Assembly (NCBI GenBank): GCA_021851405.1
Contig: JAJZDW010000019.1
Location: 1-64,000, forward strand
Source: Pseudomonadota bacterium
GTDB taxonomy: Bacteria > Pseudomonadota > Gammaproteobacteria > Steroidobacterales > Steroidobacteraceae
Direction of reading: 5' to 3'
DNA: 64,000 nucleotides
The notes below the pieces were generated by a model. That model was not told the origin of the DNA. It ran no database searches and worked only from the letters and a program-made list of their open reading frames with translations. Shown here one piece after another: positions 1 through 64,000 of the stretch (position 1 is the stretch's first letter; the number at the start of each line of letters is the position of its first letter). A program made the position numbers and the translations under genes.

Positions 1-1
1 G

Positions 2-106
2 GTGGCGGCGTGGGAACGACGACGCAACACCGCCCAATGCGGCATCGAGTGGACATTCACGCGCAAAGACGCCGATCGGAAGCTGCGTCGACATTATGTT
101 TCGTAA
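2..106 (+). CDS. IS630-family transposase, C-terminal end (cut by window edge)
   Basis: A frame open from the window edge ends at a TAA at 104-106 and gives about 34 residues containing GIEWTFTRKDADRKL. This resembles the C-terminal tail of IS630/Tc1-type transposases, where an aromatic-rich IxWxFT segment precedes a basic end. Such enzymes cut and paste short insertion sequences into TA sites. Only the tail is visible, so I cannot say whether the element is intact. I could not identify its terminal inverted repeat in the bases after the stop. The family call rests on a short match. Confidence 0.6.
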   Translation: MAAWERRRNTAQCGIEWTFTRKDADRKLRRHYVS

Positions 107-234
107 TTAACGTGTCGTCATACTAGCGCCTTCGGTAAATGCGTGCATCCCGTCGACATGCGGTTGAAGGAGTAGCGACGTGTCCGTTCGGGCTCGCCGA
201 ACTCGATTCCGTCAAGCCCGCAGGAGCATTCCCT

Positions 235-678
235 CTAGGTGCGATAGCGTCTATTGACGCGTGCCCGGATGGCGCCGAACAAGACAGCGAGCACCAGCAG
301 AGCGCATAAGCCGACGACCAAGAAACTGACTGTGGCGCTGATCATTGCGATTACCGGGTGCGGCAAGCCCAGCGAAAAAAATACCAGTACGGCGAGAAAG
401 CCGATTGCGGGTAAGACATAGTCGAACGTTGCCCGCAGCCAGCCCAGCATCAGCGAGCCGCCGACGAGTAGTGCGCCAATTCCGACAAATCCTAGAGTGA
501 CTGCCCAACCGTTGTAGGCGGAAATGATCGGCTGAAGCACGCCCTGAAATGCGCTGTTCCACTGAGGTATGCCCCAGGTGAGTCCATAAATCAGCGAGCC
601 GCTACAGAAAAGCAGGGCCAGGAGCGCAAATGCAATGAAGCGTTTGGTGCGCAAAGCGGCCGGAATTTTTCCCATCAT
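235..678 (-). CDS. small four-helix membrane protein of unknown function
   Basis: 147 residues with four clear hydrophobic segments (about residues 13-33, 55-77, 86-105 and 108-136) and a short basic C-terminus. It should sit in the inner membrane. I do not recognise the family. It begins with two consecutive Met codons and is divergent from the patatin-like gene, with about 100 bases between them. A GAGG lies just upstream of the start. No catalytic motif is visible. Confidence 0.6.
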   Translation of the reverse strand: MMGKIPAALRTKRFIAFALLALLFCSGSLIYGLTWGIPQWNSAFQGVLQPIISAYNGWAVTLGFVGIGALLVGGSLMLGWLRATFDYVLPAIGFLAVLVFFSLGLPHPVIAMISATVSFLVVGLCALLVLAVLFGAIRARVNRRYRT

Positions 679-750
679 CGAGCCTCAGCGTGGGGCGACA
701 TTTGGAAAAGCGACGGCTGCTGCCCTTCGCGGACCGCACCTTGGTGGCGA

Positions 751-759
751 TGGTACTAT
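751..759 (+). promoter_or_regulatory. extended -10 promoter of the patatin-like gene
   Basis: TGG followed by TACTAT forms an extended -10 box (TGnTATAAT type). The predicted start is near 766, just ahead of a GGGAGG Shine-Dalgarno at 767-772. No good -35 is seen, as is common for extended -10 promoters. Confidence 0.4.
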
Positions 760-781
760 GTCTCCAGGGAGGTTTGCCTCG

Positions 782-2089
782 ATGCTCAGAACGCCGGACC
801 GCTGGACCCGGACGCATCATGCGCGGCGGCGATGCTCTGTGCGTGACAGTCGCTGCACTGGGCAACGATGGGCCGGCGCAACCCTCGGGGCGCTGCTCGC
901 GTGCCTGCTCGGGGCCTGCGCGACACCCCGTCTGCTGGCGCCGCCGAAGCTCATCGATCAAGTTTCGCCGCCGGGGTTTCCGCCTGACGTGCGCTTCCTG
1001 AGCGACGATCGAGACTATGTCGTTGCCCACTTGGATCGAGCGGTGCACAAATTGAGCGTCATCGCTCATGGTCCGATCCGGATTCTCGCCGTGTCAGGGG
1101 GTGGTGCCGGTGGAGCGTTCGGAGCCGGTGCACTTTACGGACTCGCTCGCGCCGGCCGGAGGACCGATTTTCAGGTTGTCACCGGCGTCAGCGCCGGAGC
1201 GCTACTGGCGCCGTTCGCCTTTCTGGGTCCGTCGTGGGACCCGCAAATGCGGGCAGCATTCGATAGCGGCCAATCCGACCATCTGCTGCAGCGACGACCG
1301 TGGCTGGGGTTTCTGTTTCATCCTGGCATCTACAGTCGCGGGCCGCTGGTCGCGCTCGTCGACCATTTCGTTACGCCGAGATTGATTCGTGCGGTGGCGG
1401 CGCAGTCGCGCAAAGGTCACCTGCTACTTGTGGCGACAACAGATCTCGACAAGCAGGAATCCGTGATCTGGAACATGGGGTTGATTGCGCAGCACGGAGG
1501 ACCCGCCGCTCGAAAACTGTTCGTTAAGGTCTTGGTCGCATCTGCGAGCATCCCTGGGGTGTTCCCACCGGTCCTGATTCGGGTGCAGGGCGGCGACAAA
1601 ACCTATGAGGAGATGCATGTGGACGGCGGTACGACGTTACCATTTTTCATTGCGTCCAATATCGCCGACGTCGAGCCGCTCCAGCTTCCGCAGCTGCGGG
1701 GGGCGAAAGTATATGTCATCGTCAATGGACAACTCAGTACGTATCCCAGGACGACATTACAGGAGCCGATGGCGGTCTTGTCGCGAAGTTTTTCGGCTGC
1801 ATTGATGCATGCATCTCGACGAGCTCTAGTTCTCGCCTCGGTATTTGCGCGCCATTTCGGGATGCGCTTTCGCTTTACGTATCTGCCGATGACCTATCCG
1901 TTCGAAGGATCGTTGGATTTCAAATATTCGAATATGCATCAATTGTTCAAATACGGTGAACAGTGTGCGGCCTCCGGGCGGATCTGGAGCACACTGAATC
2001 AGGCGATCAACGAGAGTCAAAGGGCGGCGACGCAGCTGCCGCAGCTATCGTATGCATGTCCCGGAGCACCCGGCCATTCGCTACCGTAA
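782..2089 (+). CDS. patatin-like phospholipase lipoprotein
   Basis: 435 residues from this start. The N-terminus has a hydrophobic segment ending in a lipobox (LLGAC, Cys about residue 46), so it is probably a lipoprotein. The patatin hydrolase parts are all present: the oxyanion glycine stretch SGGGAGGAFGAG (about 105-116), the nucleophile elbow GVSAG (Ser about 137) and the dyad Asp in DGG (about 281). Patatins hydrolyse acyl ester bonds of phospholipids or related lipids. The ATG at 782 has GGGAGG nine bases upstream. A GTG at 839 would give a more usual signal peptide length. The frame is open further upstream, but that start would overlap the divergent gene. Substrate unknown. Confidence 0.85.
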   Translation: MLRTPDRWTRTHHARRRCSVRDSRCTGQRWAGATLGALLACLLGACATPRLLAPPKLIDQVSPPGFPPDVRFLSDDRDYVVAHLDRAVHKLSVIAHGPIRILAVSGGGAGGAFGAGALYGLARAGRRTDFQVVTGVSAGALLAPFAFLGPSWDPQMRAAFDSGQSDHLLQRRPWLGFLFHPGIYSRGPLVALVDHFVTPRLIRAVAAQSRKGHLLLVATTDLDKQESVIWNMGLIAQHGGPAARKLFVKVLVASASIPGVFPPVLIRVQGGDKTYEEMHVDGGTTLPFFIASNIADVEPLQLPQLRGAKVYVIVNGQLSTYPRTTLQEPMAVLSRSFSAALMHASRRALVLASVFARHFGMRFRFTYLPMTYPFEGSLDFKYSNMHQLFKYGEQCAASGRIWSTLNQAINESQRAATQLPQLSYACPGAPGHSLP

Positions 2090-2116
2090 GCGTAAAATCG
2101 CCTTCTTGCGGCTTCA

Positions 2117-2146
2117 CCGGTGACTGGTCATGCGACCGGTCACCGG
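2117..2146. terminator. hairpin between convergent genes
   Basis: CCGGTGAC and GTCACCGG form an 8-bp stem that continues through a T-G wobble and GGTC/GACC, with loop ATGC. It lies between the ends of the patatin-like gene and katG, so it could stop both. No U-tract follows on either strand. Confidence 0.5.
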
Positions 2147-2173
2147 ACCATCGGCGCGCGCCTGCGTGCGACG

Positions 2174-4508
<2,335 letters not shown>

Positions 4509-4559
4509 GAGTGCGCGGGGGGAAACCGCAACTCCTCGCACCGAGCCGGTTCCGCCCGG

Positions 4560-4565
4560 TACAAT
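4560..4565 (+). promoter_or_regulatory. -10 box predicting a leaderless exporter mRNA
   Basis: TACAAT (five of six consensus bases) ends exactly seven bases before the GTG at 4572, so transcription should start on or next to the start codon. No -35 match or extended TG is seen. Confidence 0.35.
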
Positions 4566-4571
4566 TCAGGT

Positions 4572-5453
4572 GTGCAAACCCATCGTCGCCCGCTGACTTC
4601 ATTCCTGCCCATTGCTGCGGTCGTGGCGGCCATGGTTTCAGTTCAGAGCGGAGCATCGCTCGCCAAATCGCTTTTCCCCATCGCCGGACCGGTGGGAATG
4701 GTCACGGTCCGTATCGGCTTCGGTACTCTGATCCTTTGTGGCGTTCTGCGGCCCTGGCGGGCGCGCATCACACGCCAAGCCTTGCTGCCGCTCGTTGCCT
4801 ATGGGCTCGCACTCGGAACGATGAATTTTCTCTACTATCAGGCGCTCGACCGCCTCCCGGTCGGCGTCGCTGTGGCGATCGAGTTTCTCGGGCCGCTGAC
4901 GGTCGCGGTTTTCTCGTCTCGGCGCCCCATCGACTTCCTCTGGGTTCTGATCGCTACTGCGGGCTTCACGCTTCTCTTGCCCGTATTCTCGCAAGTTCGC
5001 CAGGCTAATCTCACGGGGGCACTGTTCGCCCTCGGCGCGGGCAGTTGCTGGGCCCTCTATATCGTCTTTGGCCAGAGGGTTGGCTATCACCTGGGCACGC
5101 AAGGCGTGGCGCTGGGGAGTTTGATCTCGGCCGCTTTGATTGTGCCCTTTGGCCTGATGCACGCGCGGCCGAACCTCTTTACTCCGCAGGTTCTCTTGCC
5201 CGGATTAGCCGTGGCAGTTCTATCGACCGCGCTGCCGTATACGCTGGAGATGACGGCGCTCACGCGTCTACCGACGCGCACATTTGGTGTGCTGATGAGC
5301 CTCGAACCTGCTATTGCGGCGCTTTCGGGCCTGATTTTTCTCGGCGAGTCGCTAACAGCGGAACAGTACGGAGCCATCGTGCTCGTGATCGTGGCGTCCC
5401 TCGGCGCTACGACGACGGCGAGCCCGCACGTGCCCGCGCCGGTTCCGGACTGA
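4572..5453 (+). CDS. EamA/RhtA-family inner-membrane exporter
   Basis: 293 residues with about ten hydrophobic segments arranged as two EamA repeats (roughly residues 10-140 and 150-280), the drug/metabolite transporter fold. Features such as PVGVAVAIEFLGPL and FGVLMSLEPAIAAL in the two repeats recall RhtA, the threonine/homoserine exporter. It probably exports small amino compounds using the proton gradient, but the substrate is not shown by the sequence. The start is a GTG with a -10 box immediately upstream and no clear Shine-Dalgarno. It is divergent from katG and shares its regulatory region. Confidence 0.85.
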   Translation: MQTHRRPLTSFLPIAAVVAAMVSVQSGASLAKSLFPIAGPVGMVTVRIGFGTLILCGVLRPWRARITRQALLPLVAYGLALGTMNFLYYQALDRLPVGVAVAIEFLGPLTVAVFSSRRPIDFLWVLIATAGFTLLLPVFSQVRQANLTGALFALGAGSCWALYIVFGQRVGYHLGTQGVALGSLISAALIVPFGLMHARPNLFTPQVLLPGLAVAVLSTALPYTLEMTALTRLPTRTFGVLMSLEPAIAALSGLIFLGESLTAEQYGAIVLVIVASLGATTTASPHVPAPVPD

Positions 5454-5544
5454 ACTGCCGCCGCGGAACCGAACGGATGCCGCGCGAATTACGCCGTCGG
5501 TTCTATCATGAGCTCTTAGGTATAGCGCGGGCGGAGGGTGTACG

Positions 5545-7083
5545 GTGCCCATTGCTGTAGTGCCGGAAAGCGGCGAAATCTACGATCTCGTCGTCGTCGG
5601 CGGTGGCGTGAACGGTGTGGGCATCGCGCGTGACGCAGTCGGACGCGGACTTTCAGTGCTGCTGGTCGAACGGAACGACCTTGCCGGTGCAACATCATCG
5701 GCTTCATCCAAGCTCATTCATGGCGGGCTGCGCTATCTTGAGCACAGCGAATTTAGACTGGTGCGCGAGAGCCTGAACGAGCGAGAAGTCCTGTGGGCGG
5801 CCGCGCCACACATTGTGTACCCGCTACGGTTCGTACTTCCGGTGCGCTCTGGAATGCGGCCCGCATGGATGCTGCGTGCTGGATTGTTTCTCTACGATCA
5901 TATTGGCACGCGGAAATTTCTTAAGCCGACACGCACGCTGCGCGGTACCCGCAATCCGGCCCTGAGTTCGCTGCACGAGCAGATCCGCGTCGCCTTCGAA
6001 TATTCCGATTGCTCGGTCGATGATGCACGACTCGTCGTCACAAATGCCATCGATGCGCAGGAGCGCGGCGCTCGTATTCTCACGGGATGGGTGCTCGTGA
6101 GCGCTCTGCGCGAAAGTGACTTGTGGCGCATCGATATCGAGTCCGGCCAGGGCGTCAGGCAGCGCGTTTGCGCGCGTGCCTTAATCAACGCAGCAGGTCC
6201 GTGGGTCGAGACGGTCCTGCGGCAATCCGGGATTTCGCACCACCGGACGCTCCGGCTCATCAAGGGCAGTCACATGGTTGTGCCACGCCTCTACGAGGGT
6301 GCACATGCCTACACCCTCCAGGGCGGCGACGGTCGTGTGATCTTTGTCATACCGTATCAAGATGACTTCACACTGATCGGAACTACGGAAGAATCCTACG
6401 ACGGCGATCCAATCGAAGTAGCCCCGAGCATGAACGAACTCGAGTACCTTTGTCACACCGCGGCGCAATACTTGCGCACTTCCCCAAAAGTTGAGCAAGT
6501 GGTCTGGCGTTATGCTGGCGTGCGCCCGCTGTATGACGATGGCAGCATCAGCGCGTCGACGGTGACGCGCGACTACGTGTTCGACCTCGATGCGCCGGAG
6601 AAATCTGCGCCCATTCTCTCTGTGTTCGGCGGGAAACTGACGACCTACCGGCGACTTGCCGAGCACGCCCTGGCGCAACTGTTGCCGCGGTTGGGGCGGA
6701 CGGGGAGTTCTTGGACCGGAGCGGCGACACTGCCGGGCGGAGATCTTCCAGGCCGGGACATCGAGCGATTTGCGACTGAACAGGCGGCGCGCTATCCGTT
6801 CGCGTCACCATCCATGATTCGCAGAATGTGCAGAGCGTATGGCACGAGAATCGAGCGCATCATGGCTTCAGCGCACAGCACGGCGGATCTCGGGGGCGAG
6901 GTGATGCCAGGACTGCATGAGGCGGAACTTCAATATTTAGCGGACGCAGAGTGGGCCCGCACCGCAGATGACGTGCTGTGGCGGCGAACCAAGTTGGGCC
7001 TGTACGCGGGTTCCGCAGACACGCAACGCGTTGAGGAATGGTTGGGGAATGCGAATCGACGGAAGTCGCCAGCGAATCGGTGA
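5545..7083 (+). CDS. glpD: aerobic glycerol-3-phosphate dehydrogenase
   Basis: 512 residues. The N-terminus carries the FAD-binding motif DLVVVGGGVNGVGIARDA (about residues 11-28), followed by the family signatures SSKLIHGGLRYLEH and, near residue 360, FGGKLTTYR. GlpD is a membrane-associated flavoenzyme that oxidises glycerol-3-phosphate to dihydroxyacetone phosphate and passes electrons to quinone. The GTG start is preceded by GGAGGG. It is convergent with glpK, so both glycerol steps are present but in separate transcripts. No glpF or glpR was seen here. Confidence 0.95.
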   Translation: MPIAVVPESGEIYDLVVVGGGVNGVGIARDAVGRGLSVLLVERNDLAGATSSASSKLIHGGLRYLEHSEFRLVRESLNEREVLWAAAPHIVYPLRFVLPVRSGMRPAWMLRAGLFLYDHIGTRKFLKPTRTLRGTRNPALSSLHEQIRVAFEYSDCSVDDARLVVTNAIDAQERGARILTGWVLVSALRESDLWRIDIESGQGVRQRVCARALINAAGPWVETVLRQSGISHHRTLRLIKGSHMVVPRLYEGAHAYTLQGGDGRVIFVIPYQDDFTLIGTTEESYDGDPIEVAPSMNELEYLCHTAAQYLRTSPKVEQVVWRYAGVRPLYDDGSISASTVTRDYVFDLDAPEKSAPILSVFGGKLTTYRRLAEHALAQLLPRLGRTGSSWTGAATLPGGDLPGRDIERFATEQAARYPFASPSMIRRMCRAYGTRIERIMASAHSTADLGGEVMPGLHEAELQYLADAEWARTADDVLWRRTKLGLYAGSADTQRVEEWLGNANRRKSPANR

Positions 7084-7105
7084 TTCCAGCACCGGTTGCT
7101 AATGC

Positions 7106-8599
7106 TCACTGTCCTCGACTCAGCACGGCTCGGAGTGCAGCGCGCCACCCATCGAGTTCGCGTTGTCGGGTTTCGGAGTCGAGTTGCGGCATGAACGTGG
7201 TTTCAGGGCGCCACAGTGCCTCCGTTTCATGAAGAGAGCGATAGACGCCCGCCCCAAGGCCCGCGAGGCACGCAGCCCCCCAAGCGGTCGCCTCCACGTT
7301 TCGTGGTCGCTGGATCGGAATCTCCAGGATATCCGCAAGACGCTGCAGAAGCAGCGCATTTCGAGTCATTCCGCCGTCAACTTTTAGTGCGGCAGGCGTC
7401 ACGCCATCGACGCGCATCGCGTCAAGGAGATCGCGAGTCTGAAAGACGGCACTATCCAGTCCGGCGCGAGCCAGGTGTGCGCGGTTACTTGAGCGCGTCA
7501 GGCCCACGATCGCGCCGCGCGCGCCGAGCTCCCAATACGGCGCGCCCAGCCCCGCGAAAGCCGGCACCAGATATACGCCGGCGCTGTCCGGTGTCGAATT
7601 CGCCAATGGTTCAACATCCTCAAAGCGATCGAACAAGCCGAGGCCATCGCGCAACCACTGAATGGTCGCGCCAGCTGAAAGGATGGAGCCCTCGAGTGCA
7701 TAAGTCGTGCGGCCCCCAATTCGATAAGCGATGGTGGTCAGAAGCCGTCGGGTGGAACGGACGAAATGCTCGCCGGTATTGAGCATCAAGAACGCGCCCG
7801 TGCCGTAGGTGCCCTTCACGTCCCCCTCGTGGAGCGCCGCCTGGCCCATCAGGGCGGCTTGCTGGTCGCCAGCGACTCCAGTGATCGGAATTCGGGCTCC
7901 GAGCACTCCCGGGTCGGTCATTGCGAATTCGCCCGCACAGTCGCGGACCTCAGCTAGACAATCGATTGGCACGTTGAACAGGCTGCACAGCTCTGCATCC
8001 CAGCGACCGACGCGGATGTCATAAAGTGCGGTCCTGCTTGCATTCGACGCGTCGGTCACGTGAGGCGCAGTGCGCGCCAGACGGGAAATCAAAAACGAGT
8101 CGATGGTGCCGAGCGCCAGTTCGCCCCGGTTGGCCATCGCGCGCGCCTCTGGAACGTTATCCAGAATCCAGCTCATCTTGCCTGCGGAAAAATACGGATC
8201 CAGGCGCAGCCCAGTCCTCGTCGCGAGCCGCTCTTCTTCGCCCTGCGCGGCAAGCTGGTGGCACAGGTCCTCAGTTCTGCGGTCCTGCCAGCTGATCGCG
8301 TTGTATATCGCGAGGCCCGTACGGCGGTTCCATGCAACAGTCGTCTCCCGTTGATTAGTCAAGCCGATTGCGATGACCTCAATGCTACGCTGGCGCAGGC
8401 GAGTTACGACCTCGTGCATCGACTTCAATGCCGTCGCGATGATGATTTCCGGATCCTGCTCGACCCATCCCGGGCGCGGATAGATTTGCCCAAGGGCATG
8501 CTGTGCAACCTCGAGGATCTCGCCCGAGGGGGTGAATGCAATGGCACGGCTTGAGCTCGTACCCTGGTCGACTGCCAGCAGCGCGCCCTCAGGATTCAT
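7106..8599 (-). CDS. glpK: glycerol kinase
   Basis: 497 residues. FGGY-kinase features are clear: the N-terminal phosphate loop DQGTSSSRA (about residues 11-19), the glycerol-binding region with NQRETTVAWNRRTG, GTYGTGAFLMLNTG, and KVDGGMTRN with the C-terminal ATP-site EATAWGAACLAGLG. It phosphorylates glycerol to sn-glycerol-3-phosphate, the GlpD substrate. The ATG at 8599 has GGGGGGAGG just upstream; an in-frame Met 18 bases earlier lies inside that signal and is unlikely. It ends 22 bases from the glpD stop on the opposite strand. Confidence 0.96.
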   Translation of the reverse strand: MNPEGALLAVDQGTSSSRAIAFTPSGEILEVAQHALGQIYPRPGWVEQDPEIIIATALKSMHEVVTRLRQRSIEVIAIGLTNQRETTVAWNRRTGLAIYNAISWQDRRTEDLCHQLAAQGEEERLATRTGLRLDPYFSAGKMSWILDNVPEARAMANRGELALGTIDSFLISRLARTAPHVTDASNASRTALYDIRVGRWDAELCSLFNVPIDCLAEVRDCAGEFAMTDPGVLGARIPITGVAGDQQAALMGQAALHEGDVKGTYGTGAFLMLNTGEHFVRSTRRLLTTIAYRIGGRTTYALEGSILSAGATIQWLRDGLGLFDRFEDVEPLANSTPDSAGVYLVPAFAGLGAPYWELGARGAIVGLTRSSNRAHLARAGLDSAVFQTRDLLDAMRVDGVTPAALKVDGGMTRNALLLQRLADILEIPIQRPRNVEATAWGAACLAGLGAGVYRSLHETEALWRPETTFMPQLDSETRQRELDGWRAALRAVLSRGQ

Positions 8600-8802
8600 G
8601 CGAAGTCCTCCCCCCAACGTGATGTACAGCTAGCGCAAGCTAAATAACCTTTCGTCGAACGTCAACCAACCCAGCGCCCGGATGTGCGCGGCGCTTCTGG
8701 CGTTGCCTACTCGTGTGATTCCGGAACACATGCGCGCCGGGACGCCGAACGAGCGCGCCGACGGCCCGATCCAACCCGAAGCGCCGATGCGTGAACAGGC
8801 TG

Positions 8803-8811
8803 TGCTATCAT
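8803..8811 (+). promoter_or_regulatory. extended -10 promoter of the S9 peptidase gene
   Basis: TGC followed by TATCAT forms an extended -10 box in the region between divergent glpK and the peptidase gene. The predicted start near 8818 gives a leader of about 30 bases. No convincing -35. Confidence 0.35.
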
Positions 8812-8846
8812 CGTTGGCTTGCAGCAGACACTGGGGCCATCAATAA

Positions 8847-11036
8847 ATGAAAGCTGTGATTTCCGGTGCGTTTCTGTCCATCCTGCTTGCGGCCTGCTCG
8901 AGTTCGCACGCGATGCATCCGTCCTCTCTGCACTACCCGCAGGCGCGACGAGACAAGACCGTAGATGTGTACTTCGGAACACGTGTGCCGGCCCCATATC
9001 AGTGGATGGAGAATATGAAGAGCCCGGCGCTGCATCGCTGGGTGCAAGCGGAGAACCGGCTGACAAATGCGTATCTGGCCAAAATTCCGGTGCGCGCTTG
9101 GATCAGGCGGCGACTGACTCAGCTGACAAATTACGCTAAAGAAACGACACCGGTGCAGGTTGCAGGATCTCGGATATTCTTTCGGCGGAACTCCGGCCTG
9201 CAGAATCAGTCGGTCCTCTATGTTCAGGACGCGCCGACGAGCAAGCCACGGATACTGATCGACCCGAACAAGCTCTCGCCGAATGGATCAGTCGCGCTGG
9301 CGGACTTCGAGCCATCGCCAGATGGAAAATATCTCGCCTACGCGTTGTCCAAAGGTGGCTCGGACTGGGAGACGGTCCACGTCATGAACGTTGCGACCGG
9401 CAAGACGCTGCCCGATGCAGTGCGGTGGGTAAAATTCTCCAACATTTCGTGGACGAACGGAGACAACGGATTCTTCTATTCGCGCTACCCGAAGCCGCCG
9501 AAGAACGATCGAATCAACGACGCAGTCGTGAATCAAGCGCTCTATTTTCATTCGCTCGGTACGCCCCAGCGCGACGACAAGTTGATCTACCGGCGGCCTG
9601 ATTTGCCGCGCTGGATCATCGAGGGGCAGGTGAGCGAGAACGGTCATTACCTGTTCGTGACGCTTGTCAACGGGACCTCGACGCGCAATGAACTTTACGT
9701 TGCGAATCTCGGCAATCCGCGACGGCCAGATGTAACTGCGCGGCTTCGGCCGCTCTACACGAAGAACGATGCCGAATATGCCTTCGTCGGTGTCCTGGGC
9801 CGCACGGTGTACCTGCAGACGACCCTGGATGCGCCGCGGGGGCGCATCGTGGCTGCGGATCTGCGCAACCCGGCGCCTGCTCACTGGCGAACGGTTGTGC
9901 CGCAGGGCAAAGGCGTCATCCAGGGCGCGGCGCTCGCCGCCGGACAGTTACTGGTCGATGCGGAAGTGGTGGCGACCAGCCGGCTGCGTCTATATGACCT
10001 GAATGGGAAGAAATTGCGCGCAGTGTCGCTGCCGACGCTTGGTACAGTCACATCGGTTTCGGCGCGCATGGATTCGCCCGTAATTTACTACGGCTTCACG
10101 TCTTTTCTGTATCCGGAGCGCATCTACCGCTACGAGGTACGTGACGGCACCACGACAACCGTGTTCAAACCGAAGGTAAACTTCAACGCCGCGCCCTACG
10201 AAGTTCGTCAAGTCTTTTATGATTCCAAAGACGGCACCCGGGTGCCTATGTTCATCGTTTCGGCACGCGGAGTTAAGCTCGACGGACACAACCCGACCAT
10301 CCTGTACGGCTACGGCGGGTTCGATATCACGATCACGCCGTATTTCAATCCCATGCTGCCGGTTTGGCTGGAACTCGGCGGGATCTATGCCGTTCCGAAC
10401 ATACGCGGTGGTGGAGTCTATGGGCAGAAGTGGCACCGGGCGGGGATGCTGGGCAACAAACAGAACGTGTTCAATGATTTCGCCTGGGCGGCGAAGTACC
10501 TGATCAAGAGTGGTTACACCTCAACGCCGCATCTGGGTATCCAGGGCTACTCGAATGGCGGGCTGCTGACCGGCGCGTCGATCACGGAACGGCCGAATCT
10601 GTTCGGTGCGGCGTACATAGGGCACGGTGTCCTCGACATGCTCCGGTATCAGGACTTTTCCGGCGGGGCGCTATGGGCGCCCGAATACGGTCTTTCGAGC
10701 AACCCCAAGGCATTCAAGTGGCTGTACGCCTATTCGCCGTTGCAGAATGTGAAGCCAGGCACCTGCTATCCACCCACGTTGATCACGACTTCGTGGGATG
10801 ACGACCGGGTGGTGCCGATGCACGAGTTCAAATTCACCGCGGCAATGCAGCACGCACAGGCCTGTGCCAATCCAATTCTGCTGCACACCACGGGTGCGAC
10901 CAGTCACATTTACATGCCGCTTGACAAGCAGATCGCTCAGTCGGCGGATGTCTGGGGGTTCGAGGCCTACAATCTCGGCATCAAGCAGGTGCCTGCGGCC
11001 CTGCTCAAATCCACGGCTCCGTCAGCGGCGCACTGA
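8847..11036 (+). CDS. prolyl oligopeptidase family (S9A) lipoprotein
   Basis: 729 residues. The N-terminus MKAVISGAFLSILLAAC is a lipoprotein signal with Cys17 as lipid site, which places the enzyme in the periplasm or on the outer membrane. The N-terminal half is the S9A beta-propeller, the C-terminal half the alpha/beta hydrolase. The catalytic triad can be read as Ser569 in GYSNGGLL, Asp652 in WDDDRVVP and His687 in GATSHIYMP. S9A enzymes cut short peptides after proline. The usual GHG around the catalytic His is replaced by TSHI, so activity may differ. It appears monocistronic. Confidence 0.9.
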   Translation: MKAVISGAFLSILLAACSSSHAMHPSSLHYPQARRDKTVDVYFGTRVPAPYQWMENMKSPALHRWVQAENRLTNAYLAKIPVRAWIRRRLTQLTNYAKETTPVQVAGSRIFFRRNSGLQNQSVLYVQDAPTSKPRILIDPNKLSPNGSVALADFEPSPDGKYLAYALSKGGSDWETVHVMNVATGKTLPDAVRWVKFSNISWTNGDNGFFYSRYPKPPKNDRINDAVVNQALYFHSLGTPQRDDKLIYRRPDLPRWIIEGQVSENGHYLFVTLVNGTSTRNELYVANLGNPRRPDVTARLRPLYTKNDAEYAFVGVLGRTVYLQTTLDAPRGRIVAADLRNPAPAHWRTVVPQGKGVIQGAALAAGQLLVDAEVVATSRLRLYDLNGKKLRAVSLPTLGTVTSVSARMDSPVIYYGFTSFLYPERIYRYEVRDGTTTTVFKPKVNFNAAPYEVRQVFYDSKDGTRVPMFIVSARGVKLDGHNPTILYGYGGFDITITPYFNPMLPVWLELGGIYAVPNIRGGGVYGQKWHRAGMLGNKQNVFNDFAWAAKYLIKSGYTSTPHLGIQGYSNGGLLTGASITERPNLFGAAYIGHGVLDMLRYQDFSGGALWAPEYGLSSNPKAFKWLYAYSPLQNVKPGTCYPPTLITTSWDDDRVVPMHEFKFTAAMQHAQACANPILLHTTGATSHIYMPLDKQIAQSADVWGFEAYNLGIKQVPAALLKSTAPSAAH

Positions 11037-11056
11037 ATTGCTCCCCATCCGCTCGT

Positions 11057-11095
11057 GCCGTACCGCTCCCGGTGTCCTGCCGGTGGCGGTACGGC
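11057..11095 (+). terminator. hairpin after the S9 peptidase gene
   Basis: GCCGTACCGC (11057-11066) and GCGGTACGGC (11086-11095) form a perfect 10-bp stem around a 19-base loop. It starts 20 bases after the stop codon. There is no U-tract, so it may act as a transcript-end stabiliser or Rho-assisted stop. Confidence 0.45.
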
Positions 11096-11195
11096 GTAGA
11101 GGGTGCGGCACAGAGCGTTTGACGACGATTCGTATATCGACCGATGGGGCGTGAACGACTGTTCGCGACTCCATCCATCAGTTTGAGGTGCACTC

Positions 11196-12833
11196 ATGGC
11201 AGCCCCCGCAAAGCTCAGGCGCGATGCAGGATTGATCGGTCTTCTGTATGCCAGTCTCGGCAGTATTATTGGCTCGGGATGGCTGTTCGGCGCGTTGCAC
11301 GCTGCGACGCAGGCCGGGCCGCGTAGTGTGTGGTCCTGGATTATCGGTGCGGTCTCGATCCTCTTCCTGGCGTTCGTGTTTGCCGAACTCGCGACGATGT
11401 TCCCGAATTCGGGCGCCCTGGTGCACATGACTCACGTCAGCCACGGCGACTTCGTCGGGAAGATCTGGACCTGGATCCTGTTCCTGGCATTCGTGTCCAT
11501 ACCGCCGGTTGAGGTCAGCGCAGTACTGACTTATGCCAACAACTACCTGCCTGGACTCATTTACCCGCATTCTGGTCTGATGACCAGTCGCGGCATTGCG
11601 ATCGCGGCGTTCTTGCTTGCTGTAACAGTCGCGCTGAATTTTCTTGCTGTTCGTTGGGTCATTGCCATCAACAGCATCGCCACCTGGTGGAAGGTGATCA
11701 TTCCGATTGCCACCATTGGCGTTTTGATGGCGTACTCGTTTCATCCGCACAACATGGTGTCTCACGTGCACAGCACGCCGGTCAGCGGTGTGTTCACCGC
11801 GGTTGCGACGGCCGGCATTATCTTCAGTTTCTTTGGATTCCAGCAAGCCATTGCGCTGGCCGGTGAAACGCGAAATCCCAGCCGATATGTGCCCATCGCG
11901 CTCATCATATCTGTCGTGATCGGCATGCTGATTTACGTCGGCCTGCAGGTGTCGTTCATCACGGCGCTGCGGCCCCAGGATATGAGTGCCGGGTGGGGTC
12001 ATCTGCATTTCTCGGGCATGTTTGGCCCGCTGGCGGCGATTGCAGTGACCGTGGGTGCGGTCTGGTGGGCCGTGCTGCTGTACGTTGATGCACTCATATC
12101 GCCGCTGGGGACGGCCTTCATCTACATTGCCGCCAGTCCGCGCATCATCATGGCAGCCGGCGAGATGGGCAATGCGCCTCAGCAGGTGACGCACCTGAAT
12201 CGGCACGGCGTGCCGTGGGTGGGATTGGTGGTCACCTACATCGTCGGGGTGATGTTCTTCTTCCCTTTCCCGTCCTGGCAGAAGCTGGTGTCGGCGGTCT
12301 CGCTGATCACCGTGCTGTCGTACAGCATAGGTCCGGTCATTCTTCTGCGACTGCGCACTTCGCTGCCGGATGCGCCGCGCCCCTTTCGCCTCAAGGCGGC
12401 CGGAGTGCTCGCGCCAATCGCTTTCATCGCGTCGAACTGGATCATCTACTGGACCGGCTACACGGTCGCGAAGTGGATGTTCAGCGCGGTCTTCGCCTAT
12501 ATCATCGCGTACCTGGTGTGGTTCTTCATGATCCGCCGCAGGCCTGCGAGCGAGCTTGGCTGGCAACAGGCGTGGTGGACGATTCCGTATCTGGGCGGCA
12601 TGTGGCTGGTGAGCGACCTGGGTCCGAGCGGAGTCATGGGAGGCCGCGGAGTGATTGGATTTTTTACCGGAATGTGGATCATTGCGGGATTCAGTCTCGT
12701 CATGCTGTGGATCGCATTGCGCTCGGGCCAGAGCCCTGTTGAAGCCCAACGTTGTGCAGATCGGGTCAAGACGCTAGGTTCGAGCGGGGTGGATTCGCGC
12801 GCGCTCGCACAGGATGTGGAGCCTGCGCCGTGA
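11196..12833 (+). CDS. APC-family amino-acid permease
   Basis: 545 residues with about 12-13 hydrophobic helices. The first helix holds the APC substrate motif ASLGSIIGSGWLFG (about residues 19-32), which resembles aspartate:proton symporters and related permeases. The motif FFGFQQAIALAGETRNPSR (about 212-230) is the conserved helix-6 region of this superfamily. It probably imports an amino acid with protons; which one is not shown. GAGGTG lies upstream of the ATG. Its peptidase neighbour could supply peptides or amino acids, but the two are separated by 160 bases and a hairpin. Confidence 0.85.
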   Translation: MAAPAKLRRDAGLIGLLYASLGSIIGSGWLFGALHAATQAGPRSVWSWIIGAVSILFLAFVFAELATMFPNSGALVHMTHVSHGDFVGKIWTWILFLAFVSIPPVEVSAVLTYANNYLPGLIYPHSGLMTSRGIAIAAFLLAVTVALNFLAVRWVIAINSIATWWKVIIPIATIGVLMAYSFHPHNMVSHVHSTPVSGVFTAVATAGIIFSFFGFQQAIALAGETRNPSRYVPIALIISVVIGMLIYVGLQVSFITALRPQDMSAGWGHLHFSGMFGPLAAIAVTVGAVWWAVLLYVDALISPLGTAFIYIAASPRIIMAAGEMGNAPQQVTHLNRHGVPWVGLVVTYIVGVMFFFPFPSWQKLVSAVSLITVLSYSIGPVILLRLRTSLPDAPRPFRLKAAGVLAPIAFIASNWIIYWTGYTVAKWMFSAVFAYIIAYLVWFFMIRRRPASELGWQQAWWTIPYLGGMWLVSDLGPSGVMGGRGVIGFFTGMWIIAGFSLVMLWIALRSGQSPVEAQRCADRVKTLGSSGVDSRALAQDVEPAP

Positions 12834-12995
12834 ATTTGCGATAGACGGGAACCGTCGAGGCAGAGGCGCGCTCATAACCCCGCGCCATGATCGGTTGGCG
12901 TCTGCGGGTTGACGGGTGGAGTCATCCGGCATGAAATCCGGGCAATCGCCGCCGGCGCGTGTGACGCGTGGTGCTGAGGGCGAAGGAGGCCTCCC

Positions 12996-13859
12996 GTGAA
13001 TGTGATTCTCGATGCCGCTGCGTGCGGACAGCTTGCGCTCGGTGGTGATCTCACTATCAATCGCCTTGGATTCGGGGCGATGCGCATCACCGGGGCGGGC
13101 GTATGGGGTAACCCTCCGGACATTGCCATGGCCGTCCGTGTGCTGCGTCGGGCAGTGCATCTCGGGGTCAATTTCATCGACACCGCTGACGCCTACGGGC
13201 CGGACGTCAGCGAAAATCTCCTGGCCCGCGCGTTGTATCCGTATCCGGCCGACCTCGTCATCGCCACCAAGGGAGGGCTGGTGCGGCCCGGCCCCGGGGA
13301 TTGGGTCCGGGACGGCCGGCCGGTGCACCTGCGTGAGGCGTGCGAGGCCAGCCTCAAGCGGCTCAAACGCGATCGTATCGATCTGTACCAATTGCATGCG
13401 CCGGATCCGGCCGTGCCTCTGGAAGAATCGGTGGGCGAACTTGCCCGGTTGCGCGCCGAGGGGAAGGTGCGCCATATCGGTGTCTCCAACGTGAGCCTGC
13501 CGGAGTTGCGCCGCTGTGAGCGCATAGTGCCGGTGGCGGCGGTGCAAAATCGCTTCAACCTCCAGGACCGCAGCGCGGAGGACGTCCTCGAGCACTGCGC
13601 GTGCCGGGGTACGGCATTCCTGCCCTGGGCGCCCCTGGGCTCAAGCGGCCGCGGGGGCGGCAGGGAAACCGTACCGGCGTTGGCGAGTCTCGCCGAGCGG
13701 CGTGGGATATCCACTGCCCAGGTCGCGATCGCCTGGTTGCTGCAACGGGCGCCCGTAGTGGTACCGATTCCGGGCACGGCCTGCATGGCACATTTGGAGG
13801 ACAATATCGCCGCAGCGGCTCTCGTGCTGACGCCGGAGGAGCTGCGCAGCCTCCGCTGA
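12996..13859 (+). CDS. aldo/keto reductase
   Basis: 287 residues with the complete catalytic tetrad: Asp62 and Tyr67 in FIDTADAYG, Lys92 in VIATKGG and His134 in YQLHAPD. The NADPH-binding end VPIPGTACMAHLEDN is also present. Aldo/keto reductases reduce aldehydes and ketones with NADPH in the cytoplasm; the substrate cannot be read from sequence. The GTG start has AAGGAGG at a good distance. No operon partner is obvious. Confidence 0.9.
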   Translation: MNVILDAAACGQLALGGDLTINRLGFGAMRITGAGVWGNPPDIAMAVRVLRRAVHLGVNFIDTADAYGPDVSENLLARALYPYPADLVIATKGGLVRPGPGDWVRDGRPVHLREACEASLKRLKRDRIDLYQLHAPDPAVPLEESVGELARLRAEGKVRHIGVSNVSLPELRRCERIVPVAAVQNRFNLQDRSAEDVLEHCACRGTAFLPWAPLGSSGRGGGRETVPALASLAERRGISTAQVAIAWLLQRAPVVVPIPGTACMAHLEDNIAAAALVLTPEELRSLR

Positions 13860-14013
13860 TTTCGTCGTTTGGGTCATGCGGGGCAGGGGTGCAGCGGTTC
13901 GTGCACGCCTACGTAGTTTCTCTGATGCGCCATCCTACGGACAATAGGAAAGTACATCAGGCATGGTGAGCGCCTTGGCGCAGGGTCGGATCGAGGGCAC
14001 GTGCGCCGCGCCG

Positions 14014-14034
14014 ATGAATCGGGCTGTGATTCAT
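14014..14034. promoter_or_regulatory. perfect inverted repeat upstream of the YXWGXW-type gene
   Basis: ATGAATC-N7-GATTCAT (14014-14020 and 14028-14034) ends 20 bases before the start codon at 14054. It is a candidate repressor operator or a leader hairpin just ahead of the GGAGAG Shine-Dalgarno. No regulator gene lies next to it. Confidence 0.4.
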
Positions 14035-14053
14035 TTCGATTCCGGAGAGACTC

Positions 14054-14770
14054 ATGGCACTGAAACCCTTCAGGCGAGCTTTGCAAAGCGCAATGCTTGC
14101 GGCGTGCGTGCTCGGCGCGATGCAGGGCGCTGCTTTGGCGCAGGTGAGCATCGGTGTGGGTGTCGCCGTACCGGGGGTGCGGATCGGGATCAACGTTCCG
14201 GGCTATCCCGATCTGGTTCCCGTGCCCGGATATCCGGTCTATTACGCCCCGGATCTCGACGTCAACTTGTTCTTCTACGATGGCTTCTACTGGACCTTCA
14301 CGGATGACGCGTGGTATTCGAGTACCTGGTACAACGGACCCTGGTACCTGGTGCCGCCGGAACGAGTGCCGGATTTCATCCTGCGCATTCCGGTCGGCTT
14401 CTACCGGCGTCCGCCGCCGTATTTCTTGTACTGGAACCGCAACGAGCCGCCGCGATGGGCGCAGCACTGGGGGCCGCGCTGGCAGCACAACCGCCCCGAC
14501 TGGGATCGCTGGAACCGCCGCGCGCCGCCGGCCCGTGCGCCGCTGCCGCGCTATCAGCGCAGCTATCCGCAACAGCGCTATCCGGGCCCCCGCGAGCAGC
14601 GGGCATTGGAGAATCGCTATTACCGCTTCCCGCAGCAAAACGGCCCGCAGGGCCGTGAACGCCCCGGTCCGCAGCCGCGCTATCAACAGCACCCGCATCC
14701 CCAGCAGCCGCAACAGCGCGAGCGCGAACGCGAGCATCAGCCCCGGCGAGGCGACCATCCGCCCGTCTGA
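14054..14770 (+). CDS. secreted Tyr/Trp/Pro-rich protein of YXWGXW-like type
   Basis: 238 residues. A signal peptide ends near AALAQ (residue about 30). The middle is rich in aromatic residues (for example DGFYWTFTDDAWYSSTWYNG), and the C-terminal half is low-complexity Pro/Gln/Arg. This resembles periplasmic YXWGXW-repeat proteins whose role is unknown. GGAGAG precedes the ATG. It lies 27 bases upstream of the metal ATPase gene in the same direction, so co-transcription is likely. A link to metal handling is inference only. Confidence 0.7.
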   Translation: MALKPFRRALQSAMLAACVLGAMQGAALAQVSIGVGVAVPGVRIGINVPGYPDLVPVPGYPVYYAPDLDVNLFFYDGFYWTFTDDAWYSSTWYNGPWYLVPPERVPDFILRIPVGFYRRPPPYFLYWNRNEPPRWAQHWGPRWQHNRPDWDRWNRRAPPARAPLPRYQRSYPQQRYPGPREQRALENRYYRFPQQNGPQGRERPGPQPRYQQHPHPQQPQQREREREHQPRRGDHPPV

Positions 14771-14797
14771 GGGCTCGCTTCTGAATACGCAAGTCGA

Positions 14798-17113
14798 TTG
14801 AGCTCATCTACCGACACGGTCGTGCTGCGCACGATTGGAGGCCCGCAGTTCGCGCTGCTCGGGCTGGTGCTTGCTGCACTGGCGGCCGCTGGCGCGGCCG
14901 CCGCGTTCGGCGACGCCGTGCTCAGCCGGATTTTCCTCGGAGCCGTGACGGGCGTCGTCCTCGCCGTCACCGCTTATCACACGGTGCGCGGTCTGCTCCG
15001 AGGAGACATCGGGGTTGACCTGATCGCGCTACTGGCGATGCTGGGTGCGTTGCTGCTCAGGCAGTATCTGGCCGGAGCAATCATCGCGGCGATGCTGGCG
15101 AGCGGCGGGGCGCTCGAGCAGTACGCCACGACACGCGCTCGCCGGGAACTGAGCAGCCTAGTCAGCCGTGCGCCGCGGATCGCCCACCGAGGGAGCGCCG
15201 ACGCCTACGCTGATGTTGCGATTCAGGATGTCGCGGTCGGGGATGTCCTGTTGGTCAAGTCAGGCGAAGTCGTTCCAGTGGACGGGATTGTCGGTCACCA
15301 AGGTGCGGTGGTCGACGACTCATCACTCACCGGCGAGTCCCGACCGGTGAAAATCGCGATCGGCGCGCCGGTGCGCAGCGGTGCCAGCAATGCCGGAGGG
15401 CCGTTCGAACTGCGGGTCACGGCGACGGCTGCCGATAGCACTTACGCCGCCATCGTGCGCTTGGTACAGGCAGCCGAGACGTCCAAGGCCCCTGTGGCGC
15501 GTCTTGCGGATCGCTACGCGCTGGCCTTTCTGGCCGCGACCCTGGCGGTAGCCGCGGTGGCCTGGTGGGTGTCGGGCGAGGCGCAGCGCGCACTCGCGGT
15601 GCTGGTGGTAGCCACGCCTTGTCCGCTGATCCTCGCCGTGCCCGCAGCCATCATGGCCGGGGTGTCCCGCGCGGCTCGCAGTGGCATCATCATGAAAGGT
15701 GGTGCACCGCTGGAGGCGTTGGCCCGCACTAAGGTTGTTCTGCTCGACAAGACCGGCACCGTGACGGCGTCGCGTCCCGCCGTGGTCGCGGTGGAAGCGA
15801 CGAGGGAGCTTCCGGTCGATGTACTCCTGCGCAATGCCGCAGCGCTCGAGCAAATGTCGGTCCATCCTTTCGCACCGGCGATTTTGGAGGCGGCACGAGC
15901 CCGCCAGCTGAAGTTGGAGTTTCCGCGTGACGTCCACGAACAGATCGGGTCCGGAATCAGCGGAACCGTTGCCGGATGCCAGGTCGCCGTCGGGCAGTAC
16001 GAATACGTGACGCCCGGTGTCAGCCGCACTGAGGCTGTCCGATCGATCGAGCTTCGAGCCGCGGCTGACGGATCCTCGTGCGTCTTCGTAGCGATCGACG
16101 GCGCGCTCGCCGGCGCCATGCTCCTGCAGGATCATATCCGGCCCGAGGCGCCGCGCGTACTGCGTACGCTGCGCCAGAGCGGTGTACGGAGAATTCACCT
16201 GGTCACGGGCGATCATCCCGATGTGGCCGAACTCGTCGGCGATGCACTCGGCATCGACCGAGTGTTTGCCGAACGTTCACCGGAGGACAAAGTTGACGTC
16301 GTGCGTACGGCCCGCCGCGAAGGCATCACTGCCATGGTCGGAGATGGGATCAACGATGCGCCCGCCCTGGCTCTGGCCGATGTCGGCATCGCCATGGGCG
16401 CCAGAGGGGCCACCGCGGCCTCGGAAGCGGCCGACATCGTCCTCACATCAGACCGTTTTGAAGACGTCGCACGCGCGTTGAGAATTGCGCAGCGCACCCG
16501 GCGCATTGCGCTGCAAAGCGTATGGACAGGCATGGGTTTGTCCATTCTCGCGATGGGGTTCGCCGCCGCAGGCTTCCTCCCGCCGATCGCCGGAGCACTG
16601 CTGCAGGAGGCGATCGATGTCCTGGTCATCCTCAACGCGCTGCGAGCACTCGGCGGTCCGTTGGCGGGAACAGCGGTGAGCCCCGAGGCGGTCCGCCTGG
16701 CCCGGGCTATCGATAAGACCCACCAATCACTGCGCCCGCGCGTCAGTGAACTCGCCGAACTGGCCGTGCGCCTCGATACTCTGCCGCCGGCAGAGGCGCG
16801 GGCACAGCTGCAGCGGACCGCACAGATGCTCGAAGAGGAGCTGCTGCCCCACGAGAACCACGAGCAGCAGACGGTTTACCCCATCCTCGAGAACCTGCTG
16901 GTCGGGGAAAATCCGACCGGTCCGCTGATCCACACTCACGGGGAGATCCGCCGGCTGAGCCGTTTGTTTGCGCGGCGGGTCGCGCAGCTGCCACCGGCCG
17001 GTCCCGCGCCGGAGGATCTGCGCGACATGCACCGGCTGCTCTACGGCCTGCATGCCATTCTCACTCTGCACTTCGCGCAGGAAGACGAGCTGTATAGTCT
17101 GCTCACCGCTTAA
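14798..17113 (+). CDS. P1B-5-type metal-transporting ATPase with C-terminal hemerythrin domain
   Basis: 771 residues. The actuator motif SSLTGES, the phosphorylated Asp317 in LDKTGT, and the hinge GDGINDAP mark a P-type ATPase. The transmembrane metal motif is TPCP (273-276) rather than CPC, and there is no N-terminal metal-binding domain. Residues about 635-771 form a hemerythrin domain with ligands His642, His685, Glu689 (HENHE), His714 and His752, and His758 in HFAQEDE. TPC plus a hemerythrin tail is the known P1B-5 subgroup, linked to nickel and iron export (for example Sinorhizobium Nia). The di-iron site may sense oxygen or iron. The TTG start lacks a strong Shine-Dalgarno, so it is uncertain. 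Confidence 0.9.
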   Translation: MSSSTDTVVLRTIGGPQFALLGLVLAALAAAGAAAAFGDAVLSRIFLGAVTGVVLAVTAYHTVRGLLRGDIGVDLIALLAMLGALLLRQYLAGAIIAAMLASGGALEQYATTRARRELSSLVSRAPRIAHRGSADAYADVAIQDVAVGDVLLVKSGEVVPVDGIVGHQGAVVDDSSLTGESRPVKIAIGAPVRSGASNAGGPFELRVTATAADSTYAAIVRLVQAAETSKAPVARLADRYALAFLAATLAVAAVAWWVSGEAQRALAVLVVATPCPLILAVPAAIMAGVSRAARSGIIMKGGAPLEALARTKVVLLDKTGTVTASRPAVVAVEATRELPVDVLLRNAAALEQMSVHPFAPAILEAARARQLKLEFPRDVHEQIGSGISGTVAGCQVAVGQYEYVTPGVSRTEAVRSIELRAAADGSSCVFVAIDGALAGAMLLQDHIRPEAPRVLRTLRQSGVRRIHLVTGDHPDVAELVGDALGIDRVFAERSPEDKVDVVRTARREGITAMVGDGINDAPALALADVGIAMGARGATAASEAADIVLTSDRFEDVARALRIAQRTRRIALQSVWTGMGLSILAMGFAAAGFLPPIAGALLQEAIDVLVILNALRALGGPLAGTAVSPEAVRLARAIDKTHQSLRPRVSELAELAVRLDTLPPAEARAQLQRTAQMLEEELLPHENHEQQTVYPILENLLVGENPTGPLIHTHGEIRRLSRLFARRVAQLPPAGPAPEDLRDMHRLLYGLHAILTLHFAQEDELYSLLTA

Positions 17114-17143
17114 GCGAAGCGGCTGATCCAATCGCGAAGCGGC
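17114..17143 (+). repeat. 10-bp direct repeat with a 20-bp period
   Basis: GCGAAGCGGC occurs at 17114-17123 and 17134-17143. The 20-base period is about two DNA turns, as in some operators. It lies between the metal ATPase and the MacA-like gene. Function unknown. Confidence 0.5.
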
Positions 17144-17212
17144 ATACGCATAAACGCGTCTTACCGCCGGCCCGTAGTGGCTCTACCGTTGCTCCGAAAG
17201 CGCGGAGAACCG

Positions 17213-18460
17213 ATGGATACCCCCGCAGAGCCACTTGACGCAACGGCGCCGTCGAAAGCGCCGCGCGGACGGCTGCCCCGCTGGCGCAGCCGGATCTGGG
17301 TGGGGATCGCGGCCGCGGTGCTGATCGCAACGGCGATCGGCCTGTGGCGATGGTTCAGGCCCCCCGAACCTATCACCTACGTCACTGCGCAGGTGACCCG
17401 CGGCGCAGTGGAGCCCTACGTCACTGCCAGTGGTAGCGTCAATCCGGTCGTGACCATTCAGGTCGGCACCTACGTCTCTGGGGTTATCCAGGCACTGTAT
17501 TGTGACTACAACACCCGAGTGAAGGCCGGGCAGCTCTGCGCCCGCATCGATCCGCGTCCCTATCAGGTCGTCGTCGACCAGGATCGCGCCGCGCTGAGCG
17601 CAGCCCGAGCCCAGCTGATCAAGGACGAAGCGAGTCTCACCTACGTCCGCGCCGCGTCCGAGCGGCAATCGCGACTGCTCGTCGTTCACTTGACCTCTCA
17701 GGATGCCGCCGATGCGGCACGCAGCACCTACGAGCAAATGCGTGCTCAGACCGATTTGGATCGAGCGACCATTGCCGAGCATGAGGCGAACCTGCGCGCC
17801 GCCGAGGTCAATCTCGGCTACACGCGGATTACGTCGCCCGTGGACGGCATCGTCGTGACCCGAAACATCACTCAGGGCCAGACTGTCGCGGCCAGCTTCC
17901 AGACGCCGACACTCTTTCTCATCGCGACGGACCTGACGCAGATGCAGGTGGACGCCAACGTCAGCGAATCCGATATCGGCCAGATCAAGGCCGGGGATAC
18001 GGCCACGTTCACCGTGGAGGCCTTCCCGTCCCATCTCTTCCGCGGTCGCGTCACTCAGGTGCGCCAGTCCCCGCAGACGATCCAGAATGTCGTGACGTAC
18101 GATGTGGTCGTGAGCGCGCAGAATCAGCAGCTGCTCCTCAAGCCCGGGATGACCGCTGATGTCCGTATCGTGACGGCGGAACTGCGCGCGGCGCTGCGCG
18201 TGCCGGTGGAAGCACTGCGCTATTGGCCGGCCTCGGTGCCGAAACCGAACCCGGATCAGTCGGCAGCTCAGACCGTGTGGACCCTGAAGGACGGGCGCCC
18301 GATCGAGGTACGGGTGGGCGCGGGTCTCTCTGATGATCTCTATGCGCAGATCACCTCTGGTGCGCTGCGGGCCGGAGAGTGGGTGATCGTCGGGGAACGC
18401 TCGGGCGAGAGCGCACAGTCGCCCGCAGCGGCTGCCCGGCGCCGCTCGCCGTTCCTCTAG
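17213..18460 (+). CDS. macA: MacA-type periplasmic adaptor of an ABC efflux pump
   Basis: 415 residues. One N-terminal membrane helix (about 25-44) anchors a periplasmic part with a biotinyl-lipoyl domain split around a coiled-coil hairpin (VGTYVSGVIQALYCDYNTRV, then the Ala/Glu-rich helices), followed by beta-barrel and membrane-proximal domains. This is the membrane fusion protein that couples a MacB-type transporter to a TolC-type channel. The ATG at 17213 has CGGAGAA upstream and places the basic region directly before the helix. The macB-like gene follows at once. No TolC gene is nearby, so a channel encoded elsewhere is expected. Confidence 0.85.
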   Translation: MDTPAEPLDATAPSKAPRGRLPRWRSRIWVGIAAAVLIATAIGLWRWFRPPEPITYVTAQVTRGAVEPYVTASGSVNPVVTIQVGTYVSGVIQALYCDYNTRVKAGQLCARIDPRPYQVVVDQDRAALSAARAQLIKDEASLTYVRAASERQSRLLVVHLTSQDAADAARSTYEQMRAQTDLDRATIAEHEANLRAAEVNLGYTRITSPVDGIVVTRNITQGQTVAASFQTPTLFLIATDLTQMQVDANVSESDIGQIKAGDTATFTVEAFPSHLFRGRVTQVRQSPQTIQNVVTYDVVVSAQNQQLLLKPGMTADVRIVTAELRAALRVPVEALRYWPASVPKPNPDQSAAQTVWTLKDGRPIEVRVGAGLSDDLYAQITSGALRAGEWVIVGERSGESAQSPAAAARRRSPFL

Positions 18461-18477
18461 CGTCGCGGCCGACTCCG

Positions 18478-20556
18478 GTGAACGGTTCGGTCATCGAGAC
18501 GCGGGATCTGCGGCGGGTGTACCGCTCGGGCCACCTTGAAGTCCTCGCCCTCGCAGGCGTGAGTCTGACCGTCGAGCGCGGCGAGTTGGTCGCGATCATG
18601 GGTGTCTCTGGATCGGGCAAGTCGACGCTCATGGCCGTGCTCGGCTGTCTGGACCGCCCGACCGACGGGATGTATCGACTCGAAGGCGCGAATGTCGCGG
18701 CGCTCAGCGAGAACGCCCTGGCGCGGGTGCGCAGCGAGCGGCTCGGTTTCGTGTTCCAGAGTTTCAATCTTCTGGCGCGCACCAGCGCTCTGGACAACGT
18801 CGCGCTGCCGCTCTTCTACGATCCTCGCGGCGGCGTCAGCGCTGCACAACGCTCGCTGCGGGCGCGCCAGGCGCTCGCCCAGGTCGGGCTCGCCGGCCGC
18901 GAGCGCAACACGCCGGCGCAGCTCTCGGGTGGGGAGCAGCAACGCGTCGCGATCGCGCGGGCGCTGATCAACGCTCCGGCCGTCGTGCTCGCGGACGAAC
19001 CGACCGGTAATCTCGATACGCGCAGCTCCCACGAGGTCATGGGGATTCTGGTGCGCCTCAATCGGGAACAGCACGTGACCGTCGTCGTGGTGACTCACGA
19101 GCCGGATATCGCGGCGTACGCTGATCGCGTGATCACGATGCGGGATGGCCGGATCGTGTCCGATGAGCGCCGCAATCCCATGCCCGCTGCGCTGCCGCCG
19201 GCGCTGACCGGGACTGCTCCGGCGGCGCCTGTCCGCCGGAGCACGCTGCCATTTGCCCACATGATCCTCAGCAGCGCCCTGCAGGCCATCGTGCGCAACA
19301 AGATGCGCTCCGGACTCACCACGCTCGGGGTGCTGATCGGGGTCGCGGCGCTCATTGCCATGATGGCGGTCGGACTCGGTGCCAACCGGGCGGTCGGGGA
19401 GCTGATTCAAAGTCTCGGCACGAATATGCTCATCGTGCTGCCGGGGGCCACCACCGCCGGAGGCGTGCGTGCCGGCCTCGGCAGTGCCTCGACGCTCACG
19501 GTGGCCGATGCGCACGCGTTGCGCCGCGACGATCCCGCCGTCGCCCAGGTCGGTTACATCATCCGCCAGAGTGCACAGGTGCAGTACCGCAATCAGAACT
19601 GGAGCACGCTCGTGCTCGGCACCAGCGCCAATTACGCTGACATCACCAATTGGCACATCGCCAGCGGCCGGGAATTCAATGCCGCGGACGTCAATGCTGC
19701 GGCGCTGGTGGCGGACGTCGGGCAAACCGTCGTTCACGAGCTGTTCCAGCCGTACGAGAATCCCGTCGGCGCGACCATTCTCATCAAGGGAGTGCCGGTC
19801 AAAGTCATCGGTGTTTACCAGGCGAAAGGTCAGTCGCCCATGGGTCAGGATCAGGACGACCTGATCGTGATTCCATTCACGACCGCCGAGCGGCGCGTGC
19901 TCGGAGTCGCGGCGCCGGCTCAAGCGCAGGCACAGAACGCCGGAACGACCTACCTCGTCCCGCCAAACCCGTTTGCGGTGCAGCCGCGCCTGACCGGATA
20001 CGTGAACGCGATTTTCGTCCAGGCCGCGAGCGCACCGCAGGTGCTGCGGGCCATGGACGAGGTGAGCGCGACGTTGCGCCGCCGCCATAACATCCGCCGG
20101 GGCGATACGGATGACTTCAGCGTGCGCAACCTCAGCCAGATCGCCACCGCCGCACAGGGCAGCAGTCGGGTCATGGCGTTGCTGCTGGCGACCGTTGCAT
20201 CGATCTCGCTGCTCGTCGGCGGCATCGGCATCATGAACATCCTGCTCGTATCGGTCACCGAGCGCACGCGTGAGATCGGCTTGCGCATGGCGCTCGGCGC
20301 GCGCCGTGCGCACGTCATGTTGCAGTTCCTCGCCGAGGCGGTGTTTCTGAGCGCGGCGGGCGGTACGGTCGGGATCCTCCTCGGAGTCGGCGCCTCGGAA
20401 CTGGTCGCCGTGATCTCAGGCTGGCCGATCGAACAGTCGCTCACCGCGGTGTTCGGCGGATTCCTGTTTTCGGCCATGGTCGGGGTGTTCTTCGGCTACT
20501 ACCCGGCGCGCAAGGCCGCAGCGCTGAACCCAATCGAGGCGCTGCGTTACGAATGA
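18478..20556 (+). CDS. macB: MacB-type ABC transporter (ATPase fused to FtsX-type permease)
   Basis: 692 residues from the GTG at 18478. The ATPase has Walker [10 protein letters not shown] (42-50), signature [15 protein letters not shown] (from about 149) and Walker [13 protein letters not shown]. After it come one membrane helix ([20 protein letters not shown] region), a large periplasmic domain, and three C-terminal helices. MacB works as a mechanotransmission pump that moves macrolides, peptides or lipoproteins out of the periplasm with MacA and TolC. The GTG 17 bases after the macA stop is preferred. The frame is open from 18379, but that start would overlap macA by 82 bases. Substrate unknown. 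Confidence 0.88.
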
Positions 20557-20580
20557 ACGTGCCGCGGGCCTGCGGTGTGG

Positions 20581-21387
20581 TCAGCGGCCGAGCGCCATCG
20601 AAAAGGAGAGCAGACCGCCGCCTGGCAGCGGTGAGAATGCCACCCGCTGGCGCGGACTGCGGTTCAACCCCATGAAGGCATCGGTGAAGAACTCGGCGCA
20701 GAAGTTGCCGAGCGCCATGCCGAAGAGCGTGTCCGAGGGATAGTGCCAGCCGCCCTCGATGCGCGCCCACGCCGTGGCAAAAGTCAGTCCATGCAGGCCA
20801 ACATCGAGTGCGATGCGCTGCTCGTGGGTCACCGGAATCTCGCGCAGGTTGAGCATTGCGAGCTGCGTGTACACGGCAGAGGCCGTGGTGTGATTGGACG
20901 GGAAGCTGTGGTCGTTGAATCGGTTCGGCCGCTCGCGGTGCACCATGCGGCTGATCAGCGTATTGGATTCGATCGCGCTCGTCGCTGCGACCAAGTTGAC
21001 CAGATAGCCCTTGGCCTTATCTTCGAGCCAGGTCTTGCCGAACGGTCCGCTCGGGGCGAACAGCAGTGCTGCGATGTCGACACCGACCGATGCACTGCGC
21101 AGCCGGTAGCTCCAGCGGGTCGCGTTGGCTTCGGAGCCGAAAACCGGAGTGTGCGTCCGTCCCCACCGGGAGATGCGCTGGTCGAAGTGATCCACCTGCA
21201 GCAGTGCGGCGCCGGCCAGCGGACCCCAGACCCAGGGGTCGGAGGCCGCCGTGGCGGCCGCTCGGCGCACGCGGCTCCAGCCGGGTCGCACCGTCACGTG
21301 TTGTCCCCAGCGCGCAGCGCCCGGCAGCGTCGCGCAGCCATCGAGCGCGAACGCCGCCAGCAGCGCGAGCGCCCTGAGCGGCCGCAT
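20581..21387 (-). CDS. PAP2-family phosphatase, secreted or membrane-bound
   Basis: 268 residues with an N-terminal hydrophobic segment ending in DGCA, which could be a lipobox. The three phosphatase motifs are present: C1 HRERPNRF, C2 SFPSNHTTA and C3 GGWHYPSDT. PAP2 enzymes remove phosphate from lipid phosphates, undecaprenyl pyrophosphate or similar substrates at the periplasmic face. Its start codon directly abuts the stop of the upstream PAP2 gene, so the two form an operon. It converges on macB. Substrate unknown. Confidence 0.85.
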   Translation of the reverse strand: MRPLRALALLAAFALDGCATLPGAARWGQHVTVRPGWSRVRRAAATAASDPWVWGPLAGAALLQVDHFDQRISRWGRTHTPVFGSEANATRWSYRLRSASVGVDIAALLFAPSGPFGKTWLEDKAKGYLVNLVAATSAIESNTLISRMVHRERPNRFNDHSFPSNHTTASAVYTQLAMLNLREIPVTHEQRIALDVGLHGLTFATAWARIEGGWHYPSDTLFGMALGNFCAEFFTDAFMGLNRSPRQRVAFSPLPGGGLLSFSMALGR

Positions 21388-22239
21388 TCAGAATCTCTTG
21401 TAGAAGCCGACTGACACGCCGCGCGGCAGGATCTCGACCAGCAGGGGGATCTTGCGCTGCGACGCCCAATAGCCAAAGGCCGTGCCGAGCAGCCAGCCGG
21501 CGAGCACGTCGGATTGCCAGTGACCCTGGCTTTTCATGCGTCCATAGGCGTCGTACACCGGCAGCAGCTCGGCGGCCCAAATCCAGGGATACCGATGGCG
21601 GTAGTGGAGAATGAACGGGGTGACGAAACTGGCCTGCAGCGTGACTTCGCCGCTCGGGAAACTTTGATCGGTGCCCTGGAAAAAGGCGTTCGGACCCTGG
21701 CCTTGGAAGGGGCGTGCGCGGCGGAACGTGTATTTCAGCGCATCGGCCGCGAAGCCGGCGAATATCGATGCGTCGGCCGACTGCCAGAAGACGTGGCCGA
21801 GTCCCTTGTGGTTGCCGAGGAACAGCGCGCCGGCCGCTTCGGCGGCGACGGTGCCGAACTCCAGTCCCAGTTGGTTCGATCGGGAGAAAATCCCGTTGTT
21901 GTCCTGAGGCTTGAGCTTGTAGTCGATGCCGAAGGGTCCGTGGCTACTGCCTTCGTGGATGCGCATGGCGGCGAGGAACGCAACCGCGCCCGCCGTGGGC
22001 AGTACCCAGCGCTTGCGCCACCATGCGTGTGCGCCGAGATGCATCTTCTTGCCCGTCGCCGAACTCGCCGTTGTGGCCGCAGAGCTCGAGGGTGCGGATC
22101 GGTTCCGGGGGGCTGCGCCGGCCACGGCCCGGACCGGGGCGCACAGCTGCAGCATCACCAGGGGCACCGCCGGGAGCAGCCTGCGCAACGCGGTGCGCTG
22201 TGCGGTGATCGCGGTTTCCACTCCGACGGCTGCGTTCAT
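21388..22239 (-). CDS. PAP2-family phosphatase with altered second motif
   Basis: 283 residues with an N-terminal signal-like helix (about 20-42) and Ser/Ala linker. C1 reads KYTFRRARP and C3 GRMKSQGHWQSDV, both intact. C2 reads SFPSGEVT, where the usual PSGH His is replaced by Glu. That His normally acts as proton donor, so activity may be changed or lost. The protein ends in an aromatic-terminated strand (VSVGFYKRF) resembling a C-terminal outer-membrane signal, but this is speculative. GGAGG precedes the ATG. First gene of the two-gene PAP2 operon. Confidence 0.82.
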   Translation of the reverse strand: MNAAVGVETAITAQRTALRRLLPAVPLVMLQLCAPVRAVAGAAPRNRSAPSSSAATTASSATGKKMHLGAHAWWRKRWVLPTAGAVAFLAAMRIHEGSSHGPFGIDYKLKPQDNNGIFSRSNQLGLEFGTVAAEAAGALFLGNHKGLGHVFWQSADASIFAGFAADALKYTFRRARPFQGQGPNAFFQGTDQSFPSGEVTLQASFVTPFILHYRHRYPWIWAAELLPVYDAYGRMKSQGHWQSDVLAGWLLGTAFGYWASQRKIPLLVEILPRGVSVGFYKRF

Positions 22240-22538
22240 ATGGCCTCCAGACCCCGCGGTGCGACTGATCCGGTCCGCACGGTCTCTTGGGGCCCTGCGC
22301 CGATCTTCAGGCTCGGATGTGCTGAACTGGCATCGACGGATGCCGTAGATCGCGGAAAGGCCCGCGGCACGGCACCCGACGACGCTTAGAAGGGGCGCGG
22401 GGCGGATGGTTCCCTCAAGATACGCCTATTCCCGCCGCCTCGTCGCGGGTGCTGCACAATCATCACGTCCGCGCGGCCGCGGCCTCGGGGCGCGCGGTGT
22501 GGGTTGCTCTGCGGTGCCCCGCTGGTAAGCTGCTGCGC
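22240..22538. other. gene-poor divergent region
   Basis: About 300 bases between the PAP2 operon and the methyltransferase gene. It contains a small perfect hairpin, GGCATC-GACG-GATGCC, at 22329-22344 and the methyltransferase -10 box near its right end. I see no gene. Confidence 0.4.
22523..22531 (+). promoter_or_regulatory. possible extended -10 next to the methyltransferase start
   Basis: TGG followed by TAAGCT (three of six consensus bases) ends eight bases before the ATG at 22539; TTGCTC at 22504-22509 could be the -35. If used, the leader would be one base or less. Weak on its own. Confidence 0.25.
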
Positions 22539-23174
22539 ATGCACGCGTCTTCGCCTCCGGGTTTCGACGATGCGCTTCAGCGCTGGAACGAACGCTTCTC
22601 ACAACCGGGCTATCTGTTCGGGCGTGAACCGAATGCCTTTCTGGTCCAGCAGAGTGCGCGGCTGGTGCCACGCGCGCGCCTTCTGTGCGTGGCAGATGGG
22701 GAGGGCCGCAACAGCACCTGGCTCGCCGCCCGCGGCCACGAGGTGACCGCCTTCGACCTGTCTCCCGTGGCGGTAAACAAGGCACAGGCGCTGGCTGCGG
22801 AGCTCGGCGTCTCAGTCGAGTATCAGATCTCGGGCACCGACACCTGGGCGTGGAGTGCGGCGCAATACGATGCGGTCGTGGCGATTTTCATCCAGTTCGC
22901 CGCGCCCGCACAGCGAGCGGCGCTGTTCGCGGGAATGTGGCAGACCCTCAAGCCCGGCGGCCTGCTGTTGATCCAGGGCTATACGCCGAAGCAGCTGCAG
23001 TACCGGACCGGCGGTCCGCAGCAGCTCGATCATCTCTATACGGCCGAGCTGCTGCGCGAATTGCTGCCCGAGGCGCACTGGCTCGAGCTGCGCGAGCACG
23101 ACGCGGTGCTCGGCGAAGGCAGTGCCCATCGGGGGCCTTCCGCGCTCATCGATGCGGTGGCGCGCAAGCCCTAG
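22539..23174 (+). CDS. class I SAM-dependent methyltransferase, TehB-like
   Basis: 211 residues. The SAM-binding motif I is LLCVADGEGRNSTWLA (about residues 46-61) with the acidic end of strand 2 in VTAFDLSP; motif III follows in LKPGGLLLIQGYTPKQL. The layout resembles TehB and thiopurine-type methyltransferases that methylate small molecules, including tellurite and other metalloids. The real substrate is unknown. The ATG at 22539 fits the start of the conserved domain; no strong Shine-Dalgarno is seen. Confidence 0.8.
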   Translation: MHASSPPGFDDALQRWNERFSQPGYLFGREPNAFLVQQSARLVPRARLLCVADGEGRNSTWLAARGHEVTAFDLSPVAVNKAQALAAELGVSVEYQISGTDTWAWSAAQYDAVVAIFIQFAAPAQRAALFAGMWQTLKPGGLLLIQGYTPKQLQYRTGGPQQLDHLYTAELLRELLPEAHWLELREHDAVLGEGSAHRGPSALIDAVARKP

Positions 23175-23297
23175 CCGTGCGACCTGGGCGGCAATTTTCA
23201 GACGTGATCGGCGTCTCGGTCGCGGTGAGCGACGCCATCGCGTCGGTGTGTCGCGCTCGGTGACGGCACGGTGCGCAGCAGCAGGGGAGTGACTCTG

Positions 23298-24479
23298 ATG
23301 AGTACGCGATCGTTGCCTCGGGATGCCTGGCTGCTGTGCTTCTCCGCATTCAGCGCCGATCTCGGCTATCAGGGCGTCACGGCGCTGTTCCCGCTGTACC
23401 TGGTGTTCCAACTGCACGCATCGCTCTATGCGTACGGTGTCGTGACCGCGATCGCCTTCGGCGGCGGCGCGTTCGTGGGCTATCTCGGCGGACTCGCCGG
23501 AGATCGCTTCGATCGCAAGAAGGTGGCGATCGCCGGCAATGCGCTGATTCCGCTGATGGCGCTCGCGGGGCTCGCGCACTCGCTCGTGCTCTCGGCTCTG
23601 TTGTATGTGCTGGGCTGGTGGGCGCGGTATTTCCGCAGCCCCCCGCGCCGCGCGCTGCTGGTGAGCGCAACACCGCCGCCGGAGCGCGCGCGCGCCTTCG
23701 GCACGCTTCATGCGCTCGACATCGGCGGCGGAATGCTCTCGGCGCTGCTGGCGCTCGGGGCGCTGTGGATGAAAATCCCGATCGCAACGGTGATGCTCTG
23801 GGCGGTTGTGCCGCTGCTCGCCTCGACGGGGCTGCTGCTGCTCGTGCGCCGCGACGAGGTGCATGCGCAGCCGACCCCCGGCGCACCGGGTGCCCAGGCC
23901 CGTGTGCCACGCCAGACCGTGCTGCTGGCGCTGCTGGTGTCCGCCACCCTGTACGGCTTCAGCTTCTACAACCTGGGCTTTCCGATCATCACCGCGACCA
24001 CGGAGCACGTCGCGGCACGTTACGAGTGGGGTGTGCTCGCCTATGTGATCTACCTTGGCGTCTCGGCGCTCACCGGTTACGTGCTCGGCACGCGGCGGAC
24101 CTCCTCGGGCCGCGCCGTGTGGCTGTTCGGCTATCTGCCCTCGGCGCTCGGATCGGGTCTGATCGGCCTCAGCGTGGCGCTGCATCTGCAGCCAGCGGCA
24201 ACCTACCTCGCCGTCGCGGTGCTGGGGTTCGGTATGGGAGCGGTCGAGACCTTCGAGCCGACTCTCGTCTCCTCGCTCGTCAGCCACACGCGTCTCGGGC
24301 GCGGCATGGGCTTCCTGTCCGTGTCACGCGCTCTCGGGCAGTTCCTCTCGAACCTGGTCATGGGGCTGCTGTTCGTGTTCGGACCCGCCGTGCCCTATGC
24401 CTACGCGTTCGCCTCCGCATTGCTCGCCGCCGTGGTATTTGGCAGCGTCGAGCTCTTGGCTCGGCGCAGCGCGGCATAG
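23298..24479 (+). CDS. MFS transporter
   Basis: 393 residues with 12 predicted membrane helices. The MFS loop 2-3 motif is visible as GGLAGDRFDRKKVAIAGN (about residues 60-78). No substrate-specific signature was recognised, so it could export drugs or metabolites. The ATG at 23298 has GGGGAG upstream and is preferred over an in-frame Met nine codons earlier. It is followed by a non-coding region with an RNA gene candidate on the other strand. Confidence 0.85.
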   Translation: MSTRSLPRDAWLLCFSAFSADLGYQGVTALFPLYLVFQLHASLYAYGVVTAIAFGGGAFVGYLGGLAGDRFDRKKVAIAGNALIPLMALAGLAHSLVLSALLYVLGWWARYFRSPPRRALLVSATPPPERARAFGTLHALDIGGGMLSALLALGALWMKIPIATVMLWAVVPLLASTGLLLLVRRDEVHAQPTPGAPGAQARVPRQTVLLALLVSATLYGFSFYNLGFPIITATTEHVAARYEWGVLAYVIYLGVSALTGYVLGTRRTSSGRAVWLFGYLPSALGSGLIGLSVALHLQPAATYLAVAVLGFGMGAVETFEPTLVSSLVSHTRLGRGMGFLSVSRALGQFLSNLVMGLLFVFGPAVPYAYAFASALLAAVVFGSVELLARRSAA

Positions 24480-24493
24480 TGTCGCGTAGGTGC

Positions 24494-24522
24494 AAAAAAG
24501 AGGACCCCGCGCGGGCGGGGTC
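24494..24522 (-). terminator. intrinsic terminator on the minus strand
   Basis: GACCCCGC (24503-24510) pairs with GCGGGGTC (24515-24522) around loop GCGG. On the minus strand the stem is followed by CTC and six U residues (A-run at 24494-24499). The orientation points to a minus-strand transcript, although both flanking protein genes read plus. Confidence 0.75.
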
Positions 24523-24672
24523 GGTCGCTTGCTTGCATCGAGTCGTGCTTCTTTATTGTTCTCATGTGGCACGGTGCGGCATACGTCTGTGTTCGCAGCG
24601 TGCCCGTGCTTTCTCGGAATTTCTCTACGGTCGCGTGTTCTTCCCCCCGGAACCGCCGGGCGGTCCGCAGTG
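24494..24672 (-). ncRNA. candidate sigma-54-dependent small RNA
   Basis: A near-consensus sigma-54 promoter at 24683-24698 predicts a transcript start near 24672, and an intrinsic terminator ends it near 24494. This gives about 180 nt on the minus strand in a region without a convincing protein gene. The RNA contains GAACAAUAAAGAAG (24545-24558), an AAnAAnAA-type stretch like those bound by Hfq/Crc in CrcZ-class RNAs, in front of the terminator stem. Dyads lie 45-100 bases upstream, where enhancer-binding activators act. Existence and role are inferred; no homologue was recognised. Confidence 0.55.
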
Positions 24673-24682
24673 GGCAATTACC

Positions 24683-24698
24683 AGCAAACCCTGTGCCA
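24683..24698 (-). promoter_or_regulatory. sigma-54 (RpoN) promoter
   Basis: On the minus strand TTGGCAC, five bases, then TTGCT. This matches YTGGCACG-N4-TTGCW at every position except the G after GGCAC. The -24 GG and -12 GC have the required spacing. It reads away from the transglycosylase gene into the terminated RNA candidate. Confidence 0.6.
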
Positions 24699-24717
24699 AG
24701 TGGTCCTTCGGTGCCAG

Positions 24718-24774
24718 TGTCATGACATATCGGCACTGTATCGGCGCGCGAATGTGACGTAATGTCCACTTACG
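24718..24774. promoter_or_regulatory. dyad symmetries upstream of the sigma-54 promoter
   Basis: TGTCATGACA (24718-24727) is a perfect palindrome nested between GTGCC and GGCAC. CGTAA-N7-TTACG lies at 24758-24774. Their centres are about 50 and 94 bases upstream of the predicted RNA start, the second being a typical distance for a sigma-54 activator. Further GTAAC (24907-24911) and GTTAC (24927-24931) half sites lie near the transglycosylase start. Confidence 0.35.
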
Positions 24775-24953
24775 CGAAATGATTTCCCATATTCTTTGCG
24801 CGATGATTCGCTCCCGAGGGGTGCGCAGCGCCCAGAATTCAGTCGGTTGTAAGAAAAATCGACTGATTCTCGACGCCCGGAATCCCAAAAAATCGTAATA
24901 TTATCTGTAACTCTCTGATTTTGAAGGTTACTTACGCATAGCTCGAGGTGTAA

Positions 24954-27353
24954 ATGAAATCGACGGGCAACTTTAGGACGGTGCCCGGCGTGCTGCGCCT
25001 GCTCTCGACAGTTTTTCTGGCGACCTTCACCGCTCGGGCACTCGCGACCGATGCGGTTCTGCCCTGTCCGCCGCAGCTGCGCACCGCAGTGCACTTCTGG
25101 ATCCGCGTCTACACACAGATCGACACGAACGAAGGGTTCCTGCACGACCCAAATCATCTCGGCGTCGTCTACGCGACCGTGCGCTTCGCCCCGGGGAGTC
25201 CGCCGGCGCAACGTCAGGACATCGTGAATCGCGAACGCGACCGGATCGCCGCGCAGTTGCGCAGCATCGCCGCCGGAGTCCGGCCGCTCACGCCCCAGGA
25301 GCAGCGGATTCGGGCGCTGTGGGGGCCGCACCCGAGTCCGGCGCAGCTGCGCGAGGCGGCCGGAGAGATCCGCTTTCAGCTCGGCCAGTCGAACCGCTTC
25401 AAGGCGGGGCTGATCCGCTCCGGCGCCTGGCACCACGCGATTGCCCGGGCGCTCGCCGCGCACGGACTGCCCCCCCAGCTGGCGGCGCTGCCGCTGGTGG
25501 AGTCCGCCTACAACCCGCGCGCGTATTCGAAGGATGGCGCGGCGGGCCTGTGGCAGTTCATGCCCGGTACGGCGGAGCGCTTCCTGCACATCGACGCCGC
25601 GCTCGACCAGCGCTTCGATCCGTTCAGCGCGACCCTGGCGGCCGCACAGCTGCTCTCGTACAACTACCGGATTCTCGGCACGTGGCCGCTGGCGATCACC
25701 GCCTATAACCAGGGCGTTGCGGGCGTACTGCGCGCCGTGCACGCGGAAGGCACCCGCGACCTGGGTGTGATCGTGCGGCGCTATCACACGGCGATGTTCG
25801 GTTTCGCCTCGCGCAATTTCTACGCATCGTTCCTTGCCGCGCTGTATGTCGATCAGCATGCGCAGCGTTATTTCGGGTCGCTGCGGCGGCTTCCGGAGGA
25901 GCACTTCCAGGAGCTGACGCTGCCGGGCTACGTCTCCGTGGAGGCCATCGAGCAGGCCGCGAAGGTCGGCGCGGCCCGGCTCCGCGAGCTGAACCCGGGA
26001 CTGCGTCCTGCGGTGTGGGGCGGCGAGCTCGACGTGCCGAAGGGCTACCGTCTGCGTCTGCCGGCCGGCGGTGTGCGGTGGACCGTGGCGGCACTGCGGG
26101 CGCGTCTTGGCGCGCACGCGATTCTCGTCGCGCAACTGCGCCCGCCGGTGTATCGCGTGCAGCCGGGCGATACTCTCTCGGGTATCGCCGCCCGCTACCA
26201 CATCGATCTCTGGGCACTCGCGCGCTTCAACGGTATCCCGCTCGGCGGGATGCTGCGCATCGGTGAGCGGCTGCGTCTGCCGGGCGCCTCACGGCCGCCG
26301 GCACAGGCCGTCGCCCGGGCAGCGCCGGTGAGCGCCACTCCTGTGACGCTCGCGGCGGTCTACCGGGTACGTCCCGGGGACACTCTCACCGGGATTGCGG
26401 CACGGTACGGCGTCAGCCCAGCCGCGTTGGCCCAGCGCAACGGGATCGGGCTCAATACGCTCCTGCAGGTCGGCGAGCCGTTGCGCCTGGCGGCCCTCGC
26501 ACCCGCACGTGCGCCGCCGGCGCCTGCGTCTGCCGCAAGCGCCGCGCTGGCGGCGCTCTACCGAGTGCGTCCAGGCGATACGCTCAGTGGGATCGCGGCG
26601 CGTTATGGCATCAGCCCGAGCGCCTTGGCGCAGCGCAACGGCATCACGCTGAATACGTTCCTGCAGGTCGGCGAAGCGCTGCATCTGCCGGGGCGCGCGC
26701 CGAGCCCCGCCGTTCTCGCCGTGAACGTCGCCGCGGCCCCTGCGCCGGTGGCGCCAACGGCTCGAGCGGCCACTGGCGAGGCTTTGGCGGTCGCCCAGGC
26801 CGTCACGCGCGCGGCGCCGCCGGCGCCGGCCGAGGACCCCCAGCCGGTTTCCGCGCGCCAAGCCAAGGCTCTCGGGCCGATGCTCGGGCCCGAGGCCGAT
26901 CCGGCACGCAGCGTGGACCCGGCCAACTACCGGGTGGGTGCGAACGACACGATCCGCGTGGCGCCGGCGGAGTCGCTCGGCTACTACGCACAGTGGCTCG
27001 GGGTGAGCGCGATGGATCTGCGCCGCCTGAATCACCTCGCCTTTCATCAGCCGGTGAGGATCGGGGAGCGCATCCGCCTCGATTTTCATTTTGTGACGCC
27101 CCAGCAGTTCACTGCGCGGCGCCTCGCCTACCATCAGGCGCTCGAACAGACCTACTTTGCTCGGTATCGGATCGACGGAACGCGCAAATACGTCACGCGC
27201 AGCGGCGATTCGCTGTGGACCCTGACGCGGCGCTTCAGTGATCTGCCCGCGTGGCTGCTGCGCCAGTACAACCCGCACACGGACTTCTTCACCTTGCACC
27301 CCGGGACGCCGTTGGTGATTCCGCGTATCGTGCCGGCCGGCGCCGCCGGCTGA
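24954..27353 (+). CDS. mltD: MltD-type membrane-bound lytic transglycosylase with LysM repeats
   Basis: 799 residues. A signal peptide ends near ARALA (residue about 30). The transglycosylase domain carries catalytic Glu183 in LPLVESAYNP and then GAAGLWQFMPGTAERF. Three strong LysM domains follow (about residues 398-442, 470-513 and 536-580, each starting YRV-PGDTL), then two weaker LysM-like segments (about 658 and 746 on). It cleaves peptidoglycan glycan strands with 1,6-anhydro ends in the periplasm. E. coli MltD has two LysM, so this is longer than usual. A long A+T-rich leader precedes it. The L,D-transpeptidase gene follows by 22 bases. Confidence 0.93.
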   Translation: MKSTGNFRTVPGVLRLLSTVFLATFTARALATDAVLPCPPQLRTAVHFWIRVYTQIDTNEGFLHDPNHLGVVYATVRFAPGSPPAQRQDIVNRERDRIAAQLRSIAAGVRPLTPQEQRIRALWGPHPSPAQLREAAGEIRFQLGQSNRFKAGLIRSGAWHHAIARALAAHGLPPQLAALPLVESAYNPRAYSKDGAAGLWQFMPGTAERFLHIDAALDQRFDPFSATLAAAQLLSYNYRILGTWPLAITAYNQGVAGVLRAVHAEGTRDLGVIVRRYHTAMFGFASRNFYASFLAALYVDQHAQRYFGSLRRLPEEHFQELTLPGYVSVEAIEQAAKVGAARLRELNPGLRPAVWGGELDVPKGYRLRLPAGGVRWTVAALRARLGAHAILVAQLRPPVYRVQPGDTLSGIAARYHIDLWALARFNGIPLGGMLRIGERLRLPGASRPPAQAVARAAPVSATPVTLAAVYRVRPGDTLTGIAARYGVSPAALAQRNGIGLNTLLQVGEPLRLAALAPARAPPAPASAASAALAALYRVRPGDTLSGIAARYGISPSALAQRNGITLNTFLQVGEALHLPGRAPSPAVLAVNVAAAPAPVAPTARAATGEALAVAQAVTRAAPPAPAEDPQPVSARQAKALGPMLGPEADPARSVDPANYRVGANDTIRVAPAESLGYYAQWLGVSAMDLRRLNHLAFHQPVRIGERIRLDFHFVTPQQFTARRLAYHQALEQTYFARYRIDGTRKYVTRSGDSLWTLTRRFSDLPAWLLRQYNPHTDFFTLHPGTPLVIPRIVPAGAAG

Positions 27354-27375
27354 GCACACCTGCAGGATTTGAGCG

Positions 27376-27930
27376 ATGCCTATCATGCGAGCCATGCGAC
27401 TGCCCAAGATCACCCTGACGCTCACGCTGCTTCTGGCCGCCGCTGCCCAGGCCGCACCAGCCCCGCGCGTCGGCCGAGTGCCGCTGCTCTCCGATCCGTC
27501 TCTGCCGCACGTGCAGTACGTGCTGGTGAAGAAATCTGCCCGCCGCCTGTACCTGATGAACGGGAATCAGGTGGTGCGCTCCTTTCGCGTCCATCTGGGC
27601 CTGATGCCGACCGGGCCGAAGGAGCGCTCCGGGGACTACCGCACGCCGGTCGGCTGGTACCACCTGGTGCGGCGTGACCCGCGCAGCGAGTTCTTCCTGT
27701 CGATCCAGATCTCCTATCCGAACCGCACCGACCGCGCTCGTGCCCGTGCGCACCATTGGCAGCCGGGCGGGCAGATCATGATCCACGGGCTGCCGAATCA
27801 CCTGCACAGCTCCCTCTCGTACTACCTGCACAGCGACTGGACCGATGGCTGCATCGCCGTGTCGGATGCCAACATGATGCAGATCTGGATGATGACGCGC
27901 GACGGCATGCCCATCGACATCCAGCCCTGA
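27376..27930 (+). CDS. L,D-transpeptidase (YkuD domain) family protein
   Basis: 184 residues with a signal peptide (cleavage near AAQAAPA, about 27). The YkuD catalytic stretch is seen as IMIHGLPN and, further on, TDGCIAVSD with the nucleophilic Cys. These enzymes form 3-3 crosslinks in peptidoglycan or attach proteins to it. The usual SxGC reads TDGC here. Several Met codons are possible starts; the third, MRLPKITL, gives the most typical signal peptide. It is in the same direction as the transglycosylase, suggesting a cell-wall operon. Confidence 0.85.
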   Translation: MPIMRAMRLPKITLTLTLLLAAAAQAAPAPRVGRVPLLSDPSLPHVQYVLVKKSARRLYLMNGNQVVRSFRVHLGLMPTGPKERSGDYRTPVGWYHLVRRDPRSEFFLSIQISYPNRTDRARARAHHWQPGGQIMIHGLPNHLHSSLSYYLHSDWTDGCIAVSDANMMQIWMMTRDGMPIDIQP

Positions 27931-27948
27931 GGCCCGGCGCGGTACCTG

Positions 27949-29334
27949 ATGGAAAATCACGACTCCGAACCTGAATTCATCGAAGCGCGCGTTCACCCCC
28001 GCGGCAGTCTCGAGAACCTCTCGCAGGATGAAATTGCCAAGCTGCTCGACTCCGGTCAGGGCGGTCTGTATTCGCTGTTTCGCAAGTGTGCCCTGGCGGT
28101 GCTCAACAGCGGCGCCGACACGGACAACGCAAAGGAAATCTTCGACCGGTTTCGCGACTTCGACATCCGCATCATGCGCCAGCCCTGGGGCGTGCGGCTC
28201 GAGATGCATCACGCGCCGGCGGCCGCGTTCGTCGACGGGCAGATGATCCGCGGCATCAAGGAGCATCTGTTCGCGGTGCTGCGCGACGTGGTGTTCACCT
28301 CAAACGAGATCATGGCCTCCGGCCGCTTCGATCTCGAGGACTCCGCCTCGATCACCAATGCCGTGTTCCACATCCTGCGCAATGCGCAGCTGCTCGAGTG
28401 TCGGATGCATCCGAACCTGGTGGTCTGCTGGGGCGGACATTCCATCGGCGCAGAGGAGTACAAGTACTCCAAGCGCGTCGGCTACGAACTCGGTCTGCGC
28501 GGGCTCGATGTGTGCACGGGGTGCGGGCCGGGCGCGATGAAGGGGCCGATGAAGGGCGCGACCATCGGGCATGCGAAGCAGCGGATCGAGCAGGGGCGCT
28601 ATATCGGCATCACCGAGCCCGGCATCATCGCCGCCGAGCCGCCCAACCCGATCGTCAATCACCTGGTCATCATGCCGGACATCGAGAAGCGCCTCGAGGC
28701 CTTCGTGCGCTTCGCGCACGGCATCGTCGTGTTTCCGGGCGGGGCGGGCACGCTTGAGGAAATTCTCTATCTGCTCGGCATTCTGCTCGATCCGCCCAAT
28801 CGCGAGCAGCCCTTTCCGGTGGTGCTCACCGGGCCGCGCACCAGCGCGGCGTATTTCGAGCATATCCGCCATTTCATCCGCGGCACTCTCGGCGAGCCGG
28901 CACTTGAGCGCCTCAAGATCATCATCGACGATCCGGCCGAGGTTGGCCGGCACATGGTGCGCGGCATCCAGTCCGTGCGGGATTTTCGCCACCGCATGAA
29001 GGATTCGTACAACTTCAACTGGCTGCTCTCGGTTCCGCCTCGGTTCCAACATCCCTTCGCCGTGACCCACGAGACGATGCGTGCGCTGGCGCTCGGCCGC
29101 GATCAGCCCGTGCATGAGCTCGCGGCCAACCTGCGTCGCGCCTTCTCCGGGATCGTCACCGGCAACGTCAAGGAACACGGTATTCATGCGATCGAGCGGT
29201 TCGGGCCGTATGAGCTCGCCGGCGACCGGCAAATCATGCGGTTGCTGGACGATCTGTTGGCGGCGTTCGTCGAGCAGGGGCGCATGAAGCTGCCGGGCAG
29301 CGTCTATCGTCCCGTATACCGCCTGGTGGCCTAG
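27949..29334 (+). CDS. ppnN: pyrimidine/purine-5'-nucleotide nucleosidase PpnN
   Basis: 461 residues, the length of E. coli PpnN (YgdH). The Rossmann-like LOG domain has GGHSIG, the nucleotide-binding CGPGAMKGPMKGA and the catalytic PGGAGTLEE (about residues 263-271). The N-terminal segment and the C-terminal extension match the PpnN-specific domains. It splits nucleoside monophosphates into base and ribose-5-phosphate. In E. coli it is activated by (p)ppGpp; whether that holds here is not visible. It begins 18 bases after the transpeptidase stop. Confidence 0.93.
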   Translation: MENHDSEPEFIEARVHPRGSLENLSQDEIAKLLDSGQGGLYSLFRKCALAVLNSGADTDNAKEIFDRFRDFDIRIMRQPWGVRLEMHHAPAAAFVDGQMIRGIKEHLFAVLRDVVFTSNEIMASGRFDLEDSASITNAVFHILRNAQLLECRMHPNLVVCWGGHSIGAEEYKYSKRVGYELGLRGLDVCTGCGPGAMKGPMKGATIGHAKQRIEQGRYIGITEPGIIAAEPPNPIVNHLVIMPDIEKRLEAFVRFAHGIVVFPGGAGTLEEILYLLGILLDPPNREQPFPVVLTGPRTSAAYFEHIRHFIRGTLGEPALERLKIIIDDPAEVGRHMVRGIQSVRDFRHRMKDSYNFNWLLSVPPRFQHPFAVTHETMRALALGRDQPVHELAANLRRAFSGIVTGNVKEHGIHAIERFGPYELAGDRQIMRLLDDLLAAFVEQGRMKLPGSVYRPVYRLVA

Positions 29335-29510
29335 CCGTGCTCGAGCCTGCGCACCGGGATACGGGCGGTGCGTGACATAATGAGGCGCAATATTGCATAA
29401 CGCCGCCGCCGCGGCTCGCCGTGCGCCGCGAGAGAGGACGCTTGTGAACCAGTACCTGCGCACGGAGCGGCCGGGCCGTACCCTGACGACTCGTTGTCCG
29501 AGGTGCGTCC

Positions 29511-29792
29511 ATGAGTTCATCGTTCAGGGATCGCAGCGTCCCGCCCCGCGCTCCAGAGAAGACCGGTGGCAGCGCTGGGGCGGCCGGCACGCCTGCGGCG
29601 CCGTTCCCGAACTGGGTCGACCGCGTGCAGAACGTCCGGGCCCGCCACGATGCGATCACTCGCAACCTCAATACTTGGTCGAACTACAAGAACTGGGCCG
29701 AGCGTGTGCGCACGGCCTGGAGCGAGGAGACGCCCGCGGCCGAGGACGCCCCCGCGCCGTTCACCGATCCTCCGGTGCCCCCGAATCACTGA
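29511..29792 (+). CDS. small hypothetical protein (93 aa)
   Basis: 93 residues. Both ends are low-complexity Pro/Ala, and the centre (FPNWVDRVQNVRARHDAITR, then NTWSNYKNWAERVRTAW) looks like an amphipathic helix pair rich in Trp and Arg. No signal peptide. GAGG lies about eight bases before the ATG. I do not recognise the family. It is followed 16 bases later by another tiny gene in the same direction. Confidence 0.5.
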   Translation: MSSSFRDRSVPPRAPEKTGGSAGAAGTPAAPFPNWVDRVQNVRARHDAITRNLNTWSNYKNWAERVRTAWSEETPAAEDAPAPFTDPPVPPNH

Positions 29793-29808
29793 GTGCAGGA
29801 GACCGCTG

Positions 29809-29961
29809 ATGGAACGTATCCTGCTCTGGTGGGATGAGCTCGACGACCTTGCGGCTGCCGCCCGCCACCTCGTACGCGCGGCACTCGAGGAAATCAGTGC
29901 CTTCCCGCCGCCGCCGGCCTGGGGCACGCTGATCGGGCAGTGGCTGCGCCTGCCGGCCTGA
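29809..29961 (+). CDS. very small hypothetical protein (50 aa)
   Basis: 50 residues, starting MERILLWWDELDDLAAAARH and ending in WGTLIGQWLRLPA. GGAGA lies eight bases before the ATG, a good Shine-Dalgarno, and codon use is like the neighbours. The protein is acidic and amphipathic in its first half and Pro-rich in the middle. It is in tandem with the 93-residue gene. Family and function unknown. Confidence 0.5.
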   Translation: MERILLWWDELDDLAAAARHLVRAALEEISAFPPPPAWGTLIGQWLRLPA

Positions 29962-30027
29962 AGACTCTGCGGGCCCCCGCCTGAGCGGTCCCGGGCGTAA
30001 GGTTTCGCGCCTGCCGGCCGTTGCCGA

Positions 30028-30055
30028 TTGAAAATTGGCGGATCGCGCCCACCAT
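30028..30055 (+). promoter_or_regulatory. possible sigma-32 heat-shock promoter of htpG
   Basis: GATTGAA (TTGAA at 30028-30032, compare CTTGAA) is followed after 17 bases by CACCAT (30050-30055, compare CCCCAT). Spacing is at the upper limit of the sigma-32 range. A start near 30064 would leave a 20-odd base leader with the AGGAG at 30076-30080. Confidence 0.35.
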
Positions 30056-30086
30056 GCACCGCTCCGGAATGAATCAGGAGCGGACC

Positions 30087-32003
30087 GTGACGAGCCCAGA
30101 GACCCCTTCGAGCCCAGCTTCCGACCGTCAGACCCACGGCTTTCAGGCCGAGGTGCGCGAGCTGCTGAAGCTCATGATCCACTCCCTGTACAGCCACAGG
30201 GAAATCTTCTTGCGCGAGCTGATCTCGAACGCCTCGGACGCCAATGACCGGTTGCGCTTCGCGGCCATCGGCGCCCCGGCGCTGCTCGAGAGCGACCCGG
30301 AACTCGCGATCCGCGTCGAGGCCGATCCGGCTGCCGGAACGGTCACCATTACCGACAACGGCATCGGCATGACCCGCGAGGAGGCCATCGCCAACCTCGG
30401 CACCATCGCGCGCTCGGGGACCTCGGAGTTCTTCCGCTCGCTCTCGGGCGATCAGCAGAAGGACGCGCAGCTGATCGGACAGTTCGGCGTGGGGTTCTAC
30501 TCCGCGTTCATCGTGGCCGATCGAGTCGAGGTGTTCTCGCGTCGGGCCGGGCAGCCGGCGGCGGACGGTGTGCGCTGGGAGTCACGCGCCGATGGGGAGT
30601 TCTCCGTCGAGTCCGTGACCCGCGAGGCGCGCGGCACGGCCGTGAAGCTGTACCTGAAGCCCGAAGCGAAGGAGTTCGCCGATCCGTTCCGGCTGCGCGC
30701 ACTGATCCGGCGCTACTCGGACCACATCGCCTTCCCGGTGCGCATGCCGAAGGAGGGCGAAGCGTCGCTCGAGGAGGAGACCGTCAATCAGGCCACGGCC
30801 CTGTGGGTGCGCCCGCGCGCCGAAATCGCCGACGAGGAATACCGCCAGTTCTATCAGCACCTGGCGCACGACTTCACCGATCCGCTCGCCTGGAGCCACA
30901 ACCGAGTCGAGGGCAAGCGCGAGTACACCAGTCTGCTGTTCATCCCGGGTCGCGCACCGTTCGATCTGTGGCAGCGCGAGGCCGCACACGGGCTGAAGCT
31001 GTACGTACGGCGCGTGTTCATCATGGACGATGCCGAGCAATTCCTGCCGCTGTACCTGCGCTTCGTCAAAGGTGTGCTGGATTCGAGCGATCTGCCGCTG
31101 AACGTGTCGCGCGAGCTGCTGCAGCGGGAGCCGGAGGTCGATGCCATCCGCGGCAGCCTGACCAAGCGCGTGCTCGACATGCTGGCGAAGCTCGCTGCGG
31201 AGGAGCCGGGCCGGTACACCGAGTTCTGGAAGGAGTTCGGCACGGTTCTGAAGGAGGGCATCGGCCAGGACGTCGCGAATCGAGCGACGTTGCTGCCGCT
31301 GCTGCGCTTCGCGAGCACGCACGAATCCGGTGATGAGCCGGTGGTGAGTCTGGCGCAGTACGTGGCGCGCATGAAAGCCGGCCAGGAACGCATCTATTTC
31401 ATTACCGCCGAGAGCGTCGCGGCCGCGCGACGCAGCCCGTACATCGAGCGGCTCGCCGAACGTGGCATCGAGGTGCTGCTGCTCGGGGAGCGGATCGATG
31501 AGTGGATGATGAGCCAGATCGAGCAATTCGAGGGTCGGCGCTTCAAGGATGCTGCGCGCGGTGAACTCGAGCTCGGGCCGCTGGAAAGTGAGGCCGAACG
31601 GCACGAGCGCGAGGCGGCGCTGAAGGAGAGCAAGGGGCTGCTGAAGCGGGTCAAGGATGCCGTCGGGGAGCGCGTGACCGAGGTGCGCCTCAGCACGCGC
31701 CTGAAGGACTCCCCGGCCTGCCTGGTGCGCGGCGAGCAGGAACTCGGGGCCAGCATGCGCAAGATTCTCGCCGCCGCCGGGCAGAAGGTACCGGACAGCA
31801 CCCCGGCGCTCGAGCTCAATGCCCAGCATCCGCTGGTGAAGTACCTCGACGGACTCGCGGATACCGGGCGGTTCGAGGCGCTCTCGCTGCTGCTCTACGA
31901 GCAGGCGGAACTCGCCGAGGGCGGCGAGCTCGGCAACCCGGCGGATTTCGTCCAGCGACTGAACCGCTTGCTGGTCGAGCTGGCGGCAGGGCATGCGGCG
32001 TGA
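30087..32003 (+). CDS. htpG: chaperone HtpG (Hsp90)
   Basis: 638 residues. The GHKL ATPase domain shows the conserved [26 protein letters not shown] and [17 protein letters not shown] segments. The middle domain has the catalytic-loop region [11 protein letters not shown] and the C-terminal dimerisation domain is complete. HtpG is the cytoplasmic Hsp90 that remodels client proteins. The GTG at 30087 has AGGAG six bases upstream; the upstream in-frame Met codons overlap the likely promoter. The stop overlaps the next gene's start. Confidence 0.96.
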
Positions 32004-32674
32004 AGCCGCCGCATGTCGAGCGCCTCGTGATCGCCGGCCCGGCGGGCGATCTCGAGGCCGTGGTGGAGACGCCGCTCGCCGAGGCGGCGGCGCCTGCCGC
32101 GCCGGCGGCGTTCGGCGTGGTGTGCCATCCCCATCCGCTCTACGGCGGAACGCTCGACAATAAAGTCGTCTACACCCTGGCGCGCGCCTTCGAGGAATGC
32201 GCCGCGCCCGTGGTGCGCTTCAATTTCCGCGGTGTTGGCTCGAGCGCGGGGCGCTACGACGAGGGGCGGGGCGAGAGCGACGATGCACTCGCGGTGATCG
32301 CCTACGGACGCTCGCGCTGGCCGGGGGCGTTGCTGTGGCTGGCCGGGTTCTCCTTCGGAGCGGCCGTCGCGGTGCGCGCCGCCGCACGGGCCGCGCCGGC
32401 GCGGATGGTGCTGGTGGCGCCCGGGGTGACTCGGGTGGCGATGCAGGGAGTGCCCTCCCCGCAGTGCCCCTGGATGCTGATCCAAGGCGATGCAGACGAG
32501 GTGATCGAGCCGCAGGACGTGCTCGAATGGGCGGCGCGCCAGTCCCGTCCGCCGGTGCTCAGCACGTTCTCAGGTGCGGGGCATTTCTTCCATGGACGGC
32601 TGCACGAGTTGCGCCAGGAAGTCGTGCAGTTCATGAGTGCGGCCGCTGAGGCGGCCCGCGGCGCCGGGAAATGA
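32000..32674 (+). CDS. alpha/beta hydrolase of unknown substrate
   Basis: 224 residues with the hydrolase core: HPHPLYGGT near the N-terminus, nucleophile elbow GFSFG (Ser118), GDADEVI with the likely acid, and GAGHFFHG with the His. This is the COG2945-type family, often annotated as a dienelactone hydrolase relative. The start overlaps the htpG stop by four bases (GTGA), so translation is probably coupled and the product may serve under the same stress conditions. Substrate not known. Confidence 0.85.
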
Positions 32675-32699
32675 ACGGGGTTCGCTGCGCGAACCCCGT
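32675..32699. terminator. strong bidirectional hairpin
   Basis: ACGGGGTTCGC-TGC-GCGAACCCCGT gives a perfect 11-bp stem starting just after the hydrolase stop and 22 bases from the end of the convergent HU gene. It lacks a long U-tract but is well placed to stop both. Confidence 0.7.
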
Positions 32700-32721
32700 C
32701 GAACCTTACGGCTCAGCGCGA

Positions 32722-33036
32722 TCAGGAATTGACCATCGCCTTGAGGTTCTTCAGCGGCATCACACGGACCTTCTTGCTGGCCGGCTTTGCCTTGAACATC
32801 ATCTTCTCGCCCGTGAAGGGGTTGACGCCTTCGCGTGCCTTCGTGGCCGGCTTCTTCACGACCTTCATCTTCAGCAGACCCGGCATGGTGAACAGGCCGT
32901 TGCTGCGCAGGCTCTTCTTGATCACGCCGCTCAGCGAATCGAACACGCTGCCGACCTGCTTGCGCGAGAGCCCCGTGTCTTTGGAAATTTGAGTCAGGAC
33001 TTCCGACTTGGTCGGAGCGCTACCCTTTTTCGCCAT
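32722..33036 (-). CDS. HU-family DNA-binding protein
   Basis: 104 residues. After an N-terminal helix pair (KSEVLTQISKDTGLSRKQV) comes the HU beta-arm region with GLLKMKVVKKP and NPFTGEKMMFKAKPASKKV. HU proteins bend and compact DNA as dimers. The ATG at 33036 has GAGGAG 11 bases upstream. It is slightly longer than E. coli HU and has a short Lys/Ser/Pro leader. Monocistronic, with an extended -10 promoter upstream. Confidence 0.92.
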   Translation of the reverse strand: MAKKGSAPTKSEVLTQISKDTGLSRKQVGSVFDSLSGVIKKSLRSNGLFTMPGLLKMKVVKKPATKAREGVNPFTGEKMMFKAKPASKKVRVMPLKNLKAMVNS

Positions 33037-33107
33037 ATTGCGCCACTCCTCGAATAAATGAATGTGCGTGCTGATGTGCAGCGACGCAAAGCTAAGAATC
33101 GCCGCGG

Positions 33108-33116
33108 AAAATAGCA
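33108..33116 (-). promoter_or_regulatory. extended -10 promoter of the HU gene
   Basis: On the minus strand TGC followed by TATTTT, predicting a start near 33101 and a 65-base leader. The -35 region (ATTTCG) is poor, consistent with an extended -10. Confidence 0.4.
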
Positions 33117-33208
33117 CATAAGCGCACCTGCGAAATGTTTTTTTTTGCTTACACGAGTGCCGAAAGGGCTTTTTTCAAAGGGTTTTGCGTCGCGTGCGGT
33201 TCGGCGGG

Positions 33209-33529
33209 TCAGATTTTGGCGAAGAGTTGCGCCGCCGCCGCCGCCGCGTCCCGAATCAAAACCTCTTTGTCGCGGCCTTTCAGGCCGCGGAGCAGCGAAA
33301 CGTGCGTCTTAGGCACGCCAAGTGCATGTGCGAGAACGCGTATGAGTCGATCATTGGCGGCGCCGTCGACGGGCGGTGCGCTGACCCGCACGAGAAGTCT
33401 GCCGTCGCGCCACCCGTCGATGCCTTCACGCGAAGATCGTGGCTGAATCCGAATGTGCAGCACACAGTCGCTGCCACGAATTTCCAACCCGTTCCGAGCC
33501 TTGGCGGCGTTGGTTGATGTGTCGTGCAT
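33209..33529 (-). CDS. yggU: DUF167 family protein YggU
   Basis: 106 residues with the DUF167 core: IRIQPRSSREGIDGW, LLVRVSAPPVDGAANDRLI and a C-terminal KGRDKEVLI. The function of this small conserved family is not established. It lies 33 bases downstream of yggT in the proC-yggT-yggU order usual for gammaproteobacteria. Confidence 0.88.
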   Translation of the reverse strand: MHDTSTNAAKARNGLEIRGSDCVLHIRIQPRSSREGIDGWRDGRLLVRVSAPPVDGAANDRLIRVLAHALGVPKTHVSLLRGLKGRDKEVLIRDAAAAAAQLFAKI

Positions 33530-33562
33530 GGCGCGGTTCAGTTTTGCCCCGCGCGCCGCGCC

Positions 33563-34093
33563 TCAGGTGCGCAGCAGGATCAGCAGCGCCTGGATGAGGA
33601 TGCACACCCACAGCGGTGACAGATCGATACCGGCGATTGCCGGAATGAGCCGGCGGAACGGGCGCAGGACCGGCTCGCACAGCGTGGCGAGCAGGGACTG
33701 CAGGGGTGAGTAACCGCCGGGGGCGACCAGGCTGAGCAGCGCATAGAGGACGATGGCGTAAAAATACGTCCACAACCCCATGCGCACGATGTCGAGCGCG
33801 ACCGCGTGTACCCAGAACCAGGGACTCGCGCCGATGATCCCCTCGAAGGCGAATTTTGCAGCGATCTGCAGCACGGCGAGCAGGACCACTGCCACCACGG
33901 AGGCAGAATCGACCTTCCCGACCGGCGGCAGCACGCGCCGCAGCGGCATGATCAGCGGATTGGTGAGGCGGACGATTGCCTGGCAGAGCGGGTTGCGGAA
34001 GTCCGCGCGTGCCAGCTGCAGCAGCAGTCGCGCCAGCACGACGAACAAGGCCAGTTCGAGCAGAGTTTCAATGATGTAGATGAGGGCGCTCAT
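33563..34093 (-). CDS. yggT: YggT family membrane protein
   Basis: 176 residues holding two YggT domains, each a pair of membrane helices with an NP..P.RR.LP-like loop (NPLIMPLRRVLPPVG and EPVLRPFRRLIPAIAG). It sits in the inner membrane. The family is linked to osmotic tolerance and envelope organisation, but the mechanism is unknown. The ATG at 34093 is 20 bases after the proC stop. Confidence 0.92.
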   Translation of the reverse strand: MSALIYIIETLLELALFVVLARLLLQLARADFRNPLCQAIVRLTNPLIMPLRRVLPPVGKVDSASVVAVVLLAVLQIAAKFAFEGIIGASPWFWVHAVALDIVRMGLWTYFYAIVLYALLSLVAPGGYSPLQSLLATLCEPVLRPFRRLIPAIAGIDLSPLWVCILIQALLILLRT

Positions 34094-34113
34094 GTCGGTA
34101 TCCGCGGGGCCGC

Positions 34114-34941
34114 TCAGGCGGCCCCATACTGATCGGCCAGTTCCCGGCTGCGCTGCGCTGCCGCGGCGACCGCGCGCGAGACGATCTGATCGAGGCCCGC
34201 GGTGGCGAAGGTGCGCAGCGCCGCCTCGGTGGTGCCGCCTTGGGAGGTGACCTCGGCGCGCAACCGCGCGAGATCGCCGTCGCCGCTGCGGGCGAGTTCG
34301 CCGGCGCCGTGCAGCGTCCCCACGCTGAGTGCGCGTGCGGCCTGCGCGCTCAGCCCGAGCGCGGTGCCGGCCTCGGTCATCAACTCGGCCAGCAGGAAGA
34401 AGTAGGCCGGTCCGCTGCCGGAGAGCGCCGTGACCACATCGAGTGCCGCTTCGGACTCGACCCGAACCACCTCGCCCACCGAGCGCAGGACGCGCTCGGC
34501 GAGCTGCGCGTGCGCCGCGGTAATGCCCTCGGGCACATACAGTCCCGTGACGCCCGCGCCGAGCAGTGCCGGCCGGTTGGGCATGGCGCGCACCACCTGC
34601 ACCTCGGGCCCGCACCAATGCTGCAGGGCCGCCACGCGGATGCCGGCGGCGACGCACAGCACCAGCGGACGGGTGCGCGCGAACGTCGCGGCGAGCGGCT
34701 GCAGCACTTCGCGCACGTGCTGCGGCTTCACCGCCACGACGACCACCTTGGCCGTGCGCACGGCGGTGTCGTTGTCGCTCGTGGCCGCGAGGCCGAATTC
34801 GCGTTCGAGCGCCGCACGGGCCGCCTCGCTGCGCTCACCCACGGCGAGCCGTTCAGGGCGCAGGCCCTGGCGCAACAGCCCACCGATCAGGGCGCGGCCC
34901 ATGTTGCCGCCGCCGAGTACCGCCAGATCGAGGTGATTCAT
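34114..34941 (-). CDS. proC: pyrroline-5-carboxylate reductase
   Basis: 275 residues. The NADP(H)-binding loop LAVLGGGNMGRALIGGL is at the N-terminus. The C-terminal ProC signature is in ALSGSGPAYFFLLAELMTEAG and AEVTSQGGTTEAALR. It makes proline from pyrroline-5-carboxylate in the cytoplasm. The Met at 34941 starts directly before the first strand. A TACAAT box at 34951-34956 ends nine bases upstream, so the leader may be only a few bases long. Confidence 0.96.
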   Translation of the reverse strand: MNHLDLAVLGGGNMGRALIGGLLRQGLRPERLAVGERSEAARAALEREFGLAATSDNDTAVRTAKVVVVAVKPQHVREVLQPLAATFARTRPLVLCVAAGIRVAALQHWCGPEVQVVRAMPNRPALLGAGVTGLYVPEGITAAHAQLAERVLRSVGEVVRVESEAALDVVTALSGSGPAYFFLLAELMTEAGTALGLSAQAARALSVGTLHGAGELARSGDGDLARLRAEVTSQGGTTEAALRTFATAGLDQIVSRAVAAAAQRSRELADQYGAA

Positions 34942-34950
34942 AGGCGGGGG

Positions 34951-34956
34951 ATTGTA
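34951..34956 (-). promoter_or_regulatory. -10 box close to the proC start
   Basis: On the minus strand TACAAT ends ten bases before the ATG, predicting a leader of about three bases. No clear -35. Confidence 0.3.
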
Positions 34957-34984
34957 GCGGCTGGCGCGCACCACCGCGCTGCCT

Positions 34985-35689
34985 TCATGCGCGCGCCGGC
35001 CGTGCGCCGAACAGGGCGGTGCCGACGCGCACGATGGTCGAGCCCTCGAGGATGGCGGTCGGGAAGTCCGCGCTCATGCCCATCGAGAGCGTATCGAGCG
35101 CTGCGCCCTCGGCGTTCAGACCGTCCCGCAGCCGACGCAACTGCGCGAACCAGGCGCGCTGGCCCGCCGGATCGCTCTGCGGCGGCGGGATGCACATCAA
35201 TCCGCGCAGACGCACCCGGGTCAGCGCCGCGACCGCGGCGGCGAGCGCGGGCAGTTCCGCCGGCGCCACGCCGGCCTTGCTGCTCTCGCCGGCGAGATTG
35301 ACCTGCAGGCAGATGTTCAGGGGCGGGGCATGGACCGGGCGCTGCAGCGCGAGCCGCTCGGCGATCTGCAGCCGATCGACCCCGTGGACCCATTGAAAGC
35401 GTTCGGCAATCGGGCGGGTCTTGTTCGCCTGCAGCCGGCCAATGAAGTGCCAGGTGAGCGGCAGGTCCTCGAGCGCCGCGAATTTCTCGAGCGCTTCGTT
35501 GAGGTAGCTCTCGCCGAAGTCCGTGACCCCTGCGGCGAAGGCGGCGCGCATCGCCTCGGCGGGCTGAGCCTTGGACACGGCCAGAAGTGTGATGTCGGAC
35601 ACATTTCGTCCGGCGCTCGCCGCTGCGGCGGCGATCTCGGCGCGCACCCAGCGCACGCGCTCGGGCAAATTCTGCGAAGCCCTTATCAT
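34985..35689 (-). CDS. yggS: PLP homeostasis protein YggS
   Basis: 234 residues of the alanine-racemase-like fold. The PLP lysine lies in ITLLAVSKAQP (about residues 33-43); HFIGRLQANK and the MGMSADFPTAI end are also family signatures. It binds PLP and keeps its free level balanced; no enzyme activity is established. It starts the yggS-proC-yggT-yggU run and is divergent from pilT, as in Pseudomonas. Confidence 0.95.
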   Translation of the reverse strand: MIRASQNLPERVRWVRAEIAAAAASAGRNVSDITLLAVSKAQPAEAMRAAFAAGVTDFGESYLNEALEKFAALEDLPLTWHFIGRLQANKTRPIAERFQWVHGVDRLQIAERLALQRPVHAPPLNICLQVNLAGESSKAGVAPAELPALAAAVAALTRVRLRGLMCIPPPQSDPAGQRAWFAQLRRLRDGLNAEGAALDTLSMGMSADFPTAILEGSTIVRVGTALFGARPARA

Positions 35690-35709
35690 ATGGATGACCG
35701 AACCCCTCC

Positions 35710-35717
35710 GTTATACT
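35710..35717. promoter_or_regulatory. shared -10 region of divergent yggS and pilT
   Basis: GTTATACT gives TATACT on the plus strand (pilT, start near 35724) and TATAAC on the minus strand (yggS). Such near-symmetric -10 sequences can drive divergent transcription. The -35 regions are weak. Confidence 0.4.
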
Positions 35718-35773
35718 GCAACGACCGGTCCGGCGCAGAACAGCGCCCCACCCGACTCCGCAACGGAGACCCG

Positions 35774-36811
35774 ATGGTCGATATCGCGCAACTGCTGGCC
35801 TTCGCCGTCAAGAACAACGCCTCCGACCTGCACCTGTCGGCCGGCGTGCCGCCCATGATCCGCGTCGACGGGGACATGAAGCGGATCAATATGCCGCCGC
35901 TGGCGCACAAGGAAGTGCACAGCATGGTGTATGACATCATGAACGACAAGCAGAGGAAGGCATTCGAGGAGTTCTTCGAGACCGATTTCTCCTTCGAGAT
36001 CCCGAAGTTGGCGCGCTTTCGCGTCAACGCCTTCAACCAGAACCGCGGCGCCGGCGCCGTGTTCCGCACGATTCCCTCGAGCATCCTCTCACTCGATGAC
36101 CTGAACGCGCCGAAGATCTTCCGCGACCTGTGCATGCTGCCGCGCGGGCTGGTGCTGGTCACCGGGCCGACCGGCTCGGGCAAATCGACCACGCTCGCCG
36201 GGATGGTCAATCACTGCAACGACAACCGGCCCGATCACATCATCACGATCGAGGACCCGATTGAATTCGTGCACGAATCCAAGCGCTGCCTGGTGAACCA
36301 GCGCGAAGTGCACCGCGACACGCTCGGCTTCAGCGAGGCGCTACGCTCGGCGCTGCGCGAGGATCCCGACGTGGTGCTGGTCGGGGAAATGCGCGACCTG
36401 GAGACGATCCGCCTGGCGCTGACCGCCGCGGAGACCGGGCATCTGGTATTTGGCACGTTGCACACCAGTTCGGCCGCCAAGACCATCGATCGCATCGTCG
36501 ATGTGTTCCCCGCCGCTGAGAAGGACATGGTCCGCTCGATGCTCTCGGAGTCGCTGCGCGCGGTGATCTCCCAGACGTTGCTGAAGCGCATGGGGGGCGG
36601 CCGGGTCGCGGCGCACGAAATCATGATCGGCACCCCGGCGATCCGCAATCTGATCCGCGAAGGCAAGATCGCCCAGATGTACTCGTCGATCCAGACTGGC
36701 CAGGCTTCGGGTATGCAGACGCTCGATCAGTGTCTGGCGGAACTGCTCGCCAAGGGCCAGGTGAGCAAGGAAGAGGCCCGCTTCAAGGCCCAGAACAAGG
36801 ACAGCCTGTGA
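35774..36811 (+). CDS. pilT: type IV pilus retraction ATPase PilT
   Basis: 345 residues. An N-terminal PAS-like domain (ASDLHLSAGVPPMIRVDG) is followed by the RecA-like core with Walker A GPTGSGKST (131-139), the Asp box ITIEDPIEFVH, Walker B DPDVVLVGEMRD and His box TGHLVFGTLHT. PilT is a cytoplasmic hexamer that depolymerises pilin to drive twitching. The C-terminal AIRNLIREGK is the PilT retraction signature. GGAGA precedes the ATG. It heads three consecutive retraction-type ATPase genes. Confidence 0.96.
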   Translation: MVDIAQLLAFAVKNNASDLHLSAGVPPMIRVDGDMKRINMPPLAHKEVHSMVYDIMNDKQRKAFEEFFETDFSFEIPKLARFRVNAFNQNRGAGAVFRTIPSSILSLDDLNAPKIFRDLCMLPRGLVLVTGPTGSGKSTTLAGMVNHCNDNRPDHIITIEDPIEFVHESKRCLVNQREVHRDTLGFSEALRSALREDPDVVLVGEMRDLETIRLALTAAETGHLVFGTLHTSSAAKTIDRIVDVFPAAEKDMVRSMLSESLRAVISQTLLKRMGGGRVAAHEIMIGTPAIRNLIREGKIAQMYSSIQTGQASGMQTLDQCLAELLAKGQVSKEEARFKAQNKDSL

Positions 36812-36856
36812 GGCCGCTCCGAGCACCTCACCCGTGAACCGCAGGGGTAATGCCTG

Positions 36857-38014
36857 ATGTCCATGGACCGCGATCAAGCCATCAAGCTGATTCATGATCT
36901 GCTGCGGCGCATGGTCGAGCGCAAGGCCTCGGATCTGTTCCTCACGGCGGGCTTTCCTCCGGCGCTGAAGATCGATGGCGAAGTGCGACCGCAGAGCGAG
37001 CGGGTGCTCACCGCCGAGCAGTCCGCCACCCTGGTGCGCTCGCTGATGAACGACCGTCAGACGCGCGAGTTCGACGCCACGAAGGAGAGCAATTTCGCGA
37101 TCGGGCCGCCGGGCATCGGGCGTTTTCGCGTCAGTGCCTTCATGCAGCAGAGCGCCGCCGGCTGCGTCATCCGCATGATCAATGCCAAGATCCCGAGCTT
37201 CGAGGATCTGGACCTACCGCCGATTCTGAAGGAACTCTCCCTCTCCAAGCGTGGCCTGGTGGTGGTGGTGGGCGGCACCGGTTCGGGCAAGTCGACGACG
37301 CTCGCGGCCATGATCGGCTACCGCAATGAGAAAACCCGCGGGCACATCGTCACCGTGGAGGATCCGGTCGAATTCATCCACCAGCACCGCGGCTGCGTCA
37401 TCACGCACCGCGACGTCGGCGTCGATACCGAGTCCTGGCAGATCGCGCTGAAGAACGTGCTGCGCCAGGCGCCGGACGTCATCTACATCGGTGAGATTCG
37501 TGACCGCGAGACGATGGAATACGCGGTGCAGTTCGCCGAAACGGGCCACCTGGTGTTCTCGACTCTGCACGCGAACAACGCCAACCAGGCACTCGATCGC
37601 ATCATCAACTTCTTCCCCGACGAACGGCGCGAGCAGCTGTTGATGGATCTGTCGCTGAACATCCGCGCCTTCGTCTCGCAGCGCCTCGTGCCACGCGAGA
37701 GCGGCTCGGGCCGCATCGCCGCGATGGAGATCATGCTCAACTCACCGCTGATTCAGGATCTGATCTTCAAGGGTGAGGTGGTGAAGATCCGCGACGTGAT
37801 GGCGCGCTCGAACCGCCTCGGCATGAAGACGTTCGACCAGTCGCTGTTCGAGCTGTACGAGGCTGGATTCATCTCCTACGAGGATGCGCTGCGCAACGCC
37901 GACTCGAAGAACGAGCTGCGGCTGCGCGTGAAGCTCGAGAGTCACCGCGACGCTCCGTCGCTGGATGAGGGGAGCTTGGCGATCATGGACGAGCAGGAGG
38001 ATCGGCCCTCATGA
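36857..38014 (+). CDS. pilU: type IV pilus retraction ATPase PilU
   Basis: 385 residues, with Walker A GGTGSGKST (139-147), VTVEDPVEFIH, Walker B PDVIYIGEIRD and the PilU-type long C-terminal tail. PilU assists PilT in powering retraction. It lies 45 bases downstream of pilT. Its last four bases overlap the start of a third paralogue (ATGA), so the two are translationally coupled. Confidence 0.95.
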   Translation: MSMDRDQAIKLIHDLLRRMVERKASDLFLTAGFPPALKIDGEVRPQSERVLTAEQSATLVRSLMNDRQTREFDATKESNFAIGPPGIGRFRVSAFMQQSAAGCVIRMINAKIPSFEDLDLPPILKELSLSKRGLVVVVGGTGSGKSTTLAAMIGYRNEKTRGHIVTVEDPVEFIHQHRGCVITHRDVGVDTESWQIALKNVLRQAPDVIYIGEIRDRETMEYAVQFAETGHLVFSTLHANNANQALDRIINFFPDERREQLLMDLSLNIRAFVSQRLVPRESGSGRIAAMEIMLNSPLIQDLIFKGEVVKIRDVMARSNRLGMKTFDQSLFELYEAGFISYEDALRNADSKNELRLRVKLESHRDAPSLDEGSLAIMDEQEDRPS

Positions 38015-39138
38015 GTGCGCCGTCGAGCGCAGAGCCGCTCGAGCCCGGGGCCGAGCCGCGCGCCGATGAGGCGGCGCTGCAGATCAACGCCAAACCGTTG
38101 TTCAAGCTGATGGTCGAGCGGCGCGCGTCCGACCTGTTCTTTACCAGTAACGCGCCGATCAAGATCAAGATCGAGGGGCAGATCTACCCGATCAACAAAC
38201 AGGTGCTGAGCCCGGCCATGGTGCGCCAGGCCGCGCTCGCCTTGATGAGCGTCGAGCAACGCGAGGAGTTCACCCGCGAGCTCGAGCTCGATTTCGCGAT
38301 TTCCGAGCCTGGACTCGGCCGATTTCGCGTCAACGTATTCATGCAGCGGGGCTCCCCGGCAGTGGTGCTGCGCTACATCACCGCGGAGATGCCGAGGTTC
38401 GAGGCGCTGGGGTTGCCCGAGGTGGCCGGGCAGCTCGCCCAGCACAAGCGCGGCCTGGTGCTGGTGGTGGGCGCGGCCGGCTCGGGAAAGTCCACGACGC
38501 TCGCGGCCATGGTGAATCTGCGCAACGAGACCGCCTCCGACCATATCCTCACCATCGAGGATCCGGTCGAGTTTCTGCACACCAACAAGCGCTCGATCGT
38601 CAATCAGCGCGAAGTGGGCAGCGACACGAAGTCGTTCGCGCGCGCGCTGCGCGGCGCGCTGCGCGCCGCCCCGGACGTGATTCTGGTCGGGGAGGTTCGC
38701 GACCGAGAGAGCATGGAGGCGGCGATCCATCTCGCGGGCACCGGCCATCTGGTGCTCGCGACGCTGCATGCGAACAACTGCGCCCAGACGCTCGATCGCA
38801 TCATCAACATGTTTCCGCCCGAGCAGCACGCGCAGATCTTCCTCGACCTCTCGCAGTACCTGCGCGGCATCCTCGCGCAGCGTCTGGTGATGGGCAAGGA
38901 CGGACATCGGGTCGCCGCGGTCGAGGTGATGCTCAATACCCCGCACATTGCGGACCTGATCAACAAGGGCGACGTGGTGGGGGTCAAGGAGGCGATCATG
39001 GCCAGCGCCGAGCAGGGCATCCGCAGCTTCGACGCGGCGCTGCACGAGCTGTACAAGGATGGTCGGGTCGAGCTGGCCAACGCGCTCGCCAATGCCGACT
39101 CGCGCGCCAATCTCGAGGCGAAGATCAACTTCGGCTGA
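38011..39138 (+). CDS. third PilT/PilU-type ATPase in tandem
   Basis: 375 residues. It has all motor motifs: Walker A GAAGSGKST (154-162), LTIEDPVEFLH, Walker B PDVILVGEVRD and TGHLVLATLHANN. It has an extra acidic N-terminus of about 25 residues before the RASDLFFTSNAP segment. It is closer to PilU than to PilT by eye. A duplicate of this kind could modulate retraction force or act in another pilus. Coupled to pilU by a four-base overlap. Confidence 0.9.
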   Translation: MSAPSSAEPLEPGAEPRADEAALQINAKPLFKLMVERRASDLFFTSNAPIKIKIEGQIYPINKQVLSPAMVRQAALALMSVEQREEFTRELELDFAISEPGLGRFRVNVFMQRGSPAVVLRYITAEMPRFEALGLPEVAGQLAQHKRGLVLVVGAAGSGKSTTLAAMVNLRNETASDHILTIEDPVEFLHTNKRSIVNQREVGSDTKSFARALRGALRAAPDVILVGEVRDRESMEAAIHLAGTGHLVLATLHANNCAQTLDRIINMFPPEQHAQIFLDLSQYLRGILAQRLVMGKDGHRVAAVEVMLNTPHIADLINKGDVVGVKEAIMASAEQGIRSFDAALHELYKDGRVELANALANADSRANLEAKINFG

Positions 39139-39146
39139 TGCGGCGC

Positions 39147-39166
39147 GCGGCCCCCGTGAGGGCCGC
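39147..39166. terminator. hairpin between convergent pilU-like and pyrK-like genes
   Basis: GCGGCCC (39147-39153) pairs with GGGCCGC (39160-39166) around CCGTGA. It lies in the 31-base gap between two convergent stop codons. No U-tract. Confidence 0.45.
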
Positions 39167-39169
39167 CGC

Positions 39170-40038
39170 TCAGAACACCTGCAGCGCCTCGAAGACCGGC
39201 CCGTCGACGCACACCCGCTTCATCGCGTCCCCTTCGGCGGTGCGCACCCGCACCGTGCAGCCCGCGCAGCCGCCGACGCCGCACGCCATGAACTCCTCGA
39301 GGGACACCTGACAGGGCACCGCGTAGCGGCGGGCGAGCTGAGCGGCCGCCGCCAGCATCGGGGTCGGTCCGCAGGCGAACAGCTCCACCTCGGCGAGCGC
39401 CGCAGAGGGCAGCGAGCCGAGCCATTCCCCGGCAAGTTCGGTGACGTAGCCGTCGAAGCAGCCCGGAAATCCCGCCCGGCTCGCCAGCCGGCTCGGGATG
39501 TCCCACGCTTCGAGCAGCGGCATGCTGGCGATGGTGCCCGCCGGCATCCCCGGTATCACCAGCGTGGAGGGTCGTGGATGGAACGGGAAGGGAATCTCCG
39601 AGCCCATCAGCACCAGCGGCCGCCAGGGCTCGGGGCTGGCGCGCAGGCGCTCGGCGAGGAAGATCATCGGCGGAATACCGACGCCTCCGCCGATCAGGAT
39701 GGTCCGCGGCCGCTCGCGGTGTGCCGTGAACGGCCGGCCAATCGGACCGATGATGCTCACGGTCTGCCCAGGTGCTCGCCCCGCCAGGGCGCGCAGCCCG
39801 GGGCCGAGGACCTTGTAGAGCACCTCGATCCAGCCGGCCTCGCGGTCGGCCCGCATGATCGACAGCGGCCGACGCATCGGGATGGATGGATCGCAGGTCA
39901 GGTGCACGAAGCTGCCCGGTTCGGCCCGCTGGGCGCAGGCCGGCGCGTGCAGGCGCAGTACGAACTGCTCGCCCTCGTAGGCGCTCTGGTGCAGGATCTG
40001 CGCATCTTCCAGGTGCAGTGTGCCGCGGTCGGCGTGAC

Positions 40039-40042
<4 letters not shown>
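39170..40042 (-). CDS. PyrK-like dihydroorotate dehydrogenase electron-transfer subunit
   Basis: 290 residues. An FAD-binding barrel with RRPLSIMRADREAG, then NAD-binding ILIGGGVGIPPMIFLAERL, then a C-terminal 2Fe-2S motif C254-x4-C259-x2-C262-x15-C278. This is the PyrK arrangement, which passes electrons from dihydroorotate dehydrogenase (PyrD type 1B) to NAD. The start overlaps the pyrB stop by four bases (ATGA), so the product is tied to pyrimidine synthesis. Most gammaproteobacteria use quinone-linked PyrD without PyrK, so its partner here is unclear. It could also be another ferredoxin-reductase-type protein. Confidence 0.8.
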
Positions 40043-40995
<953 letters not shown>

Positions 40996-41036
40996 GCGGC
41001 CTCCGGGGCACGGCTGCGCTTCGGCTCGATCCGCGA

Positions 41037-41054
41037 CCGCCCGCAGGCGGGCGG
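41037..41054 (-). other. hairpin in the ruvX-pyrB gap
   Basis: CCGCCCG-CAGG-CGGGCGG between ruvX and pyrB on the minus strand. It could be a terminator or a leader structure for pyrB; no U-tract follows, so this is undecided. Confidence 0.3.
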
Positions 41055-41065
41055 CAGTATGGGGT

Positions 41066-41515
41066 TCATGACAGTTCTTCTCCAGGCTCTCCGGACAGCC
41101 AGCGCTCGAGGATGACCGCGGCCGCGGCGCTGTCGATGTCTTCGCGGCGCACCCGCCGCCGCTCGCCGCGTGCGCGCCGTTCCTTCAGCGCCTCACCGGC
41201 CTCGAGGGAGGAGAAGCGCTCATCGATCAGGCTCACGGGCAGCGCGAAGCGTCGCTTGAGCTCTTGGCCGAAGCGCCGCGCATGCGGCAGCAGAGCACCG
41301 GGGGTACCGTCGGCATTATACGGGGCGCCGACCACGGCACGGTCGGGATTGAGCGCGCGCACCTCACGCCCGATCGAGTCCCAGTCCGGTGTGCCGTCGC
41401 GCGCTGCGGCGGCGGGTCGCGGCGCGGCCCGACCGGTGAGGGTATCGCCGGTGGCCATGCCAATGCGTCTGAATCCGAAATCAAAGGCGAGGACGCGCAG
41501 GATCGGTTCAGGCAT
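41066..41515 (-). CDS. ruvX: RuvX/YqgF Holliday junction resolvase-like nuclease
   Basis: 149 residues with the RNase H-like motif LAFDFGFRRIGMATGD at the N-terminus, VVGAPYNADG and the C-terminal acid in REDIDSAAAAVIL. The family takes part in pre-16S rRNA 5' end processing and has resolvase fold. It starts eight bases inside the algH 3' end, so it is coupled to it. Confidence 0.92.
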   Translation of the reverse strand: MPEPILRVLAFDFGFRRIGMATGDTLTGRAAPRPAAAARDGTPDWDSIGREVRALNPDRAVVGAPYNADGTPGALLPHARRFGQELKRRFALPVSLIDERFSSLEAGEALKERRARGERRRVRREDIDSAAAAVILERWLSGEPGEELS

Positions 41516-42173
41516 GTCCGGCGGTCGGGCTGAGCTGGCCGACGCTGATGCCGAGCAGGTCCCAGGCTCCGCTCCAGCGCTGCTCGAAGGGCAGTTCGAA
41601 GACCACACGGGCATCGACCGGCACCGACAGCCACGCGTTCTGCAGGATCTCGCGCTCGAGCTGCCCGGAATCCCAGCCGGCATAGCCGAGGGCGATGAAG
41701 GCGTCCTCGGGACCCTCGCCTCGTGCCATCGCGGCCAGCACATCGCGCGACGTGGTCACCTGGATGGTCTCGGACACCCGGTGCGTGTGATCCCACTGCC
41801 CGCCCGGACGGTGCAGCACGAAGCCGCGGTCGGTGTGCACCGGGCCGCCGCGCAGCACGGGCTGCTCGGCGAGGCGCTCGCTCGAGGCCGTGAGCTGCAT
41901 TTGCGAGAACACATCCGCGAGGTGCATCGGCAGGGGTTTGTTCAGCACGATGCCGAGCGCGCTGCGATCCGTGTGCTCGCAGACGAGCACCACGGCCTGG
42001 GAGAAGTTCGGATCGGCCAGCGAAGGCATGGCAATCAGCAGGTGATTGGTGAGGTTGGCGAGGCCGCCCGTCTCGCCCTGCGGGCCGCGGCGTGGGCCCC
42101 CGGAGGCGCGCGCCCGCCCAGACTCTGCCTTGGGCGCAGCGTCACGGCCCGGTTTGCTGCTCTGCTCGCTCAT
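41508..42173 (-). CDS. algH: AlgH/YqgE family (DUF179) protein
   Basis: 221 residues. After about 38 low-complexity, charged residues comes the DUF179 domain: LTNHLLIAMPSLADPNFSQ, VVLVCEHTDRSALGIVLNKP and GYAGWDSGQLEREI. The family's molecular function is not settled, though in Pseudomonas it has been linked to alginate regulation. Its promoter appears to place the transcript start at the ATG itself. It ends overlapping ruvX, the standard gene order. Confidence 0.92.
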   Translation of the reverse strand: MSEQSSKPGRDAAPKAESGRARASGGPRRGPQGETGGLANLTNHLLIAMPSLADPNFSQAVVLVCEHTDRSALGIVLNKPLPMHLADVFSQMQLTASSERLAEQPVLRGGPVHTDRGFVLHRPGGQWDHTHRVSETIQVTTSRDVLAAMARGEGPEDAFIALGYAGWDSGQLEREILQNAWLSVPVDARVVFELPFEQRWSGAWDLLGISVGQLSPTAGHA

Positions 42174-42179
42174 GCGCTG

Positions 42180-42208
42180 AGTATGGGGATGGTGAGCGTG
42201 CGGCTCAA
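42180..42208 (-). promoter_or_regulatory. sigma-70 promoter giving a leaderless algH mRNA
   Basis: On the minus strand TTGAGC (42208-42203), 17 bases, then CATACT (42185-42180). The -10 ends seven bases before the ATG at 42173, so +1 falls on the A. No Shine-Dalgarno is present in the gap. Confidence 0.45.
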
Positions 42209-43074
42209 GGCATGCGCACCGAACCGCGCATCCGGCCGCCCTCGAACTGCCACTCGTAGGTGAAGCGCAGCATCCGGTAGCGCCGCGCGAGGTTGGGGGG
42301 GAACGGCTCGAAAGGGCTCGCCAGGTGCAAAATCGCGAGCGCCGCCTGATCGAGCGCCGGGTCGCCGCTCGAGCGGCGGATGACCGCGCGGACCAGCCGG
42401 CCGTCGGCGTCGATCGCGACCTCGATCACCGGGTTGCGGTGGACGGCCTGGCGCGCGGCCACGGGGAAGTTCAGTGTGCCGATCCGCTCGACCTTGCGCC
42501 GCCATGCCACCAGGTAGGGCGCAACGATCGCCGAGCGCGTATCGGGGCTGACCCACAGTGTCCGTTTCGGGCCACTGAGGTGCACCGGGCCGCCCGTGCT
42601 CGCCCCGCGCGCGCCATCGGCGCCGGCGGCCCGCGTTCCGGCGAACGACCCGGGCGCGCTGCGGACGTGGTACGTGACGCGAGTGCTCCAGGCGGTCGTG
42701 GTCAGCACCCGCTCGGACCCGCCGTGCGCCGGAGGGCCGGGCGGCGCCGAGCGGCGCCGGCCGCCCGCGGCGCTCGCCAGCATCCCGGCCTGCAGTGCCG
42801 GGGTGTTCGGCTGCACATCGTGGCGGGTATTGCCCGAGCCGAGTTGCGTGCGCTGGGCGAGGTAGGCCGCCTGGGGGTTGTGCGCGGCGCTCGGCAACTG
42901 ATCCGAGACCAGCAGGACGCGCAGTCCGGGCGCACCGCGCCCTGCGGCGAGCGGGCTGTTGAACGTCACTCCGAGAATGAGCAGTCCGTGCAGCAGGGCG
43001 GCCAGGAACAGCATCGCCATCAGCCGCTCGCGCGGGGTACGGGCGGCCTGGGCCGACGCGGACTGCAGGCTCAT
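42205..43074 (-). CDS. TonB-family protein
   Basis: 289 residues. One N-terminal membrane helix (about 17-38) is followed by a variable, Ala/Gly/Arg-rich periplasmic linker and a C-terminal TonB-type domain (VIEVAIDADGRLVRAVIRRS, DPALDQAALAILHLASPFEPF). Unlike classical TonB it lacks the long Pro-Glu/Pro-Lys repeat. It may energise an outer-membrane receptor or assist twitching, as the TonB3 gene at this location does in Pseudomonas. It follows gshB by ten bases. Confidence 0.8.
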   Translation of the reverse strand: MSLQSASAQAARTPRERLMAMLFLAALLHGLLILGVTFNSPLAAGRGAPGLRVLLVSDQLPSAAHNPQAAYLAQRTQLGSGNTRHDVQPNTPALQAGMLASAAGGRRRSAPPGPPAHGGSERVLTTTAWSTRVTYHVRSAPGSFAGTRAAGADGARGASTGGPVHLSGPKRTLWVSPDTRSAIVAPYLVAWRRKVERIGTLNFPVAARQAVHRNPVIEVAIDADGRLVRAVIRRSSGDPALDQAALAILHLASPFEPFPPNLARRYRMLRFTYEWQFEGGRMRGSVRMP

Positions 43075-43084
43075 CGGCGCACGC

Positions 43085-44047
43085 TCAGCGCTCGGGGCGC
43101 GCCAGGCGCTGCTCGATCGCCGCCATCAGCCGCCCGCCGATGTCGATCGGGTACTTCTTTTCGATCTCGCGGATGCCGGTCGGGCTCGTGACGTTGATCT
43201 CGGTGACGAACTCGCCGATCACATCGAGACCGACGAACAGCATGCCGGCCGCCGCGAGGGTCGGGCCAATCTCACCGGCCAGCCAGCGCTCGCGCTCATT
43301 GAGTTCGCGCACTTCGGCTCGGGCGCCGGCGGCGAGGTTGCCGCGGTTGTCGTGCGGCAGCGGGATGCGCGAGAGCGCATAGGGCAGCGGCTGCCCGTCG
43401 ATCAGGAGGACGCGGGTGTCCCCGCCGGTGGCGATCTGCGGCAGGTAGCGCTGCGCGATCGCGAAGCGCTGGCCGTAATCGGTGAGTGTCTCGAACACCA
43501 CGCCACGATTCTTGTCGTGCGCCTCGAGCACGAAAATCGAGCGTCCGCCCATCCCGTGCAGTGGCTTGCAGACGATCTTGCCGTGCTCGGCGAGGAAGGC
43601 CGCCATGTCGCCCATGTCGCGCGTGATCAGAGTCGGGGCGCAGCACTGCGGGAACCAGGCCGTGTAGACCTTCTCATTCATGTCACGCAGCCCGCGCGGG
43701 CGGTTCACCACCCGCGCCCCCTGCAGCTCGGCGCGCTCCAGGATATAGGTCGTGTAGATGTATTCGGTGTCGAACGGCGGGTCCTTGCGCATCAGAATGC
43801 ACTCGAGGTCCCCGAGCCGCATCGTCTGCGGCTCACCGAGCTCGAACCAGCTTTGCGGGTCGGCCGCGACCCTCAGCGCCCGGACCCGGCCCCAGGCGAT
43901 GCCCTCGCGCAGCCACACATCGCGCTGCTCCATGTAAACGAGGGACCAGCCGCGCGCCTGGGCGGCGAGCAGCATGGCCAGCGTCGAATCCTTGGCATAG
44001 TGAATGGCGTGGATCGGATCCATGAGCACGCCGAGACGGATGGACAT
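43085..44047 (-). CDS. gshB: glutathione synthetase
   Basis: 320 residues, the usual GshB length. ATP-grasp features are clear: KPLHGMGGRSIFVLE near the centre and GLDVIGEFVTEINVTSPTG at the C-terminus. The N-terminal DPIHAIHYAKDSTLAMLLAAQ is the family-specific start. It joins gamma-glutamylcysteine and glycine to give glutathione. Divergent from pilG. The start at 44047 lies seven bases after an extended -10, with no Shine-Dalgarno. Confidence 0.96.
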   Translation of the reverse strand: MSIRLGVLMDPIHAIHYAKDSTLAMLLAAQARGWSLVYMEQRDVWLREGIAWGRVRALRVAADPQSWFELGEPQTMRLGDLECILMRKDPPFDTEYIYTTYILERAELQGARVVNRPRGLRDMNEKVYTAWFPQCCAPTLITRDMGDMAAFLAEHGKIVCKPLHGMGGRSIFVLEAHDKNRGVVFETLTDYGQRFAIAQRYLPQIATGGDTRVLLIDGQPLPYALSRIPLPHDNRGNLAAGARAEVRELNERERWLAGEIGPTLAAAGMLFVGLDVIGEFVTEINVTSPTGIREIEKKYPIDIGGRLMAAIEQRLARPER

Positions 44048-44053
44048 GGTGGA

Positions 44054-44082
44054 ATGATGCCAGCAGCGGCCCTGCCTGTCCG
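44054..44082 (-). promoter_or_regulatory. promoter giving a leaderless gshB mRNA
   Basis: On the minus strand CGGACA (44082-44077), 17 bases including TGG, then CATCAT (44059-44054). The -10 ends seven bases before the ATG at 44047. Confidence 0.45.
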
Positions 44083-44291
44083 GGCCGGCTGCGCCGCGCG
44101 CACCGTTTGACCGGAACCGTGATGCAAGCAGCATGGCCAGGCCCAGGCCGATATGTTAAAAGAAAACCTGCGTCAGTTCTCGGGGCCCGCACAGCCAATG
44201 GCGCCGCTTCGGGTATTGCGTGTACGCTCGGGACTCGAGGCGGCAACCGCCATCGGGGCGGCCGTTCGAGCCTCACCATATAAGGAGTTGC

Positions 44292-44690
44292 GTGGCCGTG
44301 AATGCCAGCAACGCGAAACTCCAGGGCCTGAAGGTTCTGGTGATCGACGACAGCAAAACCATCCGCCGCACGGCGGAGACGCTCCTTGCCAAAGAGGGCT
44401 GCGAGGTCTACACGGCCATCGACGGTTTTGACGCGCTGTCGAAAATCGCTGACCACCAGCCGGACATCGTGTTCGTCGACATCATGATGCCCCGGCTCGA
44501 CGGCTATCAGACCTGCTCGCTCATCAAGCACAACAAGGTCTTCCGCGCCATCCCGGTGATTATGCTGTCCTCGAAGGACGGCCTGTTCGACCGTGCTCGC
44601 GGGCGGATCGTCGGCTCCGAGCACTATCTGACCAAGCCCTTCACCAAAGATGAGCTTCTGAGCGCGATCGAGACGCATATCGGGAGATGA
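44292..44690 (+). CDS. pilG: PilG twitching-motility response regulator
   Basis: 132 residues, a single receiver domain. Phosphate acceptor Asp63 sits in IVFVDIMMPRLDGYQ; VLVIDDSKTIRRTAETLL and the MLSSKDGLFDRARGRIVGS stretch match PilG closely. PilG is the output that promotes pilus extension and cAMP signalling. AAGGAG at 44282-44287 serves the GTG at 44292 or the one at 44298. It is the first gene of the chp cluster. Confidence 0.95.
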   Translation: MAVNASNAKLQGLKVLVIDDSKTIRRTAETLLAKEGCEVYTAIDGFDALSKIADHQPDIVFVDIMMPRLDGYQTCSLIKHNKVFRAIPVIMLSSKDGLFDRARGRIVGSEHYLTKPFTKDELLSAIETHIGR

Positions 44691-45061
44691 CGGCCATGGC
44701 GCTGATTCTCATCGTCGACGACTCGCCGACGGAAGTGCACGTGATGCAGACGGCGCTCGAGAAGCACGGTTTTCGCACCGCCGCGGCCGGCGACGGCGCC
44801 GAGGGCGTGCGGCTCGCCCGGGAGATGAGCCCGGACCTGATTTTCATGGACATCGTGATGCCGGGCATGAACGGCTATCAGGCGACCCGGGCGCTGGTGA
44901 ACGATCCGCGCACCCGGCAGATCCCGATCATCATGGTGACCTCCAAGGGGCAGGAGACGGACCGGATCTGGGGGCTGCGCCAGGGCGCGGTCGATTACAT
45001 GGTCAAGCCCGTCTCGCCCGATCAGCTCATCGCCAAGGCGCGCTTGGCGCTCGCCAGTTGA
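44687..45061 (+). CDS. pilH: PilH twitching-motility response regulator
   Basis: 124 residues. Single receiver domain with acceptor Asp55 in IFMDIVMPGMNG and the conserved Lys in DYMVKPVS. In Pseudomonas PilH opposes PilG and helps drain phosphate from ChpA. Its start overlaps the pilG stop by four bases; an alternative Met lies three codons in. Confidence 0.95.
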   Translation: MTAMALILIVDDSPTEVHVMQTALEKHGFRTAAAGDGAEGVRLAREMSPDLIFMDIVMPGMNGYQATRALVNDPRTRQIPIIMVTSKGQETDRIWGLRQGAVDYMVKPVSPDQLIAKARLALAS

Positions 45062-45122
45062 CGCCGACACATGGTGTACCGTTGTTTTTACCTGCACGCC
45101 TGCGCACCGGCCGAGTGTCCCT

Positions 45123-45686
45123 ATGAGTGAGGCGGTGTCGCTGCAGTCCCTGCGTGACCGGCCGTTCGAGCTGCTGAGTGAGCTCGAGCGGCGTGCCCGC
45201 GCCGTCTCGGCGCAGCCCGGCCAGGAGGGTGCCGCCGAACGCGAGTGGGTCGGCGTGGCTCTGCGCATGGCCGGGGATCTGTACCTGGTGGCCCGCGAGG
45301 AGACCCGCGAGGTGCTCGGGGTACCGGCCGGCATGACTCGCGTGCCGGGGGCGAAGCTGTGGATCAAGGGGCTTGCGAATGTGCGCGGGCAGTTGCTGCC
45401 GATCATCGATCTGCGCCAGTTTCTCGGCAGCGGCGCGACGCCGATCGGGCGCAACACCCGTGTCCTGGCCGTGAATCACCGCGAGATCCCCGCCGGGCTG
45501 CTCGTCGATGAGGTGCTCGGTTTTCGCCGCTTCGCCGAAGGGGAGTTCAGCGCCGAGGCGCCGCCGACCATGGCGCGCTGCGAGCGCTATCTCGCCGGGG
45601 CGTTCCGGCGCGGCACCGAGCAATGGCCGGTGCTCAGTCTGCGTGCGCTGCTCGAGAGTGCGGCATTTGCGGAGGCGGCGGCATGA
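45123..45686 (+). CDS. pilI: PilI CheW-like coupling protein
   Basis: 187 residues of the CheW fold (WVGVALRMAGDLYLVAREE, GLANVRGQLLPIIDLRQFLG, LLVDEVLGFRRF). It links the PilJ receptor to the ChpA kinase. It begins 61 bases after pilH and its stop overlaps the pilJ start (ATGA). Confidence 0.93.
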   Translation: MSEAVSLQSLRDRPFELLSELERRARAVSAQPGQEGAAEREWVGVALRMAGDLYLVAREETREVLGVPAGMTRVPGAKLWIKGLANVRGQLLPIIDLRQFLGSGATPIGRNTRVLAVNHREIPAGLLVDEVLGFRRFAEGEFSAEAPPTMARCERYLAGAFRRGTEQWPVLSLRALLESAAFAEAAA

Positions 45687-47038
45687 GCGCGCAACCGGCA
45701 CTGGCCGCACAGTCGCGGCTGCTCACCACGGTGCTCGCCGCGGGCGCCGGTCTGATGCTGCTCGCTGCGGCGGTGGCGTACTTCGCCGCCGGCAGCGCCG
45801 CTCCGGCCATTGCGCGCTTCGGGCCGCTCGCCCTGGCGCTGCTCGCGGCCGCCTTGCTCGGCGCGGGCATCGTGCTCGCCGGGCGCATCGAGAAGACGGT
45901 CCAGGACCAGCGCTTCGCCGCCGAGACCCAGCGCAAGGAGAGCGATCGGAACCAGCAGGCCATCCTGCGCCTGCTCGATGAGCTCTCCAGCCTCGCCGAC
46001 GGGGATCTCACCGTGCAGGCGACCGTCACCGAGGAGATCACCGGGGCGATCGCCGATTCGATCAACTACGCGGTCGATGCGCTGCGCGGCCTGGTGACGA
46101 CCATCAATCATTCGGCCATCCAGCTCGACAGCGCCGCCCGCCAGACCCAGGCGCTCTCGCAACATCTGGCCAAGGCAAGCAGCGCGCAGTCGAAGCAGAT
46201 CGCCTCGGCCACCGAGTCCGCCTCGGGCATGGCCAACTCGGTGGCGGAGGTCTCCGGCAACGCCGAGCGGGCCTCCGACGTGGCGCGCCATTCGGTGGAG
46301 ATCGCCCACAAGGGCGGGGATGCGGTGCGCCGCACCATCGATGGCATGAACGCCATCCGCGAGACCATTCAGGAGACCTCCAAGCGGATCAAGCGGCTTG
46401 GGGAGAGCTCGCAGGAAATCGGCAACATCGTCGAGCTGATCAACGACATCGCCGAGCAGACCAACATCCTCGCTCTGAACGCCTCGATCCAGGCGTCGAT
46501 GGCCGGGGAGGCCGGCCGCGGCTTCGCGGTGGTGGCCGATGAGGTCCAGCGGCTCGCCGAGCGGGCCGCCAACGCCACCAAGCAGATCGAGGTGCTGGTG
46601 CGCACCATTCAGACCGACACCAACGAGGCGGTCGTCTCGATGGAGCGCAGCACCACCGATGTGGTCGGCGGTGCGCTGCTGGCGGAGAACGCCGGGGCGG
46701 CGCTCGATGAGATCGAGCAGGTCTCCAACCAGATCGCGAGCCTCGTGCAGAACATCTCCGGCAGCGCGCGCGCGCAGGCGAGCGGCGGGCAGAACATTGC
46801 GCGCAACATGCAGGTGCTGCGCGAGATCAGCGTACAGACCGCCGAGTCCACCAATGCCACCTCGGCGGCCATCGCCCAGTTGGCGGAACTGTCGGCGGGC
46901 CTGCGCCGCGCGGCGGCCGGGTTCCGCCTGCCCGGCGGCGCGCACCCGGGCGCCACCGGCGCGTATAAGCGCCCCGACGGTATCGCGGCCGCCGGCCGTC
47001 CCGCTGCCACCCCGGTCACCGCCGCGGGCGGTCACTGA
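45683..47038 (+). CDS. pilJ: PilJ-type methyl-accepting protein, lacking the periplasmic sensor
   Basis: 451 residues, against about 680 in Pseudomonas PilJ. Two membrane helices (about 15-36 and 46-66) are separated by only about ten residues, so the PilJ ligand domain is missing. After them come a HAMP-like segment (LLDELSSLADGDLTVQATV) and the signalling region with the hairpin tip NDIAEQTNILALNASIQASMAG. It should still form the ChpA-PilI signalling array, but cannot bind a periplasmic pilin or ligand in the usual way. Short C-terminal tail. No frameshift is evident at the start. Confidence 0.9.
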   Translation: MSAQPALAAQSRLLTTVLAAGAGLMLLAAAVAYFAAGSAAPAIARFGPLALALLAAALLGAGIVLAGRIEKTVQDQRFAAETQRKESDRNQQAILRLLDELSSLADGDLTVQATVTEEITGAIADSINYAVDALRGLVTTINHSAIQLDSAARQTQALSQHLAKASSAQSKQIASATESASGMANSVAEVSGNAERASDVARHSVEIAHKGGDAVRRTIDGMNAIRETIQETSKRIKRLGESSQEIGNIVELINDIAEQTNILALNASIQASMAGEAGRGFAVVADEVQRLAERAANATKQIEVLVRTIQTDTNEAVVSMERSTTDVVGGALLAENAGAALDEIEQVSNQIASLVQNISGSARAQASGGQNIARNMQVLREISVQTAESTNATSAAIAQLAELSAGLRRAAAGFRLPGGAHPGATGAYKRPDGIAAAGRPAATPVTAAGGH

Positions 47039-47060
47039 GCCTACCGTCCGGAGCTGCTGG

Positions 47061-50000
47061 ATGTCGGAAGTCGCCTCGCAGACGCTCGAGCTGGTCGGGC
47101 ACGAACTCGCCCACACGCTGGGGGAGGCGCGCGCCGCCATCGAAAGCTACCTCGAGCAGCCGGACAACGTCACGCTGCTCGAGCGTTGCAAGCACGAGCT
47201 GCATCAGGCGCAGGGTGTGCTGCGCGTGCTGGAGATCTACGGCGCGGCGCTGCTCGCCGAAGAGATGGAGCTGGTGGCGGACTACCTGCTCGCCACCTAC
47301 GATGAGCGCAAGGGCCAGGCGGAGAGCCTCGATGCACTGCTGCGCGCGCTGGTGCAGCTGCCCGGATATCTCGAGCGGGTACTCGCCGGCGGGCGCGACA
47401 TCGCGCTCGTGCTGCTGCCGCTGCTGAATGACCTGCGGGCCGTGCGCGGCAGCTCGCTGCTGTCCGAAGGCACGCTGCTGCTGTTGAACCTGAAGTCGGA
47501 CAAGCAGGCCCACCCGGAGGCTCCCGTCCCCGGGGAGCCGATCTTGAATGTCGAGCAATGGGCGCGGCGACGGCGCACCCAGTTTCAGGCCGGCCTCATC
47601 GGCTGGATCCGCGGCGAGCGCCTCGAGCAGAACCTCGCCACGCTCGCCTCGGTGGCCGAGAAGCTCGAGCGCTCCGCCACGCGTCAGCCGGTGTTCCAGC
47701 TCTGGTGGGTCGTGGGCGCGGTGATCGAGGCGCTGCGCGACGGCGGTCTCGAGGGCGGCGTGTCGGTGAAGCGGCTGCTCGGACTGGCCGATCGCGAGAT
47801 CCGCCGCCTCTACGAGCTCGGCGAGCCGCGCTACTGCCAGAGTCCGCCGGTCGACCTGCTGAACAACCTGCTCTATTACGTCGGCCGCTCCGCCAACAGC
47901 GGAACGCGCGTCGCGGCCGTACGGGCCTCGTTCCGCCTGAACGAGCTGCTGCCGGTGGATGAGAGCATCGAGCAGGAGCGCGAGAGCCTCTCGGCGCCGA
48001 ACATCAAGCTGATGCAGACCGTGGCGGTGGCGATCCGCGAGGATCTGGCCAAGGTCAAGGAAGTCCTCGAGCAGTTCGGACGGCGCGGTGGCAGCGACGG
48101 CGAGGAGCTGCGGGTCCAGGTCGCGCTGCTGCGCAAGATCGGCGATACGCTCGGTGTGCTCGGGCTGGGCGCGCAGCGTGCCGCGGTGCAGGCGCAGACC
48201 GATCGTCTGGAGCGCATTCTCGGCGGCGCCGAGCCGCTCACGGAAGGCGTGCTGGTCGAAGTCGCCGCCGCGCTGATTGCGGTCGAAGACCGGCTGGATG
48301 ACAACCTGGTCGGCATGATCATGCCGGTCGGCGGCGCCGAGCGCGACGCGCCGCAGGGCGATCGGGAATTCCAGCAAGTGCAGTCCGCGGTCCTGCGCGA
48401 GTGCATTCAGAACCTCGCCTGGATCAAGGAGGCCGTCACGCAGAGCATCGGCGGCTCGCCCGATCCGGCGGCGCTCGACAGCTGGCAGGGTCTGATCACC
48501 GGACTGAAGGCCGCACTGCTGATGCTCGGCAAGGCGCGTGCGGTGGAGGTCGTCGAAGGCATCGCCACGCAGTTGCGCCGCATCATGCGCCCGGGCGCCC
48601 CCCCGGTGCCGCCGGGCTGGCTCGACCGCCTGGCCGATGCGATCGTCAGCATCGAGTACTACATGGAGACGTTGCAGGCCGGGCGCAGCGACCCCTGGTA
48701 CATGCTCGACAACGCCCAGTCGTGCCTGCAGTACCTGGAGCGCGCGCCGCAGGCGCTGCCGACGGCACCCATCGAGCCGTCCGCTTTTGCCAAGACGGTG
48801 CTCATGACGCCGGGCGGGGAGACCCAGGCGGGCGCCACCATTCCGGATGTCCCGCTGGCGGCCGCACCGCCGGCCGTGGCGTTCTCCGCGGCCTCCACCG
48901 CGAAGCTGGCGGCGCTCGCCGCAAGCGCGAGCCCGGAGCTGATCAAGCTGTTCGTCGAGGAGGCGCGTGAGGAGTTGGCGCGCATCCGCCGCCACTTCCC
49001 GCTGTGGGACCAGAACCCGCTCGATCGCGATTCGCTCGAGATCGTGCGTCGCGGCTTTCATACCCTGAAGGGCAGTGGGCGCATGGTGGGCGCGCGCGAG
49101 CTCGGCGAGCTCGCCTGGTCCGTCGAGAGTCTGCTCAATCGGCTGCTCGACAACACCCTGACGCGCAGCCCCGAGATCCTGGAGGAGCTGCGCGAGGCGA
49201 TTGCCGCACTGCCGCAGCTGATCGAACATCTCGAGACCGGTCGTCCGGTGGCGAGCGACGTGGCGGGCATCACGGCCGCCGCGCACGCCATGGCCGCGGG
49301 CCGCGAGAGCGAACCGCCGCCGCCGGGTCCCGCCGAAACCGTGCCGAGCGAGACGGGGACGGCTGCGGCCGTGCCGGTGGCCGCCGCGGCCGGCATGGAT
49401 GAGGCGCTGCGGGACATCTATGCCCGCGAAACCGAGACCCATGTGGCGGCGATCCGCGCCTACCTGAAGAGCGAGGCGCAGGCGCCCGAGCCGCACCCGT
49501 TGCCGGAGGACGTCTATCGGGCCTGCCACACGCTCGCGGGCAGCTCCAAGGCCGCGCAGGCGCGCCACGGCGTACGGCTTGCCGAGCCGCTCGATCACTG
49601 GATCCGGCGCGCATTCACCAGCGGCGCCGGTCTGAGCAGCGCCGATTTGACGCTGCTCGCAGACTGCATGGGCGCGATGGAGACGGTGGCCGAACATCTC
49701 GAGGAGCCCACCGGATACTTTGCCAGCCACCTGCTGCTGATCGAGCGGCTGGGCGAGGCCGAGCACGCGCTCGATGAACGCATTGCCGCGGCTGCGCCGG
49801 CGCAGGAAGAGGCCGCCGCCGCCCCGGCGCCCGAGGCTGCGGCCCCGATCGAACGGTTCGCGCCGACGCCGCCGGTGGAGCCGGCCGTCGATTACGATCC
49901 GGAAGTCGCCGCCGTCTTCACCGAAGAGGCCCTAGAGCTGATCGAAGGCTCCGAGCGAGCGCTCGGGGACTGGCGCTCGGCGCCCGCCGATGCGCAGCGC

Positions 50001-52559
50001 GCGTTCGCGCTGAAGCGCGCGTTGCACACGCTCAAGGGCGGGGCGCGCATGGCCGGCATCATGACCATGGGCGATCTGTCGCACGAGCTCGAGACGCTGG
50101 TCGGCCAGGCCGAGGGCGGCGCGCTGAGCGCCGGCGAGGCGGTGTTCGACGTCATCCAGGCGAGCCTCGATCATCTCGCGGGCATGCGCGAGGCGGTGGT
50201 CAACGGGCAGGCCGTGCCGCCCGCCCAGGCGATGATCGCGCGGATCCGCGCACTGACGCAGCCACCGAGCGAGGCGAGCGCCGCCGCAGCGCCACTCCCG
50301 GCCCCCGAGGGGCAGCCCCCGGTTCTCGAGGCCGGCGAACCGGTCGCGATCGAGCGCGAGACCTTCCCGCTGCAGGTCCTCGAGACCGCGGCGCCGGCCG
50401 AACGCGCAGCTCACGAGCCGCCGGTGCTGGCACCGGCCGGCATCGAGGCGTTGCCGCCGAGCGCATTTGAGGCGCTGACGGTCGAACCGGACGGGCTCGC
50501 CGAGCCCTTCGTGCCGGCCGAGCTCGATCCCGAGACGGTTCCGGTCCTGCAGCCGGCGTCTTTGCTTGAACCGACGAGCCTGGCCGAGAACCTGCCGCTG
50601 GCGCCTGTGGAGGCGGCGACGCCCGAGCCGGAGGCCGCGCCGCTCGCCGTGGCGCAGCCGGTGCCCCCGGGCCGCGAACCGGTCGCGCCCGCGGAGCGTC
50701 AGGAGATGGCGCGGGTCGATGCCGATCTGCTCGACAAGCTGCTGAACGTCGCCGGCGAGGCGAGCATCGCGCGCTCGCGGCTCGACCAGCAGATCAGCTC
50801 CATCGATTTCAACCTCGGCGAGCTGTCGCGCACGGTGACGCGTCTGAAGGAGCAGCTGCGCAGCCTGGAGATCGAGACCGAAGCGCAGATTCTGCACCGG
50901 CACGAGCCGGACAGCGGCCACCGCGGCGATTTCGATCCGCTCGAGCTCGACCGGTATTCCTCCATTCAGCAGTTCTCCCGGGCGCTTGCCGAGACGGCCA
51001 ACGACGTGGCCAGCTTGCAGCAGCTGCTGGAGACTCTGACGAAGGATGCGCACACGCTGCTGCAGCAGCAGGCGCGCACCATGACGGAGCTGCAGAACGG
51101 CCTGATGCGCACGCGCATGGTCTCGTTTCAGCAGCACGTGCAGCGTCTCTCGCGCATCGTGCGCCAGGCGGCCGCCGATACCGGCAAGCGCGCCGAACTG
51201 ATCGTCGAGGGCGCCTCCGGGGAACTCGATCGGCAGGTGCTCGAGCGCATGCTGCCGCCGTTCGAGCACCTGTTGCGCAACGCCGTGGTGCACGGCATCG
51301 AAGGGCCCGAGGAGCGTCTGCGCCGGGGCAAGCCGCCGGTGGGGCGCATCGAGCTGCAGCTGCGCCGCGATGGGGCGCAGGTCGTGGTGCGCCTCGCGGA
51401 TGACGGCGCGGGGATGAACCTGCAGGCGATCCGGGCCAAGGGGCTCGCGCTCGGGCTGATTCCGCCCGCAGGGGTGAGCGACGAGGAAGCGCTGCAGCTG
51501 ATCCTCGAGCCGGGTTTCTCCACCGCGGGCAGCGTGACGCAACAGGCCGGCCGCGGCGTCGGCATGGACGTGGTCGCCACGGAGATCAAACGCCTCGGCG
51601 GCGCGCTGCACATGAAGTCGCAGGCGGGCGAGGGCAGTGAGTTCACGATCCGCCTGCCGTTCACGCTCGCGATCAGTCATGCGCTGATTGCGCGCGCCGG
51701 CGATGAACTCTATGCGCTGCCGCTGCCGACCGTCGAAGGGGTGTTGCGGCTGCCGCTCGAGCAGGTGAACCAGTATCTCGGCGCGGAGTCCGCGCCGTTC
51801 GAGTACGGCGCACAGCGCTACCGGTTCCAGCATCTGGCGGTCTTCATCGGTCTGCCGCCCTCGCCGCTGCCGAGCGAGGATGCCACGGTGCCCGTGGTGT
51901 TGGTGCATGCCGGAGAGCATTCCACGGCGATCGTGGCCGATGAGCTCCTCGGCAACCGCGAGATCGTGGTCAAGTCGGTCGGACCGCAAATCGCCAGCAT
52001 CCGCGGCATCTCCGGGGCGACCATTCTCGGGGATGGTCGGATCGTCATCATTCTGGACATCGGCGCGCTGGTGCGCGCCGAGTGGCGCGGGCGCGGACTG
52101 GTGCCGGCCGAGCGCGATCAGACCGACCGGCGCATCCTCGCGATGGTGGTGGACGATTCGATCACGGTGCGGCGGGTGACGCAGCGGCTGCTCGAGCGCA
52201 ACGGCATGCGGGTGCTGACGGCCCGAGATGGCATGGACGCGGTCGCGCTGCTGCAGGATCAGGTGCCGGACATCATTCTGCTCGACATCGAGATGCCGCG
52301 CATGGACGGCTACGAGGTGGCCGCGCATGTGCGCAACGATCCGCGGCTGCGCGCGGTACCGATCATCATGATCACCTCGCGGGTCGGTGAGAAGCATCGC
52401 GCACGGGCAATCGAGTTCGGCGTCGACGATTATCTCGGTAAGCCGTACCAGGAGACGGAGCTGCTCGAAGCGATCGCGCCGCTGGTCGAGCGCGCCCGCG
52501 GGACGCATCACGGCGAGGACTTCGGCGCGGCCGACTCGGCCGCGGCGCAGGGCGAGTGA
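47061..52559 (+). CDS. chpA: ChpA/PilL hybrid sensor kinase with several HPt domains
   Basis: 1832 residues. The N-terminal region holds a FimL-like HPt-type helical segment without the phospho-His motif. Three HPt domains with likely phosphorylated His are seen at His667 (FHTLKGSGRM), His823 (CHTLAGSSKA) and His989 (LHTLKGGARM). A Pro/Ala linker leads to the CheA core: dimerisation helices from about 1220, ATP-site N box HLLRNAVVHG (about 1402-1411), and ADDGAGMNL. A CheW domain and a C-terminal receiver with Asp1742 (LLDIEMPRMDG) finish it. It controls pilus extension and retraction through PilG and PilH. Pseudomonas ChpA carries more phosphotransfer sites. Confidence 0.95.
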   Translation: MSEVASQTLELVGHELAHTLGEARAAIESYLEQPDNVTLLERCKHELHQAQGVLRVLEIYGAALLAEEMELVADYLLATYDERKGQAESLDALLRALVQLPGYLERVLAGGRDIALVLLPLLNDLRAVRGSSLLSEGTLLLLNLKSDKQAHPEAPVPGEPILNVEQWARRRRTQFQAGLIGWIRGERLEQNLATLASVAEKLERSATRQPVFQLWWVVGAVIEALRDGGLEGGVSVKRLLGLADREIRRLYELGEPRYCQSPPVDLLNNLLYYVGRSANSGTRVAAVRASFRLNELLPVDESIEQERESLSAPNIKLMQTVAVAIREDLAKVKEVLEQFGRRGGSDGEELRVQVALLRKIGDTLGVLGLGAQRAAVQAQTDRLERILGGAEPLTEGVLVEVAAALIAVEDRLDDNLVGMIMPVGGAERDAPQGDREFQQVQSAVLRECIQNLAWIKEAVTQSIGGSPDPAALDSWQGLITGLKAALLMLGKARAVEVVEGIATQLRRIMRPGAPPVPPGWLDRLADAIVSIEYYMETLQAGRSDPWYMLDNAQSCLQYLERAPQALPTAPIEPSAFAKTVLMTPGGETQAGATIPDVPLAAAPPAVAFSAASTAKLAALAASASPELIKLFVEEAREELARIRRHFPLWDQNPLDRDSLEIVRRGFHTLKGSGRMVGARELGELAWSVESLLNRLLDNTLTRSPEILEELREAIAALPQLIEHLETGRPVASDVAGITAAAHAMAAGRESEPPPPGPAETVPSETGTAAAVPVAAAAGMDEALRDIYARETETHVAAIRAYLKSEAQAPEPHPLPEDVYRACHTLAGSSKAAQARHGVRLAEPLDHWIRRAFTSGAGLSSADLTLLADCMGAMETVAEHLEEPTGYFASHLLLIERLGEAEHALDERIAAAAPAQEEAAAAPAPEAAAPIERFAPTPPVEPAVDYDPEVAAVFTEEALELIEGSERALGDWRSAPADAQRAFALKRALHTLKGGARMAGIMTMGDLSHELETLVGQAEGGALSAGEAVFDVIQASLDHLAGMREAVVNGQAVPPAQAMIARIRALTQPPSEASAAAAPLPAPEGQPPVLEAGEPVAIERETFPLQVLETAAPAERAAHEPPVLAPAGIEALPPSAFEALTVEPDGLAEPFVPAELDPETVPVLQPASLLEPTSLAENLPLAPVEAATPEPEAAPLAVAQPVPPGREPVAPAERQEMARVDADLLDKLLNVAGEASIARSRLDQQISSIDFNLGELSRTVTRLKEQLRSLEIETEAQILHRHEPDSGHRGDFDPLELDRYSSIQQFSRALAETANDVASLQQLLETLTKDAHTLLQQQARTMTELQNGLMRTRMVSFQQHVQRLSRIVRQAAADTGKRAELIVEGASGELDRQVLERMLPPFEHLLRNAVVHGIEGPEERLRRGKPPVGRIELQLRRDGAQVVVRLADDGAGMNLQAIRAKGLALGLIPPAGVSDEEALQLILEPGFSTAGSVTQQAGRGVGMDVVATEIKRLGGALHMKSQAGEGSEFTIRLPFTLAISHALIARAGDELYALPLPTVEGVLRLPLEQVNQYLGAESAPFEYGAQRYRFQHLAVFIGLPPSPLPSEDATVPVVLVHAGEHSTAIVADELLGNREIVVKSVGPQIASIRGISGATILGDGRIVIILDIGALVRAEWRGRGLVPAERDQTDRRILAMVVDDSITVRRVTQRLLERNGMRVLTARDGMDAVALLQDQVPDIILLDIEMPRMDGYEVAAHVRNDPRLRAVPIIMITSRVGEKHRARAIEFGVDDYLGKPYQETELLEAIAPLVERARGTHHGEDFGAADSAAAQGE

Positions 52560-52569
52560 CGGGGGAACG

Positions 52570-53034
52570 ATGGCCGAGAGGGTTCAGGAAATCTACAGCC
52601 TGCTCATTCCGCTCGCGGAGGGTCGGTTGCTCGTACCCCGCGCCTGCGTCGCGGAGGTCGCCGGACTGCCGGTTCCCTCGGAGATGACCGGTGCGCCGCC
52701 GTGGTACATCGGCACGGTGCCGTGGAACGGCCGGCCGGTACCGCTGGTGTCCTTCGAGGGGGTCTGCGGGCGCAGTATTCCGCCGGGCTCGGGGCGCGCG
52801 CGCATGGTGGTCTTCGTGGGTCTGGGGACGCGTCTGGCGCATTTCGCCATCGTCTCGCAGGGCTTCCCGCAGCTGGTGCGGCTGAGCTCGGATGTGATCC
52901 GGCCGGGCGGCGCCGCGTTTCCCGAGCGCGTCCCGGTGCTCTGCCAGCTGCGCATGGCCAACGAGACGCCGCTGGTGCCGGATCTGGAGCGCCTTGAGGC
53001 GCTGATCGCGGACGAGACGCGCTTCGCGGCCTGA
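52570..53034 (+). CDS. chpC: ChpC CheW-like protein
   Basis: 154 residues of the CheW fold (IYSLLIPLAEGRLLVPRACV, PWYIGTVPWNGRPVPLVSFE). ChpC is an accessory coupling protein of the Chp system. GGGGGAA precedes the ATG, which lies ten bases after the chpA stop. It is the last gene of the run. No cheR-like pilK or cheB-like chpB gene occurs in the cluster. Confidence 0.9.
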   Translation: MAERVQEIYSLLIPLAEGRLLVPRACVAEVAGLPVPSEMTGAPPWYIGTVPWNGRPVPLVSFEGVCGRSIPPGSGRARMVVFVGLGTRLAHFAIVSQGFPQLVRLSSDVIRPGGAAFPERVPVLCQLRMANETPLVPDLERLEALIADETRFAA

Positions 53035-53222
53035 GTGGGCAGGAGGCGGGCGTGGACGCGGGCGGGGCTTGAAAAACCTCTCAAGGTCCGGCCGGGCCGG
53101 CCGATGTGTACTCAGAGGAACGGAATCGATCGCCCCGCACCCCGCGGGTCTTTCGGGCCACCGGCTGGGATGCCGTGCAGCCTCGAACGCATCCCCGTGC
53201 AGGACTGATCCCCGGCGCCCGT

Positions 53223-54509
53223 GTGAACTTCTCGGCTTTACCCGACTTCGTGGCCATTGGCGGTCTGGTCGCCGTCTTCTGGACGCTGCTGCGCCGCACC
53301 CGCCAGAGCCGCCTGAACTTCTGGCTGGTCGGTTGGGTGCTGCTGCTGGTGCACATCATCGCGTTGTTCGTGGCCGCGAACACCCCCGGCAGCGCCGATG
53401 GGGCCTATTCCGTGGCGGTCGCCATGCTGGTGGTGATCGCCAACATTTTCATGTGGGCGAGCGGCGAGCAGCTCGAGATCCGCGCGCGCACCCTCTCGAT
53501 TGCGGTCTTCAGCGCAGTCCCCGATGTAGTGCTCCTCAGCTGCGTGCAGTACGGCGTCGGTGCCGCGTGGATCTACGCGGCAACGACCCTCGTCGGTGTC
53601 GGCTCGATGCTGTGGATGATGCGCGCCTGGCGCAGCGCGAACGGTCAGCCGACGCTGCGCTGGCGGACCTCGCTGGTGCTGAGCGTCTACGCCGTGCAGG
53701 GCGCGCTGCTCGCCTTCGGCCATCCGAACGAGGCGCTGACCTGGATGCTCACCTGGCATTACCTGGCGGTCGCCGCGCTGTACCGGATGACCGCGCCGCG
53801 AGCCTCGGCGAGCGTGCGCTTCACCATGATCAGCTTCATTGCCTGGGCGTTCGTGTTTCCGGTCGCGGACCTGATGGCCGTGCTCTGGCCGCACGCGCAC
53901 GTCGATGCCGAGGTCTGGAACCTGCCGAAGTTCCTGGTTGCCACCGGCATGACCTTCACGCTGCTCGAGGAGCAGCTGTCGAAGGCCGAGTACGCCTCGC
54001 TGCATGATGCGCTCACCGGCCTGCCCAACCGGCGTCTGCTGGTGCGCCGTCTGCACGAGGCCATGGCGCGGGTGCGGGCCGCCAGCGCCAATTTGGCGCT
54101 GGTGGTGATCGATCTTGACGGGTTCAAGGAGATCAACGACACCTTCGGCCATGCGGTGGGCGATGAGGTGCTGCAGTGGGCGGCGGGACAGTTTCGTGCG
54201 CGGCTCAGGGAGCACGATGTGCTGGCGCGGCTCGGCGGCGATGAATTCGCCGTGGTGCTCACCGAGTTGCCCGGGCGGGAGGCCGCCGAGCGGGTCGCGG
54301 CGGATCTGCGCCGCGCACTGGTCGACGGTCTGGTGATCCGCGGGCGCCAGCTCAGGGTTGGTGCCAGCGTCGGATTCTCGCTGTATCCGGCCGACGGCGA
54401 TGACGCGGATCGTCTCTACGCGGCGGCCGACCAGGCAATGTATGAGCGCAAGCCCTACCGGCAGGACGCGGACGGGCCGGGCGCGCTCGAGGCCCGTCCC
54501 GGCGCCTGA
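53223..54509 (+). CDS. membrane-bound GGDEF diguanylate cyclase
   Basis: 428 residues. Five to seven membrane helices occupy about residues 1-225. The cytoplasmic GGDEF domain follows, with the active site GGDEF at 338-342 and an intact inhibitory RxxD site at 329-332 (REHD). It makes cyclic di-GMP and is likely product-inhibited. It follows the chp genes by about 190 bases, so a link to pilus or surface behaviour is plausible. The GTG at 53223 puts the first helix at the N-terminus; the frame is open to a GTG at 53106. Confidence 0.88.
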   Translation: MNFSALPDFVAIGGLVAVFWTLLRRTRQSRLNFWLVGWVLLLVHIIALFVAANTPGSADGAYSVAVAMLVVIANIFMWASGEQLEIRARTLSIAVFSAVPDVVLLSCVQYGVGAAWIYAATTLVGVGSMLWMMRAWRSANGQPTLRWRTSLVLSVYAVQGALLAFGHPNEALTWMLTWHYLAVAALYRMTAPRASASVRFTMISFIAWAFVFPVADLMAVLWPHAHVDAEVWNLPKFLVATGMTFTLLEEQLSKAEYASLHDALTGLPNRRLLVRRLHEAMARVRAASANLALVVIDLDGFKEINDTFGHAVGDEVLQWAAGQFRARLREHDVLARLGGDEFAVVLTELPGREAAERVAADLRRALVDGLVIRGRQLRVGASVGFSLYPADGDDADRLYAAADQAMYERKPYRQDADGPGALEARPGA

Positions 54510-54519
54510 GACGGCCCGT

Positions 54520-55281
54520 TCACTCCAGCACTGCGCGCACGGGCGCGTGCAGCCGTCCGTTGCTCGCCAGCACCGAGGTCGTTTCCAGGGTGATTTCCCC
54601 GCCGGTGAGGTCGGTGAAGGTGCCGCCCGCCTCGCGCACGATCACCACCAGCGCGGCGATGTCGAGGATGTTCACGTCAGACTCGATCACCACCTCCAGA
54701 GCGCCGCGGGCCAGCAGGTGGTAATGCAGGAAATCCCCGTAGCCGCGGATGCGGCTGACCTGACCGATCAGCGCGCCGAGCTTCGGCCACTGCGCCGAGC
54801 GGGCGAGTGTCTTCAGATTGCCCGTCGAGACGATGCTGGCGGCGAGCGCCTCGGTGGCGCTGACGCGGATGGGGCGGTCATTCAGGTAGGCGCCCTCGCC
54901 GCGCTCGGCCCAGGCGATCTCGCCGTAGGCGGGGGCGCTCGAGACACCCAGGACCAGCTGCCCGGCGCGCAGCAGCGCGATCTGGGTCGAGAAGAACGGG
55001 CACTGACGCACGAACGACTTGGTGCCGTCGATCGGATCGACCAGCCACACGCTCTCGGCGCCGAGGGCGTGCTGGCCGGTCTCCTCGCCGTAAAAGCCAT
55101 GGCTCGGAAAGCGTCGTGCGAGGAGGGTGCGGATGGTTTCCTCGGCGCGCACGTCGGCCTCCGTCACGGGCGTCTGGTCCGCCTTGGTGCGGATCTCGAG
55201 GTTGCGCTGGTAGTACTCGCCGATCACCTCGGCGGCGGCGCGTGCCGCCTCCAGGGCGGCTTGAAGTTCGGGTGAGGGCAT
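54520..55281 (-). CDS. hisN: inositol-monophosphatase-family phosphatase, HisN-like
   Basis: 253 residues of the IMPase fold. Metal-binding motifs are TPVTEADVRAE, HGFYGEETG and VWLVDPIDGTKSFVRQCPFF. The last, with TKSFVRQCP, is typical of HisN-type histidinol-phosphatases rather than SuhB or CysQ. The third motif reads DVNILDIAALVVIVREAGG. It could therefore make histidinol, but it may act on another sugar or nucleotide phosphate. It is divergent from the cob(I)alamin adenosyltransferase gene. Confidence 0.8.
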   Translation of the reverse strand: MPSPELQAALEAARAAAEVIGEYYQRNLEIRTKADQTPVTEADVRAEETIRTLLARRFPSHGFYGEETGQHALGAESVWLVDPIDGTKSFVRQCPFFSTQIALLRAGQLVLGVSSAPAYGEIAWAERGEGAYLNDRPIRVSATEALAASIVSTGNLKTLARSAQWPKLGALIGQVSRIRGYGDFLHYHLLARGALEVVIESDVNILDIAALVVIVREAGGTFTDLTGGEITLETTSVLASNGRLHAPVRAVLE

Positions 55282-55346
55282 GCGGCTCGGTCGGGTGAGG
55301 GGCCGTCAAATTGCCGCCCCGGGGCGCGCCTGTCAATCGCGCACTC

Positions 55347-55355
55347 TGGCACAAT
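55347..55355 (+). promoter_or_regulatory. extended -10 upstream of the adenosyltransferase gene
   Basis: TGG followed by CACAAT, predicting a start near 55362 and a leader of only about 11 bases. Confidence 0.4.
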
Positions 55356-55372
55356 GCGCCGCGAGGCGAACC

Positions 55373-55921
55373 ATGGGCAATCGGCTGAGCAAAATCTACA
55401 CGCGGACCGGCGATGAGGGCACCACGGGGCTCGGCGACGGGACGCGGGTGCCGAAGGACAGCGCGCGGGTCGAGGCGTTCGGCACGGTCGATGAGCTCAA
55501 CAGCACCCTCGGCGTGCTGCTCGCGCTGCCCGGGCTGCCCACGGCGGTCGGCGAGTGTCTGACCGAAGTGCAGCATCAGCTGTTCGATCTCGGCGGGGAG
55601 CTGTGCATCCCGGGCCACATCGTGCTCGGCGCCGAGCAGGTCGAGGGTTTGGAGCGCACGCTCGATGCGTTCAATGAGGCCCTGCCGCCGCTGAAGGAAT
55701 TCATTCTGCCGGGCGGCGGTGCGGCCGCGGCCGCCTGCCACCTGGCCCGCACGGTGGCTCGGCGCGCGGAGCGGCGGGTCTGGACGCTGGCGGCCGCTGA
55801 GCCGGTCAATCCGCATGCGCTGCACTACCTGAACCGGCTGTCCGACCTGCTGTTCGTGCTGGCCCGGGTGCTCGCGCGGCACGAGCGCGGCAGCGAAGTG
55901 CTCTGGCGGCACTCGCGCTGA
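55373..55921 (+). CDS. PduO-type cob(I)alamin adenosyltransferase
   Basis: 182 residues. The family motifs are IYTRTGDEGTTGLGDG at the N-terminus, RVEAFGTVDELNS, and in the C-terminal half FILPGGGAAAAACHLARTVARRAER and LNRLSDLLFVLAR. It transfers the adenosyl group of ATP to cobalamin. No other cobalamin gene is nearby. The ATG at 55373 lies directly ahead of the conserved start. Confidence 0.93.
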   Translation: MGNRLSKIYTRTGDEGTTGLGDGTRVPKDSARVEAFGTVDELNSTLGVLLALPGLPTAVGECLTEVQHQLFDLGGELCIPGHIVLGAEQVEGLERTLDAFNEALPPLKEFILPGGGAAAAACHLARTVARRAERRVWTLAAAEPVNPHALHYLNRLSDLLFVLARVLARHERGSEVLWRHSR

Positions 55922-55992
55922 GGGACGCCGCCGGCGCTGCAACTTTCGGTGTGCGGGCGTGTTCTTGGGGGCACCTTGGACCGGAGACACCC

Positions 55993-56685
55993 ATGAATCG
56001 CCCCTCAAGCCTCACACGGGCCGCGCTGTTTCTCGGACTCACCGCGCTCGCAGCGCTGCCGGGCGCGGCGCATGCCGGTGACCGCACGACGGTCACGCGC
56101 ACCTACCCCTGGCATTCCGATCAGCTGATCCTCGAGGTTCCGGCCGACGTTCGCTACCACCCGGCGCCCACCTGGAGTCTGACGATCAGCGCACCCGAGC
56201 GGACGCTGCGTGAGCTCGTGGTCGGCGGTGGGCGGATCAAGGCCAAGCCGCATACCTGCTTTTCGCTGATCCCGTTCTGCATGAGCTTCGGGACCGACAT
56301 CCACCACAGCGTGCAGGTGAACCTCAGCGGGCCGGCGTTGCGGGTGATCCGGGTCGACGGTTCGGCGGACCTCGAGCTCGATCAGATCCACCAGGACCGC
56401 CTCGCTCTGCAGATCGACGGCAGTGCGAAAGTTCACGGCAGCGGTACCGTTCAGCAGCTTGCCGTGACGATCGACGGCGCCGGCACCCTGCACCTCGGAC
56501 ACCTGAGCGAGCAGCGCGCCCGCGTGCGCATCGACGGCAGCGGCATGGTCTCGATCGCGCCGACCGACAGCGTCTCGGTGCACATCGCCGGGGCGGGGAC
56601 CGTGCGCCTGCACTCCGATCCGCCGCACGTGACGACTCATATCGACGGCGCCGGCGAAGTGACCCGCGTACCCGCCGCCGGTTGA
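55993..56685 (+). CDS. secreted DUF2807 (GIN domain) protein
   Basis: 230 residues with a signal peptide ending near AAHAG (about residue 28). The mature part is a repetitive beta structure with repeats of the type IDGSGxV/IDGAGxV at 10-25 residue intervals, typical of the head domain of putative autotransporter adhesins (DUF2807). It is likely periplasmic or surface exposed; function unknown. GGAGA precedes the ATG. It ends ahead of a strong terminator. Confidence 0.82.
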   Translation: MNRPSSLTRAALFLGLTALAALPGAAHAGDRTTVTRTYPWHSDQLILEVPADVRYHPAPTWSLTISAPERTLRELVVGGGRIKAKPHTCFSLIPFCMSFGTDIHHSVQVNLSGPALRVIRVDGSADLELDQIHQDRLALQIDGSAKVHGSGTVQQLAVTIDGAGTLHLGHLSEQRARVRIDGSGMVSIAPTDSVSVHIAGAGTVRLHSDPPHVTTHIDGAGEVTRVPAAG

Positions 56686-56721
56686 GGATCCGCGGCCGGC
56701 GGGGCCGCCGAGGTTGGAGCG

Positions 56722-56759
56722 GCCGGGTCGCGGCGCGCACGCGCGGCCCGGCTCTTTTT
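56722..56759 (+). terminator. intrinsic terminator of the DUF2807 gene
   Basis: GCCGGGTCGCG (56722-56732) pairs with CGCGGCCCGGC (56742-56752), including one T-G pair, and is followed by TCTTTTT. Confidence 0.8.
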
Positions 56760-56784
56760 CCCGGCAGCCCCGCCGGTCAGTTCC

Positions 56785-57363
56785 TCAGGTGTCCAGTTGC
56801 CGCTCGAGCTGCGTGCGCGAGAACAAGCCGCGCACGACGGTGCCGCCCGGCGCGGCGCGCTCCAATACGACCAGATGCGTGATGGCGCGGTGCGCCTGGA
56901 ACCGCGCAGCGATGTCCGCCACGCTGGCCGTGCGCACCGTGTTCCAGTCGAGCATCGGCACCTGGTCCCAGGGCGTCATGACGTGGCCGACCTGGATTTC
57001 GTCGTGGCGCGTGAAGCTCGAGCTGTTGAGAAACTGCAGCGGCCGCTCGCCCTGGATGTCGTACGAGGTGATCAGGCCGATCACCTTCTCGCCCCGCGCC
57101 ACGAGCAGTGCGCGTACGCCGGCCACCATCATGTCGCGCAGCGCATCGTCGATCGGCCGTTCGGCCGTCACGAGCACCGGGGTCTGGGCCGCGAAGTCGG
57201 TCATGACGAGAGCTGCCGGGTCCGTCGGGGCGACCTGGTGCGCGTGCGGCGGCGCCGGTCGTCGCGGTGCATCGCTCGTGGCGAAGGCGCGCGCCGCGGG
57301 CTGCAGATCGCCCGGGCGGGCGAGCAGGGCGTGCTCGGCGCTTTCCGATTCTGAATCGAACAT
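56785..57363 (-). CDS. CBS-domain pair protein
   Basis: 192 residues. A Pro/Ala-rich N-terminal stretch of about 50 residues precedes two CBS domains (VMTDFAAQTPVLVTAERP to GLITSYDIQG, and HVMTPWDQVPMLDWNTVRTA to RGLFSRTQ). CBS pairs bind adenine nucleotides and regulate partners; the partner is not known. The ATG has GGAGG ten bases upstream. A stable hairpin lies about 100 bases upstream in the leader region. Confidence 0.85.
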   Translation of the reverse strand: MFDSESESAEHALLARPGDLQPAARAFATSDAPRRPAPPHAHQVAPTDPAALVMTDFAAQTPVLVTAERPIDDALRDMMVAGVRALLVARGEKVIGLITSYDIQGERPLQFLNSSSFTRHDEIQVGHVMTPWDQVPMLDWNTVRTASVADIAARFQAHRAITHLVVLERAAPGGTVVRGLFSRTQLERQLDT

Positions 57364-57458
57364 CGATGTTGTCCTCCGTCGCGCCCGCACGCCGCCGCGC
57401 TGAGACCGCTCGGCCGGCGGGCGCCGAACCATTCTGCGCCGATGAAAGAGGCCCCTGC

Positions 57459-57476
57459 GTCTCTCAAGCGAGAGAC
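57459..57476 (-). other. stem-loop in the CBS-gene leader
   Basis: GTCTCTC and GAGAGAC form a 7-bp perfect stem around a four-base loop, 96-113 bases upstream of the CBS-protein start. It could be a leader structure or an operator. Nothing known was recognised. Confidence 0.35.
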
Positions 57477-57569
57477 ACGGTGTCACGCGGTGGGCGCCGC
57501 CAGAGACTTTGACCGGTGTGGCGGTGAGAGTTCCGGCCCCGCGCTCGCGCGGGGGGCGCGGCGGTGCGC

Positions 57570-57602
57570 AAAAAACAAGGCCGCGTGATCGCTCACGCGG
57601 CC
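57570..57602 (-). terminator. intrinsic terminator on the minus strand
   Basis: GGCCGCGTGA (57579-57588) pairs with TCACGCGGCC (57593-57602). On the minus strand the stem is followed by UUG and six U residues. It ends the RNA candidate and/or the ampD transcript. Confidence 0.8.
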
Positions 57603-57704
57603 CTGTCTCCCCCCTCGACCTGTGCCCGGTGGGTCTACCGGCGCAATCCTCTGCTCGAAGTGCTCATCAGCGCCGGCCCGTGGTGTGCTTGTCCCGGCGC
57701 TGTT
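57570..57704 (-). ncRNA. candidate structured small RNA downstream of ampD
   Basis: A promoter at 57711-57738 predicts a start near 57704 and the terminator gives an end near 57570, about 135 nt. The RNA opens with a perfect 9-bp hairpin (CAGCGCCGG at 57694-57702 with CCGGCGCTG at 57668-57676 on the minus strand). It contains a second small hairpin (CCGGT-N6-ACCGG near 57627-57642) and ends in the terminator. No good protein frame with a ribosome-binding site lies inside. I do not recognise it as 6S, 4.5S or tmRNA. It could also be an unusually structured 3' UTR of ampD. Confidence 0.5.
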
Positions 57705-57710
57705 GCATTG

Positions 57711-57738
57711 ATGGTATCTGTCTGGGGCCTTGCGTCAA
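57711..57738 (-). promoter_or_regulatory. sigma-70 promoter of the small RNA candidate
   Basis: On the minus strand TTGACG (57738-57733), 16 bases, then TACCAT (57716-57711). It lies in the 3' region after the ampD stop and points to the structured segment. Confidence 0.5.
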
Positions 57739-57782
57739 GCACTTTGAACTTGCCGTTGCCTCGGCGCAACAAATTGGGGGGC

Positions 57783-58364
57783 TCAGGACAGGCGGCCGGC
57801 GAGCGCGCCACGCCAGCGTTCCCAGTCGAATGACGGTCCGGGATCGGTTTTTCGGCCCGGTGCGATGTCGCTATGCCCCGCGATGTGCTCGGACGAGAGC
57901 GAGGGATAGGCTGCCAGGAGCCCGGCCACGAGTGCAGCGAGGCTCTCGTATTGCGCATCGGTGTACGGCGTGCCGTCCGTCCCCTCGAGCTCGACGCCGA
58001 TCGAGAAGTCGTTGCACGCTTCGCGGCCGCGGTACTGCGAGCGGCCGGCATGCCAGGCGCGTTGGCCGAACCTCACGTACTGGCGCAGCCCGCCGTCGCG
58101 CCGCACGAGCACGTGGGCCGAGACGCGCAGATGCGCCACATCGCTCAGGGCGGCGGGCGCATCGGTCGGAATGTTGGCTGTGAACAGCCGGTCGATCCAC
58201 GGTCCGCCGAACTGCCCCGGCGGCAGGCTGATGCCGTGAATGACGATCAATTCCGGCTGCACGCCCGGCGGGCGCGCGTCGCAGTGCGGGGAGAGCACCT
58301 GCGTCACGCCGGCCAGCAGGCCGGTGGCGGGATCGATCTGAACGGCGCGGGGAAAGCTGCTCAC
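57783..58364 (-). CDS. ampD: 1,6-anhydro-N-acetylmuramyl-L-alanine amidase AmpD
   Basis: 193 residues of the amidase_2 fold. The zinc ligands are in LIVIHGISLPPGQFGGPW, near the middle NDFSIGVELEGTDG, and HIAGHSDIAPGRKTDPGPSFDW. AmpD cleaves the peptide from anhydromuropeptides in the cytoplasm and so affects beta-lactamase induction. The GTG at 58364 gives the normal length and does not overlap bioA; the frame continues upstream to 58454, which would overlap the divergent gene. It shares pathway logic with the transglycosylase at 25 kb. Confidence 0.93.
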   Translation of the reverse strand: MSSFPRAVQIDPATGLLAGVTQVLSPHCDARPPGVQPELIVIHGISLPPGQFGGPWIDRLFTANIPTDAPAALSDVAHLRVSAHVLVRRDGGLRQYVRFGQRAWHAGRSQYRGREACNDFSIGVELEGTDGTPYTDAQYESLAALVAGLLAAYPSLSSEHIAGHSDIAPGRKTDPGPSFDWERWRGALAGRLS

Positions 58365-58425
58365 TGCGGTCGGACGGGCGCTCGACGCCGCGGCGGGGGA
58401 CGCATCCCGCCTTCGCCGCCGATCA

Positions 58426-58434
58426 TGCCACAAT
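58426..58434 (+). promoter_or_regulatory. extended -10 giving a leaderless bioA mRNA
   Basis: TGC followed by CACAAT ends exactly seven bases before the bioA ATG, so the transcript should begin at the start codon. No Shine-Dalgarno in the gap. Confidence 0.45.
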
Positions 58435-58440
58435 CGCCGC

Positions 58441-59796
58441 ATGAGAACCGACAATGCCGCCTACGTCGAGCGCGATCTCGCGCATGTTTGGCACCCGTGC
58501 ACGCAGATGAAGGATCATGAGCGCGTGCCGCTCATTCCGGTGCGCCGTGGCGCGGGCGCCTGGCTCGAGGACTACGAGGGCAAGCGTTATCTCGACGCCA
58601 TCAGTTCCTGGTGGGTGAACCTCTTTGGCCACGCCAACCCGCGCATCAACGCCGCGGTGCGTGCCCAGCTCGAGAGCCTCGAGCAGGTGATCCTCGCCGG
58701 ATTCACCCACGAGCCGGTCATCCGCCTCTCCGAGGCGCTCGCGGCGGTTGCCCCGCCAGGGCTGACGCGCTGCTTCTACGCCGACAACGGCTCCTCGGCG
58801 GTCGAAGTCGCGGTGAAGATGAGCTTTCACTATTGGCGCAACCTCGGTCGCGGACACAAGCGCCGCTTCATCACGCTCTCGGGCAGCTACCACGGCGAGA
58901 CGCTCGGCGCACTCGCCGTGGGCAACGTCGAGCTGTACAAGGACATCTACCAGCCGCTGCTGATGGACGTCATCACCGTTCCCTCCCCGGATTGCTACGA
59001 ACGTGAGCGCGGGGAGAGTTGGGCGGAGCACTCGCGGCGCAAGTTCACGCACATGGAGGCGGCGCTCGAGCGGCATGCGCACGAGTGCGCCGCGGTGATC
59101 CTCGAGCCACTGGTGCAGTGCGCCGGCGGGATGCGCATGTACGACCCGGTGTATCTGCAGCTGCTGCGCGAGGCTTGCGACCGGCACCAGGTGTTGCTGA
59201 TCGCCGATGAGATTGCGGTCGGTTTCGGGCGTACCGGAACGCTGTTCGCCTGTGAGCAGGCCGGCATCAGCCCAGATCTGATGTGTCTCTCGAAGGGACT
59301 CACCGCCGGTTACCTGCCGCTCTCGGCGGTGCTTGCCACCGAACCGATCTATGCGGCGTTCTACGACGACTACACCAAACTCAACGCGTTCCTCCACTCG
59401 CACAGCTTCACGGGCAACCCGCTCGCCTGCACCGCAGCGCTCGCCTGTCTGGAGATCTTCAAGACCGAGGGGGTGATTCACCGCAACCGCGCGTTGAGCG
59501 CGCACCTCGGGGAGCGGGCCCGCTCCCTCGAGGCGCACCCGCACGTCGCTGAGGTGCGCCAGCACGGCATGATCGTCGCCGCGGAGCTGGTGCGCGAGAA
59601 ATCCTCGCGCGAGCCGTATCCCTGGCAGGAGCGGCGCGGACTGACGATCTACCGCCACGCGCTCGAGCGCGGCGTGCTGCTGCGGCCGGTGGGCAACGTG
59701 GTGTACTTCATGCCGCCCTACGTGGTGACCCCGGAGGAGATCGACCTGATGGTCGAGGTGGCCCGCGAGGGTATCGAGCGGGCCACGTGCGACTGA
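58441..59796 (+). CDS. bioA: adenosylmethionine-8-amino-7-oxononanoate aminotransferase
   Basis: 451 residues, class III aminotransferase. BioA hallmarks are the start HVWHPCTQM, SSWWVNLFGHANP and GSYHGETLGALAVGN; the PLP Lys285 is in CLSKGLTAGYLPL. It converts KAPA to DAPA in biotin synthesis using SAM as amino donor. No other bio gene is present nearby. The end overlaps the rsmE start by ten bases. Confidence 0.96.
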   Translation: MRTDNAAYVERDLAHVWHPCTQMKDHERVPLIPVRRGAGAWLEDYEGKRYLDAISSWWVNLFGHANPRINAAVRAQLESLEQVILAGFTHEPVIRLSEALAAVAPPGLTRCFYADNGSSAVEVAVKMSFHYWRNLGRGHKRRFITLSGSYHGETLGALAVGNVELYKDIYQPLLMDVITVPSPDCYERERGESWAEHSRRKFTHMEAALERHAHECAAVILEPLVQCAGGMRMYDPVYLQLLREACDRHQVLLIADEIAVGFGRTGTLFACEQAGISPDLMCLSKGLTAGYLPLSAVLATEPIYAAFYDDYTKLNAFLHSHSFTGNPLACTAALACLEIFKTEGVIHRNRALSAHLGERARSLEAHPHVAEVRQHGMIVAAELVREKSSREPYPWQERRGLTIYRHALERGVLLRPVGNVVYFMPPYVVTPEEIDLMVEVAREGIERATCD

Positions 59797-60524
59797 CGCG
59801 CATCCACGTGAGCGCACCGCCGCAGGCGGGCGGTGCCTGCACGGTGCGCGGCGAGGCGGCCAATCACCTCGCGCGCGTGCTGCGCCTCGGGGTGGGCGAT
59901 GCGCTCGAGGTGTTCGATGGCGAGGGCGGAGAGTACCGCGGGCGCATCGAGGCGATGCGCAAGGGCGAGGTGCAGGTCGCGCTCGGGCCGCGCCACGAGG
60001 GCTGCACCGAGTCCCCCCTGCAGCTCACCCTCGCGCAGGGCATCTCGCGCGGCGAGCGCATGGACTGGGTCGTGCAGAAAGCCGTGGAACTCGGCGTGAC
60101 GCGCATCGTGCCGGTCCTGACCGAGCGCAGCGTCGTGCGCCTCGATGCCGAGCAGGCGCGCAGCAAGCAGCGCCATTGGCACGGCGTCGCGGTGGCGGCC
60201 TGCGAACAAAGCGGGCGCAGCCGTCTGCCGCACATCGATCTGCCGCAGCCGCTGTCGATGTTCTTCGCGGCGCTCGGCGCCGGCGCCGGGGCGCTGCGCG
60301 TGCTGGCGAATCCGCAGGCGCACACCGGGCTTGCGGCGCTGCCGCCGAGCGCCGGGGACGTGCTGGTGCTGATCGGTCCGGAGGGCGGGCTCGCCGCCGC
60401 GGAATCACACGCCGCGCTCGAGCACGGCTTCCTGCCCGTGCGGCTCGGTCCGCGGGTGCTGCGCACCGAGACGGCGGCCGTGGCGGTGCTTGCGCTGCTG
60501 CAGCAGCGCTTCGGGGATCTCTGA
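59787..60524 (+). CDS. rsmE: 16S rRNA (uracil1498-N3)-methyltransferase
   Basis: 245 residues of the SPOUT fold. The family motif LAQGISRGERMDWVVQKAVELGV, then TERSVVRL, and the knot signature VLIGPEGGLAAAE with LGPRVLRTETAAVAVLALLQ are present. It methylates U1498 of 16S rRNA. It starts inside the end of bioA (GTG) and is likely co-transcribed. Confidence 0.95.
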   Translation: MRLTRIHVSAPPQAGGACTVRGEAANHLARVLRLGVGDALEVFDGEGGEYRGRIEAMRKGEVQVALGPRHEGCTESPLQLTLAQGISRGERMDWVVQKAVELGVTRIVPVLTERSVVRLDAEQARSKQRHWHGVAVAACEQSGRSRLPHIDLPQPLSMFFAALGAGAGALRVLANPQAHTGLAALPPSAGDVLVLIGPEGGLAAAESHAALEHGFLPVRLGPRVLRTETAAVAVLALLQQRFGDL

Positions 60525-60530
60525 GGCGAC

Positions 60531-61217
60531 TCAGGGCTGCAGGCGCGTGACGCTCCAGGGGCCGGCGGTGAAGGACTCGCCCGCCGCGCTCAGCGATCGC
60601 CGCCACTGCAGCCGATCGTGAATGCGCGCCGGTCCCTCGATCCACAGCTCCACCGACTCGGCCCACAGCCGGTATCCACCCCAGTGCGCCGGACGCGGGA
60701 TGGGACCGTAGAAGGGCGGCTCGCTGCCCTGGGCATTCGGCACGGGCGCGGCGAAGCGCTCGGCCGCCGCGGCGAGCGCTCGTTCGAGCGCCGAGCGGGA
60801 CTCGACCGGTTCGCTCTGCTCACTCGCCCAGGCACCCAGGCGGCTCTGCCAGGGCCGCGAGGCGAAATAGGCGTCGCTGTCGGCCGCGGGTGCCCGGAGC
60901 ACCGGGCCCTCGATGCGCACCTGCCGGTGCAGCGTGTCCCAATGGAACACCGCCGCGGCGCGGCCGTTGGCCGCAAGCTCCCGGCCCTTGCGCGAGGCGT
61001 AATTGGTGTAGAACGCAATGTACCCCGGTTGCGCGCTGACGCTCTTGCACAGCACCACGCGCGCCGACGGCTGGCCGGCCGCATCGCAGGTGGCGAGCAC
61101 CAGCGCGTTCGGGTTCGGTTGCGTGGCCGCGCGGCGGGCCTCCTCGAGCCAGCGCGCGAGGACCTCGAGGGGCTCGGCCGGCGGTGCGCCGGCGGACAGT
61201 TCGGTCTGCGTGGACAT
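60531..61217 (-). CDS. pdxH: pyridoxamine 5'-phosphate oxidase
   Basis: 228 residues. The FMN-binding motif [20 protein letters not shown] and [16 protein letters not shown] are typical, and the C-terminus has [20 protein letters not shown] and the final RLQP. It oxidises PNP/PMP to PLP. The Met at 61217 is preferred; an in-frame Met three codons earlier overlaps a TACCAT -10-like box at 61225-61230, which would give a leader of about one base. Confidence 0.94.
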
Positions 61218-61224
61218 GCCCGGC

Positions 61225-61230
61225 ATGGTA
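61225..61230 (-). promoter_or_regulatory. possible -10 box next to the pdxH start
   Basis: On the minus strand TACCAT is separated from the pdxH ATG by seven bases. The -35 is poor. If used, the mRNA is nearly leaderless. Confidence 0.25.
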
Positions 61231-61336
61231 CGGGAAAGCGCCGCGGCGCGGCATGTGTGAAATTCGACTTGCGGTGCCGCCGCCAGCCCGATACAAAGAA
61301 ACAGCCTCGTACCGCTCAGTGACCGGACGTGTTCGC

Positions 61337-62461
61337 ATGACCCGCGATGATGTGACCCTGGATGATTTGCGCCGCCGGCTCACGGAGCTCGACCGGCAGT
61401 TCATCCGGCTGGCCGCCGAGCGCAAGGCGCTCAGCGCCGAGGTCGCGCGCGTCAAACGGGCCACGGGCCATCCGACGCGCGATTACGGCCGCGAGCGCGA
61501 AGTGCTCATGGGCGCGCGCACCGCGGCAGCCGAGCTCGGCGTCTCCCCGGCGCTTGCCGAGGAGCTGCTGCGCCTGCTGATCCGCGCCTCACTCACCACG
61601 CAGGAGCAGGCGAGCGTCGCGGCGCAAGGCGCCGGGTCGGGCCGGCGGGCGCTCGTGATCGGCGGCGGTGGCAAGATGGGGCGCTGGTTCGTGCAGTTCC
61701 TCACCTCACAGGGCTTCACCGTGGAGGCGGCCGACCCGGTCGGCGCGGTGGCCGGGGTGCCGACCGTGGCCGACTGGCGTGCCAGCGACCTGACGCACGA
61801 CTGCATCGTGCTCGCCACGCCGCTCGCCGCGACGGATGCGATCCTGCGCGACCTTGCGCTGCGCCGTCCCGCCGGGCTCATCTTCGACGTCGGCTCGCTG
61901 AAGTCCCCGTTGCGCTCGGGGTTGCAGGCGCTGAAGTCGCACGGCTGCCGCGTCACCTCGGTGCACCCGATGTTCGGGCCGGATACCGAATTGCTCTCCG
62001 GGCGACACGTCATCTTCGTCGACCTCGGGCATGCCGAGGCGCTCGCCGCGGCGCGCGCGCTGTTCGCCCCGACCATGGCCGAGCAGGTGGTGATGAGCCT
62101 CGATGACCACGACCGGCTGATCGCCTACGTGCTCGGCCTCTCCCACGCGCTGAACATCGCGTTTTTCACCGCGCTCGCCGAGAGCGGTGAGGCGGCCCCG
62201 AAGCTCGCGCGCCTCTCGAGCACCACGTTCGATGCCCAGCTCGATGTCGCCGCCTGCGTCGCGCAGGAGAGCCCGGAGCTGTACTACGAGATTCAGAGTC
62301 TGAACGATTACGGCGCGGCGTCGCTCGAGGCGTTGGTGCAATCCGTCGAGCGCATCCGCACGGCCGTACTGTCGCGCGATCACGACACGTTCGTGGCGCT
62401 GATGCGCCAGGGACGGGAGTATCTTCAGGACCGCCGCAGCGTTGCCGAGCGGCGTGCGTAG
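61337..62461 (+). CDS. tyrA: bifunctional chorismate mutase/prephenate dehydrogenase
   Basis: 374 residues. The chorismate mutase domain is at about 1-95 ([23 protein letters not shown]). The NAD-binding [18 protein letters not shown] begins near 115, followed by SVHPMFGPD and the prephenate dehydrogenase C-terminal helices. This is the enteric-type T-protein, which makes 4-hydroxyphenylpyruvate from chorismate for tyrosine. The Met at 61337 lies directly before the mutase domain. rppH follows after 14 bases. Confidence 0.95.
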
Positions 62462-62475
62462 GGGGCGGGCGCGGA

Positions 62476-63069
62476 ATGAACCAAATGCACTCCGGGCATG
62501 ACGTGGCGGGCGACATCATCGATGCGGACGGTTTCCGTGCCAACGTCGGCATCGTGCTGCTGCGCGGCGACGGCGACGTGTTTCTCGGCCGCCGCGCCGG
62601 TGGCAAGGGCTGGCAGTTTCCCCAGGGCGGCATCCGCGCCGGGGAGAGCCTCGAGGAGGCGCTGTACCGCGAACTGCACGAGGAGATCGGTCTCGCGGCC
62701 GAGAACGTGGAACTGCTCGGGCACACCGCGCGCTGGCTGCGCTACCGGCTGCCGCCGCGCTACGTGCGGCGCAACCGCCATCCGCTGTGCATAGGGCAGA
62801 AGCAGCGCTGGTGCCTGCTGCGCCTCAGGCGCGAGGTCGAGACATTCGACTTTCGCAGCACCGCGGAGCCGGAATTCGATGAGTGGCGCTGGGCGGATTT
62901 CTGGGAGCCGGCGCGCGAGGTGATCTACTTCAAGCGCAAGGTCTACCAGCGCGCCCTCACGGAGCTCGCGCCGCTCGCGTTTCCCACCGGACAGCCGGCC
63001 CTGCCGGACTGGTGGGACGAGCTGACCGGGCCGACCCGCGACGACGCACGGGTGCGTGCGGGTGAATAG
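62476..63069 (+). CDS. rppH: RNA pyrophosphohydrolase RppH
   Basis: 197 residues with the Nudix box GGIRAGESLEEALYRELHEE, preceded by RAGGKGWQFPQ and followed by the RppH segment RNRHPLCIGQKQRWCLLRL. It removes pyrophosphate from mRNA 5' ends and so starts RNase E-dependent decay. The N-terminus is about ten residues longer than in E. coli. It overlaps the next gene by 14 bases. Confidence 0.95.
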   Translation: MNQMHSGHDVAGDIIDADGFRANVGIVLLRGDGDVFLGRRAGGKGWQFPQGGIRAGESLEEALYRELHEEIGLAAENVELLGHTARWLRYRLPPRYVRRNRHPLCIGQKQRWCLLRLRREVETFDFRSTAEPEFDEWRWADFWEPAREVIYFKRKVYQRALTELAPLAFPTGQPALPDWWDELTGPTRDDARVRAGE

Positions 63070-63769
63070 CCCGCCGCCGTTGGCGCGGCCTTGGCGCGGC
63101 CGCGCGGGGCGGATCGGGGTCGCCCTCGGGGCGCTCCTGGTGCTCTACCTGACCTTCGAGATCGGTCGTGACAGTGCCGGCTACAGCATCCTCGCGGCGA
63201 TCCACGAGCACGCCGTGCTCGCGGCGGACATTGAGAGGCTGAAGCACTCGCAGCGCGCTCTGGAGGCGCGCGTGGCGGAACTGCAGACCTTCAATGCCGG
63301 GCATGCCCACGCCGAAGAGGTGGTGACGCACACGATCGCGCAGCTGCAGGCCCAGATTGCCCGCCAGAGCGAGAAGCTCGCGTTCTACCGCGGGATGCTC
63401 ACTCCGGGCGCTCCGCCGATCGGACTGCGCGTCGGGGAAGTGCAGCTGTCCCCGGGCAAGCGGCCGCTGCATTTCCGGGCGGACATCTCGCTGCTGCGCA
63501 GCGATCGCCCGGACGGCGAGGTGGCCGGGACGGTGAGCTTGAGCGTCGCAGGGAGCGGGCCCGGCGGCTCGACGGTGAAGCCCGCGGCACTCACGGGCCG
63601 TTCGGCCGACCTGCGCTACCGATTCCGCTACTACCAGGAATTCAAGCAGACTCTGGTGCTACCGCCGGGCTTCAAGCCCGAGCGCCTGACGGTGACGGTG
63701 CGCTCGAGCCGGCCGAACATCGCCCCGCTCGTGCAGACCTACCCCTGGAGCGCCATTTCGGTGCCTTGA
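63056..63769 (+). CDS. single-helix membrane protein with coiled coil (DUF6776-like)
   Basis: 237 residues. One membrane helix (about 19-37) is followed by a coiled coil of about 70 residues (ADIERLKHSQRALEARVAEL onwards) and a beta-rich domain ending in FKQTLVLPPGFKPERLTVTV. It resembles the DUF6776 family found between rppH and erpA-type genes; function unknown. The start overlaps rppH, so the two are likely coupled. Confidence 0.75.
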   Translation: MRVNSPPPLARPWRGRAGRIGVALGALLVLYLTFEIGRDSAGYSILAAIHEHAVLAADIERLKHSQRALEARVAELQTFNAGHAHAEEVVTHTIAQLQAQIARQSEKLAFYRGMLTPGAPPIGLRVGEVQLSPGKRPLHFRADISLLRSDRPDGEVAGTVSLSVAGSGPGGSTVKPAALTGRSADLRYRFRYYQEFKQTLVLPPGFKPERLTVTVRSSRPNIAPLVQTYPWSAISVP

Positions 63770-63796
63770 GCGCCACGGCGGCCGGCGGCGGGATTT

Positions 63797-63825
63797 TTGA
63801 CCTGGAGGAGCACTGCACCTAGACT
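63797..63825 (+). promoter_or_regulatory. sigma-70 promoter giving a leaderless erpA mRNA
   Basis: TTGACC (63797-63802), 17 bases, then TAGACT (63820-63825). The -10 ends seven bases before the ATG at 63832. A GGAGGAG at 63804-63810 lies in the spacer, about 21 bases from the ATG and upstream of the predicted start, so it cannot be the Shine-Dalgarno. Confidence 0.55.
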
Positions 63826-63831
63826 TCGGGT

Positions 63832-64000
63832 ATGAATACCACCGACGCCACTTCCGATGCTGCTCTGATCTTCACCGACGCGGCCGCGCACAAGGTCGGG
63901 GACCTGATCCGCGGTGAGGGTAACGCGAACCTGATGCTGCGCGTGTTCGTGCAGGGCGGCGGCTGCTCGGGCCTGCAGTACGGATTCGAATTCGACGAGC
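63832..64000 (+). CDS. erpA: iron-sulfur cluster insertion protein ErpA (cut by window edge)
   Basis: 56 residues visible. [15 protein letters not shown] and [20 protein letters not shown] match the N-terminal half of A-type carriers, with the first cluster Cys at 45. The start and spacing fit ErpA, which delivers Fe-S clusters to target proteins, rather than IscA. The last two cluster cysteines lie beyond the window. Confidence 0.88.

Follow-up and report, generated by a model that had tools for sequence, protein, structure and literature searches.

Qrr of Vibrio is under sigma-54 control, and Rfam contains the Qrr and GlmY/GlmZ families as well as a CrcZ model. GlmY of the Enterobacteria is described as sigma-54-controlled (PMC4211561), and CrcZ of Pseudomonas, which depends on RpoN and CbrB and titrates Hfq, as an RNA of 407 nt with six A-rich stretches (PMC4063720). 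NfeR1, the alpha-r14 RNA of Rhizobia, is reported to carry CCUCCUCCC in three hairpins and to be independent of Hfq (PMC10746234), and MalH is described as an sRNA derived from a 3'UTR (PMC8081044). Sigma-54 also drives PEP-CTERM protein genes, whose sigma-54 sites are described as preceded by a motif at about 60 bp (Haft 2006, PMC1569441). RpoN dependence of pepA of Aquincola is reported from experiment (PMC9850573).

The locus described here lies in a 64-kb stretch of DNA, the whole of which is called the window, and shares some properties with each of these systems. Like CrcZ, it has an RpoN-type promoter, an intergenic RNA and an A-rich tract, but the RNA is about 179 nt long, its A-rich tract is single and short, its conserved core is not A-rich and it has no Rfam match. 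GlmY/GlmZ and Qrr are likewise structured sRNAs driven by sigma-54, from which the window's RNA differs in its neighbours, in its conserved core and in matching no Rfam family. The CUCCUCC-type anti-Shine-Dalgarno motif of NfeR1 is also found in many copies of the RNA family; the three hairpins of NfeR1, each with an unpaired CCUCCUCCC, are not, and at most one motif stands beside a longer conserved core. As in MalH, core and terminator form the 3'UTR of a protein gene in one sister genus (g25), whereas in other genera the core belongs to a gene that stands alone under a sigma-54 promoter of its own. The g25 form is itself a sigma-54-driven PEP-CTERM gene with similar spacing of the upstream motif, but the element contains TCACA and not a motif ending in TTTACA, and PrsR is below cut-off in the window's genome.

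At the gathering score, no Rfam family matches the window or 20 homologous loci, and with E up to 10 there are only three unrelated matches, all below gathering. Because of this and of the differences in motifs, the RNA is filed as a new family of sigma-54-dependent sRNAs and not as CrcZ, GlmY/Z, Qrr or alpha-r14. No sRNA of the Steroidobacteraceae and no sRNA in a PEP-CTERM 3'UTR was found among the titles and abstract openings of the papers listed by the literature searches. Judged from its sequence and that of its relatives, the locus is most likely a previously undescribed small regulatory RNA under sigma-54 control.

Extent and distribution of the RNA

The features of the locus, in coordinates of the window, are:

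24494..24672, minus strand: small RNA of about 179 nt, from the expected +1 to the end of the T-run (from sequence, BLAST bounds and covariance model)
24683..24699, minus strand: sigma-54 promoter TTGGCAC-N5-TTGCT (-24/-12), an exact match kept in relatives
24750..24770, minus strand: activator-like element around GTCACA (24753-24758), 60 bp from TGGCAC
24648..24667, minus strand: 5' hairpin, predicted by individual foldings
24569..24609, minus strand: central hairpin with a conserved bulged A (GCACGGGC / GC-A-CCGUGC), with compensatory changes
24548..24561, minus strand: A-rich tract GAACAATAAAGAAG, possible Hfq distal-face site, conserved in place
24521..24536, minus strand: conserved box GCAAGCAAGCGACCGA with core AAGCAAGCGACC, likely seed (identity across copies; unpaired)
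24494..24522, minus strand: intrinsic terminator, stem 24503-24522 plus T-run, present in aligned homologs
24954..27353, plus strand: MltD-like gene with SLT and three LysM domains, the divergent neighbour and usual landmark
23271..24479, plus strand: MFS gene (Pfam MFS_1), the convergent neighbour in the window's sub-clade

A preliminary description of the window had placed a sigma-54 promoter and an intrinsic terminator on the minus strand, between two plus-strand genes. Both are there, framing about 179 nt, and so are the two genes, MFS at 23271-24479 and MltD-like at 24954-27353. The latter is termed 'MltD-like' because it scores 150.9 bits against the NCBIfam MltD equivalog, whose cut-off is 508. 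TTGGCAC-AGGGT-TTGCT at 24699-24683 is the sole exact match to TGGCAY-N5-TTGC in the 64-kb window, and transcription is expected to start at 24672, since the C of the -12 GC is at 24684. The terminator stem (24522-24503) consists of 8 bp, 7 of them GC, and is followed by CTCTTTTTT down to 24494. Within the window only, neither promoter nor terminator beats chance: the single promoter match compares with one or more matches in 33 of 100 shuffles and the single terminator with a shuffle mean of 0.8. The folding z-score of the window's RNA is -0.88. These window-only statistics are weak, and the locus is judged real because relatives conserve it.

The window segment 24480-24720 was used as a BLAST query against 60 relatives; many weaker matches in the output are due to chance. 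In five genomes of middle distance the ends of the match (query 20-23 to 224-227) coincide with promoter and terminator. Of the 30 loci of this first scan, 26 have a sigma-54 site when one mismatch is allowed (19 perfect, 7 with the mismatch), and this site precedes the end of the BLAST-matched part by 176-219 nt. The four other loci (L020, L026, L027 and L030) have neither this site nor the core, look like chance matches and were left out of the alignments, which thus comprise 26 loci. MltD is found beside the RNA in 24 of these 26 and in 24 of 28 loci from the wider family, and the MFS neighbour in 13 of the 30 first-scan loci, every one of them from the window's sub-clade.

A strict pattern of promoter, 109-169 nt and box is present in 31 of 41 genomes of the genus and in one of 355 other genomes drawn from the order; the reversed pattern gave none. 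Applied to a collection of 84,980 species, it found 42 stretches, five labelled Steroidobacteraceae and the rest Gammaproteobacteria, Proteobacteria or Pseudomonadota.

The preliminary description had proposed a covariance search of related genomes and had named conservation of promoter and terminator there as a test. The covariance model used for the family loci contains no promoter. Of 217 genomes scanned, 64 have the RNA by this model: 51 of the 58 in the genus, where the seven with no match are 62-91% complete, and 13 that belong to six other genera of the same family. Among 274 genomes of a class-wide scan, matches occur in three, namely the window's own, G633 and G683, and the last two have no sigma-54 site and look like chance. 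A sigma-54 site lies within 260 nt in 21 of the 28 family loci fetched from covariance matches. The remaining seven are five PEP-CTERM 3'UTR loci, one locus at a contig end (L165) and the degenerate L175 of G360. The latter looks like a decayed copy, because it has neither a sigma-54 site, even when two mismatches are allowed, nor an intact box. Taken with the first-scan loci, the conservation of promoter and terminator supports the earlier proposal of a sigma-54-dependent small RNA with its own terminator.

Two genera, g34 and g23, have short forms of the RNA, with 66-97 nt between promoter and core, which retain the core and CUCCUCC. Two covariance matches per genome are found in G005, G010, G411 and G412 (loci L162-L169); duplication is not certain, since some of the matches lie where a contig stops or come from assemblies whose contamination is 3-6%. 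For two of these copies, L163 and L168, the upstream 2 kb or so contains no mltD. Another perfect sigma-54 site is present in a relative (L283, G032:C97:4160-4235, minus strand). In the roughly 150 bases that follow it, inspection by eye finds a terminator-like hairpin with a T-run and no obvious ORF between, and L283 may be regarded as a second candidate sigma-54 small RNA.

Structure, conserved core and search for targets

At the level of sequence comparison, promoter, terminator, central hairpin and core show the RNA to be under selection. Individual folds consist of the 5' hairpin, the central hairpin with its bulged A, an open region holding the A-rich tract and the box, and the terminator. 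The central helix of 8 pairs, as counted here, was written in from one fold. Seven of its pairs have changes on both sides, and 90.9% of the cells are paired compared with 81.5% in shuffles, none of 500 shuffles being as high; shifting the partner strand drops pairing to 21-48%. RNAalifold finds only 4 terminator pairs, a weak result, in the full-length alignment, and in the 3' part, unaided, 6 pairs of the central hairpin, 5 of which are changed on both sides. The earlier statement that the RNA holds no convincing protein gene agrees with the alignment, in which no ORF is common to the 26 RNAs, and a reading as a small protein was rejected for that reason. In the window's sub-clade, short frames over the conserved box pass the terminator without a stop.

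The sequence AAGCAAGCGACCGA, immediately ahead of the terminator, is identical in all 26 aligned RNAs while the remainder varies widely; across these core-bearing loci the identity of the MltD neighbours falls to about 54-57%. The count of 26 out of 26 flatters the box, because these loci were found by their likeness to the window's copy. Outside genus g25 there are 23 further copies; 16 of them match the core AAGCAAGCGACC exactly and 5 the full 14-mer, while the seven without an exact core comprise six with core substitutions and one cut by a contig end. The core, of 12 nt, is kept across genera. Its mean probability of being unpaired is 0.75, compared with 0.48 for the whole RNA, and ranges from 0.41 to 0.95 in single sequences. 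Genera g34 and g25 have extra AAGC repeats that extend the core (L148, L236, L237 and G249:C1:3067351-3067383), with up to four units in G249, a pattern that would fit the tetramer as the functional unit. Altered cores (AAGCAAGCAACC, GAGCATGCGACC, AAGCAGGCGACA, AAGCAGGCGACC and AAGTAAACGATC) occur among L161, L163, L164, L170 and L175, and are natural variants that could be matched with changes in targets.

The sequence in front of the box distinguishes two sub-clades. One, which includes the window, has GCACGACUCGAUG or a close variant, and the other has CUCCUCCACA, which is complementary to Shine-Dalgarno sequences. CUCCUCC stands ahead of the core in most lineages seen, at most once per copy; the window's sub-clade has none, having replaced that part and kept the core.

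An A-rich run ahead of the terminator stem, noted in the preliminary description, is present at 24561-24548, but it is not above chance in the window's copy: its three consecutive ARN triplets are reached by 112 of 300 shuffles. Three or more such triplets in a row occur in 19 of the 26 aligned copies, often not above shuffles. The tract is a possible Hfq distal-face site.

In the window's genome, besides the RNA's own locus, 11 near-complements with two mismatches were found, and the reversed control also gave 11. The contexts of nine of them could be placed (all except L062 and L071) and none is persuasive as a target. As for mltD, duplex energies are not better than those of shuffles in most of the 26 loci, and it was rejected as a target; in L006, L009, L011 and L019 at most 7 of 60 shuffles are as good, which looks sporadic.

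The upstream element and the PEP-CTERM gene of genus g25

Of 52 distinct upstream sequences, 46 have the TCAC core of the upstream element at 59-60 bp, where it is part of a longer stretch with the approximate consensus AAcGnGCAyTGCGTCACAnTTG. When element and promoter were searched for together, with 46-76 bp allowed between them, 43 of the 58 genus genomes gave a total of 52 matches, and the reversed control gave one. By position, 44 of the 52 are the sRNA promoter, and 43 of these 44 are spaced 59-60. The one other match in the window's genome is the promoter of the flgBCDE operon (L277, about 3340-3413, minus strand), with CGTCACACTC 59 bp upstream; FlgB and FlgC of this genome score over their NCBIfam cut-offs. 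In this promoter CGTCACAYTC stands 59 bp ahead of a sigma-54 site, with half-site and spacing equal to those of the sRNA promoter, and the corresponding flgB promoters of G024, G006 and G011 (related loci L278, L279 and L280) share the feature. Since a genome has about 20 sigma-54 promoters, which is a guess, one chance match to the element would not be rare. The retention of the feature in four flgB promoters makes an activator common to the sRNA and flgB, perhaps a flagellar one, a fair lead. The flagellar region contains two sigma-54 activator genes side by side. The four remaining matches are single ones in G024, G155, G032 and G030; by eye, the gene in G024 was read as PEP-CTERM-like and that in G155 as pilA, and the site in G032 is unassigned.

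PrsR is above cut-off in seven of ten genomes, and is not regarded as the general activator because it is not above cut-off in the window's genome, G031 or G426. Nor was the PEP-CTERM/PrsR regulon motif ending in TTTACA found, the element at 59-60 bp having TCACA. Ahead of its promoter the window has a 10-bp palindrome, TGTCATGACA, which the aligned relatives do not share and which was dropped; a CRP-like reading of the element (TGTGA-N6-TCACA), which few copies fit, is only a possibility. Both rpoN and hfq are present in all six genomes tested. One relative has a second rpoN gene (G031:C23:37529-38854).

The seven genomes of genus g25 carry a DUF4114/PEP-CTERM protein gene, at whose stop codon the core (GGATAACnACAAGAAGAAGCnCTCCTCAGCAAGCAAGCGACC or a slight variant of it) and terminator begin; this 3'UTR arrangement is found in all seven. 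The pattern search for the core region in 217 genomes gave 46 matches, compared with 3 for the reversed control. The g25 gene is divergent from mltD and is preceded by a perfect sigma-54 site; an element GCTCACAT or GATCACAT with TCACAT lies 59 bp before that site in the five g25 loci inspected. The order GGATAAC, A-rich tract, CUCCUC and core is also that of the free RNAs of g1, g32, g34 and g39. The RNA would have a common origin with the 3'UTR of this PEP-CTERM gene, which occupies the same mltD-linked site in g25 and is driven by sigma-54.

At E 1e-10 the PEP-CTERM protein has matches in 15 of 217 genomes and in none of the 58 genomes of the window's genus. One g20 genome has a homolog of 54% identity whose locus has neither the core nor a sigma-54 site at up to one mismatch. 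This homolog is also divergent from an MltD gene, and the PEP-CTERM gene may therefore be an old neighbour of mltD. In seven more genomes, which have distant homologs (L239-L246), the flank fetched gave no MltD match. The MltD tree places g25 together with g34 and g23 (support 100/99), so that the coding region would have been lost at least twice or gained once. Conceivably, though we lean slightly against it, the regulatory RNA outlived its gene, having been carried in the 3'UTR of a sigma-54-driven PEP-CTERM mRNA whose coding region was lost in the window's lineage, where the RNA has a new structured 5' half. If this is true, a sigma-54 promoter of the same kind is left in the window's lineage with the RNA as its sole product, and one transcript of the sister genus gives both an exosortase-sorted surface protein and an sRNA.

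Proposed mechanism, alternatives and significance

We think it probable that the locus encodes a stand-alone, trans-acting sRNA of about 179 nt, driven by sigma-54, probably assisted by Hfq and acting by pairing of its core, with an ancestry shared with the PEP-CTERM 3'UTR. Sigma-54 RNA polymerase would start the RNA at about 24672 when an enhancer-binding protein occupies the upstream element, 60 bp ahead of the -24 box; sequence and conservation establish the promoter and the element themselves. The RNA is expected to fold into the 5' hairpin, the central hairpin and the terminator hairpin with its U-tail, of which compensatory changes demonstrate the central one and the other two are predicted. 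Its working part would be the open stretch between central hairpin and terminator, where the A-rich tract is followed by the core AAGCAAGCGACC. Hfq would bind the U-tail, and probably the A-rich tract too; features of an Hfq-type sRNA, an hfq gene and a terminator with a U-tail, are present. The core would pair with target mRNAs as the likely seed, sites of the GGUCGCUUGCUU type being its expected counterparts. Because CUCCUCC complements Shine-Dalgarno sequences, its position before the core in most lineages suggests repression at ribosome-binding sites.

The alternative that deserves most attention, although we consider it unlikely, is that the core is a protein-binding or processing site and not an antisense seed, so that the RNA would bind a protein or act as a decoy. 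Identity of the core in 26 of 26 copies, despite the divergence of the MltD neighbours to about 54-57%, would fit such a site, as would the failure of target searches in the window's genome and in the mltD mRNA. The core is, however, predicted to be mostly unpaired, lies beside an Hfq-type tail and in most lineages seen adjoins the anti-Shine-Dalgarno motif. The preliminary description compared the RNA with CrcZ, and a sponge of that type, in which A-rich motifs titrate Hfq and so lift carbon catabolite repression, could draw on the sigma-54 promoter, the A-rich tract at a conserved place and the presence of hfq. This comparison does not hold up well, and a sponge appears improbable: the tract is single and short, no better than chance in the window's copy, against six in CrcZ, the strongest constraint is on the core AAGCAAGCGACC, which is not A-rich, the short forms of g34 and g23 keep core and CUCCUCC, and Rfam gives no match.

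The shared core of the RNA and the PEP-CTERM 3'UTR, including the stretch that holds the stop codon of that gene, might also mean that the locus is a short mRNA or a functionless relic of the PEP-CTERM gene, and L175 shows that a copy can decay. We give this very little credence, as the 26 copies have no common ORF, and the conserved core, the compensatory changes and the conserved promoter show selection on the RNA. Least credible of all is that the conserved block is mainly a DNA-level control region of the divergent mltD and not an RNA gene. It is true that mltD is the usual neighbour, but the whole transcribed part is constrained as far as the terminator, the compensatory changes are of the RNA type, and the second copies L163 and L168 lack mltD in the 2 kb or so upstream.

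The trans-acting sRNA preferred here adds a well-delimited sigma-54 RNA family in bacteria that metagenome assemblies alone represent in this analysis. With its 12 nt conserved from genus to genus, the core lends itself directly to the prediction of targets and to tests by mutation. The occurrence at one site of a free RNA and of the 3'UTR of a surface-protein gene provides a natural case for sRNAs that arise from, or are absorbed into, mRNAs, and the two forms point to sigma-54 regulons of the cell surface and perhaps of motility.
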